From Rhodobacteraceae bacterium HLUCCO07 (lineage in GTDB: Bacteria > Pseudomonadota > Alphaproteobacteria > Rhodobacterales > Rhodobacteraceae): DNA of 64,000 bases. Positions within the stretch are counted from its first letter, which is position 1, and the number at the start of each line of letters is the position of its first letter. Made by a program: the position numbers and the translations under genes. The stretch spans positions 186,001-250,000 of the forward strand of contig LJSU01000019.1 of NCBI GenBank assembly GCA_001314705.1, read 5' to 3'. Of this stretch, positions 1 to 64,000 are shown piece by piece. The notes under the pieces are model-generated. The model saw only the letters and a list, made by a program, of their open reading frames with translations, ran no database searches and was not told the origin of the DNA.

Positions 1-1
1 G

Positions 2-829
2 GGCGTCGAAAAGCTGCGCATCACCGGGGGCGAACCACTGGTGCGGCGCGACATCATGACGTTTTTCCGCGCGATGACCCGGCATCTCGACTCCGGCGCG
101 CTCAAGGAACTGACCCTGACCACCAATGGCAGCCAATTGCACCGCTTTGCCAAGGACTTGCATGATGCTGGCGTGCGCCGGGTGAACATCTCGCTCGATA
201 CGCTCGACCCCGACAAGTTCGCGGCGGTCACCCGCTGGGGCAAGCTCGACAACGTGTTGCGCGGGATCGACGCCGCGCAGGAGGCGGGTCTGCGGGTCAA
301 GATCAACGCGGTCGCCCTCAAGGGTTTCAACGATGTCGAACTCTTCGACCTGACCGAATGGGCGGCAGCGCGCGACATGGACCTCACCTGGATCGAGGTG
401 ATGCCGATGGGCGACATCGGCAACGAGGACCGGCTCGATCAATACTGGTCGCTCAAGGATCTGCGCGCAAAGCTCGAATCACGCTACACGCTCACCGACC
501 TGGCCGAGCGCACGGGCGGACCCGCGCGCTATGTCAAGATTATGGAAACCGGTCAGAAGATAGGTTTCATCACGCCGCTCACGCATAATTTCTGCGAAAG
601 CTGCAACCGCGTCCGTCTCACCTGCACGGGCGAGCTTTTCATGTGCCTTGGCCAGGAGGATCAGGCCGACCTGCGCGCGCCGCTGCGTGCCGATCCCGAA
701 AGCGATGCCCCCCTCGAAAAGGCGATCCGCGCCGCGATCGCGCGCAAGCCAAAGGGCCATGATTTCGACTATTCGCGCCAGGATGTGGCGGGCCAGATGC
801 CCCGCCACATGAGCCATACCGGAGGATAG
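2..829 (+). CDS. moaA: GTP 3',8-cyclase MoaA, 5'-truncated by the window edge
   Basis: Radical-SAM enzyme that, with MoaC, converts GTP to cyclic pyranopterin monophosphate in molybdenum cofactor synthesis. The reading frame is open from base 2 ([17 protein letters not shown]), so the start and the N-terminal CxxxCxxC cluster lie upstream of the window. The visible part holds the SAM-binding TGGEP motif, the LTTNG strand and the C-terminal second cluster ([12 protein letters not shown], Cys-x2-Cys-x13-Cys spacing), and ends in the Gly-Gly tail typical of MoaA. A GTG at 41 is internal and is not the start. The gene faces the M20 gene at 874 across a hairpin. The family assignment is secure. 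Confidence 0.96.
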
Positions 830-832
830 GCA

Positions 833-861
833 AAAGCGCGGGATCAGATATCCCGCCCCTT
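833..861. terminator. Bidirectional hairpin terminator between moaA and the M20 gene
   Basis: A 7-bp perfect stem GCGGGAT/ATCCCGC with a 5-nt loop (838-856) sits between two convergent genes. On the minus strand it is followed by a short T run (complement of AAAA at 832-835), so it fits best as terminator for the minus-strand M20 gene. On the plus strand the T tract is poor. Confidence 0.6.
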
Positions 862-873
862 GATTTCAGAGCC

Positions 874-2037
874 TTACGCGGCAGGCATCCGCTTTTCGAC
901 GACCTCGGCCAGCCACGAGCATCCGGTCGGAATGGCTTCGTCGTTGAAATTGTACTTGGGGTGATGCACCATCGCCGTATCACCATTTCCCAACAGGATA
1001 TAGGCCCCGGGCCGCTCTTCCAGCATGAAGGCGAAATCCTCGCCCCCCATGACAAGCGGCGCCTCGTCGCAATCGCCCGAGATGGATTTCGCCACCTCTA
1101 TCGCGAAATCGGTCTGCTCGGGATGGTTTTCCATGACCGGGTATCCGCGGATATAGTCGATCTCGGCCTGACCGCCGAACGTGGCCGCAATCCCTTGGCA
1201 AATCTCGGAAATCCGCTTTTCGGCAAGGTCGCGCATCTCGGGGCTCATGGTGCGCACCGTGCCCTTGATCTCGACCCGCTGCGGGATCACGTTGAAGGCT
1301 TTCGACGAGGTTTCAAACGACGTGACCGAGACCACGATCCGGTCCACCGGGTCGGCATTGCGGCTGGCGATGGTCTGAAGCGCGGTGACCGCCTGCGCGG
1401 CCATCACCGTGGTGTCCACCGTCTCGTGCGGCTTGGCCGCGTGTCCGCCCAGGCCCTCGAAGGTGATGTTGAACATGTCGGTCGCGGCAAAGAACGGGCC
1501 CGAGCGAATCGCGAAGGACCCCACCGGTTTGCCCGGCCAGTTGTGCATCCCGTAAACCTCGTGGATGCCCCAGCGCTTCATCATCCCGTCGTCGCACATC
1601 TCCTTGCCACCGCCGCCACCTTCTTCGGCAGGCTGAAAGATCATCACCGCCGTGCCGTCGAAATTGCGCGTCTCGGCAAGGTATTTCGCCGTCCCGAGCA
1701 GCATCGCGGTATGCCCGTCATGGCCACAGGCATGCATCGCGCCCGGGGTCTTTGACGCATAATCGAGCCCTGTCGCCTCGGTCATCGGAAGCGCGTCCAT
1801 GTCGGCCCGCAGCCCGATGACCCGGCCGGATTTGTCGCTCTTGCCCCGAATCACGCCCACGACGCCGGTGCGGCCGATCCCTTCCACCACCTCGTCACAG
1901 CCGAATTCGCGCAGCTTTTCCGCGACAAGCGCCGAGGTCCGGTGCGTGTCGAACAGGATCTCGGGATGTTGGTGAATATCGCGCCGCCATTCGGTGATTT
2001 CCCCGTGCAGCTCCGCAAAGCGGTTCTTGACTGGCAT
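874..2037 (-). CDS. M20 family metallo-amidohydrolase (hippurate/N-acyl-amino-acid hydrolase type), copy A
   Basis: A 387-residue cytosolic M20D-type peptidase/amidohydrolase; members remove acyl groups from N-acyl amino acids or hydrolyse related amides with a two-metal site. Visible motifs are MHACGHDGHTAM (metal ligands, about residue 100), PAEEGGGG (catalytic Glu pair), MHNWPG, GGHAAKPH in the lid domain, GGEDF and the C-terminal VHHPKYNFND. The ATG follows a purine-rich AAGGAAAG. It lies 27 bp downstream of a paralogue of the same length and is the last gene of the minus-strand run that starts with the ABC ATPase. The exact substrate cannot be read from sequence. Confidence 0.9.
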   Translation of the reverse strand: MPVKNRFAELHGEITEWRRDIHQHPEILFDTHRTSALVAEKLREFGCDEVVEGIGRTGVVGVIRGKSDKSGRVIGLRADMDALPMTEATGLDYASKTPGAMHACGHDGHTAMLLGTAKYLAETRNFDGTAVMIFQPAEEGGGGGKEMCDDGMMKRWGIHEVYGMHNWPGKPVGSFAIRSGPFFAATDMFNITFEGLGGHAAKPHETVDTTVMAAQAVTALQTIASRNADPVDRIVVSVTSFETSSKAFNVIPQRVEIKGTVRTMSPEMRDLAEKRISEICQGIAATFGGQAEIDYIRGYPVMENHPEQTDFAIEVAKSISGDCDEAPLVMGGEDFAFMLEERPGAYILLGNGDTAMVHHPKYNFNDEAIPTGCSWLAEVVEKRMPAA

Positions 2038-2064
2038 CTTCTTCTTTCCTTCTTCTGTTATGTC

Positions 2065-3228
2065 TCAGCCCAGCGGCATCCGCGTTTCGGCCAGTTCGGC
2101 AAACCAGCTCGTGCCGAACGGGATCGCCTCGTCGTTGAACTCGTATTTCGGGTTGTGCAGATCCGCACTCGCCCCGTTGCCGATGAAAATATAGGCCCCG
2201 GGCCGAGCATTCAGCATGTCGGCGAAATCCTCGCCCCCCATCACCGGGGTCATTTCGGTCTCGACCGCATCGGAAATGCGCCGCGCGGCATGGGCCGCGT
2301 TCTCGACACCCTGCGGATCATTCACCAGGACCACGCGATCGGCGATATAGGTCAGCTCTGCCTCGGCCCCATGAGCCTGCGCCGTAAGCCGCGCCAGCGC
2401 CTCCATCCGCTCGCGCACCAGTTTCTGCACCTCGGGCTTCAATGTCCGCACCGTACCCTTGAGCGTCACGCTGTCGGGCAGCACATTGTAGGTGTCGCTC
2501 TCGCTGCGGAAACCACAGATCGAGACCACCACGTTTTCAAGCGGATCGACATTGCGCGACGCGATGGATTGCAGCGCCTGCACGATCTGCGACGCGGCCA
2601 GCACCGTATCGACCGCCAGATGCGGCATCGCGCCGTGCCCGCCCTTGCCCCGCACGAGGATCTCGAACTTGTCGGGCGCGGCCATCTGTGGCCCCGGGCG
2701 CATCGCGAAATGGCCCACCGGCATCCCCGGCCAGTTGTGCAGCCCGTAAACCTCTGCGACGTTCCACCGATCCATCACGCCCGCTTCGACCATCGCCCGG
2801 GCGCCACCGCCCCCCTCTTCGGCCGGCTGGAACAAGAGCACGACCGAGCCGTCGAAATTGCGCGTCTCGGCAAGGTATTTCGCCGCCCCGAGCAGCATCG
2901 CGGTATGCCCGTCATGGCCACAGGCATGCATCTTGCCCGGCCGGGTCGAGGCATGTGGCGCCCCCGTTGCCTCGTTTATGGGCAGCGCGTCCATGTCGGC
3001 GCGAAACGCAATCGCACGATTCCCGCCCCCCTGCCCCCGAATCACGCCCACAACCCCGGTGCCGCCCACGCCCTCGACCACCTCGTCACAACCGAATTCG
3101 CGCAGCTTTTCCGCCACGAACCCGGCTGTTTCATGCTCTTCGAATCGCAATTCGGGATGGGCATGCAGATGGCGGCGCCATTGGGCGATATCCTCCTGCA
3201 TTTCGGCGAGACGGTTCTTGACGGGCAT
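2065..3228 (-). CDS. M20 family metallo-amidohydrolase, copy B
   Basis: A second 387-residue M20D-type hydrolase, clearly paralogous to the next gene (both begin MPVKNR and share HACGHDGHTAMLLG, AEEGGGG, HNWPG and GGEDF). It differs at the C-terminal ligand region, with LHNPKYEFND in place of VHHPKYNFND, which may shift substrate preference. The ATG is preceded by GAGGAG about 8 nt upstream. It lies 59 bp after the FAD oxidoreductase gene, so it is probably co-transcribed. The tandem arrangement points to local duplication followed by divergence. Confidence 0.9.
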   Translation of the reverse strand: MPVKNRLAEMQEDIAQWRRHLHAHPELRFEEHETAGFVAEKLREFGCDEVVEGVGGTGVVGVIRGQGGGNRAIAFRADMDALPINEATGAPHASTRPGKMHACGHDGHTAMLLGAAKYLAETRNFDGSVVLLFQPAEEGGGGARAMVEAGVMDRWNVAEVYGLHNWPGMPVGHFAMRPGPQMAAPDKFEILVRGKGGHGAMPHLAVDTVLAASQIVQALQSIASRNVDPLENVVVSICGFRSESDTYNVLPDSVTLKGTVRTLKPEVQKLVRERMEALARLTAQAHGAEAELTYIADRVVLVNDPQGVENAAHAARRISDAVETEMTPVMGGEDFADMLNARPGAYIFIGNGASADLHNPKYEFNDEAIPFGTSWFAELAETRMPLG

Positions 3229-3287
3229 ATATCTTTCTCCTCTTGGGCGGCGTTGAACTTACTCCCCTCATCGCCACGGGCAAGGGG

Positions 3288-4634
3288 TCAGAGGTCAGGC
3301 CCCAATTCAAGTTTCGAGCCATCCGAGAAGCGCGACAATCTGAACCGTGACAGGTCATGCCCCGGGCTGTCCCCGCAGATCAGATCGGCCATGGTCCGCC
3401 CGAAGGCCGGGCCAATTCCGAACCCGTGCCCGCACATGCCGGTGCAGATGAAAAGCCCGGGCAGCGTGTCGGCCTCGTCCACCACCGGCACCACGTCGGG
3501 CATGGTGTCGATCATCCCCGCCCATTGCCGCGCCACCGGCACTTTTCCCAGCTCGGGAAAGGTTTCCTCGAACCGCCGCAACACATCCGCAAGCGCCCGC
3601 GCGTTCGGCTCGGGGTCGAGAATGCGCATCCGCTCGAACGGGCTTTGCTCGTCCAGCGACCAGCGCCGTTTTGTGCCCCAGGCATCCGGGTATCCCCCGG
3701 GTGCGAACAGGCGATAGCTTGGCCCGAACGGGTCGCCCATCAAGAGCTGCCGGTAATGCGGCAGCGCGCGAAACGCATCCGGCCCGATCCAGAACTCGTA
3801 AAACCCCGACGAGGCAAGGGTATATCCGCCATCGGCCCGACGCCGGAACGCCATGCCCGATTCGCCCGCCGCCCCGTCATGCACATCCGCCACCGACCCC
3901 GTGGCCAGCACGTTCGAGCGCACCGAAAGCTGCGGAATCTTCACCCCCTCGCGCCGCAGGAAGAGCGCCGACCACGCCCCCGCCGCCACCAGCACCCGCT
4001 CACAGGCGATGCGCCCCTTCTCGGTCATGATTCCCGCCACACGCCCCGCCACGATATCAAGCCCGCGCGCCGCGCAGCCCTCGATGATGGTCACACCCGC
4101 GCGCGCGGCGCCCCGCGCCAGCGCCGGCACCGCCACGAAGGGCTCGGCGCATATGTCGCTCGGCGTGTGCAACGCCCCGGCCCAGCTCCGCGCCGCACCC
4201 GGCATCATCGCGGCCAACTCGGCCCGGCTCATCATGCGGCTGTCTACGCCATTGGCCCGCGCCTCGGGCAGCCATGCCTCGAACGCCGCCAGTTTCTTTT
4301 CATCCGCCCCGAGAAAGGTGATTCCACAGGTCCGCAGGCCGATATCCTCGCCCGCCGCCTCGGCAAGCTCGCGCCAGCGCGACAGCGCCTCGACCATGAT
4401 CGGCAATTCGGCCCGGTCGCGCCCGGTCTGGCGAATCCAGCCCCAGTTGCGCGCGCTTTGTTCTGCGGCCACGCGGCCCTTTTCGACAACGACCACCCGC
4501 TGTCCCTTGCGGGCCAGGTACCATGCGGCGGTGATCCCGATAACACCGCCGCCAACGATCACCACGTCGGCCCGCTCGGGCAGCGCCGCGTCATGCTCCA
4601 CAGCCTGCCCCATCGAAATGGGAAAACCGGTCAC
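3288..4634 (-). CDS. FAD-dependent oxidoreductase, DadA/DAO family
   Basis: A 448-residue DAO-superfamily flavoprotein. The N-terminus has the dinucleotide-binding VVIVGGGVIGITAAWYLA followed by an acidic strand end (VVVEK); the QSARNWGWIRQ segment and the C-terminal GMCGHGFGIGPAFG are typical of D-amino-acid dehydrogenase/amine oxidase-like members. The GTG start overlaps the argE stop (GTGA, 4631-4634), which indicates translational coupling; an internal ATG eight codons in is an alternative start. In this context it probably oxidises an amino acid or amine released from an imported peptide or N-acyl compound. That substrate is inferred. Confidence 0.87.
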   Translation of the reverse strand: MTGFPISMGQAVEHDAALPERADVVIVGGGVIGITAAWYLARKGQRVVVVEKGRVAAEQSARNWGWIRQTGRDRAELPIMVEALSRWRELAEAAGEDIGLRTCGITFLGADEKKLAAFEAWLPEARANGVDSRMMSRAELAAMMPGAARSWAGALHTPSDICAEPFVAVPALARGAARAGVTIIEGCAARGLDIVAGRVAGIMTEKGRIACERVLVAAGAWSALFLRREGVKIPQLSVRSNVLATGSVADVHDGAAGESGMAFRRRADGGYTLASSGFYEFWIGPDAFRALPHYRQLLMGDPFGPSYRLFAPGGYPDAWGTKRRWSLDEQSPFERMRILDPEPNARALADVLRRFEETFPELGKVPVARQWAGMIDTMPDVVPVVDEADTLPGLFICTGMCGHGFGIGPAFGRTMADLICGDSPGHDLSRFRLSRFSDGSKLELGPDL

Positions 4635-5791
4635 GCCAATTCCCGCAACAGGGCCTTCATGAATTCATGGCCCGCGTTGAATTGTGCAACGCTGATGAAC
4701 TCGTCGGGCTGATGCGCCTGCGCGATGCTGCCCGGGCCACAGATCACGGCCGAATAGCCCGCAGCCTGGAACTGCCCGGCCTCGGTGCCGTAACTCACCA
4801 CGTGCGTTCCATTGTCCCCGGTCAATCGACGCACCAGCGCCTCGGCCTCACCCCCCTCTTCCGGCACCAGCCCAGGAACGTCGAAGGCCTGCTCGAAATC
4901 GATCCGCGCCTCGGGCCGGATCTTCTGCATCTCGGCCTCGACCTCGCGCAGCTTGGCGACATAGCGGTCGCGCCACTCTTCGGCCGACTGGCTCGGCACC
5001 ACGCGATAGGCCATCAGGAACCGGCAATCCTTGGCGGTGATGTTGTTGGCCGTGCCGCCGGTGATCGTGCCCACATGGCCCAGTGTCCAGGGCGGCTCGA
5101 ACATCGCGGCCAATTCATCCGGGGCGCGCGCCATCTCCTCGGCATTGACCCGGTTGGCCCAGTCGATGATTTTCGCCGCCTCCATCACGGCGTTGACGCC
5201 GGTGTGCATCAGGCTCGAATGCACCTCGAAGCCGACGACATGCGTGGAAATCCCGATCCCGCCCTTGTGCCCGGTGACCGCGCGCATCTCCGACGGCTCG
5301 CCCACGATCACCGTGCCGGCCTTGGGCAGCGGCCCCTGCATCGCCCGGATCATCGGCGGCGCCCCGGTGCAGCCCACTTCCTCGTCATAGGAAAGCGCGA
5401 TCTGAAGGGGGCGCGTCACACCCTGATGCTTGGCCTCGACCAGCGCCCAGAGCGCCAGTGCGTCGAACCCCTTCATGTCGCATGTGCCGCGCCCGTAATA
5501 CCTGCCGTCACGCTCGGTCACGGTAAACGGATCGCTGGCCCAGGGCTGGCCGTCGACCGGCACCACGTCGGTATGTCCCGAGAGAATCACCCCGCCCTCG
5601 ACCTCGGGGCCGACATGGGCGAAAAGCGCGGCCTGTTCGTTATCCTCGCGGTAATGCCTGTGACAGACAATGCCGTGACCGCTCAGATACTCCTCGACCC
5701 AATCCACGAGCGGCAGGTTCGAATCTCGGCTCACCGTCGGAAAGCTGACCAGCTTTTCCATCAGTTCGAGCGGGCTGAGGCGTGGCGTCAT
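4631..5791 (-). CDS. argE: Acetylornithine deacetylase-type M20A hydrolase
   Basis: A 386-residue M20 hydrolase of the ArgE/DapE branch. Motifs are LSGHTDVVPVDG (metal ligand His plus Asp), GRGTCDMKGF (bridging Asp), SYDEEVGCTG (catalytic Glu) and the C-terminal QAHQPDEFISVAQF. ArgE removes acetyl from N2-acetylornithine in arginine synthesis. Here the gene sits inside a peptide-transport and catabolism run rather than with arginine genes, so it may act on another N-acyl amino acid. I chose the ATG at 5791; a TTG two codons upstream would overlap the ABC ATPase stop. It is coupled to the next gene by a GTGA overlap. Confidence 0.87.
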   Translation of the reverse strand: MTPRLSPLELMEKLVSFPTVSRDSNLPLVDWVEEYLSGHGIVCHRHYREDNEQAALFAHVGPEVEGGVILSGHTDVVPVDGQPWASDPFTVTERDGRYYGRGTCDMKGFDALALWALVEAKHQGVTRPLQIALSYDEEVGCTGAPPMIRAMQGPLPKAGTVIVGEPSEMRAVTGHKGGIGISTHVVGFEVHSSLMHTGVNAVMEAAKIIDWANRVNAEEMARAPDELAAMFEPPWTLGHVGTITGGTANNITAKDCRFLMAYRVVPSQSAEEWRDRYVAKLREVEAEMQKIRPEARIDFEQAFDVPGLVPEEGGEAEALVRRLTGDNGTHVVSYGTEAGQFQAAGYSAVICGPGSIAQAHQPDEFISVAQFNAGHEFMKALLRELA

Positions 5792-5793
5792 GC

Positions 5794-7614
5794 TCAATAC
5801 CCGCTATCGGTGGTCAGAATGAAATGCCCCGGGCTCACCTCTTCGTATTCCGAAGGCGCGGGTTCATAGTCCACCGGGTGAATAGGAGATGGTATCGGTT
5901 TGAACTTCAATTCCTTTTCCAGCTTTCTCCGATGTGGATCGGCGATCGGAACCGCCTTCATCAGCGCCTTGGTATAGGGGTGTTGCGGGTCTTCGAACAC
6001 CGCCCGGCGCGGCCCCATCTCGACGATCCGACCCAGATACATCACTCCCACGTCATGGCTGACTCGTTCGACCACCGCCATGTCATGGCTGATGAAAAGG
6101 TAGCTGAGGCCCAGCTCGGCCTGAAGCTCCATCATCAGGTTCAGAACCTGCGCCTGCACGCTCACATCCAGCGCCGATACCGCCTCGTCCGCGACGATCA
6201 GCTTGGGATTGAGCGCCAGCGCCCGCGCGATTGCCACGCGCTGGCGCTGCCCGCCGGACAATTCATGCGGGAACCGCCGCAGGAAACTGCGTGGCAGTTC
6301 GACCCGGTCGAAAAGCTGTGCCACCCGCTCCTGCAATTCCTTGCCCTTGGCGACATGGTAGTTGCGCAGCGGCTCGGCCACCTGGTCCATCAGCTGCATC
6401 TGCGGGTTGAGGCTCGCGAACGGGTCCTGGAACACCATCTGCATGTCGGCGCGCGCCTTTTGCAGCCCGTCATGGCCCAGCGCCATGATATCCACGGCCC
6501 CCAGCGTCACATGCCCCGACTGCGGCTCGACCAGTCGCAGGATAGACCGGCCCACGGTGGATTTGCCACAACCCGATTCCCCCACGAGGCTCAGTGTGCG
6601 CCCCTTGCGGATCGAAAAGGACACGTCCTCGACCGCATGGACATTGGCCACCGTGCGGCGGAAAAAGCCGCCCTTGACCGGGAACCGGGTGGTCAGGTTG
6701 CGCACCTCCAGAAGCACCTCTTCACTGCCCGGAATCGGGTCGGCGCGATGCCCCTCGACCCCGAGGAGTTTCATCGGCTCGGGCAGGTCCTTGCCGGTCA
6801 TTTCGCCCAGCCGGGGCACCGCCGAGAGAAGCGCCTTGGTGTAGTCCTGCTGGGGATTTTCGAATATCTCCTCGACCGTCCCCTCCTCGACCTTCTTGCC
6901 CCGATACATCACGACCACCCGGTCGGCCATCTGTGCCACCACCGCCATGTCATGGGTGATGAACATCACCGCCGTGCCGGTCTCGCGCTTCAATCGGTTC
7001 ATCAGCGCCAGGATCTCGGCCTGGATCGTCACGTCGAGCGCCGTCGTCGGCTCGTCCGCGATCAACAGGCGCGGTTCACAGGCCAATGCCATGGCAATCA
7101 CCACCCGCTGACGCATCCCGCCCGACAATTCATGCGGGTATTGCTTCAATCGCCGCTCGGCCTCGGGAATGCGCACCTGGTTGAGCAGTTCCAGCGCACG
7201 TGCCTCGGCCTTCTTGCGGTCCATGCCCATGTGCAGGCGCAGACCCTCGGTCAATTGTCGGCCCACGGTAAAGACCGGGTTGAGCGCGGTCATCGGCTCC
7301 TGGAAGATCATTCCGATCTCGTTACCGCGAATCGTTCGCATCAGACCCTGGTCGGTCTTCGCCAGGTCGATCTCGCCACCCTCGCGCCGGTCAAACAGGA
7401 GCCGCCCGCCCGCGATCTCCCCGCCACCATACTCCACCAGCCGCATCAGCGAGAGGGATGACACCGACTTGCCCGAACCGGATTCGCCAACGATGCAAAC
7501 GGTTTCACCCGGATTGATCTCGAACGACACGTCCTCGACCCCGACCACCGGGCCATCCTTGGTCTGAAACTCCACCCTGAGTTTCTCGATCGTCGCAATT
7601 GGCTGGTCGAGCAT
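5794..7614 (-). CDS. Peptide/opine-type ABC transporter ATPase, fused DppD-DppF-like
   Basis: A 606-residue protein with two complete nucleotide-binding domains. The first has Walker A GESGSGKS (residues 43-50), signature LSGGMRQR and Walker B LLIADEP; the second has [16 protein letters not shown] and [12 protein letters not shown], where Ala replaces the usual Pro after the catalytic Glu. Each domain ends with the oligopeptide-importer C-terminal extension (PQHPYTKAL-type). It energises the permeases encoded divergently at 9698-11729. It is the first gene of the minus-strand run, behind a TTGACA/TTAGCG promoter-like pair. Family and role are secure; the peptide specificity is not. Confidence 0.95.
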
Positions 7615-7649
7615 GGCAATCCCCGCTGCATGTCCTTGATACCCCGAAA

Positions 7650-7678
7650 CGCTAACGACAGCTTCGCGAGGATGTCAA
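7650..7678 (-). promoter_or_regulatory. Predicted sigma70-type promoter for the ABC ATPase/argE/M20 run
   Basis: On the minus strand TTGACA (7673-7678) is a perfect -35 match, spaced 17 bp from TTAGCG (7650-7655). It lies 36 bp upstream of the ATPase start codon. This is a sequence match only. Confidence 0.5.
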
Positions 7679-7725
7679 ACATTTGGGCGGCGATGAAAAA
7701 ATGGGCGCCAAACCCGAGGCAAGCC

Positions 7726-7754
7726 TTGCAATTTGCGGCCACTCGGTCTGTGAT
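7726..7754 (+). promoter_or_regulatory. Predicted sigma70-type promoter for the substrate-binding protein operon
   Basis: TTGCAA (7726-7731), a 17-bp spacer and TGTGAT (7749-7754) lie on the plus strand, leaving a leader of about 140 nt before the binding-protein ATG. With the minus-strand promoter it makes the 283-bp gap a divergent control region. No clear operator palindrome was recognised between the two. Confidence 0.42.
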
Positions 7755-7897
7755 GCGAGGCAGTTGTCGGGAAACGTGCATTTTTGGCTTCCGAAAAGCC
7801 GCTGCTGGCGTTATCCAACCGACACCAAAACGACACCCGCGCCAACCGCGCGGTCATGAGTGCACAGGTCCAAAGCCTGTCCAACAAGGAGTGAGAC

Positions 7898-9601
7898 ATG
7901 AAAGTGAAAACAACCCTGCTCGGCGCAGCCGCCGCGTTTGCCCTGGCCCCCGCGGCCATGGCCGAACGCGGTTCGGATGGTCACGTCAACATCATTTACT
8001 GGCAGGCCCCCTCGATTCTGAACCCCTACCTTTCCGGCGGCACCAAGGATATCGAATCCTCGTCGCTGGTGATCGAACCGCTGGGGCGTTACGACGAGGA
8101 TGGCAATCTCGTGCCTTATCTGGCCGCCGAGATTCCCACCGTCGAGAATGGCGGCGTGAGCGAAGATCTCAAGACCATCACGTGGAAACTCAAGGACGGG
8201 CTGCTCTGGTCCGATGGCTCGCCCGTCACTTCGTCGGACGTGGCCTTTACCGCCGAATACTGCATGCATCCCGAAGGCGGCTGCGCCCAGCGTGCCAAGT
8301 TTGACGGCGTCGAGAGCATCGAAACACCCGACGATCTGACCGTCGTCGTGAATTTCTCAAAAGCCAAACCCAACCCCTACGGTCCCTTCATGGGCGGGCA
8401 GTCGCCGATCATCCAGAAGGCCCAGTTCGAGAACTGCCTCGGCGCCAAGGCATCTGAATGCACCGAGGCCAACTTCAACCCGATCGGTACCGGGCCTTTC
8501 GCCGTTGACGATTTCAAACCCAATGACGTGATCGAAATGTCGGCCAACCCGAATTACCGCGACCCGGACAAACCGGCCTTCGCGACGCTGACGCTCAAGG
8601 GTGGCGGCGACGCCACGGGGGCCGGCCGCGCGGTGCTCGAAACCGGCGAATTCGATTATGCCTGGAACCTGCAACTCGCGCCCGATGTTCTTGAAAAGAT
8701 GGCCGAGGGCGGCAAGGGCAAGACAGTGGCGGCCTTCGGCACGCTGGTCGAGCGGATCGAGATGAACCTGACCGACCCGGATCCGGATCTGCCGTCGGAT
8801 ATTCGCGCGACCCGCGAGGCGCCGCACCCGTTCCTGTCCGAACTGGAAGTGCGCAAGGCGCTCTCCATGGCAATCGACCGCGAATTGCTGACGGAAATCG
8901 GCTACGGTCAGGCGGGTCGGCCAACCTGCAACCTGGTTCCGGCACCTGAAATGTTCGCCAGCGACAACATCGATTGTCTGACCCAGGACATCGAAGGCGC
9001 CAAGGCGCTGCTCGAAGAGGCCGGATGGACCGACAGCGACGGCGACGGCATCCGCGAAAAGGATGGCGTCAAGCTCTCGATGCTGTTCCAGACCTCGACC
9101 AACGCCGTCCGTCAGGACTTCCAGGCCCTGATCAAGCAGTGGTGGGAAGAAATCGGTGTCGAGACCGAATTGCGCAACGTCAACGCCTCGGTGTTCTTCG
9201 GCGGTGATCCGGGTTCGCCCGACACCTTCCAGAAGTTCTATGCCGATGTCGAAATGTATGCCAACAACTTCGACGGCACCGATCCGCAGTCCTATCTTTC
9301 GATGTATCGCTGCGGCAACGAACCCAAACCGTCCAGCCAGTGGCAGGGCGAGAACATCAACCGCTACTGCGATCCGGAATACGATGAACTCCTCGAGGAG
9401 TTGTCCGAAACCGGCGCTCTCGAAGAGCGTGGCCGTATCGCCAAGAAGCTCAACGAGATGCTGACCAAGGAAAGCTACACCATCGTTCCGCTGGTCGATC
9501 GTGGCCGCGTTTCGGCCCATTCGAACACGCTGGGCGGCGTTGTCCTCAATACCTGGGACAGCGAGCTCTGGAACGCGGCCGACTGGTACCGGATCGACTG
9601 A
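7898..9601 (+). CDS. Peptide ABC transporter periplasmic substrate-binding protein (SBP_bac_5)
   Basis: A 567-residue family 5 extracellular solute-binding protein. A Sec signal peptide (MKVKTTLLGAAAAFALAPAAMA) is followed by the mature domain, with the hallmark IYWQAPSILNPYL and the YDEDGNLVPYLAAEIP and WKLKDGLLWSDG segments near the N-terminus. The start follows AAGGAG eight bases upstream. It captures oligopeptides or similar ligands for the permeases just downstream. A strong hairpin between this gene and the first permease suggests that the binding protein is made in excess. Ligand unknown. Confidence 0.94.
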   Translation: MKVKTTLLGAAAAFALAPAAMAERGSDGHVNIIYWQAPSILNPYLSGGTKDIESSSLVIEPLGRYDEDGNLVPYLAAEIPTVENGGVSEDLKTITWKLKDGLLWSDGSPVTSSDVAFTAEYCMHPEGGCAQRAKFDGVESIETPDDLTVVVNFSKAKPNPYGPFMGGQSPIIQKAQFENCLGAKASECTEANFNPIGTGPFAVDDFKPNDVIEMSANPNYRDPDKPAFATLTLKGGGDATGAGRAVLETGEFDYAWNLQLAPDVLEKMAEGGKGKTVAAFGTLVERIEMNLTDPDPDLPSDIRATREAPHPFLSELEVRKALSMAIDRELLTEIGYGQAGRPTCNLVPAPEMFASDNIDCLTQDIEGAKALLEEAGWTDSDGDGIREKDGVKLSMLFQTSTNAVRQDFQALIKQWWEEIGVETELRNVNASVFFGGDPGSPDTFQKFYADVEMYANNFDGTDPQSYLSMYRCGNEPKPSSQWQGENINRYCDPEYDELLEELSETGALEERGRIAKKLNEMLTKESYTIVPLVDRGRVSAHSNTLGGVVLNTWDSELWNAADWYRID

Positions 9602-9617
9602 TCCGCGTCTGAACGCA

Positions 9618-9642
9618 GGGGCGCCCCGTAATGGGGCGCCCC
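9618..9642 (+). terminator. Intra-operon hairpin between binding protein and permease
   Basis: GGGGCGCCCC occurs twice (9618-9627 and 9633-9642) with a 5-nt spacer, forming a 10-bp GC stem 17 bp after the binding-protein stop codon. No long T run follows. Such hairpins commonly protect the upstream mRNA or attenuate read-through, giving more binding protein than permease. Confidence 0.5.
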
Positions 9643-9697
9643 GTTCTCGCGCCACATGCATGACCAATAACAAGACCGATCAACAAGGGCGCCCCCC

Positions 9698-10762
9698 ATG
9701 CTGACATTCACCATCCGACGGCTGGTTCTATCCGTGCCGACGCTCTTGTTCATCGCTCTTGTCATCTTCCTTCTGCTGCAACTCGCCCCCGGCGATCCGA
9801 TGGCGGAAGTCCCTTTGACCGTCCCGCCCGAGGTCAAGCAGAAGATGCGCGAGGCCCTGGGCCTCGGTCAGCCGATCCACGTGCAGTTCTGGAAATGGAT
9901 GGTCCAGATATTCTGGGTCGAGCCCCAGGTCCTCATTGACTACCTGACCAACAGAAGCGCGCTCTTCGGCTGGCTGCCCGACACGAATTTCTATGTCCCC
10001 TGCGGCTCCGACCCCCAAGGGGCGTGCGACCTGCGCGTGATCTCCTGGCAGACCCGTTCGCCGGTGATGGACATCGTCATACAGCGCCTGCCGCAAACGC
10101 TCTGGGTGGTGGGCATGGCCTATGTCGTGGGCATTCTCATCGCCATTCCCATCGGCATCTACTCGGCCTACCGGCAATACTCAGTCTTCGACCAGGCCGG
10201 GACCTTCATCACCATGATCGGCTTTTCGATCCCGCCCTTCTTCACCGGCCCGCTCCTGATCGTGATCTTCTCGGTGCAGTTGGGCTGGCTGCCCTTCATC
10301 TATGACACGAGCCACAGGGTCGAGGACTGGGACAGTTTCGTCTTTCAGCTCAGGCAGATGCTCATGCCGGTGATGGTCCTGGCGCTTCAGACGACGGCCC
10401 AGATCAGCCGCTTCATGCGCGCCGCGATGCTCGACAACCTCAATCAGGACTACGTGCGCACCGCCCGTGCCAAGGGCCTCTCCGAAGCGATCGTCGTCAT
10501 GATCCACGTCCTGCGCAATTCGATGATCCCGGTCGTCACCGTGATCGCATTGGGCCTGCCGGCCATCTTCGGTGGTGCCATCATCACCGAGGTCGTGTTC
10601 TCGGTGAACGGCATCGGCCAGTTGCTGATTACCGCGCTGTTCGCCAACGACTTGCCGATGGTGCAGACACTCACCTTCATGTTCGCCGTGCTCATCGTGC
10701 TGTTCAACCTGATCGCCGATATCCTGTACGGCCTTCTCGACCCGAGGATCCGCTATGACTGA
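9698..10762 (+). CDS. Peptide ABC transporter permease, DppB/OppB type
   Basis: A 354-residue inner-membrane protein with the OppB-type N-terminus (MLTFTIRRLVLSVPTLLFI), an N-terminal transmembrane helix, a periplasmic loop that is longer than usual and contains two Cys (about residues 105-115), and the BPD_transp_1 core. The cytoplasmic coupling loop RTARAKGLSEAIVVMIHVLR is the EAA motif that docks the ATPase. Its end overlaps the next permease by 8 bp, so the two are co-translated. Confidence 0.94.
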   Translation: MLTFTIRRLVLSVPTLLFIALVIFLLLQLAPGDPMAEVPLTVPPEVKQKMREALGLGQPIHVQFWKWMVQIFWVEPQVLIDYLTNRSALFGWLPDTNFYVPCGSDPQGACDLRVISWQTRSPVMDIVIQRLPQTLWVVGMAYVVGILIAIPIGIYSAYRQYSVFDQAGTFITMIGFSIPPFFTGPLLIVIFSVQLGWLPFIYDTSHRVEDWDSFVFQLRQMLMPVMVLALQTTAQISRFMRAAMLDNLNQDYVRTARAKGLSEAIVVMIHVLRNSMIPVVTVIALGLPAIFGGAIITEVVFSVNGIGQLLITALFANDLPMVQTLTFMFAVLIVLFNLIADILYGLLDPRIRYD

Positions 10763-11729
10763 TCCAACGCCCAACATCCCGCTCAATGCCCTTCAGGAGC
10801 CCACGATCACCCGGCCCGCGCGCTCGCAATGGCGCGATGTCTGGGACCAGTTCAAGCACCACAAGGGCGCGCTTCTGGGCGGCGGCTTTCTGATCTTCAT
10901 CACGTTTGCGGTCATATTCGGCGATCTGATCTGGCAACTCGACCCCAAGAAACTCGACATCCGCAACAAGGACGTTCGCCCGATCTACACGGTGATCTGG
11001 GACTCCGATGCCGAGGTCGGATGGGCGAACCCGCTGGGGACCGACAATCTCGGGCGCGACCAGCTTGCCCAGGTCATCGCGGGCGGGCGTGCCTCGATGG
11101 CTGTAGGCTGGGCCGCGATGCTCCTGACGATGCTGATCGGCACCACGATCGGCGTACTGTCCGGTTTTTTCAAGCGGCTCGACGGGCCATTGATGCGCTT
11201 CACGGACCTTGTGCTCTCATTGCCCATCCTTCCACTTCTGCTGGTCGCGGTGACGCTTTTCCGGCAGCCGCTCCGGTCGAACTTCGGCCCTGAAATGGGC
11301 ATGTTCATCCTCATCGTGGGGGTCATCAGCGTGACGTCGTGGATGCAGGCCGCACGGATCGTGCGGGGCGACATCCTCGCCCTGAAAGAGCGCGAATTCA
11401 TTCTCGCGGCGCGCGCCGCGGGAACCACGTCGCGTGGCATCATCTTCCGTCACCTCCTGCCCAACGTGCTCTCGCCGTTGATGGTCTCGGCGACACTTGG
11501 GCTGGCCACCGCGATCATTACCGAGAGCGCCCTGTCGTTCCTCGGCGTCGGGTTCCCCTCGGATTTCCCGACATGGGGCAAGATGCTGGCCGACGCGGTG
11601 CCACGGATGCAGGAATATCCCGAACGTGTGCTGCTGCCCGGCATGATGATCTCGCTCACCGTCCTGTCGGTGAATTACCTGGGCGACGGGTTGCGCGATG
11701 CGCTCGACCCGCGCATCCGCGGGCGCTGA
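10755..11729 (+). CDS. Peptide ABC transporter permease, DppC/OppC type
   Basis: A 324-residue second permease. The OppC N-terminal segment (SQWRDVWDQFKHHKGALLGG) precedes the first helix, and the NPLGTDNLGRDQLAQVIAGG motif is the classic DppC signature before the transport domain. The EAA loop is AARAAGTTSRGIIFRHLLPN. It pairs with the DppB-type protein, and the fused ATPase is encoded on the other strand. A terminator follows 21 bp downstream, closing the plus-strand operon. Confidence 0.94.
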   Translation: MTDPTPNIPLNALQEPTITRPARSQWRDVWDQFKHHKGALLGGGFLIFITFAVIFGDLIWQLDPKKLDIRNKDVRPIYTVIWDSDAEVGWANPLGTDNLGRDQLAQVIAGGRASMAVGWAAMLLTMLIGTTIGVLSGFFKRLDGPLMRFTDLVLSLPILPLLLVAVTLFRQPLRSNFGPEMGMFILIVGVISVTSWMQAARIVRGDILALKEREFILAARAAGTTSRGIIFRHLLPNVLSPLMVSATLGLATAIITESALSFLGVGFPSDFPTWGKMLADAVPRMQEYPERVLLPGMMISLTVLSVNYLGDGLRDALDPRIRGR

Positions 11730-11750
11730 CGAAAAAAGAACCGCGATCAC

Positions 11751-11781
11751 CGGCCCGCCCAAGTGGCGGGCCGTTTCTCTT
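11751..11781 (+). terminator. Rho-independent terminator of the peptide permease operon
   Basis: A 9-bp perfect stem CGGCCCGCC/GGCGGGCCG with a 5-nt loop is followed by TTTCTCTT, 21 bp after the second permease stop. Confidence 0.85.
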
Positions 11782-11937
11782 GGTCGGTCAGCTCATCCTG
11801 AACCAGTGTTTCACGACAAGCCATGAATTGGGAAATCCTCCCGCGCAGGACAAGGCTCGCACGCACCCGAAGGCTTGATATACGCGATCGAGTTCCGCAT
11901 CTGGAACGAAATTCCTCATGCGACCGAAAGGTACCCC

Positions 11938-12996
11938 ATGTTCGAGAGCTTCGGTTTTGACACGTTGACCGCGCCAAAGGCGGCGGTCTGGTTCGCACTC
12001 GCGCTCGGTCTCGCCTTCGGCGCACTCGGCCAGATCACCCGTTTCTGTTTTCGCCGCATCATTGACGGCGACGACCGGGGACAGGCCACGGGCGTGTGGC
12101 TGACCGCGCTGGCGGTGGCAGTGCTGGGCACCCAGGGGGCAGTCGCACAAGGCTGGATCGCCTTTGACGATCACCGCTTCATGGCAGCCGGCCTGCCGGT
12201 GCTGGCCATCGTTCTGGGCGGTCTGATGTTCGGCGCCGGCATGATCCTGACACGGGGCTGCATCTCTCGCCTGACGGTGCTGAGCGGCACAGGCAACCTG
12301 CGCGCGGCACTGGTGCTGGTGGCCTTTGCCGTGGTGGCCCATGCAACGCTCAAGGGCGTGCTCGCCCCGCTGCGCACCGCGCTGGGCAGTATCACGCTCG
12401 ATGTCACCCCTGCCCTGCCCGGTCCCGCACTGGTTTGGGCCGGGCTCGTCGCGCTGGTCGCCCTTGCTTTCGCACTCCGTTCGGGCAACCGCACCGGTAC
12501 GCTGGTGCTGGCGGGCCTGCTCGGCGCGCTGGTTCCGCTTGGCTGGGTCGGCACCGGGTTCATCCTGTTTGATGAGTTCGACCCGATCCCGCTGGCTTCG
12601 CTGTCCTTCACCGCCCCCACGACCGAAGCGCTGTTCTACACCATGGCCTCGACCGCCGTGGAGCCCGGGTTCGGTGCCGGTCTGGTGGGGGGCGTTCTGG
12701 TCGGTGCCGCACTCGCCGCACTGCTCCGCGGACAGTTCCACTGGGCCAGTTTCGAAAGCGCGCACCAGACCGGGCGTTACATGACCGGTGCGGCGCTGAT
12801 GGGCATGGGCGGCGTGCTTGCCGGCGGCTGCACCGTGGGTGCCGGCCTGTCGGGGATACCGACCCTGTCGATCGCCGCGATCCTTGCGATACTCTCCATC
12901 GGCGCAGGCGGCTGGGCCATGCGTGGCGGGCTCAGTGCAGTTTCCTCTGCACCCGCCGGATCAGCCACCAGACAAGCCCCACAACCGGCAGAGTGA
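11938..12996 (+). CDS. YeeE/YedE family membrane transporter (thiosulfate/sulfur import type)
   Basis: A 352-residue polytopic inner-membrane protein. The conserved cysteine motifs of the YeeE/YedE (TsuA) family are present: RFCFRR near residue 35, TRGCISRL near 105 and GGCTVGAGLSG near 305; in TsuA such cysteines line the thiosulfate path. I chose the ATG at 11938 because GAAAGG lies 7-8 nt upstream; the frame is open further upstream but the added residues are not hydrophobic and look non-coding. Its 3' end overlaps the convergent DUF3422 gene by 65 bp. No TusA partner gene is adjacent, so the exact substrate is unclear. Confidence 0.85.
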   Translation: MFESFGFDTLTAPKAAVWFALALGLAFGALGQITRFCFRRIIDGDDRGQATGVWLTALAVAVLGTQGAVAQGWIAFDDHRFMAAGLPVLAIVLGGLMFGAGMILTRGCISRLTVLSGTGNLRAALVLVAFAVVAHATLKGVLAPLRTALGSITLDVTPALPGPALVWAGLVALVALAFALRSGNRTGTLVLAGLLGALVPLGWVGTGFILFDEFDPIPLASLSFTAPTTEALFYTMASTAVEPGFGAGLVGGVLVGAALAALLRGQFHWASFESAHQTGRYMTGAALMGMGGVLAGGCTVGAGLSGIPTLSIAAILAILSIGAGGWAMRGGLSAVSSAPAGSATRQAPQPAE

Positions 12997-14209
12997 TCGC
13001 CGCGATGATGGTCCCCTTGGGCAGGCCCATCGCCTCGGCCAACGGATAAAGCGCATAGGCGGCCAGCGACACCGCGTAATAGCTGATCGCCACCACCGAA
13101 AGCCCCTCGACCGTGCGTTGCAACCGCAGTTGCAGATCGGATCGCCGGTCCATGCTCTCAAGCAGCGCCTGGTTCTGCGCGCTGCGCTCTACATCGACCC
13201 GCGTGCGCAGCAGGTTCGCCGCCCGCGCCGCCCGCGCCACCATCACCTGGAGCCGCGCCTCGGTGGCCCTGACCGTCCGCATCGCCGGGTCGAACCGACG
13301 CAGCATGAACTCTGCAAAGGTCTGCCGCCCGGCGAACCGCGCCTCGCGCATCACCTCGACGCGCTCATGCACCAGCCGCTCATAAGCGGCCGTTGCGGAG
13401 AACCGGAACGAGGTCTGCGCGGCAATCTGTTCCAGCGTCCCCGACACTTCCAGCAACTGACCAAGCGTTTCCTCCGCCGGACGCGCCTTTTCGCCCATGT
13501 CGTCCACCAGATCGGTCAGCCGTGCACCCGTCCGCGCCAATTCCGGCGAAAGCGCGCGGGCCCGCGCAAATCCCAGCAGCGAAAGCGTCTTGTAGGTCTC
13601 GATCTCGCAGAGCCGCTGCACGATCCGCCCGACCCGTCGCCGGCCCACCCCGTCAGAGACAAACACCGCGAACCGCAGATGCCCCGCCGGGTCGATCCGG
13701 AAGTCACCTGCGATCACCGCCGCATCGTCCAGCACGTGACTGGCCGCAAGGCTCTCGGGCACGAACCAGTCGGCCATGCATTTCGCGATCCCCGCTGCGT
13801 CCCTGTCTCCGCGCGCCTCCACCCGGATCAGCGCCGAGGTGATCCGCTGGCCCGGCGCCGCCCCGAGCCAATCCGCTGGAAACACCTCGAAATCGCTCGG
13901 ATCAAAGGCCCGCGGTGAAAGTCTTCCTGAAAAGGCGGTGTAGGTCACGACCTCGGTATGGCTCTCCCATTTGATCCAGTGCCGCCCCACCGGGCCGAAA
14001 TAATGCGTGGCATCGGGCTTGGGATGCGGTGCGCCATGCCGGTCCAGAAGCGCGCAGAGATGCGCCATGTCCTCGGCCCGGTCGCGCCCCGCCGCGTTCC
14101 CCGGCCGCTTCAGCGCCAGGAACACCGCCGTGCACGGCACGTCGAGCGCTGGAAAGGGCCGCGCGTGCATCTCGTTGGCAAGCTCGTATCTGAGCGGATG
14201 ATCTTCCAC
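12932..14209 (-). CDS. DUF3422 family membrane-anchored protein
   Basis: A protein of about 425 residues matching the DUF3422 family of alphaproteobacteria, function unknown. The family-typical HPLRYELANEMHARPFP lies at the N-terminus and HYFGPVGRHWIKWESHTEV follows around residue 85. The middle part is helical and rich in Arg and Glu. Two C-terminal hydrophobic helices (AISYYAVSLAAYALYPLAEA and IIAAITLPVVGLVWWLI) anchor it in the membrane. I chose the GTG at 14209, behind GGGGACGGGA and just before the conserved block; a TTG at 14269 would add 20 residues. It ends inside the convergent YeeE gene. Confidence 0.82.
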   Translation of the reverse strand: MEDHPLRYELANEMHARPFPALDVPCTAVFLALKRPGNAAGRDRAEDMAHLCALLDRHGAPHPKPDATHYFGPVGRHWIKWESHTEVVTYTAFSGRLSPRAFDPSDFEVFPADWLGAAPGQRITSALIRVEARGDRDAAGIAKCMADWFVPESLAASHVLDDAAVIAGDFRIDPAGHLRFAVFVSDGVGRRRVGRIVQRLCEIETYKTLSLLGFARARALSPELARTGARLTDLVDDMGEKARPAEETLGQLLEVSGTLEQIAAQTSFRFSATAAYERLVHERVEVMREARFAGRQTFAEFMLRRFDPAMRTVRATEARLQVMVARAARAANLLRTRVDVERSAQNQALLESMDRRSDLQLRLQRTVEGLSVVAISYYAVSLAAYALYPLAEAMGLPKGTIIAAITLPVVGLVWWLIRRVQRKLH

Positions 14210-14290
14210 CGGTCCCGTCCCCGCATCGCTTTGCTCGGGCCAGAATACCCGCTCGGCCGCACTACTCAATCGGCCAAAACCGCGCGGGGG

Positions 14291-15049
14291 TCAGCCGTAG
14301 TCCGGCGCGCGTTTCCCGGCCATGGCCGCGACGCTCTCGGAGAATTCCGGACCCTGCAGCTGCGCCGCGAACAGTTTCGATTCCGCCGCCATGCACTCGG
14401 CCACCGCCTCGTGCCCCTGCCGGATCAACCCTTTCGACAGCTTCATCGCCACCGGCGCCGACGCCGCCACGCCGCGCGCGATCTCCGCGACCGATTCCAT
14501 CAGTTCCGCATCGGGGAACACCCGCGCCACCAGCCCGAACCGCTCGGCCTCGCCCGCGCTCAACGTCCGCCCGGCCAACAGCATGTCATTGGCCACCGCC
14601 ATGCCCACCGCGGCAGGCAACAAGAGCGACGAGCCCGCCTCCGGCACCAGCCCCAGCTTCACGAAGGGCGCGCCCAGGGTTGCGCTCTCCGCCGCATAGA
14701 CAAGGTCGCAATGAAGCAGCATGGTCAGCCCGATCCCGATCCCGGGGCCATTGACCGCCGCGATCACCGGCTTGGGGCAATCACGGATCGCGTTCAGGAA
14801 GCGCCAGACCGGCGGCACCTCGGCCTCGCGATCGCCCTTGGCAAAATCCGTGAGGTCATTGCCCGCGGTGAACATGTCCCCCGCCCCGGTGATGACAAGC
14901 GCCCGGTCCGCATCGTTGCCGGCATAAGCCTCCAGCGCATCGGCCATCGCGCCATACATGTCCTGGGTCAGCGCGTTCTTCTTCTCGAGACGCGCGATGC
15001 TCAGCGTGACGACCCGCCCCTCACGGGTGATGATGATGTTCTCGCTCAT
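14291..15049 (-). CDS. Enoyl-CoA hydratase/isomerase family protein
   Basis: A 252-residue crotonase-fold enzyme. The first oxyanion-hole segment is TGAGDMFTAGNDLTDF and the second is AAVNGPGIGIGLTMLLHCDL. The first catalytic Glu of classical enoyl-CoA hydratase (GGDE region) is not obvious, and the second Glu region reads KLGLVPEAGSSLLLP, so it could be an isomerase-like crotonase. I chose the ATG at 15049 (MSENIIITREG); the frame extends upstream without homology. It lies 81 bp downstream of the DUF3422 start region on the same strand and may share its transcript. Confidence 0.87.
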   Translation of the reverse strand: MSENIIITREGRVVTLSIARLEKKNALTQDMYGAMADALEAYAGNDADRALVITGAGDMFTAGNDLTDFAKGDREAEVPPVWRFLNAIRDCPKPVIAAVNGPGIGIGLTMLLHCDLVYAAESATLGAPFVKLGLVPEAGSSLLLPAAVGMAVANDMLLAGRTLSAGEAERFGLVARVFPDAELMESVAEIARGVAASAPVAMKLSKGLIRQGHEAVAECMAAESKLFAAQLQGPEFSESVAAMAGKRAPDYG

Positions 15050-15151
15050 GGAAACTCTCCCCTCCGGCGTTTCCCATCTGCTAGGCCATCCCCGCCGCCC
15101 GATCAACGCGCCATCCACATGCCGTTGCGGCAGGGCTCACTCAGGAAACCC

Positions 15152-15185
15152 CTTCATCTTGCCCCAAATACTCCCGCCGGAGGCG
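15152..15185 (-). repeat. 34-bp dispersed repeat (copy 1 of 2 identical)
   Basis: The segment is identical to 39460-39493 and partly matched at 46074-46097. On the minus strand it reads CTCCGGCGGGAGTATTTGGG and onward, a weak CTCC/GGAG hairpin followed by TATTT. In each case it lies downstream of a minus-strand gene, here beyond the pntAB terminator. Confidence 0.7.
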
Positions 15186-15205
15186 TCCCACGCCATCGCG
15201 ACGCC

Positions 15206-15258
15206 CCGCCCCCTCTGGCGAACGGGGTGGGTGGGCGGGCGTTCGCCAGAGGGGGCGG
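15206..15258. repeat. 19-bp perfect inverted repeat
   Basis: The 19-bp arms 15206-15224 and 15240-15258 are exact reverse complements (CCGCCCCCTCTGGCGAACG), separated by a 15-bp G-rich loop. The structure stands just past the pntAB terminator. It lacks a T tract, so it is more likely a dispersed palindromic element or a protein site than a second terminator. Confidence 0.75.
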
Positions 15259-15263
15259 CCACG

Positions 15264-15293
15264 AAAAAGGGCGCCCCCGGGGGCGCCCCTTTC
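15264..15293 (-). terminator. Rho-independent terminator of pntAB
   Basis: On the minus strand GGGCGCCCCC/GGGGGCGCCC forms a 10-bp stem followed by TTTTT (complement of 15264-15268), 20 bp after the pntB stop. Confidence 0.85.
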
Positions 15294-15312
15294 CAATCCA
15301 TGTTGCTTCGCA

Positions 15313-16797
15313 TCAGTCGAGCAGCGACAGCAACTTGTCGAGGCTGGCCTTGGCATCGCCATAGAACATCCGCGTGTTCTCCTTGAAGAAGAGCGGGTTC
15401 TCGATCCCCGAATAGCCGGTGCCCTGCCCGCGCTTTGACACGAACACCTGCTTGGCCTTCCACACCTCCAGCACCGGCATCCCGGCGATGGGACTGTTGG
15501 GATCGTCCTGTGCGGCCGGGTTCACGATGTCGTTGGAGCCGATCACGATCACCACGTCGGTATCGGGGAAATCCTCGTTGATCTCGTCCATCTCCATCAC
15601 GATGTCATAGGGCACCTTGGCCTCGGCCAACAGCACGTTCATGTGCCCCGGCAGACGCCCCGCCACCGGGTGAATGGCGAACCGCACCTCCTTGCCCTTG
15701 GCACGCAACCGCTTGGTCAGCTCGCTGACCGATTGCTGTGCCTGCGCCACCGCCATGCCGTAGCCCGGCACGATGATCACGCTGTCGGCCTCATCGAGCG
15801 CCTGCGCCACGCCATCGGCCTCGATGGCGATCTGCTCGCCCTCGACCTCCATCGCCGGGCCCGACGTGCCGCCGAACCCGCCGAGGATCACGCTCACGAA
15901 ATGCCGGTTCATCGCCTTGCACATGATGTAGCTCAGGATCGCCCCCGAGCTGCCCACCAGTGCGCCCACCACGATCAAAAGGTCATTGCCAAGGCTGAAC
16001 CCGATCGCCGCCGCGGCCCATCCCGAATAGGAGTTGAGCATCGAAACGACCACCGGCATGTCGGCCCCGCCGATCCCCATGATCAGGTGATACCCGATGA
16101 AAAACGCCAGCAAAGTGAGCGCGATCAGCGTCCACATGCCCGCACCACCCAGATAGAGCGCCGCGACCACCAGCGACAGGATCGCCGCACCGGCATTGAG
16201 CATGTGCCCGCCCGGCAGTTTCTTCGCCGCGCTGTCGACCTTGCCGGCCAGCTTGCCATAGGCAATGACCGAGCCGGTGAAGGTCACCGCGCCGATCCAG
16301 ATGCCCAGCATCAGCTCGACCTTGAGGATGTTGATCTCCACCGCCGTCTTCTTGGCGACGATCGCGGCAAAGCCGGTGAACTGCTTGGCGAAATCCATCG
16401 CTTCGAGCGAGGCTTCCTCGAGCCGCGGAAAGGCCAGCCCGGCCTCGCCGAAGGCCGCGGCAACGCGCCCCATCTCGAAATCGGCATTGAGCCCGACAAA
16501 CACCGCCGCCAGCCCGACAAGGCTGTGCATGATCGCCACCAGCTCGGGCATCTGCGTCATCTGCACCCGCGTGGCCAGCTGATAACCGACGACGCCCCCG
16601 GCGCCGATCAGCACCAGCGACAACAGCCAAAGGCCCTGCCCGGGTCCGACCAGCGTCGCCAGCACGGCAATCGCCATGCCGACGATCCCGTACCAGATCG
16701 CGCGCTTGGCGCTTTCCTGCCCGCTCAATCCGCCAAGGCTTAGGATGAAGAGAACCGCCGCGACCGCATAGGCCGCTATCGTGAATCCGAAGTCCAT
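15313..16797 (-). CDS. pntB: NAD(P) transhydrogenase subunit beta
   Basis: A 494-residue subunit of the proton-translocating transhydrogenase, which uses the proton-motive force to move hydride from NADH to NADP+. The N-terminal half is polytopic (domain II). The C-terminal NADP-binding domain III shows [18 protein letters not shown], the [21 protein letters not shown] segment and [13 protein letters not shown], all hallmark PntB motifs. It follows pntA by 13 bp in the same operon, and a terminator stands directly downstream. Confidence 0.97.
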
Positions 16798-16810
16798 AAT
16801 CCCCTCCGCC

Positions 16811-18382
16811 TTATGATTTCTGGAACATGGCGAGCATGCGCCGTGTCACGAGAAAGCCGCCGAATATGTTGATCCCGGCCATGAAGACCGCGAGCGCGGC
16901 AAGGATCGTGATCAGAGCCGAGCTTGAGCCGATCTGCATCAGCGCGCCGAGGATGATGATCGACGAGATCGCGTTCGTCACCGCCATGAGCGGCGTGTGC
17001 AGGCTGTGGCTCACGCCCCATATCACCTGGAAGCCGACGAAGACCGACAGCAGGAAGACGATGAAGTGCTGCATGAAACTCGCCGGGGCCACCAGCCCCA
17101 CCGACAGCACCAGCGCCGCACCGATGGCCAGGAGCGTCACCTGCTGCTTGGTCTGCGCCTTGAACGCGGCCACCTCTGCGGCGCGTTTCTCCTCGGGCGT
17201 CAGTTCCTTGGGTTTCTCCTGCGGGCGCGCCGCGATCGCCGCCACCTTGGGCGGCGGTGGCGGGAACGTGATCTCGCCCTCGAAGGCCACGGTCGCGCCG
17301 CGGATCACGTCGTCATCCATGTCATGATTGATCTGGCCATCCTTCTCGGGGGTCAGATCGGTCATCATGTGACGGATATTGGTGGCATAGAGCAGCGACG
17401 CCTGCGTCGCCATCCGGCTCGGGAAATCGGTATAGCCGATGATGGTGACGCCGTTGTCGGTCACGACCTTCTCGTCGGCGACCGTGCCCTCGACATTGCC
17501 GCCCTTCTCGGCGGCAAGGTCCACGATGACCGAACCGCGCCGCATCGCCTTCACCATGTCCTCGAGCCACAGCTTGGGCGCCTCGCGGTTGGGGATCAAC
17601 GCAGTGGTGATCACGATATCCATGTCGGGCGCCAATTCGCGGAACTTGGCCAGTTGCGCCTCGCGGAACTCGGGGCTCGAAACGCTGGCATAACCGCCGG
17701 TGGCCGCGCCGTCCTGCTGTTCCTCCTCGAAATCGAGATAGACGAACTCGGCGCCCATCGATTCGACCTGCTCGGCCACCTCGGGGCGCACGTCAAAGGC
17801 ATAGACCACCGCACCAAGGCTCACCGCGGCCCCGATCGCGGCCAACCCGGCCACGCCCGCACCCACGACCAGAACCCGCGCCGGCGGCACCTTGCCCGCG
17901 GCAGTGATCTGGCCGGTGAAGAAACGGCCATAATTGTTGCCCGCCTCGATCACCGCGCGATAACCCGCGATATTGGCCATCGAGGAAAGCGCGTCCATCT
18001 TCTGCGCCCGGCTGATGCGCGGCACCATCTCCATCGCGATGACGTTGGCGCCCTTTTCCTTCGCCATTTCCAGCCCGGCCTCGTTCCCGCCCGGATTGAA
18101 AAACGAAATCAGCGTCTTGTTCTTGGTCAGACGGCCCATCTCCTCGTCCGTGGGGATGCGCACCTTGGCGATGATATCGGCGTCCTTCCACAGCGCGTTG
18201 GCGGTCTTCTTGATCGTGACCCCGGCCTCCTTGTAGGCCGCGTCGGTAAAGCCCGCGGCCGCTCCCGCGCCGGTCTCGATCAGGCATTCATATCCCAGCT
18301 TCTGCAATTGCAGCGCCGAGTCCGGGGTCATCGCGACGCGCGCTTCCCCCTCGATGACTTCCTTTGGCGTTCCGATTTTCAC
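16811..18382 (-). CDS. pntA: NAD(P) transhydrogenase subunit alpha
   Basis: A 523-residue subunit. The NAD-binding domain I begins [20 protein letters not shown]; the Rossmann segment [21 protein letters not shown] lies near residue 170, and the Ala/Pro/Lys linker ([17 protein letters not shown]) leads to C-terminal transmembrane helices. I chose the GTG at 18382, preceded by AAGGGAAG about 8 nt away and giving the conserved N-terminus; the frame is open for 19 more codons upstream without family similarity. This is the undivided alpha subunit, not the split PntAA/PntAB form known in some alphaproteobacteria. Confidence 0.96.
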
Positions 18383-18547
18383 CTTGTCACTTCCCTTTTC
18401 GTTTCTGTTCGCCGCACCCCGCGGCGCGGCCCCTGGCATGGCTGGCTGCCCTTATGGCATATCGCTTGTCGATCTTCGATTGCCGCAATGTCGCATTGCA
18501 ACCCTGTTTTGTCGCTTGAGGTTCCATGCCGTCGGATTCCCCCTCCG

Positions 18548-19000
18548 TCAAACCCAACGCCGCGTCTTTTGGCAGTAGCGCGCGAAATCGGCGCGAAACT
18601 TGCGGCGCAGGCGGTTTTCCTCGGGAATGATGAAATGTCGCTCGATCCACCAAACAAAGACCGGCACCAGCGGCAGCGCGAGAACCGCGTCCCAGTAAAG
18701 GATACAGCCCAGAAGGATCAGCGCGTCGCCCAGGTAGATCGGGTTGCGCGTGCGCGAGAATATGCCCGTCTGCACCAGCGCATCGGCCTCGCGATGTGGA
18801 ATGATCGTGGTGCGCTGGCGCCGCATCTCGTGAACCGCCAGCGCCATCAGCAACAGCCCCGCCCCGACCAGCAGCCCGCCAAGGAAATCCGCCGGGGCAC
18901 CGCCGAAGCTCAACCCCATCGGATAATAGCTCGCCTGCCAGCAGGCCAACCCGAGGCACAGCGCCAGCCAGGCCGGCGGAATGTCGATCCATTTCAGCAT
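18548..19000 (-). CDS. Isoprenylcysteine carboxyl methyltransferase-like membrane protein
   Basis: A 150-residue integral membrane protein with four hydrophobic segments. The C-terminal motifs SRTRNPIYLGDALILLG and HFIIPEENRLRRKFRADFARY match the ICMT/PEMT-like family (SAM-dependent methylation of lipids or small molecules). I chose the ATG at 19000, which has a full AGGAGGTG ribosome site upstream. The next plus-strand gene (SDR) starts 149 bp away, so the pair is divergent. Its substrate in bacteria is unknown. Confidence 0.84.
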   Translation of the reverse strand: MLKWIDIPPAWLALCLGLACWQASYYPMGLSFGGAPADFLGGLLVGAGLLLMALAVHEMRRQRTTIIPHREADALVQTGIFSRTRNPIYLGDALILLGCILYWDAVLALPLVPVFVWWIERHFIIPEENRLRRKFRADFARYCQKTRRWV

Positions 19001-19149
19001 CCGCGTGTCGCACCTCCTGTGCCCGTACAGCTTCGCGTTACGGCATATACACATTCAACCATCCGCATGTCGACTGCCATGACGGAACGACATCCCTTGC
19101 CCCCTGCTATCGCGTCGCTACTGTGGGCGCAAATCAGGAGGGACATGCA

Positions 19150-19902
19150 ATGATGTTGAACGGCAAACACGCACTCGTCACCGGCGGCGGCACCGGCATC
19201 GGCCTTGCCATCGCGCGCGCACTCGCATCCGAGGGCGCCGCGGTCACGATCACCGGGCGGCGGCTCCCTGTGCTTGAGGAGGTGGCGGGCGACGGTCTGC
19301 ACCCGCTCGCGATGGATGTCGCCGACGAGGTGCAGGTGATCGAGGGGATCGAGACCGCCGTCGCCGCCCGCGGCCCCATCCAGATCTGTGTCGCCAACGC
19401 GGGCATCGCCGAGGGGCGCAAGCTGCACAAAACCGACACCGAGCTGTGGCGGCGCATCATGTCGATCAATCTCGACGGTTGCTTCTTCACCATCCGCGAA
19501 TCGCTGCGCTCGATGACCGGCACCGACTGGGGCCGGGTTATCGCGGTCTCTTCCATCGCAGGGCTGCGCGGGACACCCGGGGCGGGTGCCTATGCTGCCT
19601 CGAAACATGGCGTCGTCGGCATGATCCGCTCCTTCGCCGAGGATTTCCTGGGCCAGCCCTATACCTTCAACTCGATCTGCCCGGGCTATGTCGACACGCC
19701 CATCGTGACCCGCAATACCGACGCCATCGCCGACCGCGCGGGCGTGTCCAAGAACGAGGCCCGCGACATGATGGTGCAAATGAACCGCCATCAAAAGCTG
19801 ATCTCGCCCGAAGAGGTCGCCGCCGCCGCGCTCTGGCTGTGCAATCCCCTGAGCGAGAGCACCAACGGCACCGAGGTGCGCATCGCCGGGGGCCAGGTCT
19901 GA
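19150..19902 (+). CDS. Short-chain dehydrogenase/reductase (SDR)
   Basis: A 250-residue classical SDR. The cofactor motif TGGGTGIG lies at residues 10-17, the NAG motif in CVANAGIAEG, the catalytic Ser in VSSIAGLRG and YxxxK in AYAASKHG, and the substrate-side PGYVDTPIV follows. AGGAGGG precedes the ATG at 19150, which decides the start. The length and PGYVDTP resemble 3-hydroxybutyrate dehydrogenase-like SDRs, but specificity cannot be assigned. It is monocistronic; a hairpin follows. Confidence 0.9.
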   Translation: MMLNGKHALVTGGGTGIGLAIARALASEGAAVTITGRRLPVLEEVAGDGLHPLAMDVADEVQVIEGIETAVAARGPIQICVANAGIAEGRKLHKTDTELWRRIMSINLDGCFFTIRESLRSMTGTDWGRVIAVSSIAGLRGTPGAGAYAASKHGVVGMIRSFAEDFLGQPYTFNSICPGYVDTPIVTRNTDAIADRAGVSKNEARDMMVQMNRHQKLISPEEVAAAALWLCNPLSESTNGTEVRIAGGQV

Positions 19903-19924
19903 ACCTTTCGCAAACATGAACTTG

Positions 19925-19949
19925 GCAGGCCGGGCAAAACCCGGCCTGC
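19925..19949 (+). terminator. Hairpin downstream of the SDR gene
   Basis: A 10-bp perfect stem GCAGGCCGGG/CCCGGCCTGC with a 5-nt loop lies 22 bp after the stop. It has no T run, so it could act with Rho or as an mRNA end stabiliser. Confidence 0.6.
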
Positions 19950-20065
19950 TATCCGATAACAGGCCCCCATCCCGCGCCTGTTTTTGAATGACAACGCGTC
20001 CTGACCCCATCCTGCCTCCACAAGCGCGGCCCACGACCAGTGGCCGCTTTGAGACGGAGGCACAC

Positions 20066-20209
20066 ATGACCCGAAAATCCACGATCCTGACACTGACCGC
20101 CCTGGCCTCGGTCGCGCTCGTCGCGGCGCTGACCTTCACCGCGGGAGAGGACGGTCAGGAAACCGCGCGCCTCGCCGCGCCCGCCCCGGTCACCGCCGAA
20201 CCGCTCTGA
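20066..20209 (+). CDS. Small secreted or membrane peptide, function unknown
   Basis: A 47-codon frame encoding MTRKSTILTLTALASVALVA and onward: a basic N-terminus and a hydrophobic stretch of about 18 residues, then an acidic, Ala/Pro-rich tail. This looks like a signal peptide or signal anchor with a short exported tail. GGAGG lies 5 nt before the ATG, which supports translation. It ends 6 bp before the convergent glycosyltransferase stop. I recognise no family. Calling it a gene rests on the ribosome site and the signal-like composition. Confidence 0.5.
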   Translation: MTRKSTILTLTALASVALVAALTFTAGEDGQETARLAAPAPVTAEPL

Positions 20210-20215
20210 CAGGCT

Positions 20216-21133
20216 TCAGAACAGACCCGAGAAGCGTTCGGGGAGCTTGAACTGCAACGCATATTCCGGCCGATCGAACTCGAACAGATCGCTCGTGCCG
20301 CGCGGGCCGAACGTGTCGCGCATATGCTGGCGATAGGGCGTCATGTCGAACCCCTCGACCATCTCATGCGCAGCAAACGCTTGAAAGACGGCCCGGTCTT
20401 CGCCGCGCGCTTCGGGGAACCAGTGCCGTCCGATCGCCGTCTGCTTCACCCCCGCCCCGATCTCCTGCGTCACCGCGTTGCGCCGGTCCATCGCACTGAC
20501 ATATTCCTGGAAATCACAGTATTTCAGGTGGAAAAGATACAGATCGTCGGGCGCATGCAGCTTGTCATATTGCGTGAAATGCCCGCCCCGCGAGATCTTG
20601 GTTCCCACCGACACCAAACATGGCTTGGAATAGTGCGGTGCCAGCCGCACATGCCGCCGCGGCCCCAGAATCCGCTCTCCCACGGGTTCGGGCTCCAGGT
20701 CGATCCGGTGAATCACCTCCAGCCCGAGGGGAGTGACCACACGCTGCCCCGGCGCATCCCACATATACTCCAGAAGGGTCTTGCCACAGGCCGGATCGAC
20801 GACGACCAACTCGTCGACATCGCCCACGACCACATGGCCGTAATAGGCCCGCAGCCCGGTCACCAGATAGTTCAGAAACCGCCAGCGTTTCATGTCGAAA
20901 TTCCTGTGCGGATCGCCCGGAATCCCGATGATGTTGCACCCCGCGGCCAGATCGGCCACCGCCTCGCCCCGGCCATGGTTCACGATATAGCAGTTCTCGC
21001 GCCCCAGAACCTCGCCGTAATGATGCAGCCAGGCGCGCAGGAAAAACAGATCGTCGCGCACCATGGTCAGCGCGGCCAGTTTCGATTGCATATGCCCCCG
21101 TCCCCTTGCGCCCTCGTGCAGGGCCTTCTTCAT
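20216..21133 (-). CDS. Glycosyltransferase family 2-like protein (GT92/Glyco_tranf_2_4 type)
   Basis: A protein of about 305 residues resembling the family that begins KLAALTMVRDDLFFLRAWLHHY, with a GT-A-type acidic motif VVVGDVDELVVVDP (DxD-like) near residue 110 and an FHLKYCDFQEY segment toward the C-terminus. Such proteins add sugars to surface polysaccharides or proteins. The start is either the ATG at 21133 (AGGA about 11 nt upstream) or the ATG at 21091, which begins nearer the conserved block. It is divergent from a sulfotransferase-like gene; a joint role in surface glycan decoration is inferred. Confidence 0.72.
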   Translation of the reverse strand: MKKALHEGARGRGHMQSKLAALTMVRDDLFFLRAWLHHYGEVLGRENCYIVNHGRGEAVADLAAGCNIIGIPGDPHRNFDMKRWRFLNYLVTGLRAYYGHVVVGDVDELVVVDPACGKTLLEYMWDAPGQRVVTPLGLEVIHRIDLEPEPVGERILGPRRHVRLAPHYSKPCLVSVGTKISRGGHFTQYDKLHAPDDLYLFHLKYCDFQEYVSAMDRRNAVTQEIGAGVKQTAIGRHWFPEARGEDRAVFQAFAAHEMVEGFDMTPYRQHMRDTFGPRGTSDLFEFDRPEYALQFKLPERFSGLF

Positions 21134-21234
21134 GCCGTGCTTTTTCCTAACCGGTTTGATGCAGCAAGAGAAATGAAATAATCTCGGGGCAAGAGACGCG
21201 CCACCGCACGCCGCGACAACCGAGACCGGACCGC

Positions 21235-22008
21235 ATGACCTATCCCATCCCCGAAGGCTTTCGCCAGAGCGGGCGGCTTGTCCGGCGCGTGAACGCCCTT
21301 CCTCTCACCCGGTTTCAGGTGCTCGGAGAGCGCGCCAGCGCCACCAACCTCGTGCGCAAGCTGATCGAGAAGAACCTGAGGATTCGGCGCAGCGAGGCGC
21401 TGGGCTGGAAACATGCTGTCCCCCACATGGTCGCAATCCCGGCCGATTTTCTCACCATCGTGGTGGTGCGCCACGCCGAAAGCTGGGCGCTTTCCATGTT
21501 CAAACGCCCGTGGCACGCAGACCCCGCGATCCAGGCGCTGGATCTCTCTGCCTTCCTGCGCGCCGAATGGCGCGGCGTGGTCGACCGGCTGGGAGATTTC
21601 GAAGAAATCCCGCCCGAGATTGCCAAGGACGTACGCAATCGCGAATTGCAGTTCGATCGCCACCCGCTCACCGGCGCGCCCTTTCCCAATCTCTTCGCCC
21701 TGCGCCGGGTCAAGCTGGCGGCGATGCTGGGCATGCTCAACCGCGACTGCAACGTGATGCTCCTGCGCGCCGAAGAGGTGCAGGCCGACCCCGAAGGCTT
21801 TGTCACATGGGCCAGCAACGCCCTGGCCCTCGCCCGCAAAAGCGACACGTTCCAGGGTGCCACCCGCCGCATGGGCACCCGGTTCCGCCGGGCGGTGCCC
21901 ATTGACATGGCCCCGACGCGCCTCGATGCGGCCGACCGCGCCTTCATGTCCGGCGCGTTGGACCTCGCCCTCGAATCGGCGCTGGGATACGATTACTCGC
22001 CTGACTGA
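21235..22008 (+). CDS. Sulfotransferase-like protein
   Basis: A 257-residue cytosolic protein. FQVLGERASATNLVRKLIEKN near residue 30 fits the 5'-phosphosulfate-binding P-loop of sulfotransferases (G-E-R-x-S-x-T-N-L), and IVVVRHAESWALSMFKRPW near residue 80 fits the 3'-phosphate-binding Arg/Ser motif. PAPS-dependent sulfation of a glycan or other surface molecule is the family role. There is no membrane helix. It diverges from the glycosyltransferase gene with a 101-bp gap, and its last 16 bp overlap the convergent small membrane gene. The substrate is unknown. Confidence 0.68.
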   Translation: MTYPIPEGFRQSGRLVRRVNALPLTRFQVLGERASATNLVRKLIEKNLRIRRSEALGWKHAVPHMVAIPADFLTIVVVRHAESWALSMFKRPWHADPAIQALDLSAFLRAEWRGVVDRLGDFEEIPPEIAKDVRNRELQFDRHPLTGAPFPNLFALRRVKLAAMLGMLNRDCNVMLLRAEEVQADPEGFVTWASNALALARKSDTFQGATRRMGTRFRRAVPIDMAPTRLDAADRAFMSGALDLALESALGYDYSPD

Positions 22009-22226
22009 GCTTTCCTGACCTCCCGCACGCCCTTCAAACCCAGCAGGACAAAGGGTGCGCCGTGCATCAGGAAGTCGAAAATGTCGATCGCCTGCGTCAA
22101 CTCCCCAGCCGCCAGCATCTTGAGCTTTTCCCAGACATGCGGCTCGGGCACGAAGGGCGCGAGACCCAGGAAGATGGTCACGAAAGCCAGAACCGGCCAT
22201 GAAAGACTGTCCAGAAACCGCATCAT
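21993..22226 (-). CDS. Small two-helix membrane protein, often annotated RND-transporter-like
   Basis: A 77-residue protein, MMRFLDSLSWPVLAFVTIFL and onward, with two hydrophobic helices separated by a polar loop (PEPHVWEKLKMLAAGELTQAIDIFDF). It resembles small Rhodobacteraceae proteins usually labelled RND transporter, though it is far too short to be one. I chose the ATG at 22226; the frame runs further upstream into the tRNA, which cannot be coding. The tRNA-Asp terminator stands immediately upstream, so it needs its own promoter or read-through. Confidence 0.7.
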   Translation of the reverse strand: MMRFLDSLSWPVLAFVTIFLGLAPFVPEPHVWEKLKMLAAGELTQAIDIFDFLMHGAPFVLLGLKGVREVRKAQSGE

Positions 22227-22254
22227 GCCCCCGTCTTGCCTCGTGTCGGTAACG

Positions 22255-22283
22255 AAAAAAGCGCCCGCGAAGGGCGCCTTTTC
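22255..22283 (-). terminator. Rho-independent terminator of tRNA-Asp
   Basis: On the minus strand GCGCCC/GGGCGC with a 5-nt loop is flanked by AAAAG and TTTTTT, 11 nt past the tRNA 3' end. Confidence 0.88.
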
Positions 22284-22293
22284 AAAGCAGCGG

Positions 22294-22370
22294 TGGCGCG
22301 GTTGACGGGGCTCGAACCCGCGACCCCCGGCGTGACAGGCCGGTACTCTAACCAACTGAGCTACAACCGC
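22294..22370 (-). tRNA. tRNA-Asp (anticodon GTC)
   Basis: 77 nt on the minus strand. The acceptor stem GCGGTTG/CAACCGC is perfect, the D arm carries GCTCAGTTGGTTAGAG, the anticodon stem CCGGC/GCCGG encloses the loop CTGTCAC with anticodon GTC, and the T arm is GCGGGTTCGAGCCCCGT. The discriminator is G and CCA is encoded. A consensus promoter stands upstream and a terminator downstream, so it is a single-gene tRNA unit. Confidence 0.97.
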
Positions 22371-22411
22371 CCACTGCTTACACCCGGGCTGTGCGCCTGA
22401 GCGTGGCGCCG

Positions 22412-22440
22412 TGTTTAGGGCCAGCCGCGCAGGGCGTCAA
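22412..22440 (-). promoter_or_regulatory. Predicted promoter of tRNA-Asp
   Basis: On the minus strand TTGACG (22435-22440), a 17-bp spacer and TAAACA (22412-22417) lie 41 bp upstream of the mature tRNA 5' end, a good sigma70-type match. Confidence 0.68.
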
Positions 22441-22639
22441 GCGCCTCTTGACCCGATAATGGCGAAAAATGCACGGGCCCATGCGTGGCACGATGGTCAC
22501 ATCCGGGCTCCGGCCATATTTTTGCCGCAATTCGGCCCGGTACATGCCGCTTTTCCCGCCAAACCTCGAAGCAAAGAACCGCGCGGCCAGCGCAATGCCG
22601 GACCGCGCCCACGAGCAGCACGCGCAGAAAGGGCAAGCA

Positions 22640-22768
22640 ATGGCCTCGTCGAAACCGTCGAAACCGGCCAATGGGCCGGTGCCGGGACCTTCCTCCCGCC
22701 CCGAAACCCGGCATCCCCGACCCGAGGCACGCCCCAAACCCGTGATCACCGATTACGCCTCGCTTTGA
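22640..22768 (+). CDS. Small Pro-rich peptide, hypothetical
   Basis: A 42-codon frame, MASSKPSKPANGPVPGPSSR and onward, ending ITDYASL. It is rich in Pro, Ser, Lys and Arg with no hydrophobic segment, so it is probably disordered and cytosolic. AAAGGG lies 6-8 nt before the ATG. It precedes the TfoX-like gene by 36 bp in the same direction and could be co-transcribed. No family is recognised; it may be chance. Confidence 0.35.
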   Translation: MASSKPSKPANGPVPGPSSRPETRHPRPEARPKPVITDYASL

Positions 22769-22804
22769 GGTGACAGCGCCAGGACGGCGATCTATCCTGT
22801 GCGC

Positions 22805-23158
22805 ATGAGCACCCCGATTTCGTCGATCCGCAATCTCGGCCCCGCCACGGAAGCGGCCTTTGCCCGAGCCGGAATCACCTCGGCCGAAGAGTTGCGCGAA
22901 ATCGGCGCCGATGCCGCCTATGCCCGCCTGCTCGAAACCGGCCAGCGCCCGCATTTCATCGCCTATTACGTGCTCGTCATGGGCCTGCAGGGCCGCCCGT
23001 GGAACGATTGCAAGGGCAAAGAGAAAGCCGCCCTGCGCAAGCGATTCGACGCGCTCCGGGACAGCGGACATGACAAGGGCCGCTCCGATCTCGAAGCGGC
23101 CCTCAACGCGATTGGCGTGATCAAACGAAAGGCAGGCGTCCTCGGGAACACCCGATAG
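22805..23158 (+). CDS. TfoX/Sxy C-terminal domain protein
   Basis: A 117-residue protein. ISSIRNLGPATEAAFARAGI followed by TSAEELREIGADAAYARLLE is the helix-hairpin-helix-like TfoX C-terminal domain, and GLQGRPWNDCKGKEKAALRK completes it. The N-terminal TfoX domain of full-length Sxy competence regulators is absent, as in many alphaproteobacterial homologues, so a competence role should not be assumed. I chose the ATG at 22805; a GTG two codons upstream is possible. Confidence 0.82.
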   Translation: MSTPISSIRNLGPATEAAFARAGITSAEELREIGADAAYARLLETGQRPHFIAYYVLVMGLQGRPWNDCKGKEKAALRKRFDALRDSGHDKGRSDLEAALNAIGVIKRKAGVLGNTR

Positions 23159-23187
23159 GGCGTGTCGGGTTTGATCGAATTCGCCCT

Positions 23188-23402
23188 GCCCGGAACGGCG
23201 GCGAAGCCGCCCGGGCAGCACACCATTGCCCGGCAGGCGATTCTTCGCAGAAAAATCTGCCGAGAGGGGGCCGCCCCCCGGCCGGGTGCTTTCGAGGGGT
23301 TGCGCGTCGCCCGAAGCAGGGAAAGACGTTGCAAGATAAACTGCCCAACGCTGACGTTGCGAGCACCCGACCGCGGGCCTGTGCTGCCCTTTCGTTGGGC
23401 AC
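23188..23402 (+). repeat. Dispersed palindromic repeat, interrupted copy
   Basis: It shares three blocks with 51911-51985: block 1 (23188-23221, 33 of 34 bases equal, itself a GCCCGG/CCGGGC hairpin), block 2 (23269-23290) and block 3 (23381-23402). In this copy 47 bp separate blocks 1 and 2, and about 90 bp separate blocks 2 and 3, the latter flanked by direct repeats GTGCT. The element fills most of the 349-bp gene-free stretch 23159-23507; I see no coding signal in the rest. Confidence 0.75.
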
Positions 23403-23507
23403 GAGACGAATCCGATTAGCTGCGATAAGCCACAAGCATGGATCGCCAATGACCCGAGAGCGCAACGCGCGGCAGGGGATTGGTGATGCAGTTATTCCCG
23501 AAACGCC

Positions 23508-23930
23508 TTAGCCGACCAGTTCGAGACCCGAGAAGAAGAACGCGATCTCTTCCTTCGCCGTGTCCGGCCCGTCCGAGCCGTGAACCGAGTTTTCCCCGAT
23601 CGACAGCGCGAATTCCTTGCGAATGGTGCCCGCGTCGGCCTCCGCGGGGTTGGTCGCGCCCATGATCTCGCGATTGCGGGCAATGGCATTCTCGCCTTCC
23701 AGCACCTGCACCACGATCGGCTCGGAAATCATGAACTCGCACAGCTCGTCAAAGAACGGGCGGTCCTTGTGAACGCCGTAGAAGGTCTGCGCCTGCGCCA
23801 GCGTCAGCCGGATGCGTTTCGACGCAACGACGCGCAGCCCACCCTCTTCCAGCATCGCGGTGATCTTGCCGGTCAGGTTGCGCTTGGTGGCGTCGGGTTT
23901 GATGATGCTGAACGTGCGTTCCAGTGCCAT
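23508..23930 (-). CDS. ndk: Nucleoside diphosphate kinase
   Basis: A 140-residue enzyme that balances NTP pools by phosphoryl transfer through a phospho-His. The N-terminus [20 protein letters not shown], the [15 protein letters not shown] segment and the catalytic His in ENSVHGSDG are all intact, and the length is normal. It is a single gene, downstream of (and on the same strand as) an MFS gene whose stop lies 90 bp away. Confidence 0.98.
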
Positions 23931-24020
23931 GTGTCAGGGCTCCTCAGAAGGGGGGTTAATGAATTGGCGTCGCCCTAGCATGGGTCATGGGGATTGAAAA
24001 GCCGCCACGACGGGCCCCGG

Positions 24021-25235
24021 TCAAATCTCCGGTCGTGCCCGCTCCAGCCGCCCCACCGCATAGGCCCCGAGGAGCCCGATCACGCCCGAAACCGACAGCG
24101 CCCCCAGAAGCACGTAAACCCCGAAAGCATTGGCCACCAGCGCGCCGACCAATGTCGAGATCGCGGCCCCACCGGCCAGCGTCAGCGCCCCCGAAAGCCC
24201 CGAGGCCGAGCCCGCCAGGTGCGGCGCCACCGACATCACCCCGGCATTCGCCCCCGGCAGCGTCAGCCCGTTGCCGATGCCGACACAGACCGACCCGGCA
24301 AAGAAAACCGCCGGATGCAGCGCACCACCCGCAACCGCCGCCATCGCCAGCAACGGCCCGATCGCCACGACCCAGCGCCCCATGATCATCAACCGCACGA
24401 TGCCCCAGCGCCGCGTCGTGCGCGCCGCCACGATATTGCCCAGCATGAACCCCGCCGAGGTCGAGCCCATCCCGATGCCAAGTTCGGTCGGGCTCAGCCC
24501 GTACTGCGCCTCGGCGACCTGCGGCGCACCGCCCATGAAGGCGTAAAAACCACCGACCGAGAACACCAGCACCACGCAATAGGCCCAGAAAAGTGCTGCC
24601 CGAAACAACTCGGGATAGGCGCGGAACTGGTCGGCGAAACTGGCCGAAGGGTTCTGGTTGGTCTCGCCCATGTCGGCCCAGACCAGCCAGGTGAGCACGG
24701 CGCCCAGCGCCATGAACAGCCAGAAACTCATGCGCCAGCCGAACAATTCGTCCAGCACCCCGCCGATCACCGGCCCCATCAGCGGTGCCAGCGCCATCGC
24801 CGTGCCCACCACGCCAAGAAGCCGCGCCGCCTCTTCGGGCGGGCACATGTCGCGGATCACCGCGCGGCTCAGCACCATGCCCACGCCGACCCCGCATTGC
24901 AGCATCCGGAACCCGAGGAAAACCCAGACATTTTCCGCCAGCGCGCACCCTATCGAGGCCAGCGCGAACACCGCGACCCCCCCCAGCATCACCGGCCGCC
25001 GCCCGATCCGGTCACTCAGCGGGCCAAGGATCATCTGCAACAGCGCCGACATCGCCAGATATCCGCCCAGCGCCAGTGAAACCAGCGCGTAATCGGCTTC
25101 GAACTCGGCCGCGATCTTGGGCATCGACGGCAGGAACATGTTGAGCGCCAGAACGCTGAGCCCGGTCAACAGGATCAGGGTCAGCAATCGGGGCGGGGTA
25201 CGCGCGGGCACATCGGGCGCGGCATGGGCGGCCAT
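24021..25235 (-). CDS. MFS drug-resistance transporter, Bcr/CflA subfamily
   Basis: A 404-residue protein with 12 predicted helices. The first helix segment LALNMFLPSMPKIAAEF, the motif-A loop GPLSDRIGRRPVMLGG between helices 2 and 3, and SRAVIRDMCPPEEAARLLG with PLMGPVIGG (motif C region) in helices 4-5 are characteristic of Bcr/CflA proton-drug antiporters. It probably exports small toxic compounds; the substrate is not predictable. There is no neighbouring regulator. Confidence 0.9.
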   Translation of the reverse strand: MAAHAAPDVPARTPPRLLTLILLTGLSVLALNMFLPSMPKIAAEFEADYALVSLALGGYLAMSALLQMILGPLSDRIGRRPVMLGGVAVFALASIGCALAENVWVFLGFRMLQCGVGVGMVLSRAVIRDMCPPEEAARLLGVVGTAMALAPLMGPVIGGVLDELFGWRMSFWLFMALGAVLTWLVWADMGETNQNPSASFADQFRAYPELFRAALFWAYCVVLVFSVGGFYAFMGGAPQVAEAQYGLSPTELGIGMGSTSAGFMLGNIVAARTTRRWGIVRLMIMGRWVVAIGPLLAMAAVAGGALHPAVFFAGSVCVGIGNGLTLPGANAGVMSVAPHLAGSASGLSGALTLAGGAAISTLVGALVANAFGVYVLLGALSVSGVIGLLGAYAVGRLERARPEI

Positions 25236-25431
25236 GGGACAATCCGTTCACAAAGCAACGGACCAGCGGTAGCGCGCCGCCCCCCGGGTTGCAAGGTCAT
25301 GCCCCCCGAATGCCGCCGCGTCAGGAAACGCTCCGTGGCGACAAGTCAGGACCTGATCGGAATGGTCATATGGCGGCCAAGCTATGCAACGTTCAATGAG
25401 AGGGCATGCACCGGGTCAGGCGCAACATGGC

Positions 25432-25896
25432 CTAACCGCCCGCCTCGGCCTTCATCTCCCAGCGGCCGGATTCCTCGGACCAGTATTTCGCCGCGCAGCC
25501 CGCCCCGGTCAGCGCCTTCCACTGCGCCCGCGCGCGGGCCAGCGCCGCATCGTCATTACCGTCGAACAGGATGCACACCCGGTCGAGCGCGCCCACCTCT
25601 TCGCCGCTCACCTCGGCCCCGTCCACCGCCATCAGGCAGGCCGCGCCGTTGGGCATCGCCGGCTCGGTGGTCAGCAGCACGGGCTGCATCGCGTCATGCG
25701 GCCCCCCTGCCAGCCCGTGCGGCAGGAACCCGTCAGCCGGCTCAAGCCACAACCGCTCGTCGAGCCATGCCATCCGTCCCGCATCCGTGCCGCGCAGCGC
25801 CACCTGCCAGCCCCGCGCCAATGATCGCGCCAGCAGATCGGGCAACACCGCCTCAAGCGGCCTGCGGGTCAGGTGATAGAAATAGACATCGCCCAT
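25432..25896 (-). CDS. holC: DNA polymerase III chi subunit
   Basis: A 154-residue clamp-loader accessory protein that links the replisome to SSB. The N-terminus MGDVYFYHLTRRPLEAVLPD, the RGWQVALRG strand and FDGNDDAALARARAQWK near the C-terminus fit the HolC family. It starts 9 bp after pepA ends, a common pepA-holC arrangement in proteobacteria that supports both calls. Confidence 0.93.
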   Translation of the reverse strand: MGDVYFYHLTRRPLEAVLPDLLARSLARGWQVALRGTDAGRMAWLDERLWLEPADGFLPHGLAGGPHDAMQPVLLTTEPAMPNGAACLMAVDGAEVSGEEVGALDRVCILFDGNDDAALARARAQWKALTGAGCAAKYWSEESGRWEMKAEAGG

Positions 25897-25905
25897 AAGG
25901 CCCCG

Positions 25906-27375
25906 TTATCCCTCGTATTGATCCGCCACCAGCCGGTTGAGCGCCATCACGCCCCATCCCGTCGCACCCTTGGGGGCAAAGGCAGTGTCCTCCTTGACGC
26001 GGGCCACCCCGGCAATGTCGAGATGGATCCACGGGCAATCCTCCTTGACGAATCGTTGCAGGAACTGCGCGGCGGTGATCGACCCGGCAGGCCGCCCGCC
26101 CACGTTCTTCATGTCGGCGATCTGGGATTTCAGCATCTTGTCATAGGCGTCGCCCAATGGCATCCGCCATGCGCCTTCTGCCTCGGCTTCGGCGGCCTTC
26201 AGAAATTTCCGGCAGAACGCATCATCGTTGGAAAAGACGCCCGCCTTCTCGTGGCCCAGCCCGATGATGATCGCCCCGGTCAGCGTCGCCAGGTCGACCA
26301 TGCCCGCGGGCGCGAAACGCTCCTGTGCATACCACATCACGTCGGCCAGAACCAAACGTCCCTCGGCATCCGTGTTGATCACCTCGATCGTGTCGCCCTT
26401 CATCGAGCGCACCACGTCACCGGGCCGCGTCGCGTTGCCCGAAGGCATGTTCTCGACCAACCCGACAAGCCCCACGACATTGGCGCCCGCCTTGCGCCGC
26501 GCCAGCGTGCGCATGACACCCGCCACCACGCCCGCGCCGCCCATATCCATGGTCATGTCCTCCATGCCCGCCGCAGGCTTGAGCGATATCCCGCCCGTAT
26601 CGAACACCACGCCCTTGCCAACAAGGGCCAGCGGTTGCGCATCCGACTTGCCGCCCTTCCAGTGCATCACCACCACTTTCGACGGGCTGTCGCTGCCCTG
26701 CCCCACCGACAAGAGGCTGCCCATGCCCAGCTTTTCCAGTTCCGGCTCGTCCAGCACCTCGACCTCGAGGCCCAGCGCCTCCATCTCTTTCAACCGTTCG
26801 GCAAAATTGGTCGTGGTCAGGTGGTTGGCCGGCTCATTGACCAGGTCGCGAGTGAAATGCACGCCCTCGGCCACCGCAAGCGGCGCTTGCGCCGCGGCTT
26901 CGACCTCTTGCGGCTTGGCGCACATCACCGTCACCGCGCCGCGCGGATCGGGATCGGCACTTCTGTGCCGGTCGAAATCGTAATGCCGCAGGGCGATCCC
27001 GGTCACGAGTGCGGCAAGCCGCGCATGATTGCCCGCCAGAAGCATGAGATCGGCCTTGCCCATCGACCGGGCCAGCGAAGCCCCCGCCTTGCGCGCGTCC
27101 TCGATGTCACAGCGCCGGTCGAGCCGGACCACGTCCACCGCCTCGGCCGCCATGCCCGCCGGATAGGCCATGCTCAGCACCTCGCCCGGCTTGGCCTTGC
27201 CGAACCGCTCGCCCTCGACCATGCGTGCCAGCGCGCCCCTTGTGAGGCGATTGACCCGCCGCGCAGCCCGGTCGAGCCGTCCATCGCCGCCCACGATCAC
27301 CGCCACGCGGCCTTCGGCGCCGGCAATACGGTCGATATCGGTTTCGGCAAAGGTGAATGTGACGGATTGGGTCAT
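25906..27375 (-). CDS. pepA: Leucyl aminopeptidase, M17 family
   Basis: A 489-residue cytosolic aminopeptidase with two metal ions. The catalytic domain carries LVGKGVVFDTGGISLKP (Lys and Asp ligands), the MDMGGAGVV helix and the signature NTDAEGRLVLADV (Asp, Glu and catalytic Arg). The N-terminal macro-like domain is present, so it is full length. It is upstream of holC and divergent from lptF, with a promoter region of about 145 bp in between. Confidence 0.97.
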   Translation of the reverse strand: MTQSVTFTFAETDIDRIAGAEGRVAVIVGGDGRLDRAARRVNRLTRGALARMVEGERFGKAKPGEVLSMAYPAGMAAEAVDVVRLDRRCDIEDARKAGASLARSMGKADLMLLAGNHARLAALVTGIALRHYDFDRHRSADPDPRGAVTVMCAKPQEVEAAAQAPLAVAEGVHFTRDLVNEPANHLTTTNFAERLKEMEALGLEVEVLDEPELEKLGMGSLLSVGQGSDSPSKVVVMHWKGGKSDAQPLALVGKGVVFDTGGISLKPAAGMEDMTMDMGGAGVVAGVMRTLARRKAGANVVGLVGLVENMPSGNATRPGDVVRSMKGDTIEVINTDAEGRLVLADVMWYAQERFAPAGMVDLATLTGAIIIGLGHEKAGVFSNDDAFCRKFLKAAEAEAEGAWRMPLGDAYDKMLKSQIADMKNVGGRPAGSITAAQFLQRFVKEDCPWIHLDIAGVARVKEDTAFAPKGATGWGVMALNRLVADQYEG

Positions 27376-27444
27376 GGTGCGGCTCCCTCGGTTTCGCTCA
27401 TGCGCGAGTCCTAGCGCGCGCCTGTCGGATTGGCCAGAATGCAG

Positions 27445-27472
27445 TTTACCATCCCTTCGGCTTTCCTGTAAT
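27445..27472 (+). promoter_or_regulatory. Predicted promoter of the lptF operon
   Basis: TTTACC (27445-27450), a 16-bp spacer and TGTAAT (27467-27472) stand upstream of lptF. Transcription would begin near 27479, downstream of an in-frame ATG at 27471, which argues that this ATG is not the lptF start. Confidence 0.45.
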
Positions 27473-27521
27473 GTCCGCCCAATATCTTGTTGCCCATATG
27501 GTGCCCCGGGGGAGTGCGGAC

Positions 27522-28649
27522 TTGGCCAGATTCGACAGATACCTGCTGTCGCAGTTGATGGTGCTGTTCGGATTCTTCGCTCTCGTCCTGGTCTCGATCT
27601 ACTGGATCAACCGCGCGGTCAAACTCTTCGACACGCTCATCGGCGACGGCCAGACCGCCTGGGTCTTTGCCGAGTTCACCGCCCTCACCCTGCCGGGCGT
27701 GATCCGCCTCGTTCTGCCGGTGGCGGGATTCGCCGCCGCGGTCTATGTCACCAACCGGCTCAGCTCGGAAAGCGAGCTCACGGTGATGCAGGCGACCGGG
27801 TTCTCGCCCTGGCGGCTGGCACGCCCGGTGCTGGTCTTCGGGCTGATCGTGGCGGGCATGATGTCGGTTCTCACCCATGCGCTGGTTCCGATGTCGCTTT
27901 CCCAGCTCAAGGAACGCGAGATCGAGATCTCGCGCAACATCACCGCGCGGCTGCTGACCGAGGGCACGTTCCTGCACCCGTCCGAAGGCGTCACCTTCTA
28001 TATCCGCGAGATCACCCCAGAAGGCGCGCTGCGCGACGTGTTCCTGTCGGATCGGCGCAGCCCCGGCGAAAGCCTCACCTATACCGCGCAAGAGGCTTAT
28101 CTCGTGCGCGACGGGGACAGCGCGAAACTGGTGATGATCGACGGGTTGTCGCAATCGCACAGTCACGCGACCGAACGGCTTTTCACCACGCATTTCGAAG
28201 ACTTTTCCTACGACATCAGCGCCCTGATCGACGACCGGCAGACCGCGAGGTTCGAGGTCGGCCACGCCACGACACTCGAACTCATCCGTGACCCGGCCGC
28301 GGTCGCGGCACGCGCCGGGGCGCAGCTCGGGCTCAGCGCCGACGAGCTGCACAACCGTTTCGCGCAACCGCTCTTGTGTCTTGCCGCCGCGCTCATCGGC
28401 TTTGCCGCACTGCTCACCGGCACGTTCAGCCGCTTTGGCGTCTGGCGCCAGATCACCGGCGCGATCTTTCTTCTGGTGATGCTCAAGCTGATCGAGGGGC
28501 TGGTGACTGAGCCGGTGCGCGCCAACCCGAAACTCTGGCCGCTGATCTATGCCGCGCCGCTTCTCGGACTGGGGGCCGCGGCGGGGCTCCTGGGCTTCGC
28601 CGCGCGCAGCCGCGCCCCGCGCCGTGCCAGACCGGAGGCCACGGCATGA
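27522..28649 (+). CDS. lptF: LPS export permease LptF
   Basis: A 375-residue inner-membrane subunit of LptB2FG, which extracts LPS from the inner membrane. The N-terminal helix pair follows LARFDRYLLSQLMVLFGFFA, VYVTNRLSSESELTVMQATG is the family motif, a periplasmic jellyroll domain fills the middle, and more helices close the C-terminus. I chose the TTG at 27522, where GGGGGAG lies 7-8 nt upstream and where family proteins begin; ATG codons at 27471 and 27498 are alternatives. The stop overlaps lptG by ATGA. Confidence 0.93.
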   Translation: MARFDRYLLSQLMVLFGFFALVLVSIYWINRAVKLFDTLIGDGQTAWVFAEFTALTLPGVIRLVLPVAGFAAAVYVTNRLSSESELTVMQATGFSPWRLARPVLVFGLIVAGMMSVLTHALVPMSLSQLKEREIEISRNITARLLTEGTFLHPSEGVTFYIREITPEGALRDVFLSDRRSPGESLTYTAQEAYLVRDGDSAKLVMIDGLSQSHSHATERLFTTHFEDFSYDISALIDDRQTARFEVGHATTLELIRDPAAVAARAGAQLGLSADELHNRFAQPLLCLAAALIGFAALLTGTFSRFGVWRQITGAIFLLVMLKLIEGLVTEPVRANPKLWPLIYAAPLLGLGAAAGLLGFAARSRAPRRARPEATA

Positions 28650-29743
28650 GGCTCCACCTCTATTTCGCGCGCAAGTTCGCCTGGACCTTCAGCGGGCTGT
28701 TGTTCCTGTTCTTCCTGCTCCAGGTGCTTGTGGACCTCATCGAACAGATCCGCAAACTCGACAGCACCAATGCCGGTTTCGCCGACATCGTCGGGCTGAC
28801 GCTGCTCAGCGCGCCGGGCGGGCTCAACACGATCCTGCCGCTGGTGATGATTCTCGCCACGGTCGCGCTCTTCATCGGCCTGGCGCGCTCGTCCGAACTG
28901 GTGGTGGTGCGCGCGGCGGGCCGCTCCGGTCTCAAGACGCTTTCCGCCCCGGTCCTGGTGGCCATACTCATCGGCGGTCTTGCGGTCAGCACCTTCAACC
29001 CGATCGTCTCGGCCACGTCGAAACGCTATCAGGAACTCTTCCAGCGGCATGTCGCGGGCGGTGAAGACGTGCTGTCGATCTCCTCCGAGGGGCTCTGGCT
29101 GCGCCAGGGCGGACCCGAGGGCCAGACCGTGATCCGTGCCACCGAGGCCAATGCGGACGCCTCGATCCTCTATGACCTCAGTTTCATCACCTACGCGCCG
29201 GGCGGTGGCCCGCTGCGCCGGATCGAGGCACGCGAGGCGCAGCTTGCGGATGGTGCGTGGCACATGCGTGACGCCAAGTCCTGGCCACTTTCCGGCGGCC
29301 TCAACCCCGAGGCCGGCGCCCAAACCCACAGCGAACTGGACCTTCCCTCGTCGCTCACGCAGGATCGCATCCGCGACAGTTTCGGCCGCCCCGACGCGAT
29401 CTCGGTCTGGGATCTGCCACAGGTCATCGCACAGCTTGAACAGGCCGGGTTCTCGCCACGCCGCCACGCCGTCTGGCTTCAGATGGAACTGGCGCGGCCC
29501 CTGTTTCTCGTCTCGATGGTGCTGATCGGCGCGGCCTTCACCATGCGCCACCAACGCGGCGGCGGCACCGGAATCGCTGTGCTGGCCTCTCTGCTGATCG
29601 GCTTTTCGCTCTACTTCATCCGCAATTTCGGACAGATCCTCGGCGAAAACGGCCAGATCCCGGTGATGCTCGCGGCCTGGGCCCCGCCAGTGGCCTCGGT
29701 GCTTCTGGGCCTCGGCCTCGTGCTCAGCACGGAGGACGGATGA
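28646..29743 (+). CDS. lptG: LPS export permease LptG
   Basis: A 365-residue partner of LptF with the same layout: two N-terminal helices (LHLYFARKFAWTFSGLLFLF), the SSELVVVRAAGRSGLKTL coupling segment, a periplasmic beta-jellyroll and C-terminal helices. ATGA overlaps at both ends (with lptF and lptD) imply co-translation. Together with the LptB ATPase encoded elsewhere it drives LPS toward LptD. Confidence 0.95.
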   Translation: MRLHLYFARKFAWTFSGLLFLFFLLQVLVDLIEQIRKLDSTNAGFADIVGLTLLSAPGGLNTILPLVMILATVALFIGLARSSELVVVRAAGRSGLKTLSAPVLVAILIGGLAVSTFNPIVSATSKRYQELFQRHVAGGEDVLSISSEGLWLRQGGPEGQTVIRATEANADASILYDLSFITYAPGGGPLRRIEAREAQLADGAWHMRDAKSWPLSGGLNPEAGAQTHSELDLPSSLTQDRIRDSFGRPDAISVWDLPQVIAQLEQAGFSPRRHAVWLQMELARPLFLVSMVLIGAAFTMRHQRGGGTGIAVLASLLIGFSLYFIRNFGQILGENGQIPVMLAAWAPPVASVLLGLGLVLSTEDG

Positions 29744-31932
29744 TGCGCATACGCCTTCACCTGATCTGCGCCATGCTGCTCACCGCCCTTTGCCTGTCCG
29801 TCGCCCTGCCCGTTCCCGCCACGGCACAGGACGAGCGACCGACGCAATCCCGGGGCGCCGACCCCGCCATCCTTGTCGCCGACAAGGTCTTTCTCGAAGG
29901 CAAGACGCGGCTTGTTGCCGAAGGCAATGTCGAGGCATTGCAGGACGGCACGCGGATCAAGGCGCGCCGCATCGCCTATGATCGCGAAACCGATCGCCTC
30001 ACCATCGACGGGCCGATCACCATCTCGCAAGGCGAGGACACGCTGGTCCTGGCCGATGCCGCCGAGATGGCTGCTGGCTTTCGCAACGGGCTGCTGAGCG
30101 GGGCGCGCATGGTGCTCAACCAGCAGGTTCAGCTTGCCGCGCATCAACTCAACCGCATCAACGGCCGCTATTCGCAGCTCTACAAGACCGCCGTCACCTC
30201 CTGCCGGGTCTGCAACTCCAGCGAACCACCGCTCTGGCAGATCCGCGCCCGCAAGGTGACCCATGACCAGATCGAGCGACAGATCTATTTCGAGGACGCA
30301 CAACTGCGGGTCATGGATGTGCCGATCTTCTACCTGCCCCGGCTGCGCCTGCCCGACCCGACCCTCGAACGCGCCAGCGGTTTCCTTGTGCCCAGCCTGC
30401 GTGGCAATTCGCGGCTGAGCACCGGCATCCGCATCCCGTATTTCATCCGGCTTGGCGACCATCGCGACCTGACCGTCGCACCGTTCGTCTCGCCCAACAC
30501 GCGCACGCTCGAACTGCGCTATCGCCAGGCATTCCGCCGAGGGCGAATCGAATTCGAGGGCGCGGTGTCGAATGACACGATCTATCCCAACACGCGCGCC
30601 TACCTTTTCGGCCGGGGCCAGTTCGATCTCAAACGCGATTTCAAACTCGGTTTCAACATCGAGATGGTCAGCGACAAGAGCTACCTGATCGACTATGACT
30701 ATTCCGATACCGACCGGCTCAAAAGCGATATCACCATCGGCCGTGCGCGCCGCGACGAATACATCGGAGGCGCGTTGGTGCATTACCACAGCCTGCGCGT
30801 CAGCGAAGACGCCTCGACCCAGCCCACCATCATCGGCGATTTCGACTACGAGCGGCGGTTCTTTCCCCGCACGCTGGGGGGCGAGCTTCGGGTTTCGGCC
30901 GGCGCGCATTCGCATTTCCGCTATTCCACCTTGTCCGTCGACGGACCCGATTCCGACGCGATTGTCGACGGGCGTGACGTGACCCGGCTCGGACTCGAGG
31001 CGAATTGGCGGCGCAGCTGGACCCTCGCGGGCGGCATCCGGGCCCGTATGCAGACCGGCTTCGCCGCCGACAAGTTCATCACCGGCGACGACTCCACCCG
31101 GCGCCGCCATGACGCGCAGGTCACCCCGATGGCTGCCGTCACCCTGCGCTGGCCCTGGCAGAAGGTCACGCCGACCGGCGCGGCGCATGTGGTCGAGCCG
31201 GTGGTGCAATTCGGCTGGACCGGCGGCGAGCGGCTCTCGAATGCCAATGACGAAAGCACCCGGGTCGAGTTCGACGAGGGCAACCTGCTGTCGCTCTCGC
31301 GCTTTCCGGCCCCCGACCGGCGCGAACGCGGGGCGGTCACGACCTATGGCCTCAACTGGAACCGGCTCGGCCCGGACGGCTGGCAATCGGATCTGACGCT
31401 GGGCCAGGTCACACGCGCAGACGCCGACAACGCCTTTTCGCCGACATCGGGGCTGCGCGGCACCCGCTCGGATCTGCTGATCGCCGGCCAGCTCAGATCG
31501 GCCCAGGGCCTGTCACTCACCGCGCGGGGGCTCTTTGACAAGAACCTCGATCTCTCCAAGGGCGAGGCCCGCGCCGGTTACCACACCTCGCGCCTCGGCC
31601 TCGGGGCAAGCTATGTCTGGCTTGGCCCCGACGCCTTCGAGGATCGGCCCAACACCGTGTCGGAATGGTCGCTCGACGGGCTTTACCGGGTCGGCCGGCA
31701 CTGGTCGGGTCGTGCCAACGTGCGCTACGACGTGGTCTCGAACAAGACCGCCGAGGCCGGGGTTGGCCTGATCTACCGCAACGAATGCGTCGAGATCGAT
31801 CTTTCGCTCTCGCGTCGCTTCACCTCATCCGTTATCCTGACCCCATCGACGGATTTCAGCTTTACGGTAGGGATCAAGGGCTTCTCGGCCGGCGGCAACG
31901 ACAAGAGCTATACCCGAACATGCAGGAACTAG
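29740..31932 (+). CDS. lptD: LPS assembly outer-membrane protein LptD
   Basis: A 730-residue outer-membrane translocon. A signal peptide (MMRIRLHLICAMLLTALCLS and onward, ending near ATAQ) is followed by an OstA-like periplasmic domain (ADKVFLEGKTRLVAEGNVEA) and a C-terminal beta-barrel of alternating hydrophobic strands. Cys residues occur as CRVC near residue 150 and as two near the C-terminus (NECVEI, TCRN), compatible with the inter-domain disulfides known for LptD. The gene overlaps lptG by ATGA. It ends just before surA, whose product helps to fold it. Confidence 0.95.
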   Translation: MMRIRLHLICAMLLTALCLSVALPVPATAQDERPTQSRGADPAILVADKVFLEGKTRLVAEGNVEALQDGTRIKARRIAYDRETDRLTIDGPITISQGEDTLVLADAAEMAAGFRNGLLSGARMVLNQQVQLAAHQLNRINGRYSQLYKTAVTSCRVCNSSEPPLWQIRARKVTHDQIERQIYFEDAQLRVMDVPIFYLPRLRLPDPTLERASGFLVPSLRGNSRLSTGIRIPYFIRLGDHRDLTVAPFVSPNTRTLELRYRQAFRRGRIEFEGAVSNDTIYPNTRAYLFGRGQFDLKRDFKLGFNIEMVSDKSYLIDYDYSDTDRLKSDITIGRARRDEYIGGALVHYHSLRVSEDASTQPTIIGDFDYERRFFPRTLGGELRVSAGAHSHFRYSTLSVDGPDSDAIVDGRDVTRLGLEANWRRSWTLAGGIRARMQTGFAADKFITGDDSTRRRHDAQVTPMAAVTLRWPWQKVTPTGAAHVVEPVVQFGWTGGERLSNANDESTRVEFDEGNLLSLSRFPAPDRRERGAVTTYGLNWNRLGPDGWQSDLTLGQVTRADADNAFSPTSGLRGTRSDLLIAGQLRSAQGLSLTARGLFDKNLDLSKGEARAGYHTSRLGLGASYVWLGPDAFEDRPNTVSEWSLDGLYRVGRHWSGRANVRYDVVSNKTAEAGVGLIYRNECVEIDLSLSRRFTSSVILTPSTDFSFTVGIKGFSAGGNDKSYTRTCRN

Positions 31933-31940
31933 GCAGACCC

Positions 31941-33185
31941 ATGAGCAGACTGACACACCCCATGCATTCGTTGATCCGCACCACGCTGGCGCTGGCCACC
32001 CTTGCATGGATCGCAACCGGCGCGCCACAGGCGGCCCATGCCCAGAGCCTGTTCGAACCCGCGATCAAGGTGAATGACAATGTCATCACCCGCTACGAGC
32101 TCGAACAGCGCGCCCGCATGCTGCAAATCTTCGACTCTCCCAGCAACCCCGAAGAGGCCGCCCGCGACCAGTTGATCGAGGACCGGCTCAAGGTCGATGC
32201 CGCCCGCGACGCCGGCCTGCGCCCCAGCCGCGAAGAGATCGAGGAAGGGATGGAGGAGTTCGCCGGTCGCGCCGAGATGAGCGCCGAAGAACTGATCGAC
32301 GCGCTCGACGAGGCCGGGGTCGCCGAAGAGACCTTCCGCGATTTCATCATCGTCGGCCTGTCCTGGCGGGAACTGGTGCGCGCGCGCTTCGCCTCCCGGG
32401 TCGAGGTCTCCGAACGCGAGGTCGACCGCGCCCTGGGCCAGACCGGCGCCGGCAACGTCCGCGTCCTGCTTTCCGAGATCATCCTCCCGGCCGAAAGCGG
32501 ACAGGAGGCCGCCGCCGAGGCCCGCGCCCGAGAACTCGCACAGATCACCAGCATCGAGGCCTTCTCCGAGGCCGCGCGCCGCCATTCGGCCGCGGAATCG
32601 CGCGAGCGCGGGGGACGGCTGGACTGGCAGTCCGCGTCCGAACTGCCGCCCGCCATCCAGTCGCGCGTCCTCGGCCTCGGCCGCGGACAGGTGACCGAAC
32701 CGATCCCGATCCCGGGCGGTATCGCGCTGCTCCAGATGCGCGGCATCGAAGAGGGCGCGGTGGCCGAACCCGAGTATGCCGCCATCGAATACGCAGCCTA
32801 TTACATCGACGGCGGGCGCAGCGATCAGGCCCTCGCGCGCGCCCGGAAAATCGAGGAGAGCATCGACACCTGCGACGACCTTTACGGCATCGCAAAGGAC
32901 GAACCCGAAGATGTGCTCGAGCGCGACTCGAAAAGTCCCGAGGAGATTCCCGCCGATGTCGCGGCCGAACTGGCCAGGCTCGACCGGCACGAGGTCTCGA
33001 CCGCACTCACCCGTGCCGATGGCGAGACCCTTGTCTTTCTCATGCTCTGCGGCCGCACCCCCGTCACCGACGAGGACATCTCGCGCGAAGACGTGTTGCT
33101 GAGCCTTCAGAACCGCCGCCTCGAAAGCTTTGCCAACGGCTATCTCGAACAATTGCGGGCCGAAGCGCGCATCATAGATCAATGA
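31941..33185 (+). CDS. surA: SurA-type periplasmic peptidyl-prolyl isomerase/chaperone
   Basis: A 414-residue exported protein. The signal peptide runs to AAHAQS, the SurA N-terminal domain follows (KVNDNVITRYELEQRARMLQ), and one parvulin-like domain is visible (VLLSEIILPAESGQ with FSEAARRHSAAESRERGG). The second parvulin-like region is degenerate. It assists outer-membrane protein folding, notably of LptD encoded just upstream. I chose the ATG at 31941 behind AGGAACTAGG; the ATG at 31920 would overlap lptD. The stop overlaps pdxA by ATGA. Confidence 0.92.
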   Translation: MSRLTHPMHSLIRTTLALATLAWIATGAPQAAHAQSLFEPAIKVNDNVITRYELEQRARMLQIFDSPSNPEEAARDQLIEDRLKVDAARDAGLRPSREEIEEGMEEFAGRAEMSAEELIDALDEAGVAEETFRDFIIVGLSWRELVRARFASRVEVSEREVDRALGQTGAGNVRVLLSEIILPAESGQEAAAEARARELAQITSIEAFSEAARRHSAAESRERGGRLDWQSASELPPAIQSRVLGLGRGQVTEPIPIPGGIALLQMRGIEEGAVAEPEYAAIEYAAYYIDGGRSDQALARARKIEESIDTCDDLYGIAKDEPEDVLERDSKSPEEIPADVAAELARLDRHEVSTALTRADGETLVFLMLCGRTPVTDEDISREDVLLSLQNRRLESFANGYLEQLRAEARIIDQ

Positions 33186-34159
33186 CCCCCGCGCCGATCG
33201 CGCTCACCTGTGGCGAACCCGCGGGCATCAGCGCCGAGCTTGCGGTCAAAGCCCATGCCGCGCTGAAGGACGAGCTGGCCCTTTTCTGGCTGGGCGATCC
33301 CCGGAACTTGCCCGACGGTGCCACCCCGGTCCTGATCGACACACCTGCCGAGGCCCCCGGCGCCATGGCTCACGGCCTGCCGGTGCTGGCGCATGAATTC
33401 GCCGCGCCCACCACGCCCGGACAACCCGACCCCGCCAATGCGCAAGGCGTGATCGACGTGATCGCCCGCGCCGTCGATCTGGTGCAAACCGGCGCGGCAG
33501 GCGCGCTCTGCACCCTGCCGATCCACAAGAAGGCGCTCAAGGACGGGGCGGATTTCGCCTATCCCGGCCATACCGAATACCTCGCCGCGCTCGCCGGGGT
33601 CGGGCGCGTGGTGATGATGCTGGCCAGCGAACGGCTCCGCGTCGTGCCCGCGACGATCCATATCCCCTTGCGCGATGTCCCCGGCGCGCTTACCGCCGAT
33701 CTGCTCGAGGAAACGATCCGCATCACCCATGCGGGCCTGCAACGGCAGTTCGCCATCCCCGCCCCTCGCCTCGCCGTGGCCGGGCTCAACCCCCATGCCG
33801 GCGAGGGCGGCGCGATGGGCGACGAGGAACGCACCATGATGATCCCCCTCATCGACCGGCTCCGCGCCGAGGGGCTTGATCTTGCCGGGCCGCTTTCGGC
33901 AGACACGATGTTCCACGAGGGCGCCCGCGCGCGCTATGACGCGGCGATCTGCGCCTATCACGACCAGGCGCTGATCCCGATCAAGACGCTCGATTTCGAC
34001 AATGGCGTGAACGTCACGCTGGGCCTGCCCTTCATCCGCACCTCGCCCGACCATGGCACCGCCTTCGACATCGCGGGCAAGGGGCTGGCCAACCCCGCCT
34101 CGACCATCGCCGCGCTGCGCATGGCCGCGCGCATGGCCCGGGGCGCCGATGCCGCTTGA
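33182..34159 (+). CDS. pdxA: 4-hydroxythreonine-4-phosphate dehydrogenase
   Basis: A 325-residue pyridoxal phosphate synthesis enzyme (DXP-dependent route) that oxidises 4-phosphohydroxy-L-threonine. Motifs are [13 protein letters not shown] at the start, [21 protein letters not shown], the metal-binding [16 protein letters not shown], and the C-terminal [23 protein letters not shown] and [14 protein letters not shown]. The context surA-pdxA-rsmA is conserved in proteobacteria. It overlaps rsmA by 11 bp. Confidence 0.97.
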
Positions 34160-34985
34160 TCCGCTTCCGCCGCTGCGTGATGTCATTGCGCAGCATGGTC
34201 TTTCGGCGCGCAAGTCGCTGGGGCAGAATTTCCTGCTCGACCTGAACCTCACGGCCAAGATCGCCCGCTCCGCCGGGGACCTCACGCAATGCGACGTGCT
34301 CGAAATCGGCCCCGGGCCGGGCGGGCTCACCCGCGGGCTGCTCTCCGAGGGCGCGCGCCACGTCCTTGCCATCGAGAAGGACCACCGCTGCCTGCCCGCG
34401 CTGGCCGAGATCGCCGAAGCCTGGCCCGGTCGCCTCACCGTGATCGAGGGCGACGCGCTCGACGTGGACCCGCTCGCCCACCTCACCCCGCCGATCCGCA
34501 TCGCCGCCAACCTGCCCTATAACGTCGGCACCGAGTTGCTGGTGCGCTGGCTCACGCCGCCCGATTGGCCGCCCTTCTGGCAAAGCCTCACGCTGATGTT
34601 CCAGCGCGAAGTCGCCGAACGGATCGTGGCCGCACCGGGCTCCAAGGTTTACGGGCGGCTTGCGCTGCTGGCGCAATGGCGCTGCGACGCGCGCATCGTG
34701 ATGAGCCTGCCACCACAGGCCTTTACGCCGCCGCCCAAGGTCTCGTCCGCGGTCGTGCAGTTGACCGCCCTGCCCGCGCCGCGCTTTCCGGCAGACGCGA
34801 AAACCCTCGAACGGGTGGTGGCGATGGCCTTCAACCAGCGCCGCAAGATGCTGCGCGCCGCGCTCAAGGGGCTGGCCCCCGATATCGAGGAAAAGCTCGT
34901 CGCCGCGGGCATCGCCCCCACCGACCGCGCCGAAACCGTCGATCTTGAAAGGTTTTGCGCGCTTGCGCGGCTGATCGCAAAATGA
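34149..34985 (+). CDS. rsmA: 16S rRNA dimethyladenosine transferase
   Basis: A 278-residue SAM-dependent enzyme that dimethylates two adjacent adenines near the 3' end of 16S rRNA. Motifs are [20 protein letters not shown] motif [25 protein letters not shown] (motif IV) and a C-terminal helical domain with [16 protein letters not shown] chose the ATG at 34149; its ribosome site is weak, but the overlap with pdxA suggests coupling. It is the last gene of the six-gene lptF operon. Confidence 0.97.
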
Positions 34986-34988
34986 AAC

Positions 34989-35008
34989 GCCCCGGCGCGG
35001 GCCGGGGC
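34989..35008. terminator. Hairpin between rsmA and the DUF4167 gene
   Basis: An 8-bp perfect stem GCCCCGGC/GCCGGGGC with a 4-nt loop lies 4 bp after the rsmA stop and between convergent genes. It has no T tract on either side, so its strength as a terminator is uncertain. Confidence 0.55.
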
Positions 35009-35046
35009 GGGAAGGGGCATTCACTCGATCCATGCGGGCGAGCAGG

Positions 35047-35604
35047 TTATTCGGCCGCCTTGGTCTCGTCGTTGCCGCCGCCACCCGTGGCATCCCCCGA
35101 CGTGTCGGGCTTGGGCTTGCGGCTGCGCTGTCTCGGCTTGGGCTTCGGCTTGGGCTTTTCGCCCGCGCTTTCCGGCGTCTCGACCAGGTTGCTGTCGGCC
35201 TCGCCGTTCTCGATCACGTCGGGCTGCGCCGGGCTGCCCTGGTCCTCGCCACCCTGACCGCCATTCGACTCGCGCTCCTGCCGCTGGGTGCGGTCACGGT
35301 CACGGTCGACCTGACGATCGCGGTTCTGCCGCTCCTGCTCTTCGCGGCGCTGATCCATCTCGCGCTGTGCTTCGTTCAGCATCCGCTGATAATGCTCGGC
35401 ATGTTGCTGAAAGTTCTCCGCCGCGACCCGGTCATTGGCCAGCTGCGCGTCGCGCGCCAACTGGTTGTATTTCTCGATGACCTGTTGCGGGGTGCCGCGC
35501 ACCTTGCCCTCGGGGCCGGAACTGTCGAACACGCGGTTGACGATATTGCCGACCGAGCGGTTGCGGTTGCTCTTCGACCGCGAGCGGGATTTCGATGATC
35601 TCAT
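35047..35604 (-). CDS. DUF4167 domain protein, basic and disordered
   Basis: A 185-residue protein. The N-terminal domain has the DUF4167 pattern: a basic Arg/Ser/Lys start, then NRVFDSSGPEGKVRGTPQQV and DRVAAENFQQHAEHYQRMLN. The central part is Arg/Gln/Asp-rich and the tail is Lys/Pro-rich (EKPKPKPKPRQRSRKPKP). Low complexity and charge suggest nucleic-acid or polysome association, but the function is not established. The family sits next to prmC/prfA in many alphaproteobacteria, as here; the gap to prmC is 228 bp. Confidence 0.86.
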   Translation of the reverse strand: MRSSKSRSRSKSNRNRSVGNIVNRVFDSSGPEGKVRGTPQQVIEKYNQLARDAQLANDRVAAENFQQHAEHYQRMLNEAQREMDQRREEQERQNRDRQVDRDRDRTQRQERESNGGQGGEDQGSPAQPDVIENGEADSNLVETPESAGEKPKPKPKPRQRSRKPKPDTSGDATGGGGNDETKAAE

Positions 35605-35832
35605 GTTGTCCTTGGTCCAGTTGACTGTCTGGCCTTCGTTTTCCCGGCTGGTGCCGTCGGCACCTCAAAACAATCCGGAACGAATTATGTATGGCTTAAC
35701 ACCGGGCGGGACCGCGACACTCGCATCCACCGCGCCGATAGCCATGAGTAAACATGCCACGCCGGGATTAACAAGGGCTAACCGGCCCTTTTCATCGTTT
35801 GGCACGCGGTTTTTCGCCTCATACGTTGCGTT

Positions 35833-36678
35833 TCAGTCGCGCTTTGGTGGCATCCGGGCACTTACGACCCGGTCCCTTCGATCAAGATCGGGGTGAACGC
35901 GGATGTTTTCAAGCCCCGCCACCCGGGCCATTTCGGTCACCGCCTGCGCCTGCGTCGGCCCGATCTCCAGCAAGAGCCGCCCGCCCGGTTCGAGATGCAC
36001 CGCCACCCCGGCCGTGATCGCGCGATAGGCCGCCAGCCCGTCACCCTCGTCGGTCAGCGCCATGCGCGGCTCATGGCCAAGCTCGGGTTCAAGCATCGGC
36101 ATCTCGTGCAGCGCGACATAGGGCGGGTTCGATACGATCAGGTCGAACCGCCCCTCGACAGCGCCGAACCAGTCGGACAGCAGGAAATCACAGCGCCCCG
36201 CCACGCCCACCGCCTGCGCGTTCTCGCGCGCCACCGTCAGCGCCGCCTCCGACAGGTCCGTGCCAAGCCCCCGCGCCTCCGCACGCGCCGAAAGAAGCGA
36301 GACCAGGATCGCCCCCGACCCGGTGCCCAAGTCGAGCACCCGGGCGAAGGGCGCATCAAGCGCGGCCAGAACCAGGGCTTCGGTTTCCGGCCTGGGATCA
36401 AGTACTTGATCGGAAACCTTGAAGCGATGGTTGAAGAAATCACGATACCCCAGAAGATGCGACAACGGCCGCCGCGCCGCCCGCGCGCGCGCCATCCGCA
36501 ACGCGGTCTCGCACTGTGCCGCACTCATCGGCGCATCCATCGAGATCGGAACCCGCTCGCGCGCGATCCCCGCCGCATGGCCCGCGATCAGGCGCGCTTC
36601 GCCCTCCGCTCCCTCGATGCCCGCCGCCTCCAGCGCCGCGCGCACCGCCGCCACCGCGTCGTGCAAGGTCCGGCTCAT
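35833..36678 (-). CDS. prmC: Peptide chain release factor N5-glutamine methyltransferase
   Basis: A 281-residue SAM methyltransferase that modifies the Gln of the GGQ motif in release factors. It shows the PrmC N-terminal helical domain, the substrate-loop [20 protein letters not shown]-like segment, SAM motif [16 protein letters not shown] and the catalytic [10 protein letters not shown] (NPPY). It overlaps the upstream prfA by ATGA, so enzyme and substrate are co-translated. Confidence 0.97.
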
Positions 36679-37724
36679 CCTTCCATCTCCGCCATCAACC
36701 GCGCCTGGTGATCCGAGATCAGCGCGTCGATCACCTCGTCGAGATCACCCGCCATCACCTGGTCGAGCTTGTAAAGCGTGAGTCCGATCCGGTGATCGGT
36801 CATCCGCCCTTGCGGAAAATTATAGGTCCGTATGCGCTCCGAGCGGTCGCCCGTGCCCACCTGCGCCTTGCGGTCGGCGGCCCGCGCCGCATCGGCCCGC
36901 TGCCGCTTCATGTCGTAAAGCCGCGTCTTGAGAACCCGCATCGCGATCTCGCGGTTCTGGTGCTGCGACTTTTCCGAACTCGTTACCACGATGCCTGTGG
37001 GCAGATGCGTGATCCGCACCGCCGAATCGGTGGTGTTCACATGCTGCCCGCCCGCCCCCGAGGCCCGCATCGTGTCGATCCGCAAATCCCCCGGGTCGAT
37101 CACCACATCCACATCCTCCGCCTCGGGCAGCACTGCCACCGTCGCGGCGCTCGTGTGAATCCGCCCGCCCGATTCCGTCTCGGGCACGCGCTGCACCCGG
37201 TGCACGCCGCTCTCGAACTTGAGCCGGGCAAACACGTTCTGCCCCGAGACCCGCGCCACCACCTCCTTGACGCCGCCCAGCTCGGTCCAGGCCTCTTCCA
37301 GGATCTCGAACCGCCAGCCCCGTCCTTCGGCATAGCGCTGATACATCCTGAGCAGATCGCCTGCGAAAAGCGCCGCCTCGTCGCCCCCGGTCCCGGGCCG
37401 GATCTCGATCAGCGCCGGGCGCGCATCATCCGCATCGCGTGGCAACAGCGCCAGTTGCAGCGCATGTTCCACCTCGCCCAGGCGCGACCGCAGAGTCGCA
37501 AGCTCTTCCTCGGCCAGCGCCCGCATCTCGGGGTCCGAGAGCATCGCCTCGGCCTCGGCCTTCTCCGCCAGCAACGCGCGATAGGTGTCGATCTGCTCGA
37601 CCACCGGGCGCAGCTCGGCATATTCGCGGCCCAGCCGTGCAAGGTCGCCGCCGCCCTCAGCCATGCTGGCTTCGAGAAACTCGAACCGCGCTTTGATCTC
37701 GTTCAGTCTGTCCAAGGGCACCAT
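36675..37724 (-). CDS. prfA: Peptide chain release factor 1
   Basis: A 349-residue RF1, which ends translation at UAA and UAG. It carries the GGQ loop in [18 protein letters not shown], the decoding-domain region before [20 protein letters not shown], and the C-terminal [21 protein letters not shown] chose the ATG at 37724 ([18 protein letters not shown]), preceded by GAGG and matching the family start; the frame is open for 12 more codons upstream. It is paired with prmC. Confidence 0.97.
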
Positions 37725-37811
37725 GGCCGCCTCTTTCCCCATTCCCCGGGGCCTGGTCAAGCCCGCGCCGCTTCTTGGGTTCCGCTCAGGCGCGGTTTCG
37801 GCCCCGGCACC

Positions 37812-38210
37812 TCACAGGTCGGCCAGCCACGCCTCGACCCGCTTGCGGTTCACACCCATGTCGCCGCGCCCGAAGCGAAGCCGCGCATGTATTTCCAACC
37901 GGTCACCGGCCTGCCTTGCAGTGGTGTAGTCGGGAAACCCCCACACGGCCGAACGCGTGACATAGGTCACCATCCCCTCCTCGACTGATCCGGCAAGAAC
38001 CCGCGTGCGCGGCCAGCCGCGCGCCACCTCATCGAGCCGCGCAAGCCCCTCGGGTCCGGTCCGGGCGACCCGCATCACGCCGCCCTCGAAATCCCGATCC
38101 ACCACCTCCGCCGGCATCACGTGCCAGCGCGCCGGGTCCGAGGGCGCCAACCGCACCCAAGCCCCGAACGCCACCACGGCGGCCAGTACGATCCAGACAA
38201 CCCAAATCAT
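37812..38210 (-). CDS. DUF1499 family protein
   Basis: A 132-residue protein with one N-terminal transmembrane helix (MIWVVWIVLAAVVAFGAWVR) and a soluble domain with the DUF1499 pattern (YVTRSAVWGFPDYTTARQAG, LEIHARLRFGRGDMGVNRKR). Family function is unknown. I chose the ATG at 38210 because CGGAG lies 5-6 nt upstream; a TTG at 38222 is an alternative. It follows speB by 34 bp on the same strand. Confidence 0.82.
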   Translation of the reverse strand: MIWVVWIVLAAVVAFGAWVRLAPSDPARWHVMPAEVVDRDFEGGVMRVARTGPEGLARLDEVARGWPRTRVLAGSVEEGMVTYVTRSAVWGFPDYTTARQAGDRLEIHARLRFGRGDMGVNRKRVEAWLADL

Positions 38211-38244
38211 TGCGCTCCGCAATCCATCTTGCCTCCCCGGTCCA

Positions 38245-39207
38245 TCATCCGCTCCGGGTCCAGCCCCAGAGACAGATCAGCTCCATCGCCACATGCGCCG
38301 CCGCCACCGCCGTCGCCCCGCTCGGATCATAGGGCGGCGACACCTCGACCACGTCACCCCCGACAAGGTTGATCCCCGCCAGGTCACGCAGGATGATCGC
38401 CGCCTGGCCCGTGCTCAGCCCCCCCCAGACCGGCGTGCCCGTGCCCGGCGCAAAAGCCGGGTCCAGCCCGTCGATGTCGAAGCTGAGGTAAACCGGCCGG
38501 TCGCCCACGATCTCGCGTGCCTTTTTCGCCACCGCTTGCGGGCCGGTCTCGTGCACCTCGCGCGCGTCGATGATATTCACGCCCAGCGTGTCGGCGTTGG
38601 TGGTCCTGATCCCGATCTGCACGCTGGTGGCCGGGTCCACGATCCCGGTTTTCACCGCCTTGTAGAACATCGTGCCATGGTCGATCCGGTCAAGGTCGTC
38701 ATCGGCCCAGGTGTCGGTATGCGCATCGAACTGGACAAGCGACAATGGCCCGTATTTCTCGGCATGGGCGCGCAGGATCGGAAACGAGATATAGTGATCC
38801 CCGCCAATCGCCACGCTCGCCGCCCCCGCATCGAGGATCGTCCTGACATGGGCCTGAAGCGCACCGGGAAAATCCGGCACATTGGCATAGTCGAAGGCGA
38901 GATCGCCGTAATCCACGATGTTGAAATCATCGAGCGGCGAATAGCCCCAGCCATAGGGCGGATCGGTCGAGAGAAGCGTGCTCATCTCGCGCACCTGTCG
39001 CGGCCCGAGCCGCGTGCCGGGCCGGTTGGTCACCGCCTGGTCGAAGGGAATGCCCGTCACCGCCAGATCGACACCGGCCAGATCCTTGGTATAACGCCGC
39101 CGCAGGAACGACGTCGCCCCGCCGAAGGTGTTCTCGAAGGAATGGCCCCGGTCGCTTGTCCGGGTGAAGGCCCCGTCCACCTCATTCTTCGCATCTTCCA
39201 GCGCCAT
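38245..39207 (-). CDS. speB: Agmatinase/ureohydrolase family
   Basis: A 320-residue dimanganese ureohydrolase. The metal ligands are in VAIGGDHYISFP, QFDAHTDTW and LSFDIDGLDPAFAPG, with GIPFDQAVTNRPGTRLGPRQ upstream. Agmatinases hydrolyse agmatine to putrescine and urea, but related guanidino-acid hydrolases share these motifs, so the substrate is provisional. I chose the ATG at 39207 behind GAGGAGAGG. It lies downstream of two M20 genes, with a 288-bp gap. Confidence 0.88.
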   Translation of the reverse strand: MALEDAKNEVDGAFTRTSDRGHSFENTFGGATSFLRRRYTKDLAGVDLAVTGIPFDQAVTNRPGTRLGPRQVREMSTLLSTDPPYGWGYSPLDDFNIVDYGDLAFDYANVPDFPGALQAHVRTILDAGAASVAIGGDHYISFPILRAHAEKYGPLSLVQFDAHTDTWADDDLDRIDHGTMFYKAVKTGIVDPATSVQIGIRTTNADTLGVNIIDAREVHETGPQAVAKKAREIVGDRPVYLSFDIDGLDPAFAPGTGTPVWGGLSTGQAAIILRDLAGINLVGGDVVEVSPPYDPSGATAVAAAHVAMELICLWGWTRSG

Positions 39208-39351
39208 CACGCCTCTCCTCTTTTGCCCTCTTCCAACGCGCGCATGCTTGGTGCGCCCATGCCCGGGGTCAAGCGCATTCCGTCGCGTCCCCCGCACACC
39301 GTGTTAACCGGTTCGCCCGGCAATCTCGCTGCAATGCGGCGGTGCACGCCC

Positions 39352-39383
39352 GGCAGCCGCGCAGCAGCCGCGGGTCACCCCCC
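39352..39383 (+). repeat. GGCAGCCG...GTCACCCCCC dispersed element, short form
   Basis: The segment resembles 62448-62490: both begin GGCAGCCG, contain a second GCAGCCG and end GTCACCCCCC. The other copy has an extra 11-bp tandem unit. This copy lies in the 288-bp gap between speB and the M20 gene; GTTAAC words flank it. Confidence 0.5.
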
Positions 39384-39459
39384 GGATTTGTGCGCTCTCC
39401 GCGCCGTTAACCACGTCGCACGGCACCACAACACCACGTCAACCGAATCGCATCCCCGG

Positions 39460-39493
39460 CTTCATCTTGCCCCAAATACTCCCGCCGGAGGCG
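39460..39493 (-). repeat. 34-bp dispersed repeat (copy 2)
   Basis: Identical over 34 bases to 15152-15185. It begins only 2 bp after the stop codon of the M20 gene at 39496 on the same strand, as a 3'-end element would. Confidence 0.72.
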
Positions 39494-39495
39494 CG

Positions 39496-40659
39496 TCACA
39501 GCGCCCCCGCCCGCTCGACCAGCCGCGCCAGGAACGAGGCCCCGATCGGCGCGATCTCGTCGTTGAAATCGTATTTCGGATGATGCACCATCGCGCCGTT
39601 TTCTCCATTGCCGACAAAGACATAGGCCCCGGGGCGCGCTTCGAGCATGTAGGAGAAATCCTCCGCCGCCATCATCGGGCGCGCGGCGTCGTCCACCTGC
39701 TCGTTCCCGACCACCTCGCGCGCCACGTTGGCGGCAAAAAGCGTTTGTTTCTCGTGGTTTATCGTGGCCGGATAGCCCCGGTCATAGTTCAGCCGCGCAC
39801 TCACCCCAAAGCTCGCCGCCTGCCCCGCCACGATCTCGCCCATGCGCCGCTCGACCATGTCGCGCACCTCGGGATCGAAGGTCCGCACCGTCCCGCAGAT
39901 ATGCGCCGTGTCGGGAATGATATTCGTCGCCGTCCCCGTCTCGATCTTCGTCACCGACACCACCAGCCGCTTCTGTGCATCTGCGTTTCGGCTCACAATC
40001 GTTTGAATTGCCTGCACAATTCCGACCGCGGCCACGACCGGGTCATCCGCGTCATGCGGCATCGCGCCGTGCCCGCCACGGCCCTGTATGTCGATGTAGA
40101 AGCTGTCGACCGCCGCCATCAGCGGCCCCGGCGCCAGCGCGATCATCCCCGCGGGCAGGCCCGGCCCGTTATGGATCGCATAGACCTCGTCAATGGCGTA
40201 TTTCTCCATCACGCCTTCCTGCACCATGGCCTCGCCACCGCCGCCGCCTTCCTCGTCGGGCTGGAACAAAAGCACGGCGCGTCCGCGGAAGTTCCTGTTT
40301 TCTGCCAGATACTTGGCCGCCCCGAGCAGCATCGCCGTATGGCCGTCATGACCACATGCATGCATCTTGCCCGGCACCTTCGAGGCATGGTCCAGCCCGG
40401 TGATCTCGGTCATGGGAAGCGCATCCATGTCGGCGCGCAACCCGATCACCGGTCCTTCGCCCTGCCCCTCGATCACCGCCACGACGCCGCTTTCGGCCCA
40501 GCCGGTGCTGATCTCGGTGATCCCGAATTCCTCAAGCCGTTCAACCACATATGCGGCAGTCTGGTGGCACTCCCGGCCCAGTTCCGGGTTCTGGTGGATA
40601 TGCCGGCGCCACGCGGTCATCTCGTCGGCAAAGCCAGCAATCCGGTTGATAACGGCCAT
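39496..40659 (-). CDS. M20 family metallo-amidohydrolase, copy C
   Basis: A 387-residue M20D-type hydrolase with MHACGHDGHTAMLLG, FQPDEEGGGGGEAM (Asp in place of the usual Ala before the Glu pair), IHNGPGLPAG, GGHGAMPH, MMAAEDFSYML and VHHPKYDFND. I chose the ATG at 40659 (MAVINRIAGFADEMTAWRRH), which the neighbouring paralogue also shows. The AEDFSYM block separates this pair from the GGEDF pair at 874-3228, so this is another subfamily. It probably acts on N-acyl amino acids or amides. Confidence 0.9.
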   Translation of the reverse strand: MAVINRIAGFADEMTAWRRHIHQNPELGRECHQTAAYVVERLEEFGITEISTGWAESGVVAVIEGQGEGPVIGLRADMDALPMTEITGLDHASKVPGKMHACGHDGHTAMLLGAAKYLAENRNFRGRAVLLFQPDEEGGGGGEAMVQEGVMEKYAIDEVYAIHNGPGLPAGMIALAPGPLMAAVDSFYIDIQGRGGHGAMPHDADDPVVAAVGIVQAIQTIVSRNADAQKRLVVSVTKIETGTATNIIPDTAHICGTVRTFDPEVRDMVERRMGEIVAGQAASFGVSARLNYDRGYPATINHEKQTLFAANVAREVVGNEQVDDAARPMMAAEDFSYMLEARPGAYVFVGNGENGAMVHHPKYDFNDEIAPIGASFLARLVERAGAL

Positions 40660-40722
40660 CTCTCGCACTCCCTCAATATCGTTCCCGCGCACTCAAGCCC
40701 AATCGCGGCCCGGCGGCAAGCC

Positions 40723-41886
40723 TCAACCGACCGGGTGATGCCGCTCGATCAACCGGGCAAAGAACGACGCCCCGATCGGCGCCACCTCGTCGTTGAAATC
40801 GAACTCGGGATGATGCGGCGCCGGACCAACCCCCTGACCCAGAAAGAAAAACGCCCCCGGCCGCGCCTCCAGCATGTAGGAGAAATCCTCGGCCCCCATT
40901 TCGGGTGGCAGCGCGGTCAGCACGTTGTCGGCCCCCATGATCTCGCGTGCGATCTCGGCGCCTTTCCCGACCTGGTCGGCATGGTTCACCGTGGGCGGAT
41001 AGTTGCGGTGATACTCCACCCGCCCCGCGACCCCGTAAACCTCGGCCTGCGCGCGGACGATCTCGCCGATCCGCCGTTCGGCCATGTTGCGCATCGCCGG
41101 CGAGAAACTGCGCACTGTCCCGGCCAGATAGGCTTTTTCCGGCACGATATTCATCGCCGAGCCGCCGTGAATCTGCGTCACCGACACCACCAGCGCCTCC
41201 AGCGGCGGGCGGTTGCGGCTCACGATGGTCTGCAACGCCTGAAGCGTGGCCGCCGCCGCCGGAAGCGGATCGACGCAAGCATCGGGATAGGCCGCATGCC
41301 CGCCCGTGCCCGTCAGGTGAATCTCGAAATCATCCACCGCCGCCATGATCGGACCGGCGGTGGTGCGAAACTCGCCCAGCCCCCCGAACGGATCGGTGTG
41401 CAACGCATAGACCTCTTCCACTCCGAACCGGTCCATGATCCCCTCTTCCACCATCAACCGCCCGCCGCCGATGGTTTCTTCGGCCGGTTGAAAGATCAGC
41501 ACCGCGCGGCCAGTGAAATTTCGGCTTTCTGCCAGATACTTGGCCGCCCCGAGCAGCATCGTGGTATGGCCGTCATGACCACAGGCATGCATACGCCCCG
41601 GCACTGTCGAGGCCCATTCAGCGCCCGTCGCCTCGTCCATCGGCAGCGCATCCATATCCGCACGCAACCCCGTCACAGGCCCCGGTCCCCTGCCTTCGAT
41701 CACCGCGACAACACCGCTTTCGGCAATGCCTTCATGGATCTCGTCCACCCCGAACTCGCGCAGCTTTCCCACCACGAATCGCGCCGTCTCGTGACACGCC
41801 AGCCCCAGTTCAGGGTGCATGTGCAGATGCCGCCGCCATTCGGTCATCTCCTCGGCAAATCCTGCAATCCGGTTGATCACGGCCAT
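40723..41886 (-). CDS. M20 family metallo-amidohydrolase, copy D
   Basis: A 387-residue tandem paralogue of copy C, starting MAVINRIAGFAEEMTEWRRH. The first metal motif MHACGHDGHTTMLLG is intact, the Glu motif reads QPAEETIGGGRLM rather than EEGGGG, and the C-terminal region GAEDFSYML/PHHPEFDFND is present. The altered Glu-loop suggests a different substrate from copy C. I chose the ATG at 41886. It is divergent from mazG with only 59 bp between start codons. Confidence 0.9.
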   Translation of the reverse strand: MAVINRIAGFAEEMTEWRRHLHMHPELGLACHETARFVVGKLREFGVDEIHEGIAESGVVAVIEGRGPGPVTGLRADMDALPMDEATGAEWASTVPGRMHACGHDGHTTMLLGAAKYLAESRNFTGRAVLIFQPAEETIGGGRLMVEEGIMDRFGVEEVYALHTDPFGGLGEFRTTAGPIMAAVDDFEIHLTGTGGHAAYPDACVDPLPAAAATLQALQTIVSRNRPPLEALVVSVTQIHGGSAMNIVPEKAYLAGTVRSFSPAMRNMAERRIGEIVRAQAEVYGVAGRVEYHRNYPPTVNHADQVGKGAEIAREIMGADNVLTALPPEMGAEDFSYMLEARPGAFFFLGQGVGPAPHHPEFDFNDEVAPIGASFFARLIERHHPVG

Positions 41887-41945
41887 CGTCTGGACTCCCT
41901 TTCCTTCACCCGGCACAAGGAACTCCGAAAAGGGAGTCCTGTGCA

Positions 41946-42767
41946 ATGGCCAATGACGATCCGATCCATGACCCGCATGGTGGCATGCCCCGGCTGCTGG
42001 AAATCATGCGCCGCCTGCGCGACCCCGAAACCGGCTGTCCATGGGATATAGAACAGAGTTTCGCCAGCATTGCGCCCTACACCATCGAAGAGGCTTACGA
42101 GGTGGCCGATGCCATCGAACGCGAGGCATGGGACGAGTTGAAAGGCGAGTTGGGCGACCTGCTGTTCCAGTCGGTCTTTCACGCGCAAATGGCCGAGGAG
42201 GCCGGGCTTTTCACCTTTGACGAAGTTGCCGACACCATGTCCGACAAGATGGTCGCCCGCCACCCGCATGTCTTCGGCGACGAATCGCGCGACAAGTCGG
42301 CCGATCAGCAAACCCGCGACTGGGAAAGCATCAAGGCTGCCGAACGCGCCGCCAAGGCCCAGAGCGGTGTGCTCGACGGGGTGGCGACCGGCCTGCCCGC
42401 CCTCCTGCGCGCGATCAAGCTTCAGAAACGCGCGGCGCGCGTCGGCTTCGACTGGCCTGAGACCGACAACGTGATCGACAAGATCGTCGAAGAGGCGAGC
42501 GAGTTGAACGAGGCCCGCGACAGCCTCGGACAGGCCGAGATCGAAGAAGAGTTCGGCGACCTGCTATTCGTCATGGCCAACCTTGCCCGCCATCTCGGGA
42601 TCGACCCCGAATCGGCGCTGCGCAAGGCCAACGCGAAATTCACCCGCCGCTTCCGCCGGATCGAGGACCGCCTGGCCGATTCCGGCCGGACACCCTCCGA
42701 CAGCGATCTCGCGGAAATGGATGCACTTTGGAACGCGGCGAAACGCGAAGAAAAGAAGGCGCCATAG
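41946..42767 (+). CDS. mazG: Nucleoside triphosphate pyrophosphohydrolase MazG
   Basis: A 273-residue protein with two MazG domains, which hydrolyses (d)NTPs to monophosphates and PPi and limits misincorporation and stress signalling. The first domain has CPWDIEQSFASIAPYTIEEA and the EEAYEVADAIE and GELGDLLFQSVFHAQMAEE metal motifs; the second has EEASELNEARDS and EEFGDLLFVMANLARHLG. GGGAG lies about 9 nt before the ATG. Length and layout match E. coli-type MazG. Confidence 0.95.
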   Translation: MANDDPIHDPHGGMPRLLEIMRRLRDPETGCPWDIEQSFASIAPYTIEEAYEVADAIEREAWDELKGELGDLLFQSVFHAQMAEEAGLFTFDEVADTMSDKMVARHPHVFGDESRDKSADQQTRDWESIKAAERAAKAQSGVLDGVATGLPALLRAIKLQKRAARVGFDWPETDNVIDKIVEEASELNEARDSLGQAEIEEEFGDLLFVMANLARHLGIDPESALRKANAKFTRRFRRIEDRLADSGRTPSDSDLAEMDALWNAAKREEKKAP

Positions 42768-42849
42768 GTCGCTGTCGTCGACGTATTCCCTCCAACACCA
42801 CCATCTGTGAAACGCAGCCGGGCGCTGTCTGACCGCGGTTCCGAAAAAA

Positions 42850-42901
42850 TACCTGACAAGGTTACACAGGTATTGACCCGACAAAAAAAGTCGGATTAAT
42901 G
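42850..42901 (+). promoter_or_regulatory. Promoter with two nested inverted repeats upstream of the iron-type binding protein
   Basis: TTGACC (42873-42878), a 17-bp spacer and TTAATG (42896-42901) form a promoter match. The spacer holds the dyad CCGAC-A7-GTCGG (42878-42894). Directly upstream stands TACCTG-N11-CAGGTA (42850-42872). A repressor bound to the spacer dyad would block RNA polymerase. Which regulator this might be is not known. Confidence 0.5.
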
Positions 42902-42934
42902 GGCGCAGAGACACCAGCATCCATGGAGGACGAC

Positions 42935-43933
42935 ATGATCACCCGTATCGCACTTGTTGCCGCAATCACGGCCACGCCGGCCGTCGCACAAGAAGTCAAC
43001 ATCTACTCCTATCGACAGCCGGAACTGATCCAGCCGCTGACCGATGCCTTCACGGAAGAAACCGGCATCAAGGTCAACGTCGCCTATCTCGACAAGGGCA
43101 TGGTCGAGAGGCTCGAAGCAGAGGGCGACCGAACACCTGCTGACCTGGTCTTTACAGTCGATATTTCGCGCCTCGCGGCGGTCGTGAATGCCGGTCTGAC
43201 CCAGCCCGTCGCCTCTGACACGCTCACTGAAAACGTACCCGAACAATACCGCGATCCCGACGGCCATTGGTGGGGTCTGACGACGCGCGCGCGCATCGTC
43301 TATGCCTCCAAGGACCGTGTGGAAGAGGGAGAGGTCACGACCTACGAAGATCTCGCCGACCCGAAATGGAAAGACCGGATCTGCACCCGTTCCGGCACGC
43401 ATCCCTACAACGTGGCACTCGTGTCGGCCATGCTCCACCATCACGGCGAGGAAAAGACGCGCGAATGGATCGAAGGCGTCAAGGCCAACCTTGCCCGCAA
43501 GCCGCAGGGCAACGACCGTGCACAGGTCAAGGCGATCTGGGCCGGTGAATGCGACATCAGCCTCGGCAACACTTATTACATGGGCAAGATGCTCGAAAAC
43601 GAGGACCAGCAGGCCTGGGCCGAAAGCGTCGACATCGTCTTTCCCGAAATCGGTGGCAAGGGTGCGCACGTGAACATCTCCGGGGTCGCCATGACCAAGG
43701 CCGCACCGAACCGCGACAACGCGCTCGCGATGATGGAATTCCTCACTTCGCCCACGGCACAGAAAATCTATGCCGAAGCGAATTATGAATACCCGATCGC
43801 ACCGGGCACCGAGCCTGCCGACCTCGTGGCCAGTTGGGGCAGCTTCACGCCGGATGACGTCAACCTGATGGACCTGGCGAAACTGCGCCCGGACGCGCTG
43901 AAACTGATCGAACAAGTCGACTTCGACGGGTAA
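42935..43933 (+). CDS. Ferric-iron-type ABC substrate-binding protein (FbpA/FutA-like)
   Basis: A 332-residue periplasmic binding protein. The signal peptide is MITRIALVAAITATPAVAQ; the mature start EVNIYSYRQPELIQPLTDAF fits the FutA/FbpA group, with TRARIVYASKDRVEEGEVTTYEDLADPKW-type lobe contacts and a paired-Tyr region (LGNTYYMGKM) that supplies iron ligands in the family. I chose the ATG at 42935 behind GGAGG. No permease or ATPase gene is adjacent, so the rest of the importer is elsewhere. A terminator follows, making it monocistronic. Confidence 0.9.
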   Translation: MITRIALVAAITATPAVAQEVNIYSYRQPELIQPLTDAFTEETGIKVNVAYLDKGMVERLEAEGDRTPADLVFTVDISRLAAVVNAGLTQPVASDTLTENVPEQYRDPDGHWWGLTTRARIVYASKDRVEEGEVTTYEDLADPKWKDRICTRSGTHPYNVALVSAMLHHHGEEKTREWIEGVKANLARKPQGNDRAQVKAIWAGECDISLGNTYYMGKMLENEDQQAWAESVDIVFPEIGGKGAHVNISGVAMTKAAPNRDNALAMMEFLTSPTAQKIYAEANYEYPIAPGTEPADLVASWGSFTPDDVNLMDLAKLRPDALKLIEQVDFDG

Positions 43934-43958
43934 CCTCCCAGTCCCCGTCGAAACCTTT

Positions 43959-43984
43959 GGGGCGCCAACCGGCGCCCCTTTTTT
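43959..43984 (+). terminator. Rho-independent terminator of the iron-binding protein gene
   Basis: An 8-bp perfect stem GGGGCGCC/GGCGCCCC with loop AACC is followed by TTTTTT, 25 bp after the stop. Confidence 0.93.
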
Positions 43985-44046
43985 CGTTCCGGCACGGGGC
44001 CGCGCAAGGGCCACCGCCATGTGGACATCCCTGGCCACTGTTGTCA

Positions 44047-44064
44047 CTGTCGCCCAAACGACAG
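44047..44064 (+). promoter_or_regulatory. Inverted repeat just upstream of the leader ORF
   Basis: CTGTCG-CCCAAA-CGACAG is a perfect 6-bp dyad ending at the AGGAG ribosome site of the 24-codon frame that begins at 44075. It could be an operator or an RNA stem affecting initiation. Confidence 0.4.
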
Positions 44065-44074
44065 GAGACGCGCC

Positions 44075-44149
44075 ATGCCAGCACGCAAGACCATCTTCGA
44101 CACATCGGGACCCTACGCACCCCTGAGCGACAGGCCGGCCCAGGCATGA
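44075..44149 (+). CDS. 24-residue leader ORF coupled to the GNAT gene
   Basis: The frame encodes MPARKTIFDTSGPYAPLSDR then PAQA. AGGAG lies 7 nt before its ATG, and its TGA overlaps the next gene's ATG (ATGA at 44146-44149). The GNAT start itself has a poor ribosome site, so translation of the leader may open it. The peptide is polar, without a signal sequence or runs of one amino acid that would suggest classical attenuation. No family is recognised. Confidence 0.5.
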   Translation: MPARKTIFDTSGPYAPLSDRPAQA

Positions 44150-44592
44150 ACATGCTTCACCTCGCCCGCCCGGATGATCTCGACCGGCTCGAACCCATGG
44201 TCGCGGCCTATCACGGGTTCGCGCAAATCGACACGACCGAAAACGCCCGCCGCACCGCCCTCGCACCCTTGCTTGACGGTACGCCGCATGGTGTCGCCTA
44301 TCTCATCGGGCCACGCCGCGCGCCGGTGGGCTATATCGTGATTTCCTTCGGCTATTCGGTCGAACTGGGGGGAATCGACGGTTTCATCGACGAGTTTTTC
44401 ATACGTGAAAAGGTGCGTGGCCGGGGCATGGGGTCCGAGGTGTTGCATGCGCTCCTGCCTGCCCTGTCTGAACACGGGGTCAGAGCGCTCCATCTCGAAG
44501 TGCACCACGACGACACCCGCGTCCGCCGCCTTTACGAGCGCGCCGGCTTCAAGCCGCGTGAACGGTTTCACCTGATGACCCGCACCGCCTGA
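44146..44592 (+). CDS. GNAT family N-acetyltransferase
   Basis: A 148-residue protein with the GNAT fold: LARPDDLDRLEPMVAAYHGF at the start, the beta-4/5 strands YIVISFGYSVELGGIDGFID, the acetyl-CoA motif A EFFIREKVRGRGMGSEVLHA (R/Q-x-x-G-x-G/A type) and LEVHHDDTRVRRLYERAGFK as motif B. The acceptor is unknown. I chose the ATG at 44146, which overlaps the stop of the leader frame; the open frame further upstream has no GNAT similarity. Confidence 0.85.
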   Translation: MNMLHLARPDDLDRLEPMVAAYHGFAQIDTTENARRTALAPLLDGTPHGVAYLIGPRRAPVGYIVISFGYSVELGGIDGFIDEFFIREKVRGRGMGSEVLHALLPALSEHGVRALHLEVHHDDTRVRRLYERAGFKPRERFHLMTRTA

Positions 44593-44647
44593 ACGCGCCG
44601 GATCCAGGACCTCTGGAAAAGATGTGCTACAAGGTTATATTTAACCC

Positions 44648-46066
44648 ATGACCCTGACGATTCCCTTCTCCAACAGCTACGGGAAATTGCCGCCGCGCTT
44701 TTTCACCCGACAGGCGGCGACACCCGTGGCCGCCCCCGAACTCATTGCCTTCAATGACGCGCTCGCCGCCCGACTTGGCATCGCGCGCGGGCCTGATGAT
44801 GTATTGGCCCGCATCTTCTCGGGCAACGAGGCGCCGGACGGCGCTGACCCGCTGGCGCAGGTCTATGCCGGGCACCAGTTCGGCGGCTTCTCTCCCCAGC
44901 TCGGCGATGGCCGCGCCCTCCTGCTGGGCGAGGTCGAGGCACCGGACGGTACCCGCTTTGACATCCAGCTCAAGGGGGCGGGCCGCACTCCCTATTCCCG
45001 CGGCGGCGACGGCCGGGCATGGCTCGGGCCGGTGTTGCGCGAATATGTCGTCTCAGAAGCGATGGCCGCGCTTGGCGTGCCCACAACCCGCGCGCTGGCC
45101 GCCGTCGCCACCGGCGAGCCGGTCTTTCGTGAAACCGCCCTGCCCGGTGCGGTGCTGACCCGCGTGGCCACGTCCCATATCCGCGTCGGCACGTTTCAGT
45201 TCTTCGCCGCACGGCGCGATTTCGAGGCGCTCAAGGCGCTGTTCGATTATACCTGCGCGCGCCACTACCCCGACGCCCGCACCCCCGATGAGTTGCTGAC
45301 CGCGGTGATCGACGCGCAGGCGTCACTGGTCGCGCACTGGCTCTCGCTGGGCTTCATCCACGGGGTGATGAACACCGACAACACCGCGCTTTCAGGCGAA
45401 ACCATCGACTATGGCCCCTGCGCCTTCATCGACGATTACCACCCGCAGACGGTGTTCTCCTCGATCGACCGGCATGGGCGCTATGCCTATGACAACCAGG
45501 CCCATGTGATCGTCTGGAACATGGCCCAGCTGGCCACTTGCCTCGTGCCGCTCTGCGACGACCAGGACGAAGCGGTCGAACGCTTCACCGCCGCCGTTCA
45601 CGCCATGCCCGAGAAGATCGAGGCACAGCGCCTCGCCCGGTTCGGCGCCAAGATCGGCCTTGCGACCCCGACCGCGGACGACCGCGCGCTCATCGACGAC
45701 CTGCTCGATCTCATGGCGCAGGACGGCGCCGATTTCACCAATACCTTTCGGGCGCTGGCCCATGGCAACGCCCGGGATCAGTTCACCGACCGCGCCGCCT
45801 TTGACACGTGGCACAGCCGTTGGCAGGCCCGGCTGGCCTCGGAACCGGAACCGCAAACGCGCATGTTGCAGGTCAACCCCGCCTTCATCCCGCGCAATCA
45901 CCGCGTCGAAGAGATGATTCAATCCGCCGTTGCCGGCGATTTCGCCCCCTTCCACCGGCTCTTGCAGGTGCTATCGACTCCCTACACCGATCAGCCCGAG
46001 GCCGCCGACCTCACCCGCCCGCCCGCCGCGCATGAGCGCGTGCAACAGACCTTTTGCGGCACCTGA
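44648..46066 (+). CDS. selO: Protein AMPylase SelO (YdiU family)
   Basis: A 472-residue pseudokinase-fold enzyme that transfers AMP from ATP to Ser/Thr/Tyr of proteins, linked to redox stress. Motifs are [20 protein letters not shown], the Lys-containing [53 protein letters not shown] (catalytic Asn/Asp) and [15 protein letters not shown] near the end. Like many family members it has a Cys close to the C-terminus (TFCGT). It is monocistronic and convergent with a DMT gene. Confidence 0.95.
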
Positions 46067-46073
46067 CCCGGCC

Positions 46074-46097
46074 CTTCATCTTTCCCAGAATACTCGG
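46074..46097 (-). repeat. Degenerate copy of the 34-bp dispersed repeat
   Basis: CTTCATCTTTCCCAGAATAC then TCGG matches the first part of the 15152-15185 element with a few changes. It lies about 45 bp downstream of the minus-strand DMT gene, in the same relative orientation as the other copies. Confidence 0.5.
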
Positions 46098-46142
46098 ATT
46101 CCCGGCGCGACGAGCGGCGCACAGTCCCGGCCCAGGCCCCGC

Positions 46143-47027
46143 TTACCGCCGGTTGATCAGCGTGATCCCGATCGCCACGAGGACAAGCCCGCCGATGATA
46201 TGCGGCCCCACCTCCTCGCCCAGCATCAGCCAGCCCAGGATCACGCCAAAAACCGGCGACAGGAACGAAAACGACGCCACCCCCGACGCCGGGTAAACCT
46301 TGAGCAGGAAGAACCAGAACAGATAGCCGAAAAACGCGATCGCAAAGATCTGGAAGCCAAGCCCGGCCCAATGGATCGGCGCAAGTTCCCGGATGAACGG
46401 CCCGAAGAACGGCGCCAGCGCCAGGAGCAGAACAGACGAGATCACAAGTTGACTCAAAAGCTGCATCTCGGGCGCAACCCGTTCCAGCGGCGTCACCCGC
46501 ACGACAAGCGGAATCCCTGCCCAGGAGATCGCGGCCGCCAGTGCCATCAGATCGCCACCGAGGCTGGCCTCGTTGCTGCCCCGGTCGGCCATGACCCAGG
46601 CCACGCCCCCCATGGCAAGAACCAGTCCCACAGCCCGTTTACCCGAAATCCGCTCACCCGGGATCCAGAAATGTGCGGCCAGCGCCACGAAAACCGGCAT
46701 CGAGTAGAAGATGATCGAGGCCCGCCCGACGCTGGTGCGATCAAGCGAAAGATAAAGAAACACGAACTCGGCGGTAAACAACAGACCCAGCATCACCGCC
46801 CCGCTCCACGCTTCGCGCGGCATGCCGATGCGAATGCCCCGCAGCCGTATCCAGATCAACAGCGCCGCGCAGGCTCCGACAGACCGCAACCCGGCCAGGA
46901 AGACCGGTTGAAACCCGCCGGTCGAAACCTTGATCACCACCTGATTGAAGCCGAGCAGAAGCGCGAAGGCAACGAGCACCGCAACCCCGGCTGAGTCGAT
47001 ACTGTCTTTTCTTTCCATGGCCGCCAT
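46143..47027 (-). CDS. EamA/DMT superfamily transporter
   Basis: A 294-residue protein with ten predicted helices in two EamA repeats. The first contains LVAFALLLGFNQVVIKVSTG and a following FLAGLRSVGACAALL; the second begins GDLMALAAAISWAGIPLVVR and ends in SFLSPVFGVILGWLMLGEEV, the family hallmark of a charged Gly-Glu at the end of helix 9. It is probably an exporter of metabolites; the substrate is unknown. The ATG at 47027 was chosen although ribosome sites are weak; the ATG at 47018 is possible. Confidence 0.88.
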   Translation of the reverse strand: MAAMERKDSIDSAGVAVLVAFALLLGFNQVVIKVSTGGFQPVFLAGLRSVGACAALLIWIRLRGIRIGMPREAWSGAVMLGLLFTAEFVFLYLSLDRTSVGRASIIFYSMPVFVALAAHFWIPGERISGKRAVGLVLAMGGVAWVMADRGSNEASLGGDLMALAAAISWAGIPLVVRVTPLERVAPEMQLLSQLVISSVLLLALAPFFGPFIRELAPIHWAGLGFQIFAIAFFGYLFWFFLLKVYPASGVASFSFLSPVFGVILGWLMLGEEVGPHIIGGLVLVAIGITLINRR

Positions 47028-47051
47028 CAAGGGAGCAAAGCCATGGAAAGG

Positions 47052-47723
47052 TCAATCCGCGTCGTCGCGTCGCGCGCGCGTGACATCAATCTGCCTGAAA
47101 CGCTTGAAATAGTGCGGATTGCGCTCGATGAACTCGTCGATCAGGGGATGCAAGCCCGGCGCCGTTATCCCCTTGAGATAAAACCACCCGGCCAGCGACG
47201 CGATGAAAGCTCCGATCAGGTTGACGATCAGGTCGGTCATTGTGTCAACCAGCCCCGATTTCTGCATGTTCATGCCAAAGATCTGGTCCATGGCGAATTC
47301 GAAGATTTCCCAGACCGCGCCGATCATCATCGCGAAGCAGAATGCGAAAAAGGCGATCAACCAATGCGGCGCGGCATAGCGGTCACCCTGGAACAGCATG
47401 AACACAATCACGAACCCGATCAGGCCGAATCCCATCGCGCTGCCGAAATGCATCAGCATGTCCCACCACCAGAACCGCACGTAAAACCCGTAGACCTCGC
47501 CCAGGAAAAGCGTGCCCCCCACGAAGGCCACCACCGCCAGCATGAAGGTTGCTGGCACATGGATCTGCGCCCAGCGCGCCACGACAACCGGCGCCAGGGA
47601 CAGGGTCAGCGTGGCAAGTGCGATGAAAAGAAGCGAAAGTTGCCCGTTCCACAGCGCGTCTGCCGCCGCAATGAGCAACGCGGCCCAGATCAGCTTGGTC
47701 AGCCATTTCTGGTCACTGAACAC
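47052..47723 (-). CDS. YjdF/DUF2238-like polytopic membrane protein
   Basis: A membrane protein of about 223 residues with six hydrophobic helices. The motifs FWWWDMLMHFGSAMGFGLIG and GAVWEIFEFAMDQIFG followed by DTMTDLIVNLIGAFI match the YjdF (DUF2238) family; function unknown. I chose the GTG at 47723, which has AGAGGG about 9 nt upstream. ATGs at 47762 and 47777 would run into the start of the divergent EEP gene. It is 24 bp upstream of the DMT gene on the same strand, so the two may form one transcript. Confidence 0.75.
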   Translation of the reverse strand: MFSDQKWLTKLIWAALLIAAADALWNGQLSLLFIALATLTLSLAPVVVARWAQIHVPATFMLAVVAFVGGTLFLGEVYGFYVRFWWWDMLMHFGSAMGFGLIGFVIVFMLFQGDRYAAPHWLIAFFAFCFAMMIGAVWEIFEFAMDQIFGMNMQKSGLVDTMTDLIVNLIGAFIASLAGWFYLKGITAPGLHPLIDEFIERNPHYFKRFRQIDVTRARRDDAD

Positions 47724-47760
47724 CCGTGACAACCCTCTGTCTGACTTGCATATAGGCTCC

Positions 47761-48459
47761 ATGAAGGCGCAAAGCATCAGAATTGCAAGTTACAACCTGC
47801 AAAAATGCGTCGGTCTCGACCTGCGGCGCAGGCCGGACCGGTCCTTGCAGGTGATCGCGGATCTCGTCGCCCCCGTGGTCGTGCTGCAAGAGGCCGACAA
47901 ACGCCTGCCACCGCGCCCGGCGGCTCTTCCGCACGAAATGGCCGAGGCGCAGGGCTGGCAGGTGGTCGATTTCGGCGAACCGGCCGGCTCGCTCGGATTT
48001 CACGGCAACGCCATGTTGATCCGCCCCGATATCGGGGTTCTGACGACGGCCCATATCGACCTGCCCGGGCTGGAGCCACGCGGTGCGATCCGCGCCGATC
48101 TTGCGACCGCGATTGGCCCGCTGCGCGTCATCGGCACGCATCTCGGCCTGATCCGGCGGTATCGGCTGTTGCAGTTGCGCGCGATCATGCGCCACCTTTC
48201 GCAACTTTCGCCCATGCCCACTGTTCTGGCCGGGGATTTCAACGAATGGGGCCCGGCGCGCGCGCTCGACAATGTCACGCCCGGATTGCTGATCCTGCCC
48301 GAGCGGCCGAGTTTTCCATCCCCCCGCCCGGTCGCGCCGCTGGATCGCTTCGCGATCTCGGGCAACCTGGTGGCAAGAAATCACGGCACCCACAGCGCGC
48401 GCCCGGCGCGCGTCGCCTCGGATCACCTGCCTGTCTGGGCGGATCTGACCCGGCGCTGA
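47761..48459 (+). CDS. Endonuclease/exonuclease/phosphatase (EEP) family protein
   Basis: A 232-residue protein of the DNase I/exonuclease III fold. It shows RIASYNLQKCVGLD (Asn ligand), VVVLQEADKR (metal-binding Glu), VIGTHLGLIRRYRLLQLRAI (His), LAGDFNEWGP (Asp/Asn) and ARVASDHLPVWADL (terminal Asp-His pair). All catalytic elements are present, but nuclease, phosphatase and lipid-phosphatase members share them, so the substrate is open. There is no signal peptide. It is convergent with rhlE. Confidence 0.87.
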   Translation: MKAQSIRIASYNLQKCVGLDLRRRPDRSLQVIADLVAPVVVLQEADKRLPPRPAALPHEMAEAQGWQVVDFGEPAGSLGFHGNAMLIRPDIGVLTTAHIDLPGLEPRGAIRADLATAIGPLRVIGTHLGLIRRYRLLQLRAIMRHLSQLSPMPTVLAGDFNEWGPARALDNVTPGLLILPERPSFPSPRPVAPLDRFAISGNLVARNHGTHSARPARVASDHLPVWADLTRR

Positions 48460-48479
48460 ACCACGCCGGGCCTTGGCCG

Positions 48480-49739
48480 TTACGCAGCCCTGCGCGCTCC
48501 ACCGCCACCGCCGCTGCGACGGCGCCTGCGGCGCTGACCGCCATTGCCATTGCCGCCGCCCGCGGGCTTACCGCCGCCACGGCCTTGCCGCTTGGCCGGT
48601 TCCATCGGCTCCCATGCCTCGCCCGAGGCGACCGGGATGGGCATACCCATGACCTTCTGAATGGCCTTCAACTCGCCCATCTCGTCGGGCGCGCAGAACG
48701 CGATCGCGGCACCATCGGCGCCGGCACGCGCGGTGCGGCCGATCCGGTGCACGTAATTGTCAGGCACGTTAGGCAGATCGAAGTTATAGACGTGGCGCAC
48801 TTCGGGAATATCAAGCCCCCGCGCCGCCACATCGGTCGCCACGAGCACCCGCGTGCTGCCGGACTTGAAAGCGTTCAACGCCCGGTCGCGCTGGCCCTGG
48901 CTCTTGTTGCCATGGATCGACTCGGCGGCGAATCCGGCCTTCTCAAGCTGGTTCTTGATCTTTTCCGACCCGTGCTTGGTGCGCCCGAAAACCAGAGCAC
49001 GCTCGTCGCGATGCGCATCCAGAAGTTCGATCAACAGGCCCAGCTTGCCGGGCTTGTCGACGAAATGCACCACCTGCTCGATCTTGTCCGCGGCCTTGCC
49101 CGGGGGCGAGACCTGAACACGTACCGGGTCTTTCAGGTAGGATTGCGCCAGTTCCGCCATCAACTTGGGCATGGTGGCCGAGAACAGCATCGTCTGGCGC
49201 TGCGCGGGCAACAGCGCCGCGATCTTGCGCAGGCTGTGGATGAAGCCCATGTCGAGCATCTGGTCGGCCTCGTCGAGTACCAGGAACCGGGTCTCGTCGA
49301 GCCGGACCGCCCTACGGTCCAGAAGGTCGATCAAACGCCCCGGTGTTGCGACCAACAGGTCGGTGCCGCGCTCCAAACGGTTGATCTGGCCGTTGATTCC
49401 CGCGCCACCGACAACCAGCCCGACCTTGAGCGGGCTGCCCTTGACCAGTTCGCGCAGGCTCTCGCTGATCTGCTTGGCCAGTTCGCGCGTGGGGGCAAGC
49501 ACAAGGCCGCGCACCGCACGTTTGCCCGGCCGCGCACCATCGCGCAGCATAGTCGAGGCCAGCGGCAGGCCAAAGGCAAAGGTCTTGCCGGTGCCGGTCT
49601 GGGCAAGGCCCATCACGTCGCGGCCCGCCATCGCATGCGGCACGGCCTCGGCCTGGATCGGGGTGGGCTGGGTCAGCCCCATCTCGCCGACCCGCGCCAA
49701 AAGCAGCTTGGGCAGGCCCATTTCATTGAAATCTTTCAT
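48480..49739 (-). CDS. rhlE: DEAD-box ATP-dependent RNA helicase, RhlE type
   Basis: A 419-residue helicase with the Q motif QPTPIQAEAVPHAMAG, Walker A AQTGTGKT (residues 46-53), FLVLDEADQMLDMGFIHSLR, FSATMPKLM, and the C-terminal RHVYNFDLPNVPDNYVHRIG (motifs V/VI). The tail is a Gly/Arg-rich RNA-binding extension (GGQRRRRRRSGGGGGARRAA). It remodels structured RNA in ribosome assembly or decay and is often cold-induced. AAAGGA lies upstream of the ATG. The leader region to the next gene is unusually long. Confidence 0.93.
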   Translation of the reverse strand: MKDFNEMGLPKLLLARVGEMGLTQPTPIQAEAVPHAMAGRDVMGLAQTGTGKTFAFGLPLASTMLRDGARPGKRAVRGLVLAPTRELAKQISESLRELVKGSPLKVGLVVGGAGINGQINRLERGTDLLVATPGRLIDLLDRRAVRLDETRFLVLDEADQMLDMGFIHSLRKIAALLPAQRQTMLFSATMPKLMAELAQSYLKDPVRVQVSPPGKAADKIEQVVHFVDKPGKLGLLIELLDAHRDERALVFGRTKHGSEKIKNQLEKAGFAAESIHGNKSQGQRDRALNAFKSGSTRVLVATDVAARGLDIPEVRHVYNFDLPNVPDNYVHRIGRTARAGADGAAIAFCAPDEMGELKAIQKVMGMPIPVASGEAWEPMEPAKRQGRGGGKPAGGGNGNGGQRRRRRRSGGGGGARRAA

Positions 49740-50098
49740 AGTGTCCTTTCGAGCGCGCCCGGATCACGGGACACGCCTCATCAGTTTCCGGGCAGCACCC
49801 GCATTGGGCCGGCCCGCTCGGGGTTGCGCCGATGAGCCTGACAAAACGCGCCTCTTGCCCGTTCCGCCGCACCGGCGTCTGAACCCACGCGTGATTTTGG
49901 GAACATTCCTCGACGTTTCATGTCTGACCCGGTTCACCCGGATGTTGCTTGACTGCTCACGCGGCAGAAAACGTCGGTTAGGTGGTACATGGCGCTGCAG
50001 CGCCGCAAAGTCAATCCATGATTGCCATTGCGGGTGGAAATCGGCCCCGCTTGTGGCTAAACGGGGCCATGACAGCACGACCCCGGGGCAGCCGCGCC
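49740..50098. other. 359-bp divergent intergenic region between rhlE and fur
   Basis: I see no coding frame with a ribosome site here. A TTGACT word (49948-49953) lacks a good partner -10, and a GC hairpin (50043-50068) abuts an in-frame ATG upstream of fur. The rest may be the long 5' leader typical of cold-responsive helicase genes, but no specific structure was identified. Confidence 0.5.
50043..50068 (+). promoter_or_regulatory. Hairpin in front of fur
   Basis: GGCCCCG (50043-50049) pairs with CGGGGCC (50062-50068) around a 12-nt loop. The stem ends one base before the in-frame ATG at 50069, and 30 bp before the start I prefer (50099). It could limit ribosome access. Confidence 0.4.
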
Positions 50099-50527
50099 AT
50101 GACCGAAACGATCACCGAACGCTGCGAAGCCAAGGGCCTGCGCATGACCGGCCAGCGCCGCACCATTGCCGCGGTCCTGCAAGACGCCGAGGATCACCCC
50201 GATGTCGAGGAGCTGCACGCCCGCGCGCTGGCCCGCGACCCCGGCATCTCGATTGCCACGGTCTATCGCACGGTCAAGCTCTTCGAGGAGGCGGGGATTC
50301 TCGACCGTCTCGAATTCGGCGACGGACGGGCACGCTATGAAGACGCCGAGCGCGAACACCACGACCACCTGATCGACATGAACTCGGGCGAGGTGATCGA
50401 GTTCGTCGATCCCGAGATCGAGGCGCTTCAGGAAAGGATCGCCAAAAAACTGGGCTATCGGCTCATGGGGCATCGGCTGGAACTCTATGGCGTTCCCCTC
50501 AAAAAGCCTGCTAAGGACGGGGCGTAA
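50099..50527 (+). CDS. fur: Fur family metalloregulator (Fur/Mur type)
   Basis: A 142-residue DNA-binding regulator. TERCEAKGLRMTGQRRTIAA and ISIATVYRTVKLFEEAGILD form the winged helix with the recognition helix; EHHDHLIDMNSGEVIEFVDP carries the His-rich metal site, and LMGHRLELYGVPLK ends the dimerisation domain. The sequence fits alphaproteobacterial Fur, which often senses manganese (Mur); it is not Irr-like. The start is the ATG at 50099 or at 50069. It is followed after 31 bp by a DMT gene. It is the only clear transcription factor in the window. Confidence 0.92.
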   Translation: MTETITERCEAKGLRMTGQRRTIAAVLQDAEDHPDVEELHARALARDPGISIATVYRTVKLFEEAGILDRLEFGDGRARYEDAEREHHDHLIDMNSGEVIEFVDPEIEALQERIAKKLGYRLMGHRLELYGVPLKKPAKDGA

Positions 50528-50558
50528 TCCGGGGCCCGCGCCCCTCGAAAGGCCCCCA

Positions 50559-51461
50559 ATGACCGCCACCAACCCCGCCTCTGACAACCTGCGTGGCATC
50601 GCGTTCATCGTTGTCGCCATGGCGTTCTTCGCCGCCACCGACGCCTGTGTCAAACTGGGCGCCGAGGCCATGCCCAAGGGCCAGGTGATGGTGTTCCTGG
50701 GGCTGGGCGGCGCGATCATCTTCTCCGCGCTCCTTCGGTTCCAGGGTCGGCGCGTCTTTGCCGCCGATTTTTTCGCGCCCGCCCTTCTGATGCGCAACGG
50801 GGCCGACGTGATGGGCACGTTCTGCTTCATGACGGCGCTTGCCACCGTGGGCATCGCCCTGCCCTCGGCCATCCTTCAGGCGACGCCACTGGCCGTGACC
50901 GGGCTGGCGGTGCTGCTCTTGCGCGAAAAGGTGGGCTGGCGCCGCTGGGCCGCGATCGTCGTGGGGTTTTCCGGCGTGCTGATCATCATCCGCCCCGGCG
51001 CCACGGGGTTCGACCCCAACGCGCTCTGGGCCGTTGCGGGCATGCTCTGCCTCGCGCTGCGCGATGTCTCGACCCGGCTCATGCCGCCCTCGACGCCCTC
51101 GTTGCGCATCGCCGCCTATGCAATGATCATCCTCCTGCCCGCGGGTAGCGTGATCGCGCAGTTCCAGGGCGGGTTCGTCCCCATGACGCCGCAAAGCGGC
51201 GTGATCGTCCTGGCCGCATCCCTGCTGGGTGCTGCCGGATATTTCTGCATCGTGCAGGCGATGCGCACCGGAGAAATATCGGTCGTCGCCCCGTTCCGCT
51301 ACAGCCGGATCTTCTTTGCCCTGATCATCGGCTATCTCATATTCGGCGAACGGCCCGACGCGCTCACCTATCTTGGCTGCACCGTCACCATCGGCGCCGG
51401 TCTCTACACCTTCCTGCGCGAGGCCCGGCTCAACCGCCGTCCGTCCGCGCAACCACTATGA
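50559..51461 (+). CDS. EamA/DMT superfamily transporter
   Basis: A 300-residue protein with ten helices in two EamA units. The N-terminal DNLRGIAFIVVAMAFFAATD and ALPSAILQATPLAVTGLAVL, and the second-repeat SVVAPFRYSRIFFALIIGYL with IFGERPDALTYLGC, fit the RhaT/EamA group. AAAGG precedes the ATG at 50559, 31 bp after fur. Its stop overlaps an ATG of the OsmC frame. It is perhaps a metabolite exporter; regulation by Fur is possible but not shown. Confidence 0.9.
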   Translation: MTATNPASDNLRGIAFIVVAMAFFAATDACVKLGAEAMPKGQVMVFLGLGGAIIFSALLRFQGRRVFAADFFAPALLMRNGADVMGTFCFMTALATVGIALPSAILQATPLAVTGLAVLLLREKVGWRRWAAIVVGFSGVLIIIRPGATGFDPNALWAVAGMLCLALRDVSTRLMPPSTPSLRIAAYAMIILLPAGSVIAQFQGGFVPMTPQSGVIVLAASLLGAAGYFCIVQAMRTGEISVVAPFRYSRIFFALIIGYLIFGERPDALTYLGCTVTIGAGLYTFLREARLNRRPSAQPL

Positions 51462-51478
51462 ACTTCGAGAGGTATCAC

Positions 51479-51883
51479 ATGAAAGCCCGAGTCAAATGGA
51501 TCGACAACCGCAGTTTCATGGGCCAGACCGAAAGTGGCCATGCCATTGCCTTCGGCGCGGCGCAGGACGGTCTGAAACCCGGCCCCTCGCCGATGGAACT
51601 CCTGCTGCTGGGCACCGGCGGATGCGCGGCCTATGACGTGGTGCATATCCTCGAACGCGGCCGCGAACCCGTCGAAAACGTCGAGGTCGAGATCGACGCC
51701 ACCCGCGCCGAAACCGACCCCAAGGTCTATACCCGCATCCACATGCATTTCATCCTGCGCGGTGAGGGTCTCAACCCGGCGAAGGTCGAACGCGCCATTT
51801 CCCTCTCGATCGGGAAATACTGCTCCGCCTCTGCGATGATGGCCGCCACCGCCGAACTGACCCATGATTTCGAGATCGTTTAG
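51479..51883 (+). CDS. OsmC family peroxidase-like protein
   Basis: A 134-residue OsmC/YhfA-type protein. The first conserved Cys is in LLLGTGGCAAYDVVHIL and the second in ISLSIGKYCSASAMM, the pair used for thiol-based hydroperoxide reduction in OsmC/Ohr proteins. GPSPMELLL is the family signature. I chose the ATG at 51479 behind GAGAGG; an ATG at 51458 overlaps the upstream stop. It probably belongs to the fur-DMT transcript. Confidence 0.9.
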   Translation: MKARVKWIDNRSFMGQTESGHAIAFGAAQDGLKPGPSPMELLLLGTGGCAAYDVVHILERGREPVENVEVEIDATRAETDPKVYTRIHMHFILRGEGLNPAKVERAISLSIGKYCSASAMMAATAELTHDFEIV

Positions 51884-51910
51884 GGCGGATCGCCCTTTAT
51901 CGACATCCCC

Positions 51911-51985
51911 GCCCGGAACGGCGGCGAAACCGCCCGGGCAGCACCTGGCCGCCCCCCGGCCGGGTGCTGCCCTTTCGTTGGGCAC
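51911..51985 (+). repeat. Dispersed palindromic repeat, compact copy
   Basis: The three blocks found scattered over 215 bp at 23188-23402 are here continuous in 75 bp: 51911-51944, 51947-51968 and 51964-51985, where blocks 2 and 3 share GTGCT. It is rich in short stems (GCCCGG/CCGGGC, GGCCG/CGGCC). It lies in the 239-bp gap between the OsmC and kynU genes and has no coding potential. Confidence 0.75.
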
Positions 51986-52063
51986 CCCTGCATGGTCACG
52001 GCTGCCGGAAAATCAACCAAGCCAGAACGAAGGGGCATCTTGCACCAACCTCACCGCACAGGA

Positions 52064-52111
52064 TGGACAGCGCGCCGGGAAACCGCTAAATATACTTCAA
52101 GCTTAAAGCAA
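52064..52111 (+). promoter_or_regulatory. Promoter/operator candidate of kynU
   Basis: TGGACA (52064-52069), a 17-bp spacer and TAAATA (52087-52092) make a plausible promoter. Just downstream lies the imperfect palindrome CTTCAAGCTTAAAG (52095-52108). AAGCTTAAAGCAA (52099-52111) matches the motif upstream of the TRAP operon with one change. The operator would overlap the transcription start. Confidence 0.5.
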
Positions 52112-52122
52112 ATGAGGCCACC

Positions 52123-53316
52123 ATGACCGATTTCGCCCGCACCAAATCGCTTTTCCACCTGCCCGAGGGCGTGATCTATCTCGACGGCAACTCGCTCGGC
52201 CCCCTGCCCAAGGCGGCGCCCGGGCACATGCAAACGGTCATGCAAGACGAATGGGGCGAGATGCTCATCACCGGCTGGAACAAGGCCGGATGGATGGAGC
52301 AACCGACCCGCGTGGGCGACCGGATCGCGCGGCTCATCGGGGCCGAGCCGGGCCATGTGGTGATGGGTGACACGCTTTCGATCAAGGTCTACCAGGCGCT
52401 GGCCTCCGCCCTCGAGATGCGCCCCGACCGCAAGGTAATCCTCTCCGACAGCGGTAACTTCCCTTCCGATCTCTACATGGCCGAAGGGCTGATCGGGTCG
52501 CTCGGCCGGGGCCATGAATTGCGCGTCGTCGCCCCCGAAGAGGTCGAGGCGAACATCACCGAAGAGGTCGCCGTGACGCTGATCACCGAGGTCGATTACC
52601 GCACCGGGCGGCTGCATGACATGAAGGCACTGACCGCAAAGGCCCACGCGATGGGCGCGATCACCGTCTGGGATCTGGCCCATACCGCCGGGGCCACGCC
52701 CGTCGATGTCAGCGGCGCCAATGCCGATTTCGCCGTCGGCTGCACCTACAAATACCTCAATGGAGGTCCCGGTGCGCCCGCCTTCATCTATGTCGCCCCT
52801 CGCCATGCCGATGCCGCGCGCCCCGCCCTTTCGGGCTGGCTCGGTCATGACGCGCCCTTTGCGTTCGAGCAATCCTACCGCCCCGGCGCGGGAATCGAGC
52901 GGATGCGCGTCGGCACACCGCCCGTTCTGGCCATGGCCGCGCTCGATTCCGCGCTCGACATCTGGGACATGACCACGATGGAGGACATCCGCGCCAGATC
53001 GCTCGACCTCACACGGCTCTTTATCGACGAGGTCGAAAGACGCTGCCCAGATCTCGACCTCGCCACCCCCCGCGCACCCGAACGGCGCGGCAGCCAGGTC
53101 AGCTTCCGCTTTGCCGAAGGTTACGCCGCCATGCAGGCGCTGATCGCGCGCGGCGTGATCGGCGATTTCCGCGCCCCCGACATCATGCGCTTTGGCTTCA
53201 CCCCGCTCTATATCGACGAGGGTGACGTCATCGCCGCCGCCGAGATCCTTGAGGACATCATGCAAAACCGCCTCTGGGACACCCCCGAATACAAGGCCCG
53301 CGCCCGCGTGACCTGA
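52123..53316 (+). CDS. kynU: Kynureninase
   Basis: A 397-residue PLP enzyme that cleaves kynurenine to anthranilate and alanine in tryptophan breakdown. Motifs are VIYLDGNSLGPLPKAAPGHM at the start, SDSGNFPSDLYMAEGL, VWDLAHTAGATPVDV (cofactor Asp) and GCTYKYLNGGPGAPAF with the PLP Lys; IMRFGFTPLYIDEGDV closes it. It is full length. Neither tryptophan dioxygenase nor formamidase is next to it, unlike common kyn operons. A TRAP transporter sharing its upstream motif lies 260 bp downstream. Confidence 0.96.
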   Translation: MTDFARTKSLFHLPEGVIYLDGNSLGPLPKAAPGHMQTVMQDEWGEMLITGWNKAGWMEQPTRVGDRIARLIGAEPGHVVMGDTLSIKVYQALASALEMRPDRKVILSDSGNFPSDLYMAEGLIGSLGRGHELRVVAPEEVEANITEEVAVTLITEVDYRTGRLHDMKALTAKAHAMGAITVWDLAHTAGATPVDVSGANADFAVGCTYKYLNGGPGAPAFIYVAPRHADAARPALSGWLGHDAPFAFEQSYRPGAGIERMRVGTPPVLAMAALDSALDIWDMTTMEDIRARSLDLTRLFIDEVERRCPDLDLATPRAPERRGSQVSFRFAEGYAAMQALIARGVIGDFRAPDIMRFGFTPLYIDEGDVIAAAEILEDIMQNRLWDTPEYKARARVT

Positions 53317-53510
53317 GCGTTTCGCCCTATCCTCGGGTCAGGGCAAGGCGGAACGCAGCGCAACACGTCAGCGGAACGCGTGTTCCTCGAAAAAGCTGTT
53401 TCACGGGGTTTTCGCAAGAGGCCTTGGGTGCGCCGCAGGTGTCGTGGCGAAGCCGGTTCACGATTTCACCGGCAACTCGACACTTGCATGGCAATACGCT
53501 GTGTGCTTTT

Positions 53511-53528
53511 CTTTGAAGCTTGAAGCAA
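53511..53528 (+). promoter_or_regulatory. AAGCTT motif upstream of the TRAP operon
   Basis: CTTTGAAGCTTGAAGCAA contains AAGCTTGAAGCAA (53516-53528), differing at one base from the kynU motif. It lies 47 bp before the dctP ATG, downstream of a weak TTGCAT/TTTTCT promoter match (53484-53512). A shared regulator for both units is inferred. Confidence 0.48.
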
Positions 53529-53575
53529 TTACGCGACTGCCGAAAACGGGATCGCGCTCAAACTGGGAGGAGATC

Positions 53576-54529
53576 ATGAAATACCGAGCTATTGCGGCCC
53601 TTGCTGCGACCCTCGCCACACCCGCGCTGTCCGAGGAGGTCACACTGCGCGGCGTCACCGCCTTCGCCAGCGGCACCACCTTCTCGCGCCCGTTCGAGGC
53701 GTTCGTCGAGCGCGTCAACGAAACCGGCAAGGGCGTCGTCCAGATCAACTATGTGGGCGGTCCCGAGGCCGTGCCGACCTTCGAACTGGGCAATGCCGTG
53801 TCCGCGGGCGTGGTCGACATCGCCAACAACACCACCGCGTTCTACACGAATCTGGTTCCGCTGGGTGATGCCCTGCACCTCGCCACCAACACGATCCAGG
53901 ATCAGCGCGAGAACGGCTGTTTCGAACTGGTCGACCAGTTGCACCAGGAACAGATGGGCGTGAAATATCTCGCCCGCACGGGTGACAACATTCAGTTTCA
54001 TCTCTACCTGACCAGCCCGATCGAGGACACCGACCTGTCGGGGCTGACGCTGCGCGTGACGCCGGTCTACCGCGCCATGTTCGAAGCGCTGGGCGCAACG
54101 CCGGTTCAGACCGCCCCGGGCGAGGTCTATACCGCGCTCGAACGCGGCAGCATCGACGGCTATGGCTGGCCGGTGCAGGGCGTGATGGATCTGGGCTGGG
54201 ACGAACAGACGAAATATCGCGTCGATCCGGGCTTTTACCAGGTGGACGTGAATTTCCTGGTCAATCTCGACCGCTGGAACGCGCTTTCGGACGAGGCCAA
54301 GACCGTGCTGCACGAGGCAGCGCTCTGGACCGAGGCGAAGAACGCCGAAAACCGCGACATAAACGCCGAGGAAGCCGCGCGCCAGGAAAAGGCCGGGATC
54401 GAGATGATCCGCTTCGAGGGCGACACCGCCGAAAGCTGGCTTGCCACCGCGCAAGATGCCGGCTGGGACGCCGTCGAGGCGATCGACGCAGAGAGGGCGG
54501 CCGAGCTCAAGGCCTGCCTCGTCGACTGA
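53576..54529 (+). CDS. dctP: TRAP transporter substrate-binding protein DctP
   Basis: A 317-residue periplasmic binding protein. The signal peptide MKYRAIAALAATLATPALS precedes EEVTLRGVTAFASGTTFSRP. The LSGLTLRVTPVYRAMFEALG segment holds the conserved Arg used by TRAP binding proteins to hold carboxylate ligands, followed by EVYTALERGSIDGYGWPVQG. GGGAGG precedes the ATG. It feeds the DctQ/DctM pair downstream. The ligand is unknown; the kynureninase context suggests an aromatic or tryptophan-derived carboxylate, which is inference. Confidence 0.92.
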   Translation: MKYRAIAALAATLATPALSEEVTLRGVTAFASGTTFSRPFEAFVERVNETGKGVVQINYVGGPEAVPTFELGNAVSAGVVDIANNTTAFYTNLVPLGDALHLATNTIQDQRENGCFELVDQLHQEQMGVKYLARTGDNIQFHLYLTSPIEDTDLSGLTLRVTPVYRAMFEALGATPVQTAPGEVYTALERGSIDGYGWPVQGVMDLGWDEQTKYRVDPGFYQVDVNFLVNLDRWNALSDEAKTVLHEAALWTEAKNAENRDINAEEAARQEKAGIEMIRFEGDTAESWLATAQDAGWDAVEAIDAERAAELKACLVD

Positions 54530-54587
54530 TCCAGATCACCGCCCGGGCGGCCAAGCGTCGCCCAGGCCCCGGCCCGGGGACCGATCC

Positions 54588-55085
54588 ATGCCTTCCTTCA
54601 ACGCCGCCTTCGACGCGGTCCTGAAATTCTGCGCCGGCCTTGCGGGGGCGATCTTCGCGCTCATCGCGCTGGCGATCTGCCTCAACGTGATCCTGCGCAA
54701 CACAGGGAGCGGTTCGCTCCGCGGCCTGCTCGACGCGGTAGAATACGGACTGCTGGCCGCCACTTTCCTCGCTGCCCCCTGGGTGCTTTGGAAACAGGCT
54801 CATGTCACCGTCGACCTGGTGACCGCCTCGCTGCCGACGGCGGTGGCACGGCCGCTGGCGCGCCTTGTCGCGCTGCTGGGTTTCGTCGTCTCGACCGCCT
54901 TCCTGTGGTACGCGACCGAGGCGGCGCTGCAATCGGCCGAACGCGGGTCGATGATCCGCACCGCTTTCGTGATTCCCGAATGGTGGGCCCTGTCGGCCGC
55001 GCCGGTGGGCTTCGTGATGATCTGCATCGAATTCCTGCGACAGGCGCTGCACCCGCGGCTGTCGCACGACATGGCGGGGCTCTGA
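54588..55085 (+). CDS. dctQ: TRAP transporter small permease DctQ
   Basis: A 165-residue protein with four predicted helices. FALIALAICLNVILRNTGSG and the EYGLLAATFLAAPWVLWKQA-H-V-x-V-D region are DctQ hallmarks. It bridges the binding protein and the large subunit. I chose the ATG at 54588; the open frame upstream overlaps dctP and is not family-like. The gap to dctM is 3 bp. Confidence 0.9.
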   Translation: MPSFNAAFDAVLKFCAGLAGAIFALIALAICLNVILRNTGSGSLRGLLDAVEYGLLAATFLAAPWVLWKQAHVTVDLVTASLPTAVARPLARLVALLGFVVSTAFLWYATEAALQSAERGSMIRTAFVIPEWWALSAAPVGFVMICIEFLRQALHPRLSHDMAGL

Positions 55086-55088
55086 ACG

Positions 55089-56402
55089 ATGGAATGGCCC
55101 CTTTTCCTGGCCCTGATGATGGGTGGCCTCGGTGTGCTTCTGCTGATCGGCCTGCCTGTCGCCTTCGCCTTTCTCGCCGTCACCCTGCTGGGCGCCTGGG
55201 AGGTGCTGGGCGGCGAGCGCGGCGTGATGCAACTGGCCCGCAACGCCGCCGACGGGCTGACGAATTTCCAGCTCGCGCCAATCCCGCTCTTCATCCTGAT
55301 GGGCGAGATCCTGTTCCAGACCGGCGTGGCGCATCGCGCGATCGACGCCGTGGAACGGGTGGTCACGCGCATCCCCGGACGGCTGTCGGTGGTCACGGTA
55401 TTCGGCGGCACGATCTTCGCCGCGCTGTCGGGCTCGACCATCGCCAACACGGCGATGCTGGGCTCGACGCTGCTGCCCAACATGATCAAGAAGGGCTACG
55501 CACCCTCGATGGCGATGGGTCCGATCATGGCTTCGGGCGCCATCGCCATGCTGATCCCGCCCTCGGCGCTGGCGGTTCTGGTCGGCAGCCTCACGGGCGT
55601 CTCGATCGCCGGTCTGCTGGTCGCGGGCGTGCTGCCGGCGCTGATCCTGTCGGTGGCCTTTGTGGGCTGGATCGTGCTGCGCGCAACGATGAATCCGTCA
55701 CTCGCCCCGGCCGAAACTTCGCCGGACATGACACTGGCGGAACGCTGGCGGCCCTTCCTGACCTATGTGGCGCCGCTCTCGGTGCTGTTCGCGGTGGTGA
55801 TCGGCAGTCTGCTGATGGGCTTCGCCACCCCGACCGAAAGCGCAGCGCTGGGTTGCGTGGCGGCAATGGCCGTCGGCGCGGGATACCGCGCCCTGTCTTT
55901 CGAGCGGATGATCCGGGCCGTGATGGAGACGGTGAAACTGTCGGTCATGATCCTGTTCATCATCGCCCTGTCACAGACCTTTGCGCAGGTGCTCAGCTTC
56001 TCGGGCGCCACCGGCGGCTTGATCCGGGTGATCGGCGGCTACGAACTGACTCCGCTGCAGGTCCTGCTCGGGATGATCGCGCTGCTCCTTCTGCTGGGCT
56101 GCTTCGTCGACCAGGTCAGCATGCTCATGGTCACGGTGCCGATCTTTGTTCCACTGTCGCAGTCGGCCGGGATCGACCCGCTGATCCTTGGGGTGGTCTA
56201 CCTGCTGACGATGGAGATCGGGTTGTTGACCCCACCGTTCGGCCTGCTGCTCTTCGTGATGCGGGGCGTGGCGCCACAGGGCATCGGCATGGGTACGATC
56301 TATGCCTCGATCCTGCCATTCATCGCGATCAAGCTTCTGGTGCTGGCCGCGATTGTCTGGCAACCGACGATTGCCACATGGCTGCCCTCGCTATTGCGCT
56401 AG
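55089..56402 (+). CDS. dctM: TRAP transporter large permease DctM
   Basis: A 437-residue polytopic protein of the ion-transporter superfamily with about twelve helices. PIPLFILMGEILFQTGVAHR, the FGGTIFAALSGSTIANTAML segment, SGAIAMLIPPSALAVLVGSL and MEIGLLTPPFGLLLFVMRGV are the diagnostic DctM stretches for Na+ and substrate binding. It is the last gene of the dctPQM operon and converges on ftsA. Confidence 0.95.
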   Translation: MEWPLFLALMMGGLGVLLLIGLPVAFAFLAVTLLGAWEVLGGERGVMQLARNAADGLTNFQLAPIPLFILMGEILFQTGVAHRAIDAVERVVTRIPGRLSVVTVFGGTIFAALSGSTIANTAMLGSTLLPNMIKKGYAPSMAMGPIMASGAIAMLIPPSALAVLVGSLTGVSIAGLLVAGVLPALILSVAFVGWIVLRATMNPSLAPAETSPDMTLAERWRPFLTYVAPLSVLFAVVIGSLLMGFATPTESAALGCVAAMAVGAGYRALSFERMIRAVMETVKLSVMILFIIALSQTFAQVLSFSGATGGLIRVIGGYELTPLQVLLGMIALLLLLGCFVDQVSMLMVTVPIFVPLSQSAGIDPLILGVVYLLTMEIGLLTPPFGLLLFVMRGVAPQGIGMGTIYASILPFIAIKLLVLAAIVWQPTIATWLPSLLR

Positions 56403-56506
56403 CCGGGCCTCGGCAAAGTTCCGGGTCTTGGCTATCCACATGTCGGACGCGCCGGGGCTCATCAACACCCACACCGATCGGCAGGGGCAAAAGAGTAGCT
56501 CGGGCT

Positions 56507-56528
56507 ATGCCTGAAACTGTCCAGGCAT
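56507..56528. terminator. Hairpin between dctM and ftsA
   Basis: A 7-bp perfect stem ATGCCTG/CAGGCAT with an 8-nt loop lies 28 bp beyond the ftsA stop in the 153-bp convergent gap. It has no T tract. It marks the end of the division cluster where ftsZ would be expected. Confidence 0.5.
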
Positions 56529-56555
56529 CGGAGAGCGGCTCAGCCGGTCAAACCC

Positions 56556-57884
56556 TTACCAATTGTCCTTGAACCACTTGACCGCGCGGCGCAGCGAGCG
56601 GGCGGGGTATTTCTCGACCGGCAGTTCGAAATCCCACCATTCATCCTGCGGATGGGCGGCGAAAAGGCACATGCCCACGGCGCTGGCAAAGCCCGGCCCG
56701 GTCGCGGCTTGCGGCAACCCGTGCACCCGCATCGGACGGCCAAGACGCACCTGCTGGCCAAGGATCTTGGAGGCCAGCCCGTCCAGCCCCGGGATCTGGC
56801 TGCCCCCGCCGGTCAACACGATCTGCTGGCTCGGCAGATGCTCGAAACCGGCCGCATCCAGCCGCACCCGCACCTCTTCTAGGATTTCCTCGACCCGCGG
56901 GCGCATGATCCCGATCAGCTCGGCCCGGCTCACCTGGCGGCGGTCATGCTCCCAATCGCCGGTCTCGCCTTCGAGGTCGATCATCTCGCGATCATCCATG
57001 CCCGTGGCGACGACACCACCGAGGAAGGTCTTGAGCCGTTCGGCCGTCGCAACCGGCACTTGAAGCCCCAGTGAAATGTCGCTGGTCACGTGATCGCCGC
57101 CCATGGCAACCGCGTCCGCGTAGATCATGTGCTTTTTCATGAAGATCGAGATACCGGTCGTGCCCCCGCCCATGTCGACGCAGGCCGCACCCAGCTCCTG
57201 TTCATCCTCGACAAGTGCCGAAACGCCCGACACATAGGCCGAACTGGCAACCCCGGCCAGCTCCAGATCGCAGCGCCGCACCGCGTGGGCCAAGTTCTGC
57301 ACCGCGGCCGCCTCGACCGTCACCATATGCATGTCCGTGGCCAGGCGCGTGCCCATCTGGCCGCGCGGATCGCTCAGACCCGACCGATGGTCGAGTGCGA
57401 AATTCACAGGCTGCGCATGAAGTACCTCGCGGCCCGGCCCGTAATCGGGCACATCACAGGCACTCAGAACCCGGCTCACATCCTGTTCGGTCACCACCGT
57501 CCCGTCGAGATCGACTTCGCCCGCGAGCCCGTAACTGCGCGGTCCCGCCCCCGAGAAACAGGCGATGACATGATCCACGCGAATACCGGCCATTTTCTGC
57601 GCCGCTTGCACGGCCGTGCGGATCGCGCGCTCGGTCTCGGCCATGGCCTCGATCTCGCCGAACCGCACGCCGCGCGATCTCGTCGTTGCCGCGCCGATGA
57701 CCCGAAACCCGGCCTGTCCTGCCATCGACCCGACATCGGCCCCGGCGGGATCGACGCCATCGAACCGCAACACCAGGCAGGCGATCTTGGATGTTCCCAC
57801 ATCCAGCACGGCCACCACGCCACGTTGCATCGCCGCCTTGCGCATGTTGCGCATCGCCCTTTGGGATTCATAGAGCTCGATCAT
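56556..57884 (-). CDS. ftsA: Cell division protein FtsA
   Basis: A 442-residue actin-like ATPase that tethers FtsZ to the membrane. It has VVAVLDVGTSKIACLVLRFD (phosphate 1), ITEQDVSRVL-type domain 1C, ACVDMGGGTTGISIFMKKHM (phosphate 2), IVLTGGGSQIPGLDGLA (adenosine) and the amphipathic C-terminal tail RRAVKWFKDNW. I chose the ATG at 57884, which overlaps the ftsQ stop by ATGA; 13 extra codons upstream are not family-like. The gene after it is a convergent TRAP operon rather than ftsZ. Confidence 0.96.
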   Translation of the reverse strand: MIELYESQRAMRNMRKAAMQRGVVAVLDVGTSKIACLVLRFDGVDPAGADVGSMAGQAGFRVIGAATTRSRGVRFGEIEAMAETERAIRTAVQAAQKMAGIRVDHVIACFSGAGPRSYGLAGEVDLDGTVVTEQDVSRVLSACDVPDYGPGREVLHAQPVNFALDHRSGLSDPRGQMGTRLATDMHMVTVEAAAVQNLAHAVRRCDLELAGVASSAYVSGVSALVEDEQELGAACVDMGGGTTGISIFMKKHMIYADAVAMGGDHVTSDISLGLQVPVATAERLKTFLGGVVATGMDDREMIDLEGETGDWEHDRRQVSRAELIGIMRPRVEEILEEVRVRLDAAGFEHLPSQQIVLTGGGSQIPGLDGLASKILGQQVRLGRPMRVHGLPQAATGPGFASAVGMCLFAAHPQDEWWDFELPVEKYPARSLRRAVKWFKDNW

Positions 57885-58771
57885 GATCCGTCGTTCTCCA
57901 CCGATATGTTTCTGATCGTCCACCAGTTTTCGACTGCATCCCCGCTCATGCGCAGCGTTGGCCGCTCGGCGAGACGCATATCCACCGCCACGAGATCACG
58001 CGCCAGCATGTCCTGCGCGTCCGACAGCGCGATCACCCGTTCCAGGGCCTGCACAGGTGCGTATTCGGGCAAAAGGATTCTCTGGCCCCTGTCGAGAACG
58101 ACATCCCAGCGCCGCTCTCCCACGCGCACGAGACCGCGCAGGCGCGGTGTCAGCGGCCCGCTGGCCGCATAGATGTCCATCGCTTCCTGCAAGTGCAGGT
58201 CCGCCCCCGTTCCGGCCAGAACCGGCAATTCGGGATGGGCACCGCGATGCGCCACCTCGTCCAGGACGACTCCTTCGATATCGACGCGATAAAGCCCCTC
58301 GGCATTGCGCCACAGCGCCACGGGCTGTCGCTCGACCACATCGACCTGGAGCACACCGCCATCACGGATACGCACGCTTGCGGTTTTCACACCGGACAAC
58401 CCGGCAACGTCCTGACGAATCGCTTCGAGATCAAGGTCAAAGGACGACACCGGGAAATCGTAAGGCACGATCTCGCGGATATCGTCGCTCACCTTGTCGC
58501 TCGCCCCGTCGATCGCCATGAGCCGCACGGTGAATTCGGGGCGGCTATAGATCTCGGTTCGCAAATCGGTGATTGCCAGCCGGATCGCATCACGGCGCGT
58601 GTCGTCAGACAAGTAGAACAGCCCTGCGGCCAGGCACAGGCCAAAGGGCACGCCGAGCCGCAGCAGGTTGCGGAAAACCGGCGTCAGCATCAGCCGCTGA
58701 AACCGATAGGACCACCGGCTCGGCGCCGGGTCGGGTCGCGACGACCGCTTGTCACCGCTCATCGGTTGCAT
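57881..58771 (-). CDS. ftsQ: Cell division protein FtsQ
   Basis: A 296-residue bitopic divisome protein. A basic cytosolic N-terminus ([20 protein letters not shown]) leads to one transmembrane helix ([13 protein letters not shown]), a POTRA domain ([20 protein letters not shown] and onward) and the FtsQ domain ([31 protein letters not shown]). I chose the ATG at 58771, with GGAGG 7 nt upstream; the ATG at 58762 overlaps the ddl stop by ATGA and is a second candidate. It overlaps ftsA downstream. Confidence 0.94.
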
Positions 58772-59688
58772 GACGCGTCCTCCACCATCCAGCGGCACAT
58801 TGCGCCAAATCCGATTCCGCACATCTCGGCCTGCTCCGGCGAAAGCGACGTGGGGGTCATGCCCGGCTGGGTATTGGTCTCCAGCAGGACAAGTCCATCA
58901 AGTCCGCGCGCCTCGTCCCAGCGAAAATCGGTCCGGCTCACCCCCCGGCATCCCAGCGCACGATGCGCGCGCAGCGCAAAGTCAAGACAGGCGTCGGTGA
59001 TCTCGGCCGGCAGGTCGGCGGGGACAACGTGGCGCGATCCGCCCTCTGCATACTTGGCGTGATAATCATACCAGCCTTCGGTCACGATGTCGGTGACACC
59101 CAGCGGTCCGGGATCGCCCTCGTCACCCCCCATGACCGTCGTGGTCAGCTCACGCCCAGGCGCATAGGTCTCGACCATCACGATATCCGGCATGTCCTCG
59201 GCCAGTTGCGGCGGACCGTTCGCGGCCTCCTGCACGATATAGACACCCACGGAGGAACCTTCGTTGTAGGGCTTGACCACGTAGGGCGGCACCATCACGT
59301 GGCGCGCCGTCACCTCGTCGCGGCCGGCCAGGACGCTCTCGACCACGGGCAGCTCCGCAGCGCGGTAGACTTCCTTGCTGCGCTGCTTGTCCATGGCCAG
59401 CGCCGAGGCCAGCACTCCCGAATGGGTATAAGGCAGCCCCAGCCATTCAAGCATCCCCTGAACACAGCCATCCTCGCCCCAGCGGCCATGCAACGCATTG
59501 AAAACGACATCGGGCTTGATTTCTTCGAGCCGGGCCGCCAGATCACGCCCGGCGTCGAGGGTGACAACGTCGAAACCCTCACCGCGCAAGGCATCGGCAC
59601 AGCCCCGCCCTGTCGCGAGAGAAACCTCGCGCTCGGCGGATGGACCACCCATCAACACCACCACTTTCGGGGGGGAACCGCCCGACAT
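58759..59688 (-). CDS. ddl: D-alanine--D-alanine ligase
   Basis: A 309-residue ATP-grasp enzyme that makes D-Ala-D-Ala for peptidoglycan. Motifs are [64 protein letters not shown] and [15 protein letters not shown] (metal ligands). It is full length and of the DdlB type found in division clusters. murB lies 87 bp upstream and ftsQ overlaps its end. Confidence 0.96.
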
Positions 59689-59775
59689 GCCTGTCTACTG
59701 CCTCAATGTCCCGGGCCTTTTCACGACCCTTGTTTCGCTCGTCTTGCCTGATCGGGCCGATGTTTTTCGCAGCCC

Positions 59776-60702
59776 TCATTCCGGGGTCGCTTCGCCGACC
59801 CTCATGATTTCCCACTCTAGCGTGATACCGCTGGAATCGTAAACCTTTTTTCGCACCTCTTCCCCCAGTTGTTCGAGGTCCGCGGCGCTGGCCTGCCCGG
59901 TGTTGATCAGGAAATTGGAATGCTTTTCGCTCATCTGTGCGCCCCCACGCCGGGCGCCGCGCATACCCGCCGCATCGATCACTTTCCACGCCTTCATGTC
60001 GTGCGTATCATCTGCCCGCCCGGTCGATGAGAACCCGGCCGGGTTGCGAAACGTGCTGCCCGCGCTGCGCTCCTTCGTAGGCTGCGTGGCATCACGCTTG
60101 GCGATCTGCTCCTGCATGCGCGCCTCCAGTACCTCGGGGGCACCCTCGGGCCCCTCGAACGTGGCCTCGACGATCACCCAACCGTCGGGCAGATCGCTCT
60201 GGCGATAGCGAAAGTCGAGTTCATCGGCGGTCAACGTCACCACCTCGCCCGCCCGGGTTATCGCCTTGGCCTCGACCATGACATCCGCGACATAGGTTCC
60301 ATAACAGCCCGCATTCATCCGCACCGCACCACCAATACTGCCCGGTATGGTTCGCAGGAACGTCAGGTCGATCCCCGCCTGCGCCGCCTTGCGTGCGACA
60401 TGCGCATCCAGCGCCGCCGCCCCGGCGCGCGCCCGCCGACCCTCAATCTCGATCGTGTTGAACCCGCGCCCCATGCGCACGACGACCGCACGCAAACCGC
60501 CATCGCGCACGATCAGGTTGCTGCCCACCCCCATCGGGAAAACCGGCACCGCGGGGTCCAGCGCCGCCAGAAAACCGGCAAGATCATCGGCATCCGCCGG
60601 CATGAAGAGCCAATCTGCCGGCCCGCCCACGCGCAACCACGTCAATTCGCTCAACAGCTTGCCGGGGATCAGCTTTCCCCGCACCTCGGGCATGTCAGCC
60701 AT
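59776..60702 (-). CDS. murB: UDP-N-acetylenolpyruvoylglucosamine reductase
   Basis: A 308-residue FAD enzyme that reduces UDP-GlcNAc-enolpyruvate to UDP-MurNAc. FAD-binding segments are [20 protein letters not shown] and [40 protein letters not shown], the catalytic Ser in [20 protein letters not shown] and [20 protein letters not shown] are present. I chose the ATG at 60702 ([12 protein letters not shown]); the frame is open for 59 further codons that read as non-coding. murC, usually next to murB, is not in the window. Confidence 0.97.
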
Positions 60703-60772
60703 GGATCTATGCTCACCTTGTTTCGCGCCCCATACACCACGTTGCACGCCCCCAAAACCCCGGGGGCGGTGT

Positions 60773-61015
60773 TCACCGCCCGCTGATCGGCACCACCGCA
60801 GCGCCCAACAGTATCCCCAATGCGATCGGCGCCAGCAACAGCAGCGCAGGCAGAAAGGTGGCAATCGCCTCCCACCCATTGCATTTTCCGCGTGCCCTCA
60901 CCAAAAGCCACCCGGCCAGCACCACGCCGCAGCCATTACCGACCAGAACACGCCCCGGCGCACCCGTCGCACCACCACCCCCTGGGCAGCAACCGGACCG
61001 GAATGCATAGATCAT
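60773..61015 (-). CDS. Small membrane protein downstream of DUF2484 genes
   Basis: An 80-residue frame starting [20 protein letters not shown], with two hydrophobic helices ([17 protein letters not shown] and [20 protein letters not shown]). Its ATG overlaps the stop of the preceding DUF2484 gene (ATGA at 61012-61015), like the junction before it, which is good evidence for translation. No family is recognised. It sits 70 bp upstream of murB and may be part of the same transcript. Confidence 0.55.
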
Positions 61016-61266
61016 GGCCCCGCCTTTCGCCGCAGCCATCGGATCAGGTAGATCAACGGCCATCGCAGCACGCTCAGCCCCGCAACCAGCGCCAGCATAC
61101 CGACCCAAACCGGGTTTTCCCAGAAAATCCACACCAGCAACGGCAGCCCCGTCGCCATCAACCCATAGGCCCGCCGCCAATGGTTGTCGGTCGAGGGCAG
61201 CATCGCGGCCATGTTTGCCACCACCAGCCAGACGAAAAGCGCGATCAGTGACAGGTTCACGGTCAT
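61012..61266 (-). CDS. DUF2484 family small membrane protein, copy 2
   Basis: An 84-residue protein with three hydrophobic helices (MTVNLSLIALFVWLVVANMA; RRAYGLMATGLPLLVWIFW; GMLALVAGLSVLRWPL) and a basic tail (RWLRRKAGP). NMAAMLPSTDNHWRRAYGL is the DUF2484 signature. The family is restricted to Rhodobacteraceae-type genomes and usually lies beside murB or murC; function unknown. ATGA overlaps occur at both ends. Confidence 0.82.
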   Translation of the reverse strand: MTVNLSLIALFVWLVVANMAAMLPSTDNHWRRAYGLMATGLPLLVWIFWENPVWVGMLALVAGLSVLRWPLIYLIRWLRRKAGP

Positions 61267-61535
61267 CGCTCCCGGCGCGCCCTGAGCGGCAATCGCGCCG
61301 CATCGCCCCGCGCCCGCCGCCACAGGTAACGCAACGGATTGCGAAACATCGACACGAATGCCGCCGCGCCCAGCACCGCCACCAGCGCCCCATGCGCAAT
61401 CCCGATCCACACGATCACCCCCGGCGCCGCGACCAACAGGACAAGCCCCGGGGCAAATTGCCAACGCATGGGCAAGAGCGCCACCACCGTCGCCGCCAGC
61501 ACCCAGAGGCAGGCCGCGATCAAGGCCTCGCTCAT
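61263..61535 (-). CDS. DUF2484 family small membrane protein, copy 1
   Basis: A 90-residue paralogue of the next gene: MSEALIAACLWVLAATVVAL, a middle helix (GLVLLVAAPGVIVWIGIAHG), a third helix and SMFRNPLRYLWRRARG before a basic tail. The PMRWQFAPGL segment replaces the conserved PSxxxHW pattern of copy 2, so it is the more divergent member. I chose the ATG at 61535, with GGAG 4-5 nt upstream. It is the first gene of the murB-ddl-ftsQ-ftsA run. Confidence 0.75.
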   Translation of the reverse strand: MSEALIAACLWVLAATVVALLPMRWQFAPGLVLLVAAPGVIVWIGIAHGALVAVLGAAAFVSMFRNPLRYLWRRARGDAARLPLRARRER

Positions 61536-61709
61536 CCGATCCGCTCCACTCTTGTTAAAACCGCGTCCTGCTCCTGCCCCGACCCGGGCGCCAATCTCGA
61601 TTCCACGGCGCAACAATACATTCCCGAACCCTCCCTCTCATCTTGCCGGACATATGCGATGCCCCGCCCGCACCACCGGCATTGGACCCTTACAACCCGC
61701 GCGGCCATC

Positions 61710-62336
61710 CTACCCGGCCCGAAGTCGCGCCGAAAGCCGTAGCGAAAGTGCCATGCCATCGCGCCCGGCCACCGGCAGGAGCGGATCATAGGCCGCCCGC
61801 ACCACCGCCGCGATCTCCGGGCGCAAAACGACCTGCCCGTCCGGCAACCGCGCCAGCGGCGAGGTCTCGCCAAAGGCCCGCGTGCCCCAAAGCACGATCA
61901 CCTGCACCGCCTGCGCCAAGGCAAGGTCTTCTGCCGCCATGTCCGACAGGCTCTCGTCCATCCGCAAAAAGACAAAGGCGGCCCGGATCGCCCCGTTCTC
62001 CTCGAACCGGAAGTACCGGTACTGGTTGGCACCCTCGCGCTCGAGCCGCACCAGGGTGTCGTCAAGACCCGGCACCATCCGCGCCAGCCCGTCGAGCGCG
62101 GTCAACTCCGACCAGTCACGCAGAAAAAACAGCATGAGGTTGCCCCCCAGCTCCGGGTCGGTCTCGGCCATCTTGTGACCCGCCAGCGCCACCACGGCTT
62201 CGATCGCGCCCTTTATGATCGGCAAAGTTTGATTATCGACACCGAAGACGACCGGCACGATGGGGCGCTCCCACCGGGCAAAATGAAACGCGTCGCCGCG
62301 GGAGGTGAAAAGCTCTTGTATCTCGTCCGGGGTCAT
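61710..62336 (-). CDS. Uncharacterised protein, soluble, about 208 residues
   Basis: The protein starts MTPDEIQELFTSRGDAFHFA and continues RWERPIVPVVFGVDNQTLPI. It is acidic, with alpha/beta pattern and no signal peptide or membrane helix. Good coding signal and a plausible start (ATG 62336) make the gene credible, and similar conserved proteins seem usual in Rhodobacteraceae, but I do not recognise a characterised domain. It lies between ruvB and the murB run on the same strand, 174 bp before the DUF2484 genes. Confidence 0.75.
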   Translation of the reverse strand: MTPDEIQELFTSRGDAFHFARWERPIVPVVFGVDNQTLPIIKGAIEAVVALAGHKMAETDPELGGNLMLFFLRDWSELTALDGLARMVPGLDDTLVRLEREGANQYRYFRFEENGAIRAAFVFLRMDESLSDMAAEDLALAQAVQVIVLWGTRAFGETSPLARLPDGQVVLRPEIAAVVRAAYDPLLPVAGRDGMALSLRLSARLRAG

Positions 62337-62447
62337 CGTGGGCCTTTTCCATCTCGACGCGCACCCTGATGCCCGAGCCCGGCCTTTTCCGCAACCCGGA
62401 CCCGCCAAGGGTTAACGCCGCACGCGCCGCAGGAGACCGCTATCCGC

Positions 62448-62490
62448 GGCAGCCGGGCGGCAGCCGGATGTCAGCCGGATGTCACCCCCC
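62448..62490 (+). repeat. GGCAGCCG...GTCACCCCCC element with 11-bp tandem units
   Basis: CAGCCGGATGT occurs twice in tandem (62461-62471, 62472-62482) after a degenerate unit CAGCCGGGCGG (62450-62460). The outer parts match 39352-39383. It lies in the 194-bp gap between ruvB and the uncharacterised gene. Confidence 0.6.
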
Positions 62491-62504
62491 GAATCCGGCA
62501 CCCC

Positions 62505-62523
62505 AAAACCCCGGTTAACGGGG
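62505..62523 (-). terminator. Terminator of ruvAB
   Basis: On the minus strand CCCCG-TTAAC-CGGGG is followed by TTTT, 7 bp after the ruvB stop. The stem is short (5 bp) but GC-rich. Confidence 0.62.
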
Positions 62524-62530
62524 CGCGCGC

Positions 62531-63559
62531 TCAGCCCTCGAAAAGGTCCGATTGCCCCGGCACGGGCGGCGGGGCGAGGCCCAGATGGGTCCAGCCCTTG
62601 TGCGCCAGCATCCGCCCCCGCGGCGTGCGCTGGATCAACCCCTGCTGCAAGAGATAGGGCTCGATCACCTCTTCCAGCGCATCGCGCGGTTCGCTCAACG
62701 CCGCCGCCATGGTCTCGACACCAACCGGTCCGCCGTGATAATTCTCAGCAATCAGAGTGAGATAGCGCCGATCCGCCCCATCGAGGCCAAGCCCGTCCAC
62801 GCCCAGCCGGGTAAGGGCCGCATCGGCGAGGTCACGGCTGATCTTTCCACCGCCCTCGACCAACGCAAAATCCACGACCCGCCGCAAGAGTCGCCCCGCA
62901 ATCCGCGGGGTCCCACGCGACCGGCGTGCGATCTCCAGCGCACCTTCGGCTTCCGTCTCCACGCCCAGCTTGCGCGCATTGGCAGTAACAATCTGATTCA
63001 ACTCGTGAATTTCATAGAATTGCAACCGCGTCGGAATCCCGAACCGGTCGCGCAACGGCGTTGTCAGCAGCCCCAGCCGCGTCGTCGCTCCAACCAGCGT
63101 GAAGGGTTGCAACTCGATCCGAACGGTGCGCGCTGCCGGGCCCTCACCGATCACCAGGTCCAGCTCGAAATCTTCGAGCGCCGGATAGAGCACCTCTTCG
63201 ACGACGGGGTTAAGTCGATGAATCTCATCGATAAAAAGCACATCTCGCGCTTCGAGATTGGTCAGGATGGCCGCCAGGTCGCCGGCCTTGGCCAGCACCG
63301 GCCCCGAGGTCGTCCGAAACCCCACCCCCAGTTCGCGCGCCATGATCTGCGCCAGCGTCGTCTTGCCCAACCCCGGAGGGCCGTGAAACAGCGTGTGATC
63401 CATCGCCTCGCCGCGCATCCGCGCCGATTGAATGAACACCCGCAGATTGGCCCGTGCCGCCTCCTGCCCCACGAACTCGTCCAGGCACTGGGGCCGCAAC
63501 GCCCGGTCCATATCCTCGGGAAGCGGTGCGGCACGCAATGTCGGGTCGGGCTCGGCCAT
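62531..63559 (-). CDS. ruvB: Holliday junction branch migration helicase RuvB
   Basis: A 342-residue AAA+ motor. Walker A is [20 protein letters not shown], Walker B is [20 protein letters not shown], sensor 1 follows in [20 protein letters not shown], and the C-terminal winged helix holds [20 protein letters not shown]. It drives branch migration with RuvA, whose gene lies 3 bp upstream. Full length. Confidence 0.97.
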
Positions 63560-63562
63560 GAA

Positions 63563-64000
63563 TTATCCCTTCGGTGCCAGGAGCTTGAGCGCCGCACGGA
63601 TGAGCGCTGCCGTATCCGCGCCAGGCGTGTCACCTGCTGCCTGCGCCACGGCGCCCGCGGCCTCACCCGGGCCATAGCCGAGGTTCGACAGCGCCGACAA
63701 GGCCTCGGATTGCACCGCTGCACCGCCACTTGGCGCAGGCGCGGACGGGCGCGGCGCGGGCGTGGGAGCAGGATCGCTTTCGATCACGTCTGCCGCCGCA
63801 GAATCGGATCCCTGCATAGCCTCAAGCGCACCGCCCAGCGCCATGACCGTCGGAGCCTTGTCCTTCAGCTCATTGACGATCCGCTGTGCCGTCTTTGGGC
63901 CGACCCCCCGGGCGGCCTTCACAGCGTTCCAGTCGCCCAGCGCGATCGCACGGTTAACTCCTTCTGCACCAAGTGCGCTCAAGATGGCCAATGACGCTTT
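63563..64000 (-). CDS. ruvA: Holliday junction protein RuvA, N-terminal part beyond the window
   Basis: The 145 visible residues are the C-terminal two thirds. The frame is open to the window edge, reading [20 protein letters not shown]; the ATG-like codon at 63991 is internal. The helix-hairpin-helix [20 protein letters not shown] is the DNA-binding element. A Pro/Ala-rich linker precedes domain III ([20 protein letters not shown]), which contacts RuvB. It is followed at once by ruvB. Confidence 0.95.

Follow-up and report, generated by a model that had tools for sequence, protein, structure and literature searches.

A modular, folding dispersed repeat of Rhodobacteraceae whose compact copies appear to have lost their core

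Results

The repeat and its parts

The window analysed here, a 64,000-nucleotide stretch of the genome of Rhodobacteraceae bacterium HLUCCO07, very probably carries at 23158-23431 one copy of a non-autonomous, modular and strongly folding dispersed repeat of the host family, as judged by comparing copies within and between genomes. The element is real and widespread, and it appears originally to have been read the wrong way round. The earlier note set a copy at 23188-23402 against a compact copy, which we find at 51911-51985, and took the longer one to be interrupted by an insertion, whereas the comparison of copies indicates that the compact copy is the derived form. We refer to the host genome (3.43 Mb) as G000, to the other two genomes of the host genus as G001 and G002, all three belonging to the Aquicoccus clade, and to individual loci by L numbers. 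The family is Rhodobacteraceae in the GTDB sense; NCBI places Aquicoccus in Paracoccaceae, order Rhodobacterales.

The window copy runs from about 23158 to about 23431, beyond the limits of 23188-23402 first given for it, and all its features are described on the plus strand. It adjoins the TAG stop codon (23156-23158) of the upstream gene (22799-23158) and starts after the TA within that codon, the likely target dinucleotide. Its left end is an imperfect terminal inverted repeat, GGGCGTGTCGGGTTTGATCGAATTC (23158-23182), which matches the left-end pattern without mismatch; with up to 3 mismatches allowed, this pattern has 23 matches over the three genus genomes, 21 of them in G002 and 1 in G001. 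The 5' hairpin GCCCGGAACGGCGGCGAAGCCGCCCGGGC (23188-23216) follows, and 224 of the 225 inner-stem cells in 45 copies are paired. Arm 1 is divided into a first half, GGGCAGCAC (23213-23221), which pairs with arm 4, and a second half, GGCCG (23269-23273), recognised by comparison with module-free copies (L035 vs L095). The halves are separated by a 45-bp nested hairpin module (23224-23268), which also occurs as an independent repeat of the host family and corresponds to the extra 45 bp or so that had been noticed between blocks 1 and 2. Arm 2, CGGCCGGGTGCT (23279-23290), is followed by a core with a conserved ATAAA (23291-23361), arm 3, AGCACCCGACCG (23362-23373), which pairs with arm 2 (helix 2, 92.9% of cells paired), and arm 4, CGGGCCTGTGCTGCCC (23374-23389), which pairs with arm 1 (helix 1, 94.0% of cells paired). 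The copy closes with a 3' tail kept among copies, TTTCGTTGGGCA (23390-23401), and a right end, GACGAATCCGATTAGCTGCGATAAGCC (23405-23431, boundary approximate), which is a degenerate inverted copy of the left end.

This layout changes the meaning of the motifs first noticed in the sequence. The 90 bp at 23291-23380 are indeed bounded by GTGCT at 23286-23290 and 23381-23385, and AGCACCC (23362-23368), TGCCCAACG (23342-23350) and CGTTGGGCA (23393-23401) can all be read there. The left GTGCT belongs to arm 2 and the right one to arm 4, so that the supposed target-site duplication is a pair of arms of the element, and the 90-bp segment consists of the core, arm 3 and part of arm 4. AGCACCC and GGGTGCT do mirror each other, yet they are not simple mirrors but two of four alternating arm copies of about 12 bp.

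The dispersed nature of the repeat was borne out by blastn searches of the host genome, which returned 54 matches to the 86-bp compact region and 61 to the 261-bp full region (E ≤ 10; weak matches and pieces of one copy included), and the copy number exceeds chance. The exact 5'-hairpin pattern was found in 40 stretches among 84,980 species genomes, a collection from which the host's own records were possibly left out, and all 40 belong to Aquicoccus porphyridii or to MAG S24.Bin137. We catalogued 96 copies with a 5' hairpin in the host genus (30 in G000, 23 in G001 and 43 in G002), allowing up to 6 substitutions in the pattern; L052, L056, L022-L024 and L281, for instance, stand outside the 96 because the catalogue needs this hairpin. 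Full copies consist of a terminal repeat, the 5' hairpin, arm 1 (GGGCAGCACACGGCCG), a C-rich bulge, arm 2 (CGGCCGGGTGCT), a core of about 70 bp with ATAAA, arm 3 (AGCACCCGACCG), arm 4 (CGGCCCTGTGCTGCCC), a short tail and the other terminal repeat, in this order. Arms 1 and 3, taken as forward, are nearly identical in sequence, and arms 2 and 4, taken as inverted, are their inverse. The core was called in 69 of the 96 copies, with 9 of the 30 copies in G000 lacking a detectable one, although such calls are made by pattern and miss some variants, for example the diverged core of L014. Two further parts are optional, namely the 45-bp module splitting arm 1 (22/96 copies) and a hairpin tip between arms 1 and 2 (20/96).

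Loss of the core

The compact copy lies behind a gene with a TAG stop (51881-51883) and contains a 5' hairpin (51911-51939) and a fused hairpin (51936-51972) made of arm 1, arm 2 and the tail of arm 4. The fused hairpin has a fold z of -3.69 and reads as a derivative of core deletion. The site of the compact copy (C8:237905) holds a full element in the sister genome G002 (L109). In G001 an element is found at this site in the opposite orientation, which suggests that inversion or independent insertion also happens.

By their flanks, 20 pairs of copies could be placed at corresponding sites of two genomes, in some cases from one flank only. At six sites with both flanks matched (C8:237905/L109, L033/L100, L035/L174, L050/L117, L073/L160 and L177/L097) the core is present in one genome and absent in another, and each genome contributes two core-less copies: L001 and L073 in G000, L174 and L177 in G001, and L100 and L117 in G002. 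At the L035/L174 site the core is kept in two genomes of three. The core-less copies are joined between arms 2 and 4 in L001, L100 and L117 and between arms 1 and 3 in L174 and L073, while L177 retains the 5' hairpin alone. A further core deletion in G002, L282, is again joined between arms 1 and 3, and L281 has lost the hairpin and arm 1. Since one insertion would give one breakpoint, the several breakpoints, mostly at direct repeats inside the palindrome, argue for deletion by slippage. The compact form would be the full form minus its core, lost repeatedly, in most cases through joining of the direct repeats that arms 2 and 4, or 1 and 3, provide; slippage is the mechanism we infer, in which the arms would fold during replication and bring the direct repeats together, leading to deletion of the core. 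What looks like an insertion between short direct repeats can thus reflect recurrent deletion, and this is not visible from one genome alone.

Separately, five loci (L296, L289, L022, L023 and L106) form a short core-less subfamily with the same ends and an arm sequence of its own, as though one product of deletion had started to move independently.

The 45-bp module

The suggestion that one repeat unit is nested in another fails for the 90-bp segment and holds for the 45-bp segment at 23224-23268. Searched alone, window positions 23214-23290 gave matches in 30 of 149 family genomes, the host among them, and the module takes the form CATTGCCCGGCAGGCGATT-loop-AATCTGCCGAGAGGGG elsewhere. We inspected one locus in each of the 29 other genomes. 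At four of the 29 loci (L242, L245, L251 and L255, in G011, G108, G082 and G109, respectively) the module lies within arm 1 of a copy of the element, at the same position in the arm as in the window copy despite the differing arm sequence, and no element was seen around the module at the other 25. The module is a separate small palindrome found repeatedly in arm 1, where it either inserts by preference or has long been inherited. From 28 loci we chose ten frames that adjoin or span the module for their coding look; seven matched transposases or insertion sequences in Pfam (one below the curated cut-off), a proportion that is no rate given this choice, and the remaining three were one RelE toxin and two frames without a Pfam match. 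The 45-bp palindrome adjoins or crosses insertion-sequence genes in several genera (L243-L270), and it may preferentially parasitise other mobile DNA. Among the 149 genomes, the 30 module carriers and the 15 carriers of PF01797 overlap in 8 (hypergeometric p = 0.003), which may reflect merely the load of insertion sequences. A plasmid search returned one record, matching just the stretch with the 45-bp module, and a phage search gave no match to the element.

Mobility and insertion sites

In G001, G011 and G005 the upstream gene and ndk are directly adjacent at the window copy's site, with no element between them. Flank tags of G002 copies yielded twelve comparisons with empty sites for nine copies. 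The empty site of L106 reads GATCCTAGAACTCC, and the filled junctions have TA within CTAG on both sides, with two elements in a row at this site. L096 compared with its empty site fits TA and L104 is compatible with TA, while six of the nine (L092, L103, L112, L118, L151 and L165) are too diverged to yield a duplication. L010 and L170 have clean empty sites, but with flanking duplications of 13 and 14 bp rather than TA. We examined flanking direct repeats in 73 copies, 74 having a readable 3' end. The longest flanking matches include the 17 bp of L120, which looks like the end repeat of a neighbouring copy, and L142 has a 12-bp match lying in a GTTAAC-containing motif found in several such spacers; of the long matches, only those of L010 and L170 are backed by empty sites, and none of the shuffled flank pairs reached 13 bp. 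The sites without an element (the window site, L106, L096, L010 and L170) point to the whole element as the mobile unit. The idea of a small non-autonomous element, first put forward for the 90-bp segment, does not apply to that segment, and it is the whole element that appears to behave in this way.

Two observations on individual sites may be added. L010:1503 and L170:2589 each lie about 1.1 kb from another element copy. At the window copy's site, G002 carries a different repeat (L184) with matching inverted ends, AAGCGTTCC...GGAACGCTT, between two TA, and the stop codon upstream of ndk seems to have been hit by two unrelated elements.

In host-genus copies the right end repeats the left one imperfectly and in inverted form. 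By eye, no inverted repeat was visible outside the element in G060, so such terminal repeats may be special to the host genus, and the structured part may be older than the present ends. A search by the end pattern (up to 3 mismatches) found no autonomous relative among the 13 of 23 genus loci inspected, where degenerate ends could escape; all 13 were element copies, short core-less relatives or a remnant. The end pattern matched in 4 of 149 family genomes, the host's own included, and no transposase with the element's ends was found. We propose that a transposase acting in trans on the terminal repeats would have moved the element, and that a DDE-type enzyme with TA duplication would be a more likely mobiliser than a REP-associated tyrosine transposase (RAYT).

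Gene context

Of 30 genes ending at an element border, 22 stop with TAG, as against 39 of 310 other genes at the same loci (Fisher p = 2e-12; just copies with a recognised 3' end were tallied). This excess suggests that insertion typically takes place at the TA within a TAG stop, and because the element begins with G the gene keeps its stop after insertion. Presence and absence at matching sites in the host genus, together with the abutment on TAG, fit insertion at TA. Once 8 edge copies and 6 copies inside genes were omitted, 82 host-genus copies could be classified by their neighbouring genes as convergent (41), tandem (34) or divergent (7). Convergent contexts are enriched over the 10 of 55 gene pairs of the window, a baseline from one 64-kb stretch (p = 1.5e-4), and the shortage of divergent contexts (7/82 vs 9/55) is not significant (p = 0.18). 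Both orientations of the element occur in tandem contexts (12 vs 22). Among 40 loci from four other genera, 18 of the 31 classified are convergent (p = 2.6e-4) and none is divergent, 7 undecided loci and 2 inside genes being omitted; given these figures, a role at gene 3' ends is possible. Genes were called for these tallies with a codon-usage script, and sites common to two genomes were counted once per genome. Gene 3' ends, and convergent ones above all, would be tolerated as landing sites because the stop codon survives.

Pairing and fold

Going by their sequences, the arms can form one long nested hairpin, with 1 opposite 4 and 2 opposite 3, and arms 1 and 2 are also able to make a local hairpin. 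We scored both schemes on 53 copies, 47 of them from other genera and 6 from the host genus (alignment A5, 53 matches from 48 hand-chosen loci). In the nested scheme (1:4 plus 2:3) 93.5% of cells are paired and 19 of 27 pairs show both-side changes. The covariation score is 0.404, compared with an average of 0.099 for shuffles and at most 0.095 for slid versions; a smaller set of 24 copies gave 94.3% and 18 of 27 pairs. The local scheme (1:2 plus 3:4) has 82.6% of cells paired and a score of 0.336, with a strong helix 1:2 (91.3%) and a weak helix 3:4 (71.0%), so that both schemes covary, in cross-genus alignments that were fitted to the nested scheme and lean towards it. Column 13 is paired in 53 of 53 copies in the long-range scheme and 41 of 53 in the local one, and column 9 in 43 of 53 and 52 of 53, respectively. 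ATAAA is kept in 48 of the 53 copies.

Within the host genus the two schemes are hardly separable (91.8% nested vs 91.4% local). Here, alignment A1 comprises 40 copies selected by rule (core, no module, no tip, readable 3' end) plus 5 added by hand, and A2 comprises 28 of these 45. RNAalifold recovered helix 2:3, the 5' hairpin and short stems only from the host-genus alignment, with a covariation term of almost nil. Folded singly, full copy L109 adopts the local 1:2 hairpin (z only -1.75) and the window copy the nested form (z -2.07 and -2.87 on the two strands). As all four arms change together, the strand could switch between folds. On a stronger reading, the whole family would share a structured nucleic acid not described before, in which the four arms change together and the folded strand can switch between the nested (1:4 plus 2:3) and the local (1:2) form. 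We regard this as doubtful, having slightly lowered an already low estimate because arm types are not strictly genus-specific. If it were true, a trans-acting partner, either a transposase or an RNA-binding protein, would read the fold and the ATAAA loop and co-evolve with the arm types, and the element would be either a mobile element of a new, fold-dependent class or a regulatory RNA that moves.

Distribution across the family

Of 149 family genomes, each standing for one genus, 83 had matches at E ≤ 0.001 to a covariance model of 28 host-genus copies (R1), where E-values are rough and up to 22 candidates were scored per genome. Fourteen genomes, the host included, have at least 10 matches and 29 have a single match. 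The loci examined from other genera (the best locus of 19 genera and 40 loci of four of them) are the best-scoring ones and no random sample; they share the layout and differ in arm sequence. Examples of arm types are AGCGTCTGGCCG in G060, ATCGACGGGCCG in G082 and AGCGCCTGCCCG in G077. Each of these three genomes has more than one arm type, so that arm types are not strictly genus-specific. A second model, R2, was run on 289 alphaproteobacterial genomes (up to 11 candidates each) as the main control against chance matches from base composition, a control that applies to R2 and not to R1. It matched three genomes, all of the host family, and none of the 285 genomes outside it, of which 19 were listed as outside and the rest were assigned from the order of the list. 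A fourth host-family genome among the 289 matched neither R2 nor R1. In G152 (L309), the element occurs in direct tandem at four places, with copies about 203-206 bp apart.

Several arm types on one fixed fold, spread over more than half of the sampled genera, offer a natural series for studying the movement of bacterial palindromic repeats and the reasons for their position at gene 3' ends.

Discussion

The alternatives to a mobile element that repeatedly loses its core differ in how well they accommodate these data. The GTGCT flanks on both sides and the existence of compact copies are what would be expected if the 90-bp segment were a small element inserted into a compact repeat with a 5-bp target-site duplication, an account we now consider highly improbable. 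Against this account, 69 of 96 copies have a called core, placed between arms 2 and 3, and G002 (L109) carries the full element where the window has the compact copy. Breakpoints in core-less copies are of several kinds, and the segment includes arm 3, the partner of arm 2, together with half of arm 4, the partner of arm 1; the sequence comparison led us to reject the insertion. The earlier note had named a predominance of the longer form in related genomes as grounds for reading the compact copy as a deletion, and the called cores show this predominance. It is unlikely, too, that core-less and module-bearing states were spread by gene conversion between dispersed copies instead of arising by fresh deletion at each site. 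Conversion would suit the finding that the 45-bp module and the hairpin tip also differ at matching sites (L048/L091, L051/L087 and L035/L095), but the remnants at two of the six sites (L073 and L177) have breakpoints of their own, and in three of the six core-less copies the junction runs between arms 2 and 4, as slippage predicts.

Selection for a function at gene 3' ends, as a bidirectional terminator, an mRNA 3'-end structure or a small RNA, with mobility being incidental, is a possibility that we hold tentatively and at rather less than even chances. The convergent 3'-end location, the strong pairing with both-side changes across genera, the retention of ATAAA in 48 of 53 copies and the folding z values of the window copy on its two strands (-2.07 and -2.87) speak for such a function. 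Copies are nevertheless missing at matching sites between sister species, 9 of 30 copies in G000 have no detectable core, tandem contexts show both orientations (12 vs 22), and no T tract of an intrinsic terminator was found at the element's 3' end. Template switching can keep the arm copies of a mobile palindrome complementary without selection on RNA, and it could by itself have kept these arms complementary. A scan of 23050-23550 found two terminator-like sites (0.4 expected), both on the minus strand, one formed by an arm and the nested module (23282-23259) and the other inside the upstream gene; a promoter scan of the sequence found nothing. Lastly, the element might be of the REP-dimer or BIME kind, with a RAYT moving it into tetranucleotides that resemble CTAG or GTAG. 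It shares with REPs, as PMC3733652 describes them, two opposed palindromic units around a structured spacer, a convergent or 3'-end location and termini beside TAG stops. We judge this origin improbable, since the host-genus ends form long imperfect inverted repeats, the arms are 12-16 bp long compared with the 8-9-bp stems described for CGTC REPs, and the RAYT domain PF01797, present in 15 of 149 family genomes as against 83 of 149 with the element, has no match in the host genome (5 of 14 control genomes, E. coli among them, were positive). Mobilisation by a RAYT within the host was rejected on account of this absence.

Non-autonomous movement of the whole element can be set beside known systems. 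Two reports on REPs (Di Nocera 2013, PMC3733652; Nunvar 2010, PMC2817692) describe palindromic units in alternating orientation around a spacer, located mostly in convergent or unidirectional gene gaps and near stop codons, often supplying or abutting TAG, and CGTC families with an 8-9-bp stem, AT at the first pairs and a CGTC-type end. The present element resembles the REP dimers and BIMEs of the GTAG and CGTC superfamilies so described in its alternating palindromes around a spacer, its gene-end location and its TAG stops. It differs from that description in being much longer, with a fixed layout of about 170 nt, a 5' hairpin and a conserved core, in its GC-rich arms of 12-16 bp, whose types vary between and within genomes while the layout is kept, and in having terminal inverted repeats in the host genus and a host without RAYT. 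The length and GC richness of the arms also fail the stem criterion of CGTC REPs as given there, although many copies contain CGTC or CGTT in the 3' tail. Like bacterial MITEs, the element is short, has terminal inverted repeats, TA at its border, filled and empty sites and many copies; unlike them, it has no parent insertion sequence that we found, and its interior is strongly structured and common to several genera, including G060 without visible terminal repeats. BOX elements of pneumococcus are modular, with different copies holding different sets of modules, which is also true of this element, but the present element loses its core by deletion and one of its modules exists as a repeat of its own; to our knowledge the BOX sequence is unrelated to that of the Rhodobacteraceae element. 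Rickettsia palindromic elements are small palindromes that can lie in or beside genes, a likeness confined to the 45-bp module, which differs in being seen beside or across insertion-sequence genes and inside arm 1 of the larger element.

Rfam 15 matched tRNA only at gathering score in the window and nothing in 20 loci of element sites in other genera; with E up to 10, the window copy gave two matches far below gathering score. No title or abstract start in the PMC open-access literature, among the matches listed, describes this repeat. The element is undescribed as far as those matches and Rfam show, its general kind, a mobile palindromic repeat at gene ends, being known. The unusual feature is the combination of a fixed fold with changing arm types.

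Other repeats in the window

A second, different dispersed repeat lies beside ndk at 23437-23506 and contains ATCGCCAATGACCCGAGAGCGCAACGCGCGGCAGGGGATTGGTGAT. It occurs at the same site in G002 and has further matches in G000, G001 and G011. In addition, two identical 34-bp copies of CTTCATCTTGCCCCAAATACTCCCGCCGGAGGCG are found 24 kb apart, at 15152-15185 and 39460-39493, and on the other strand this sequence reads as a GC-rich hairpin followed by GAGTATTT.
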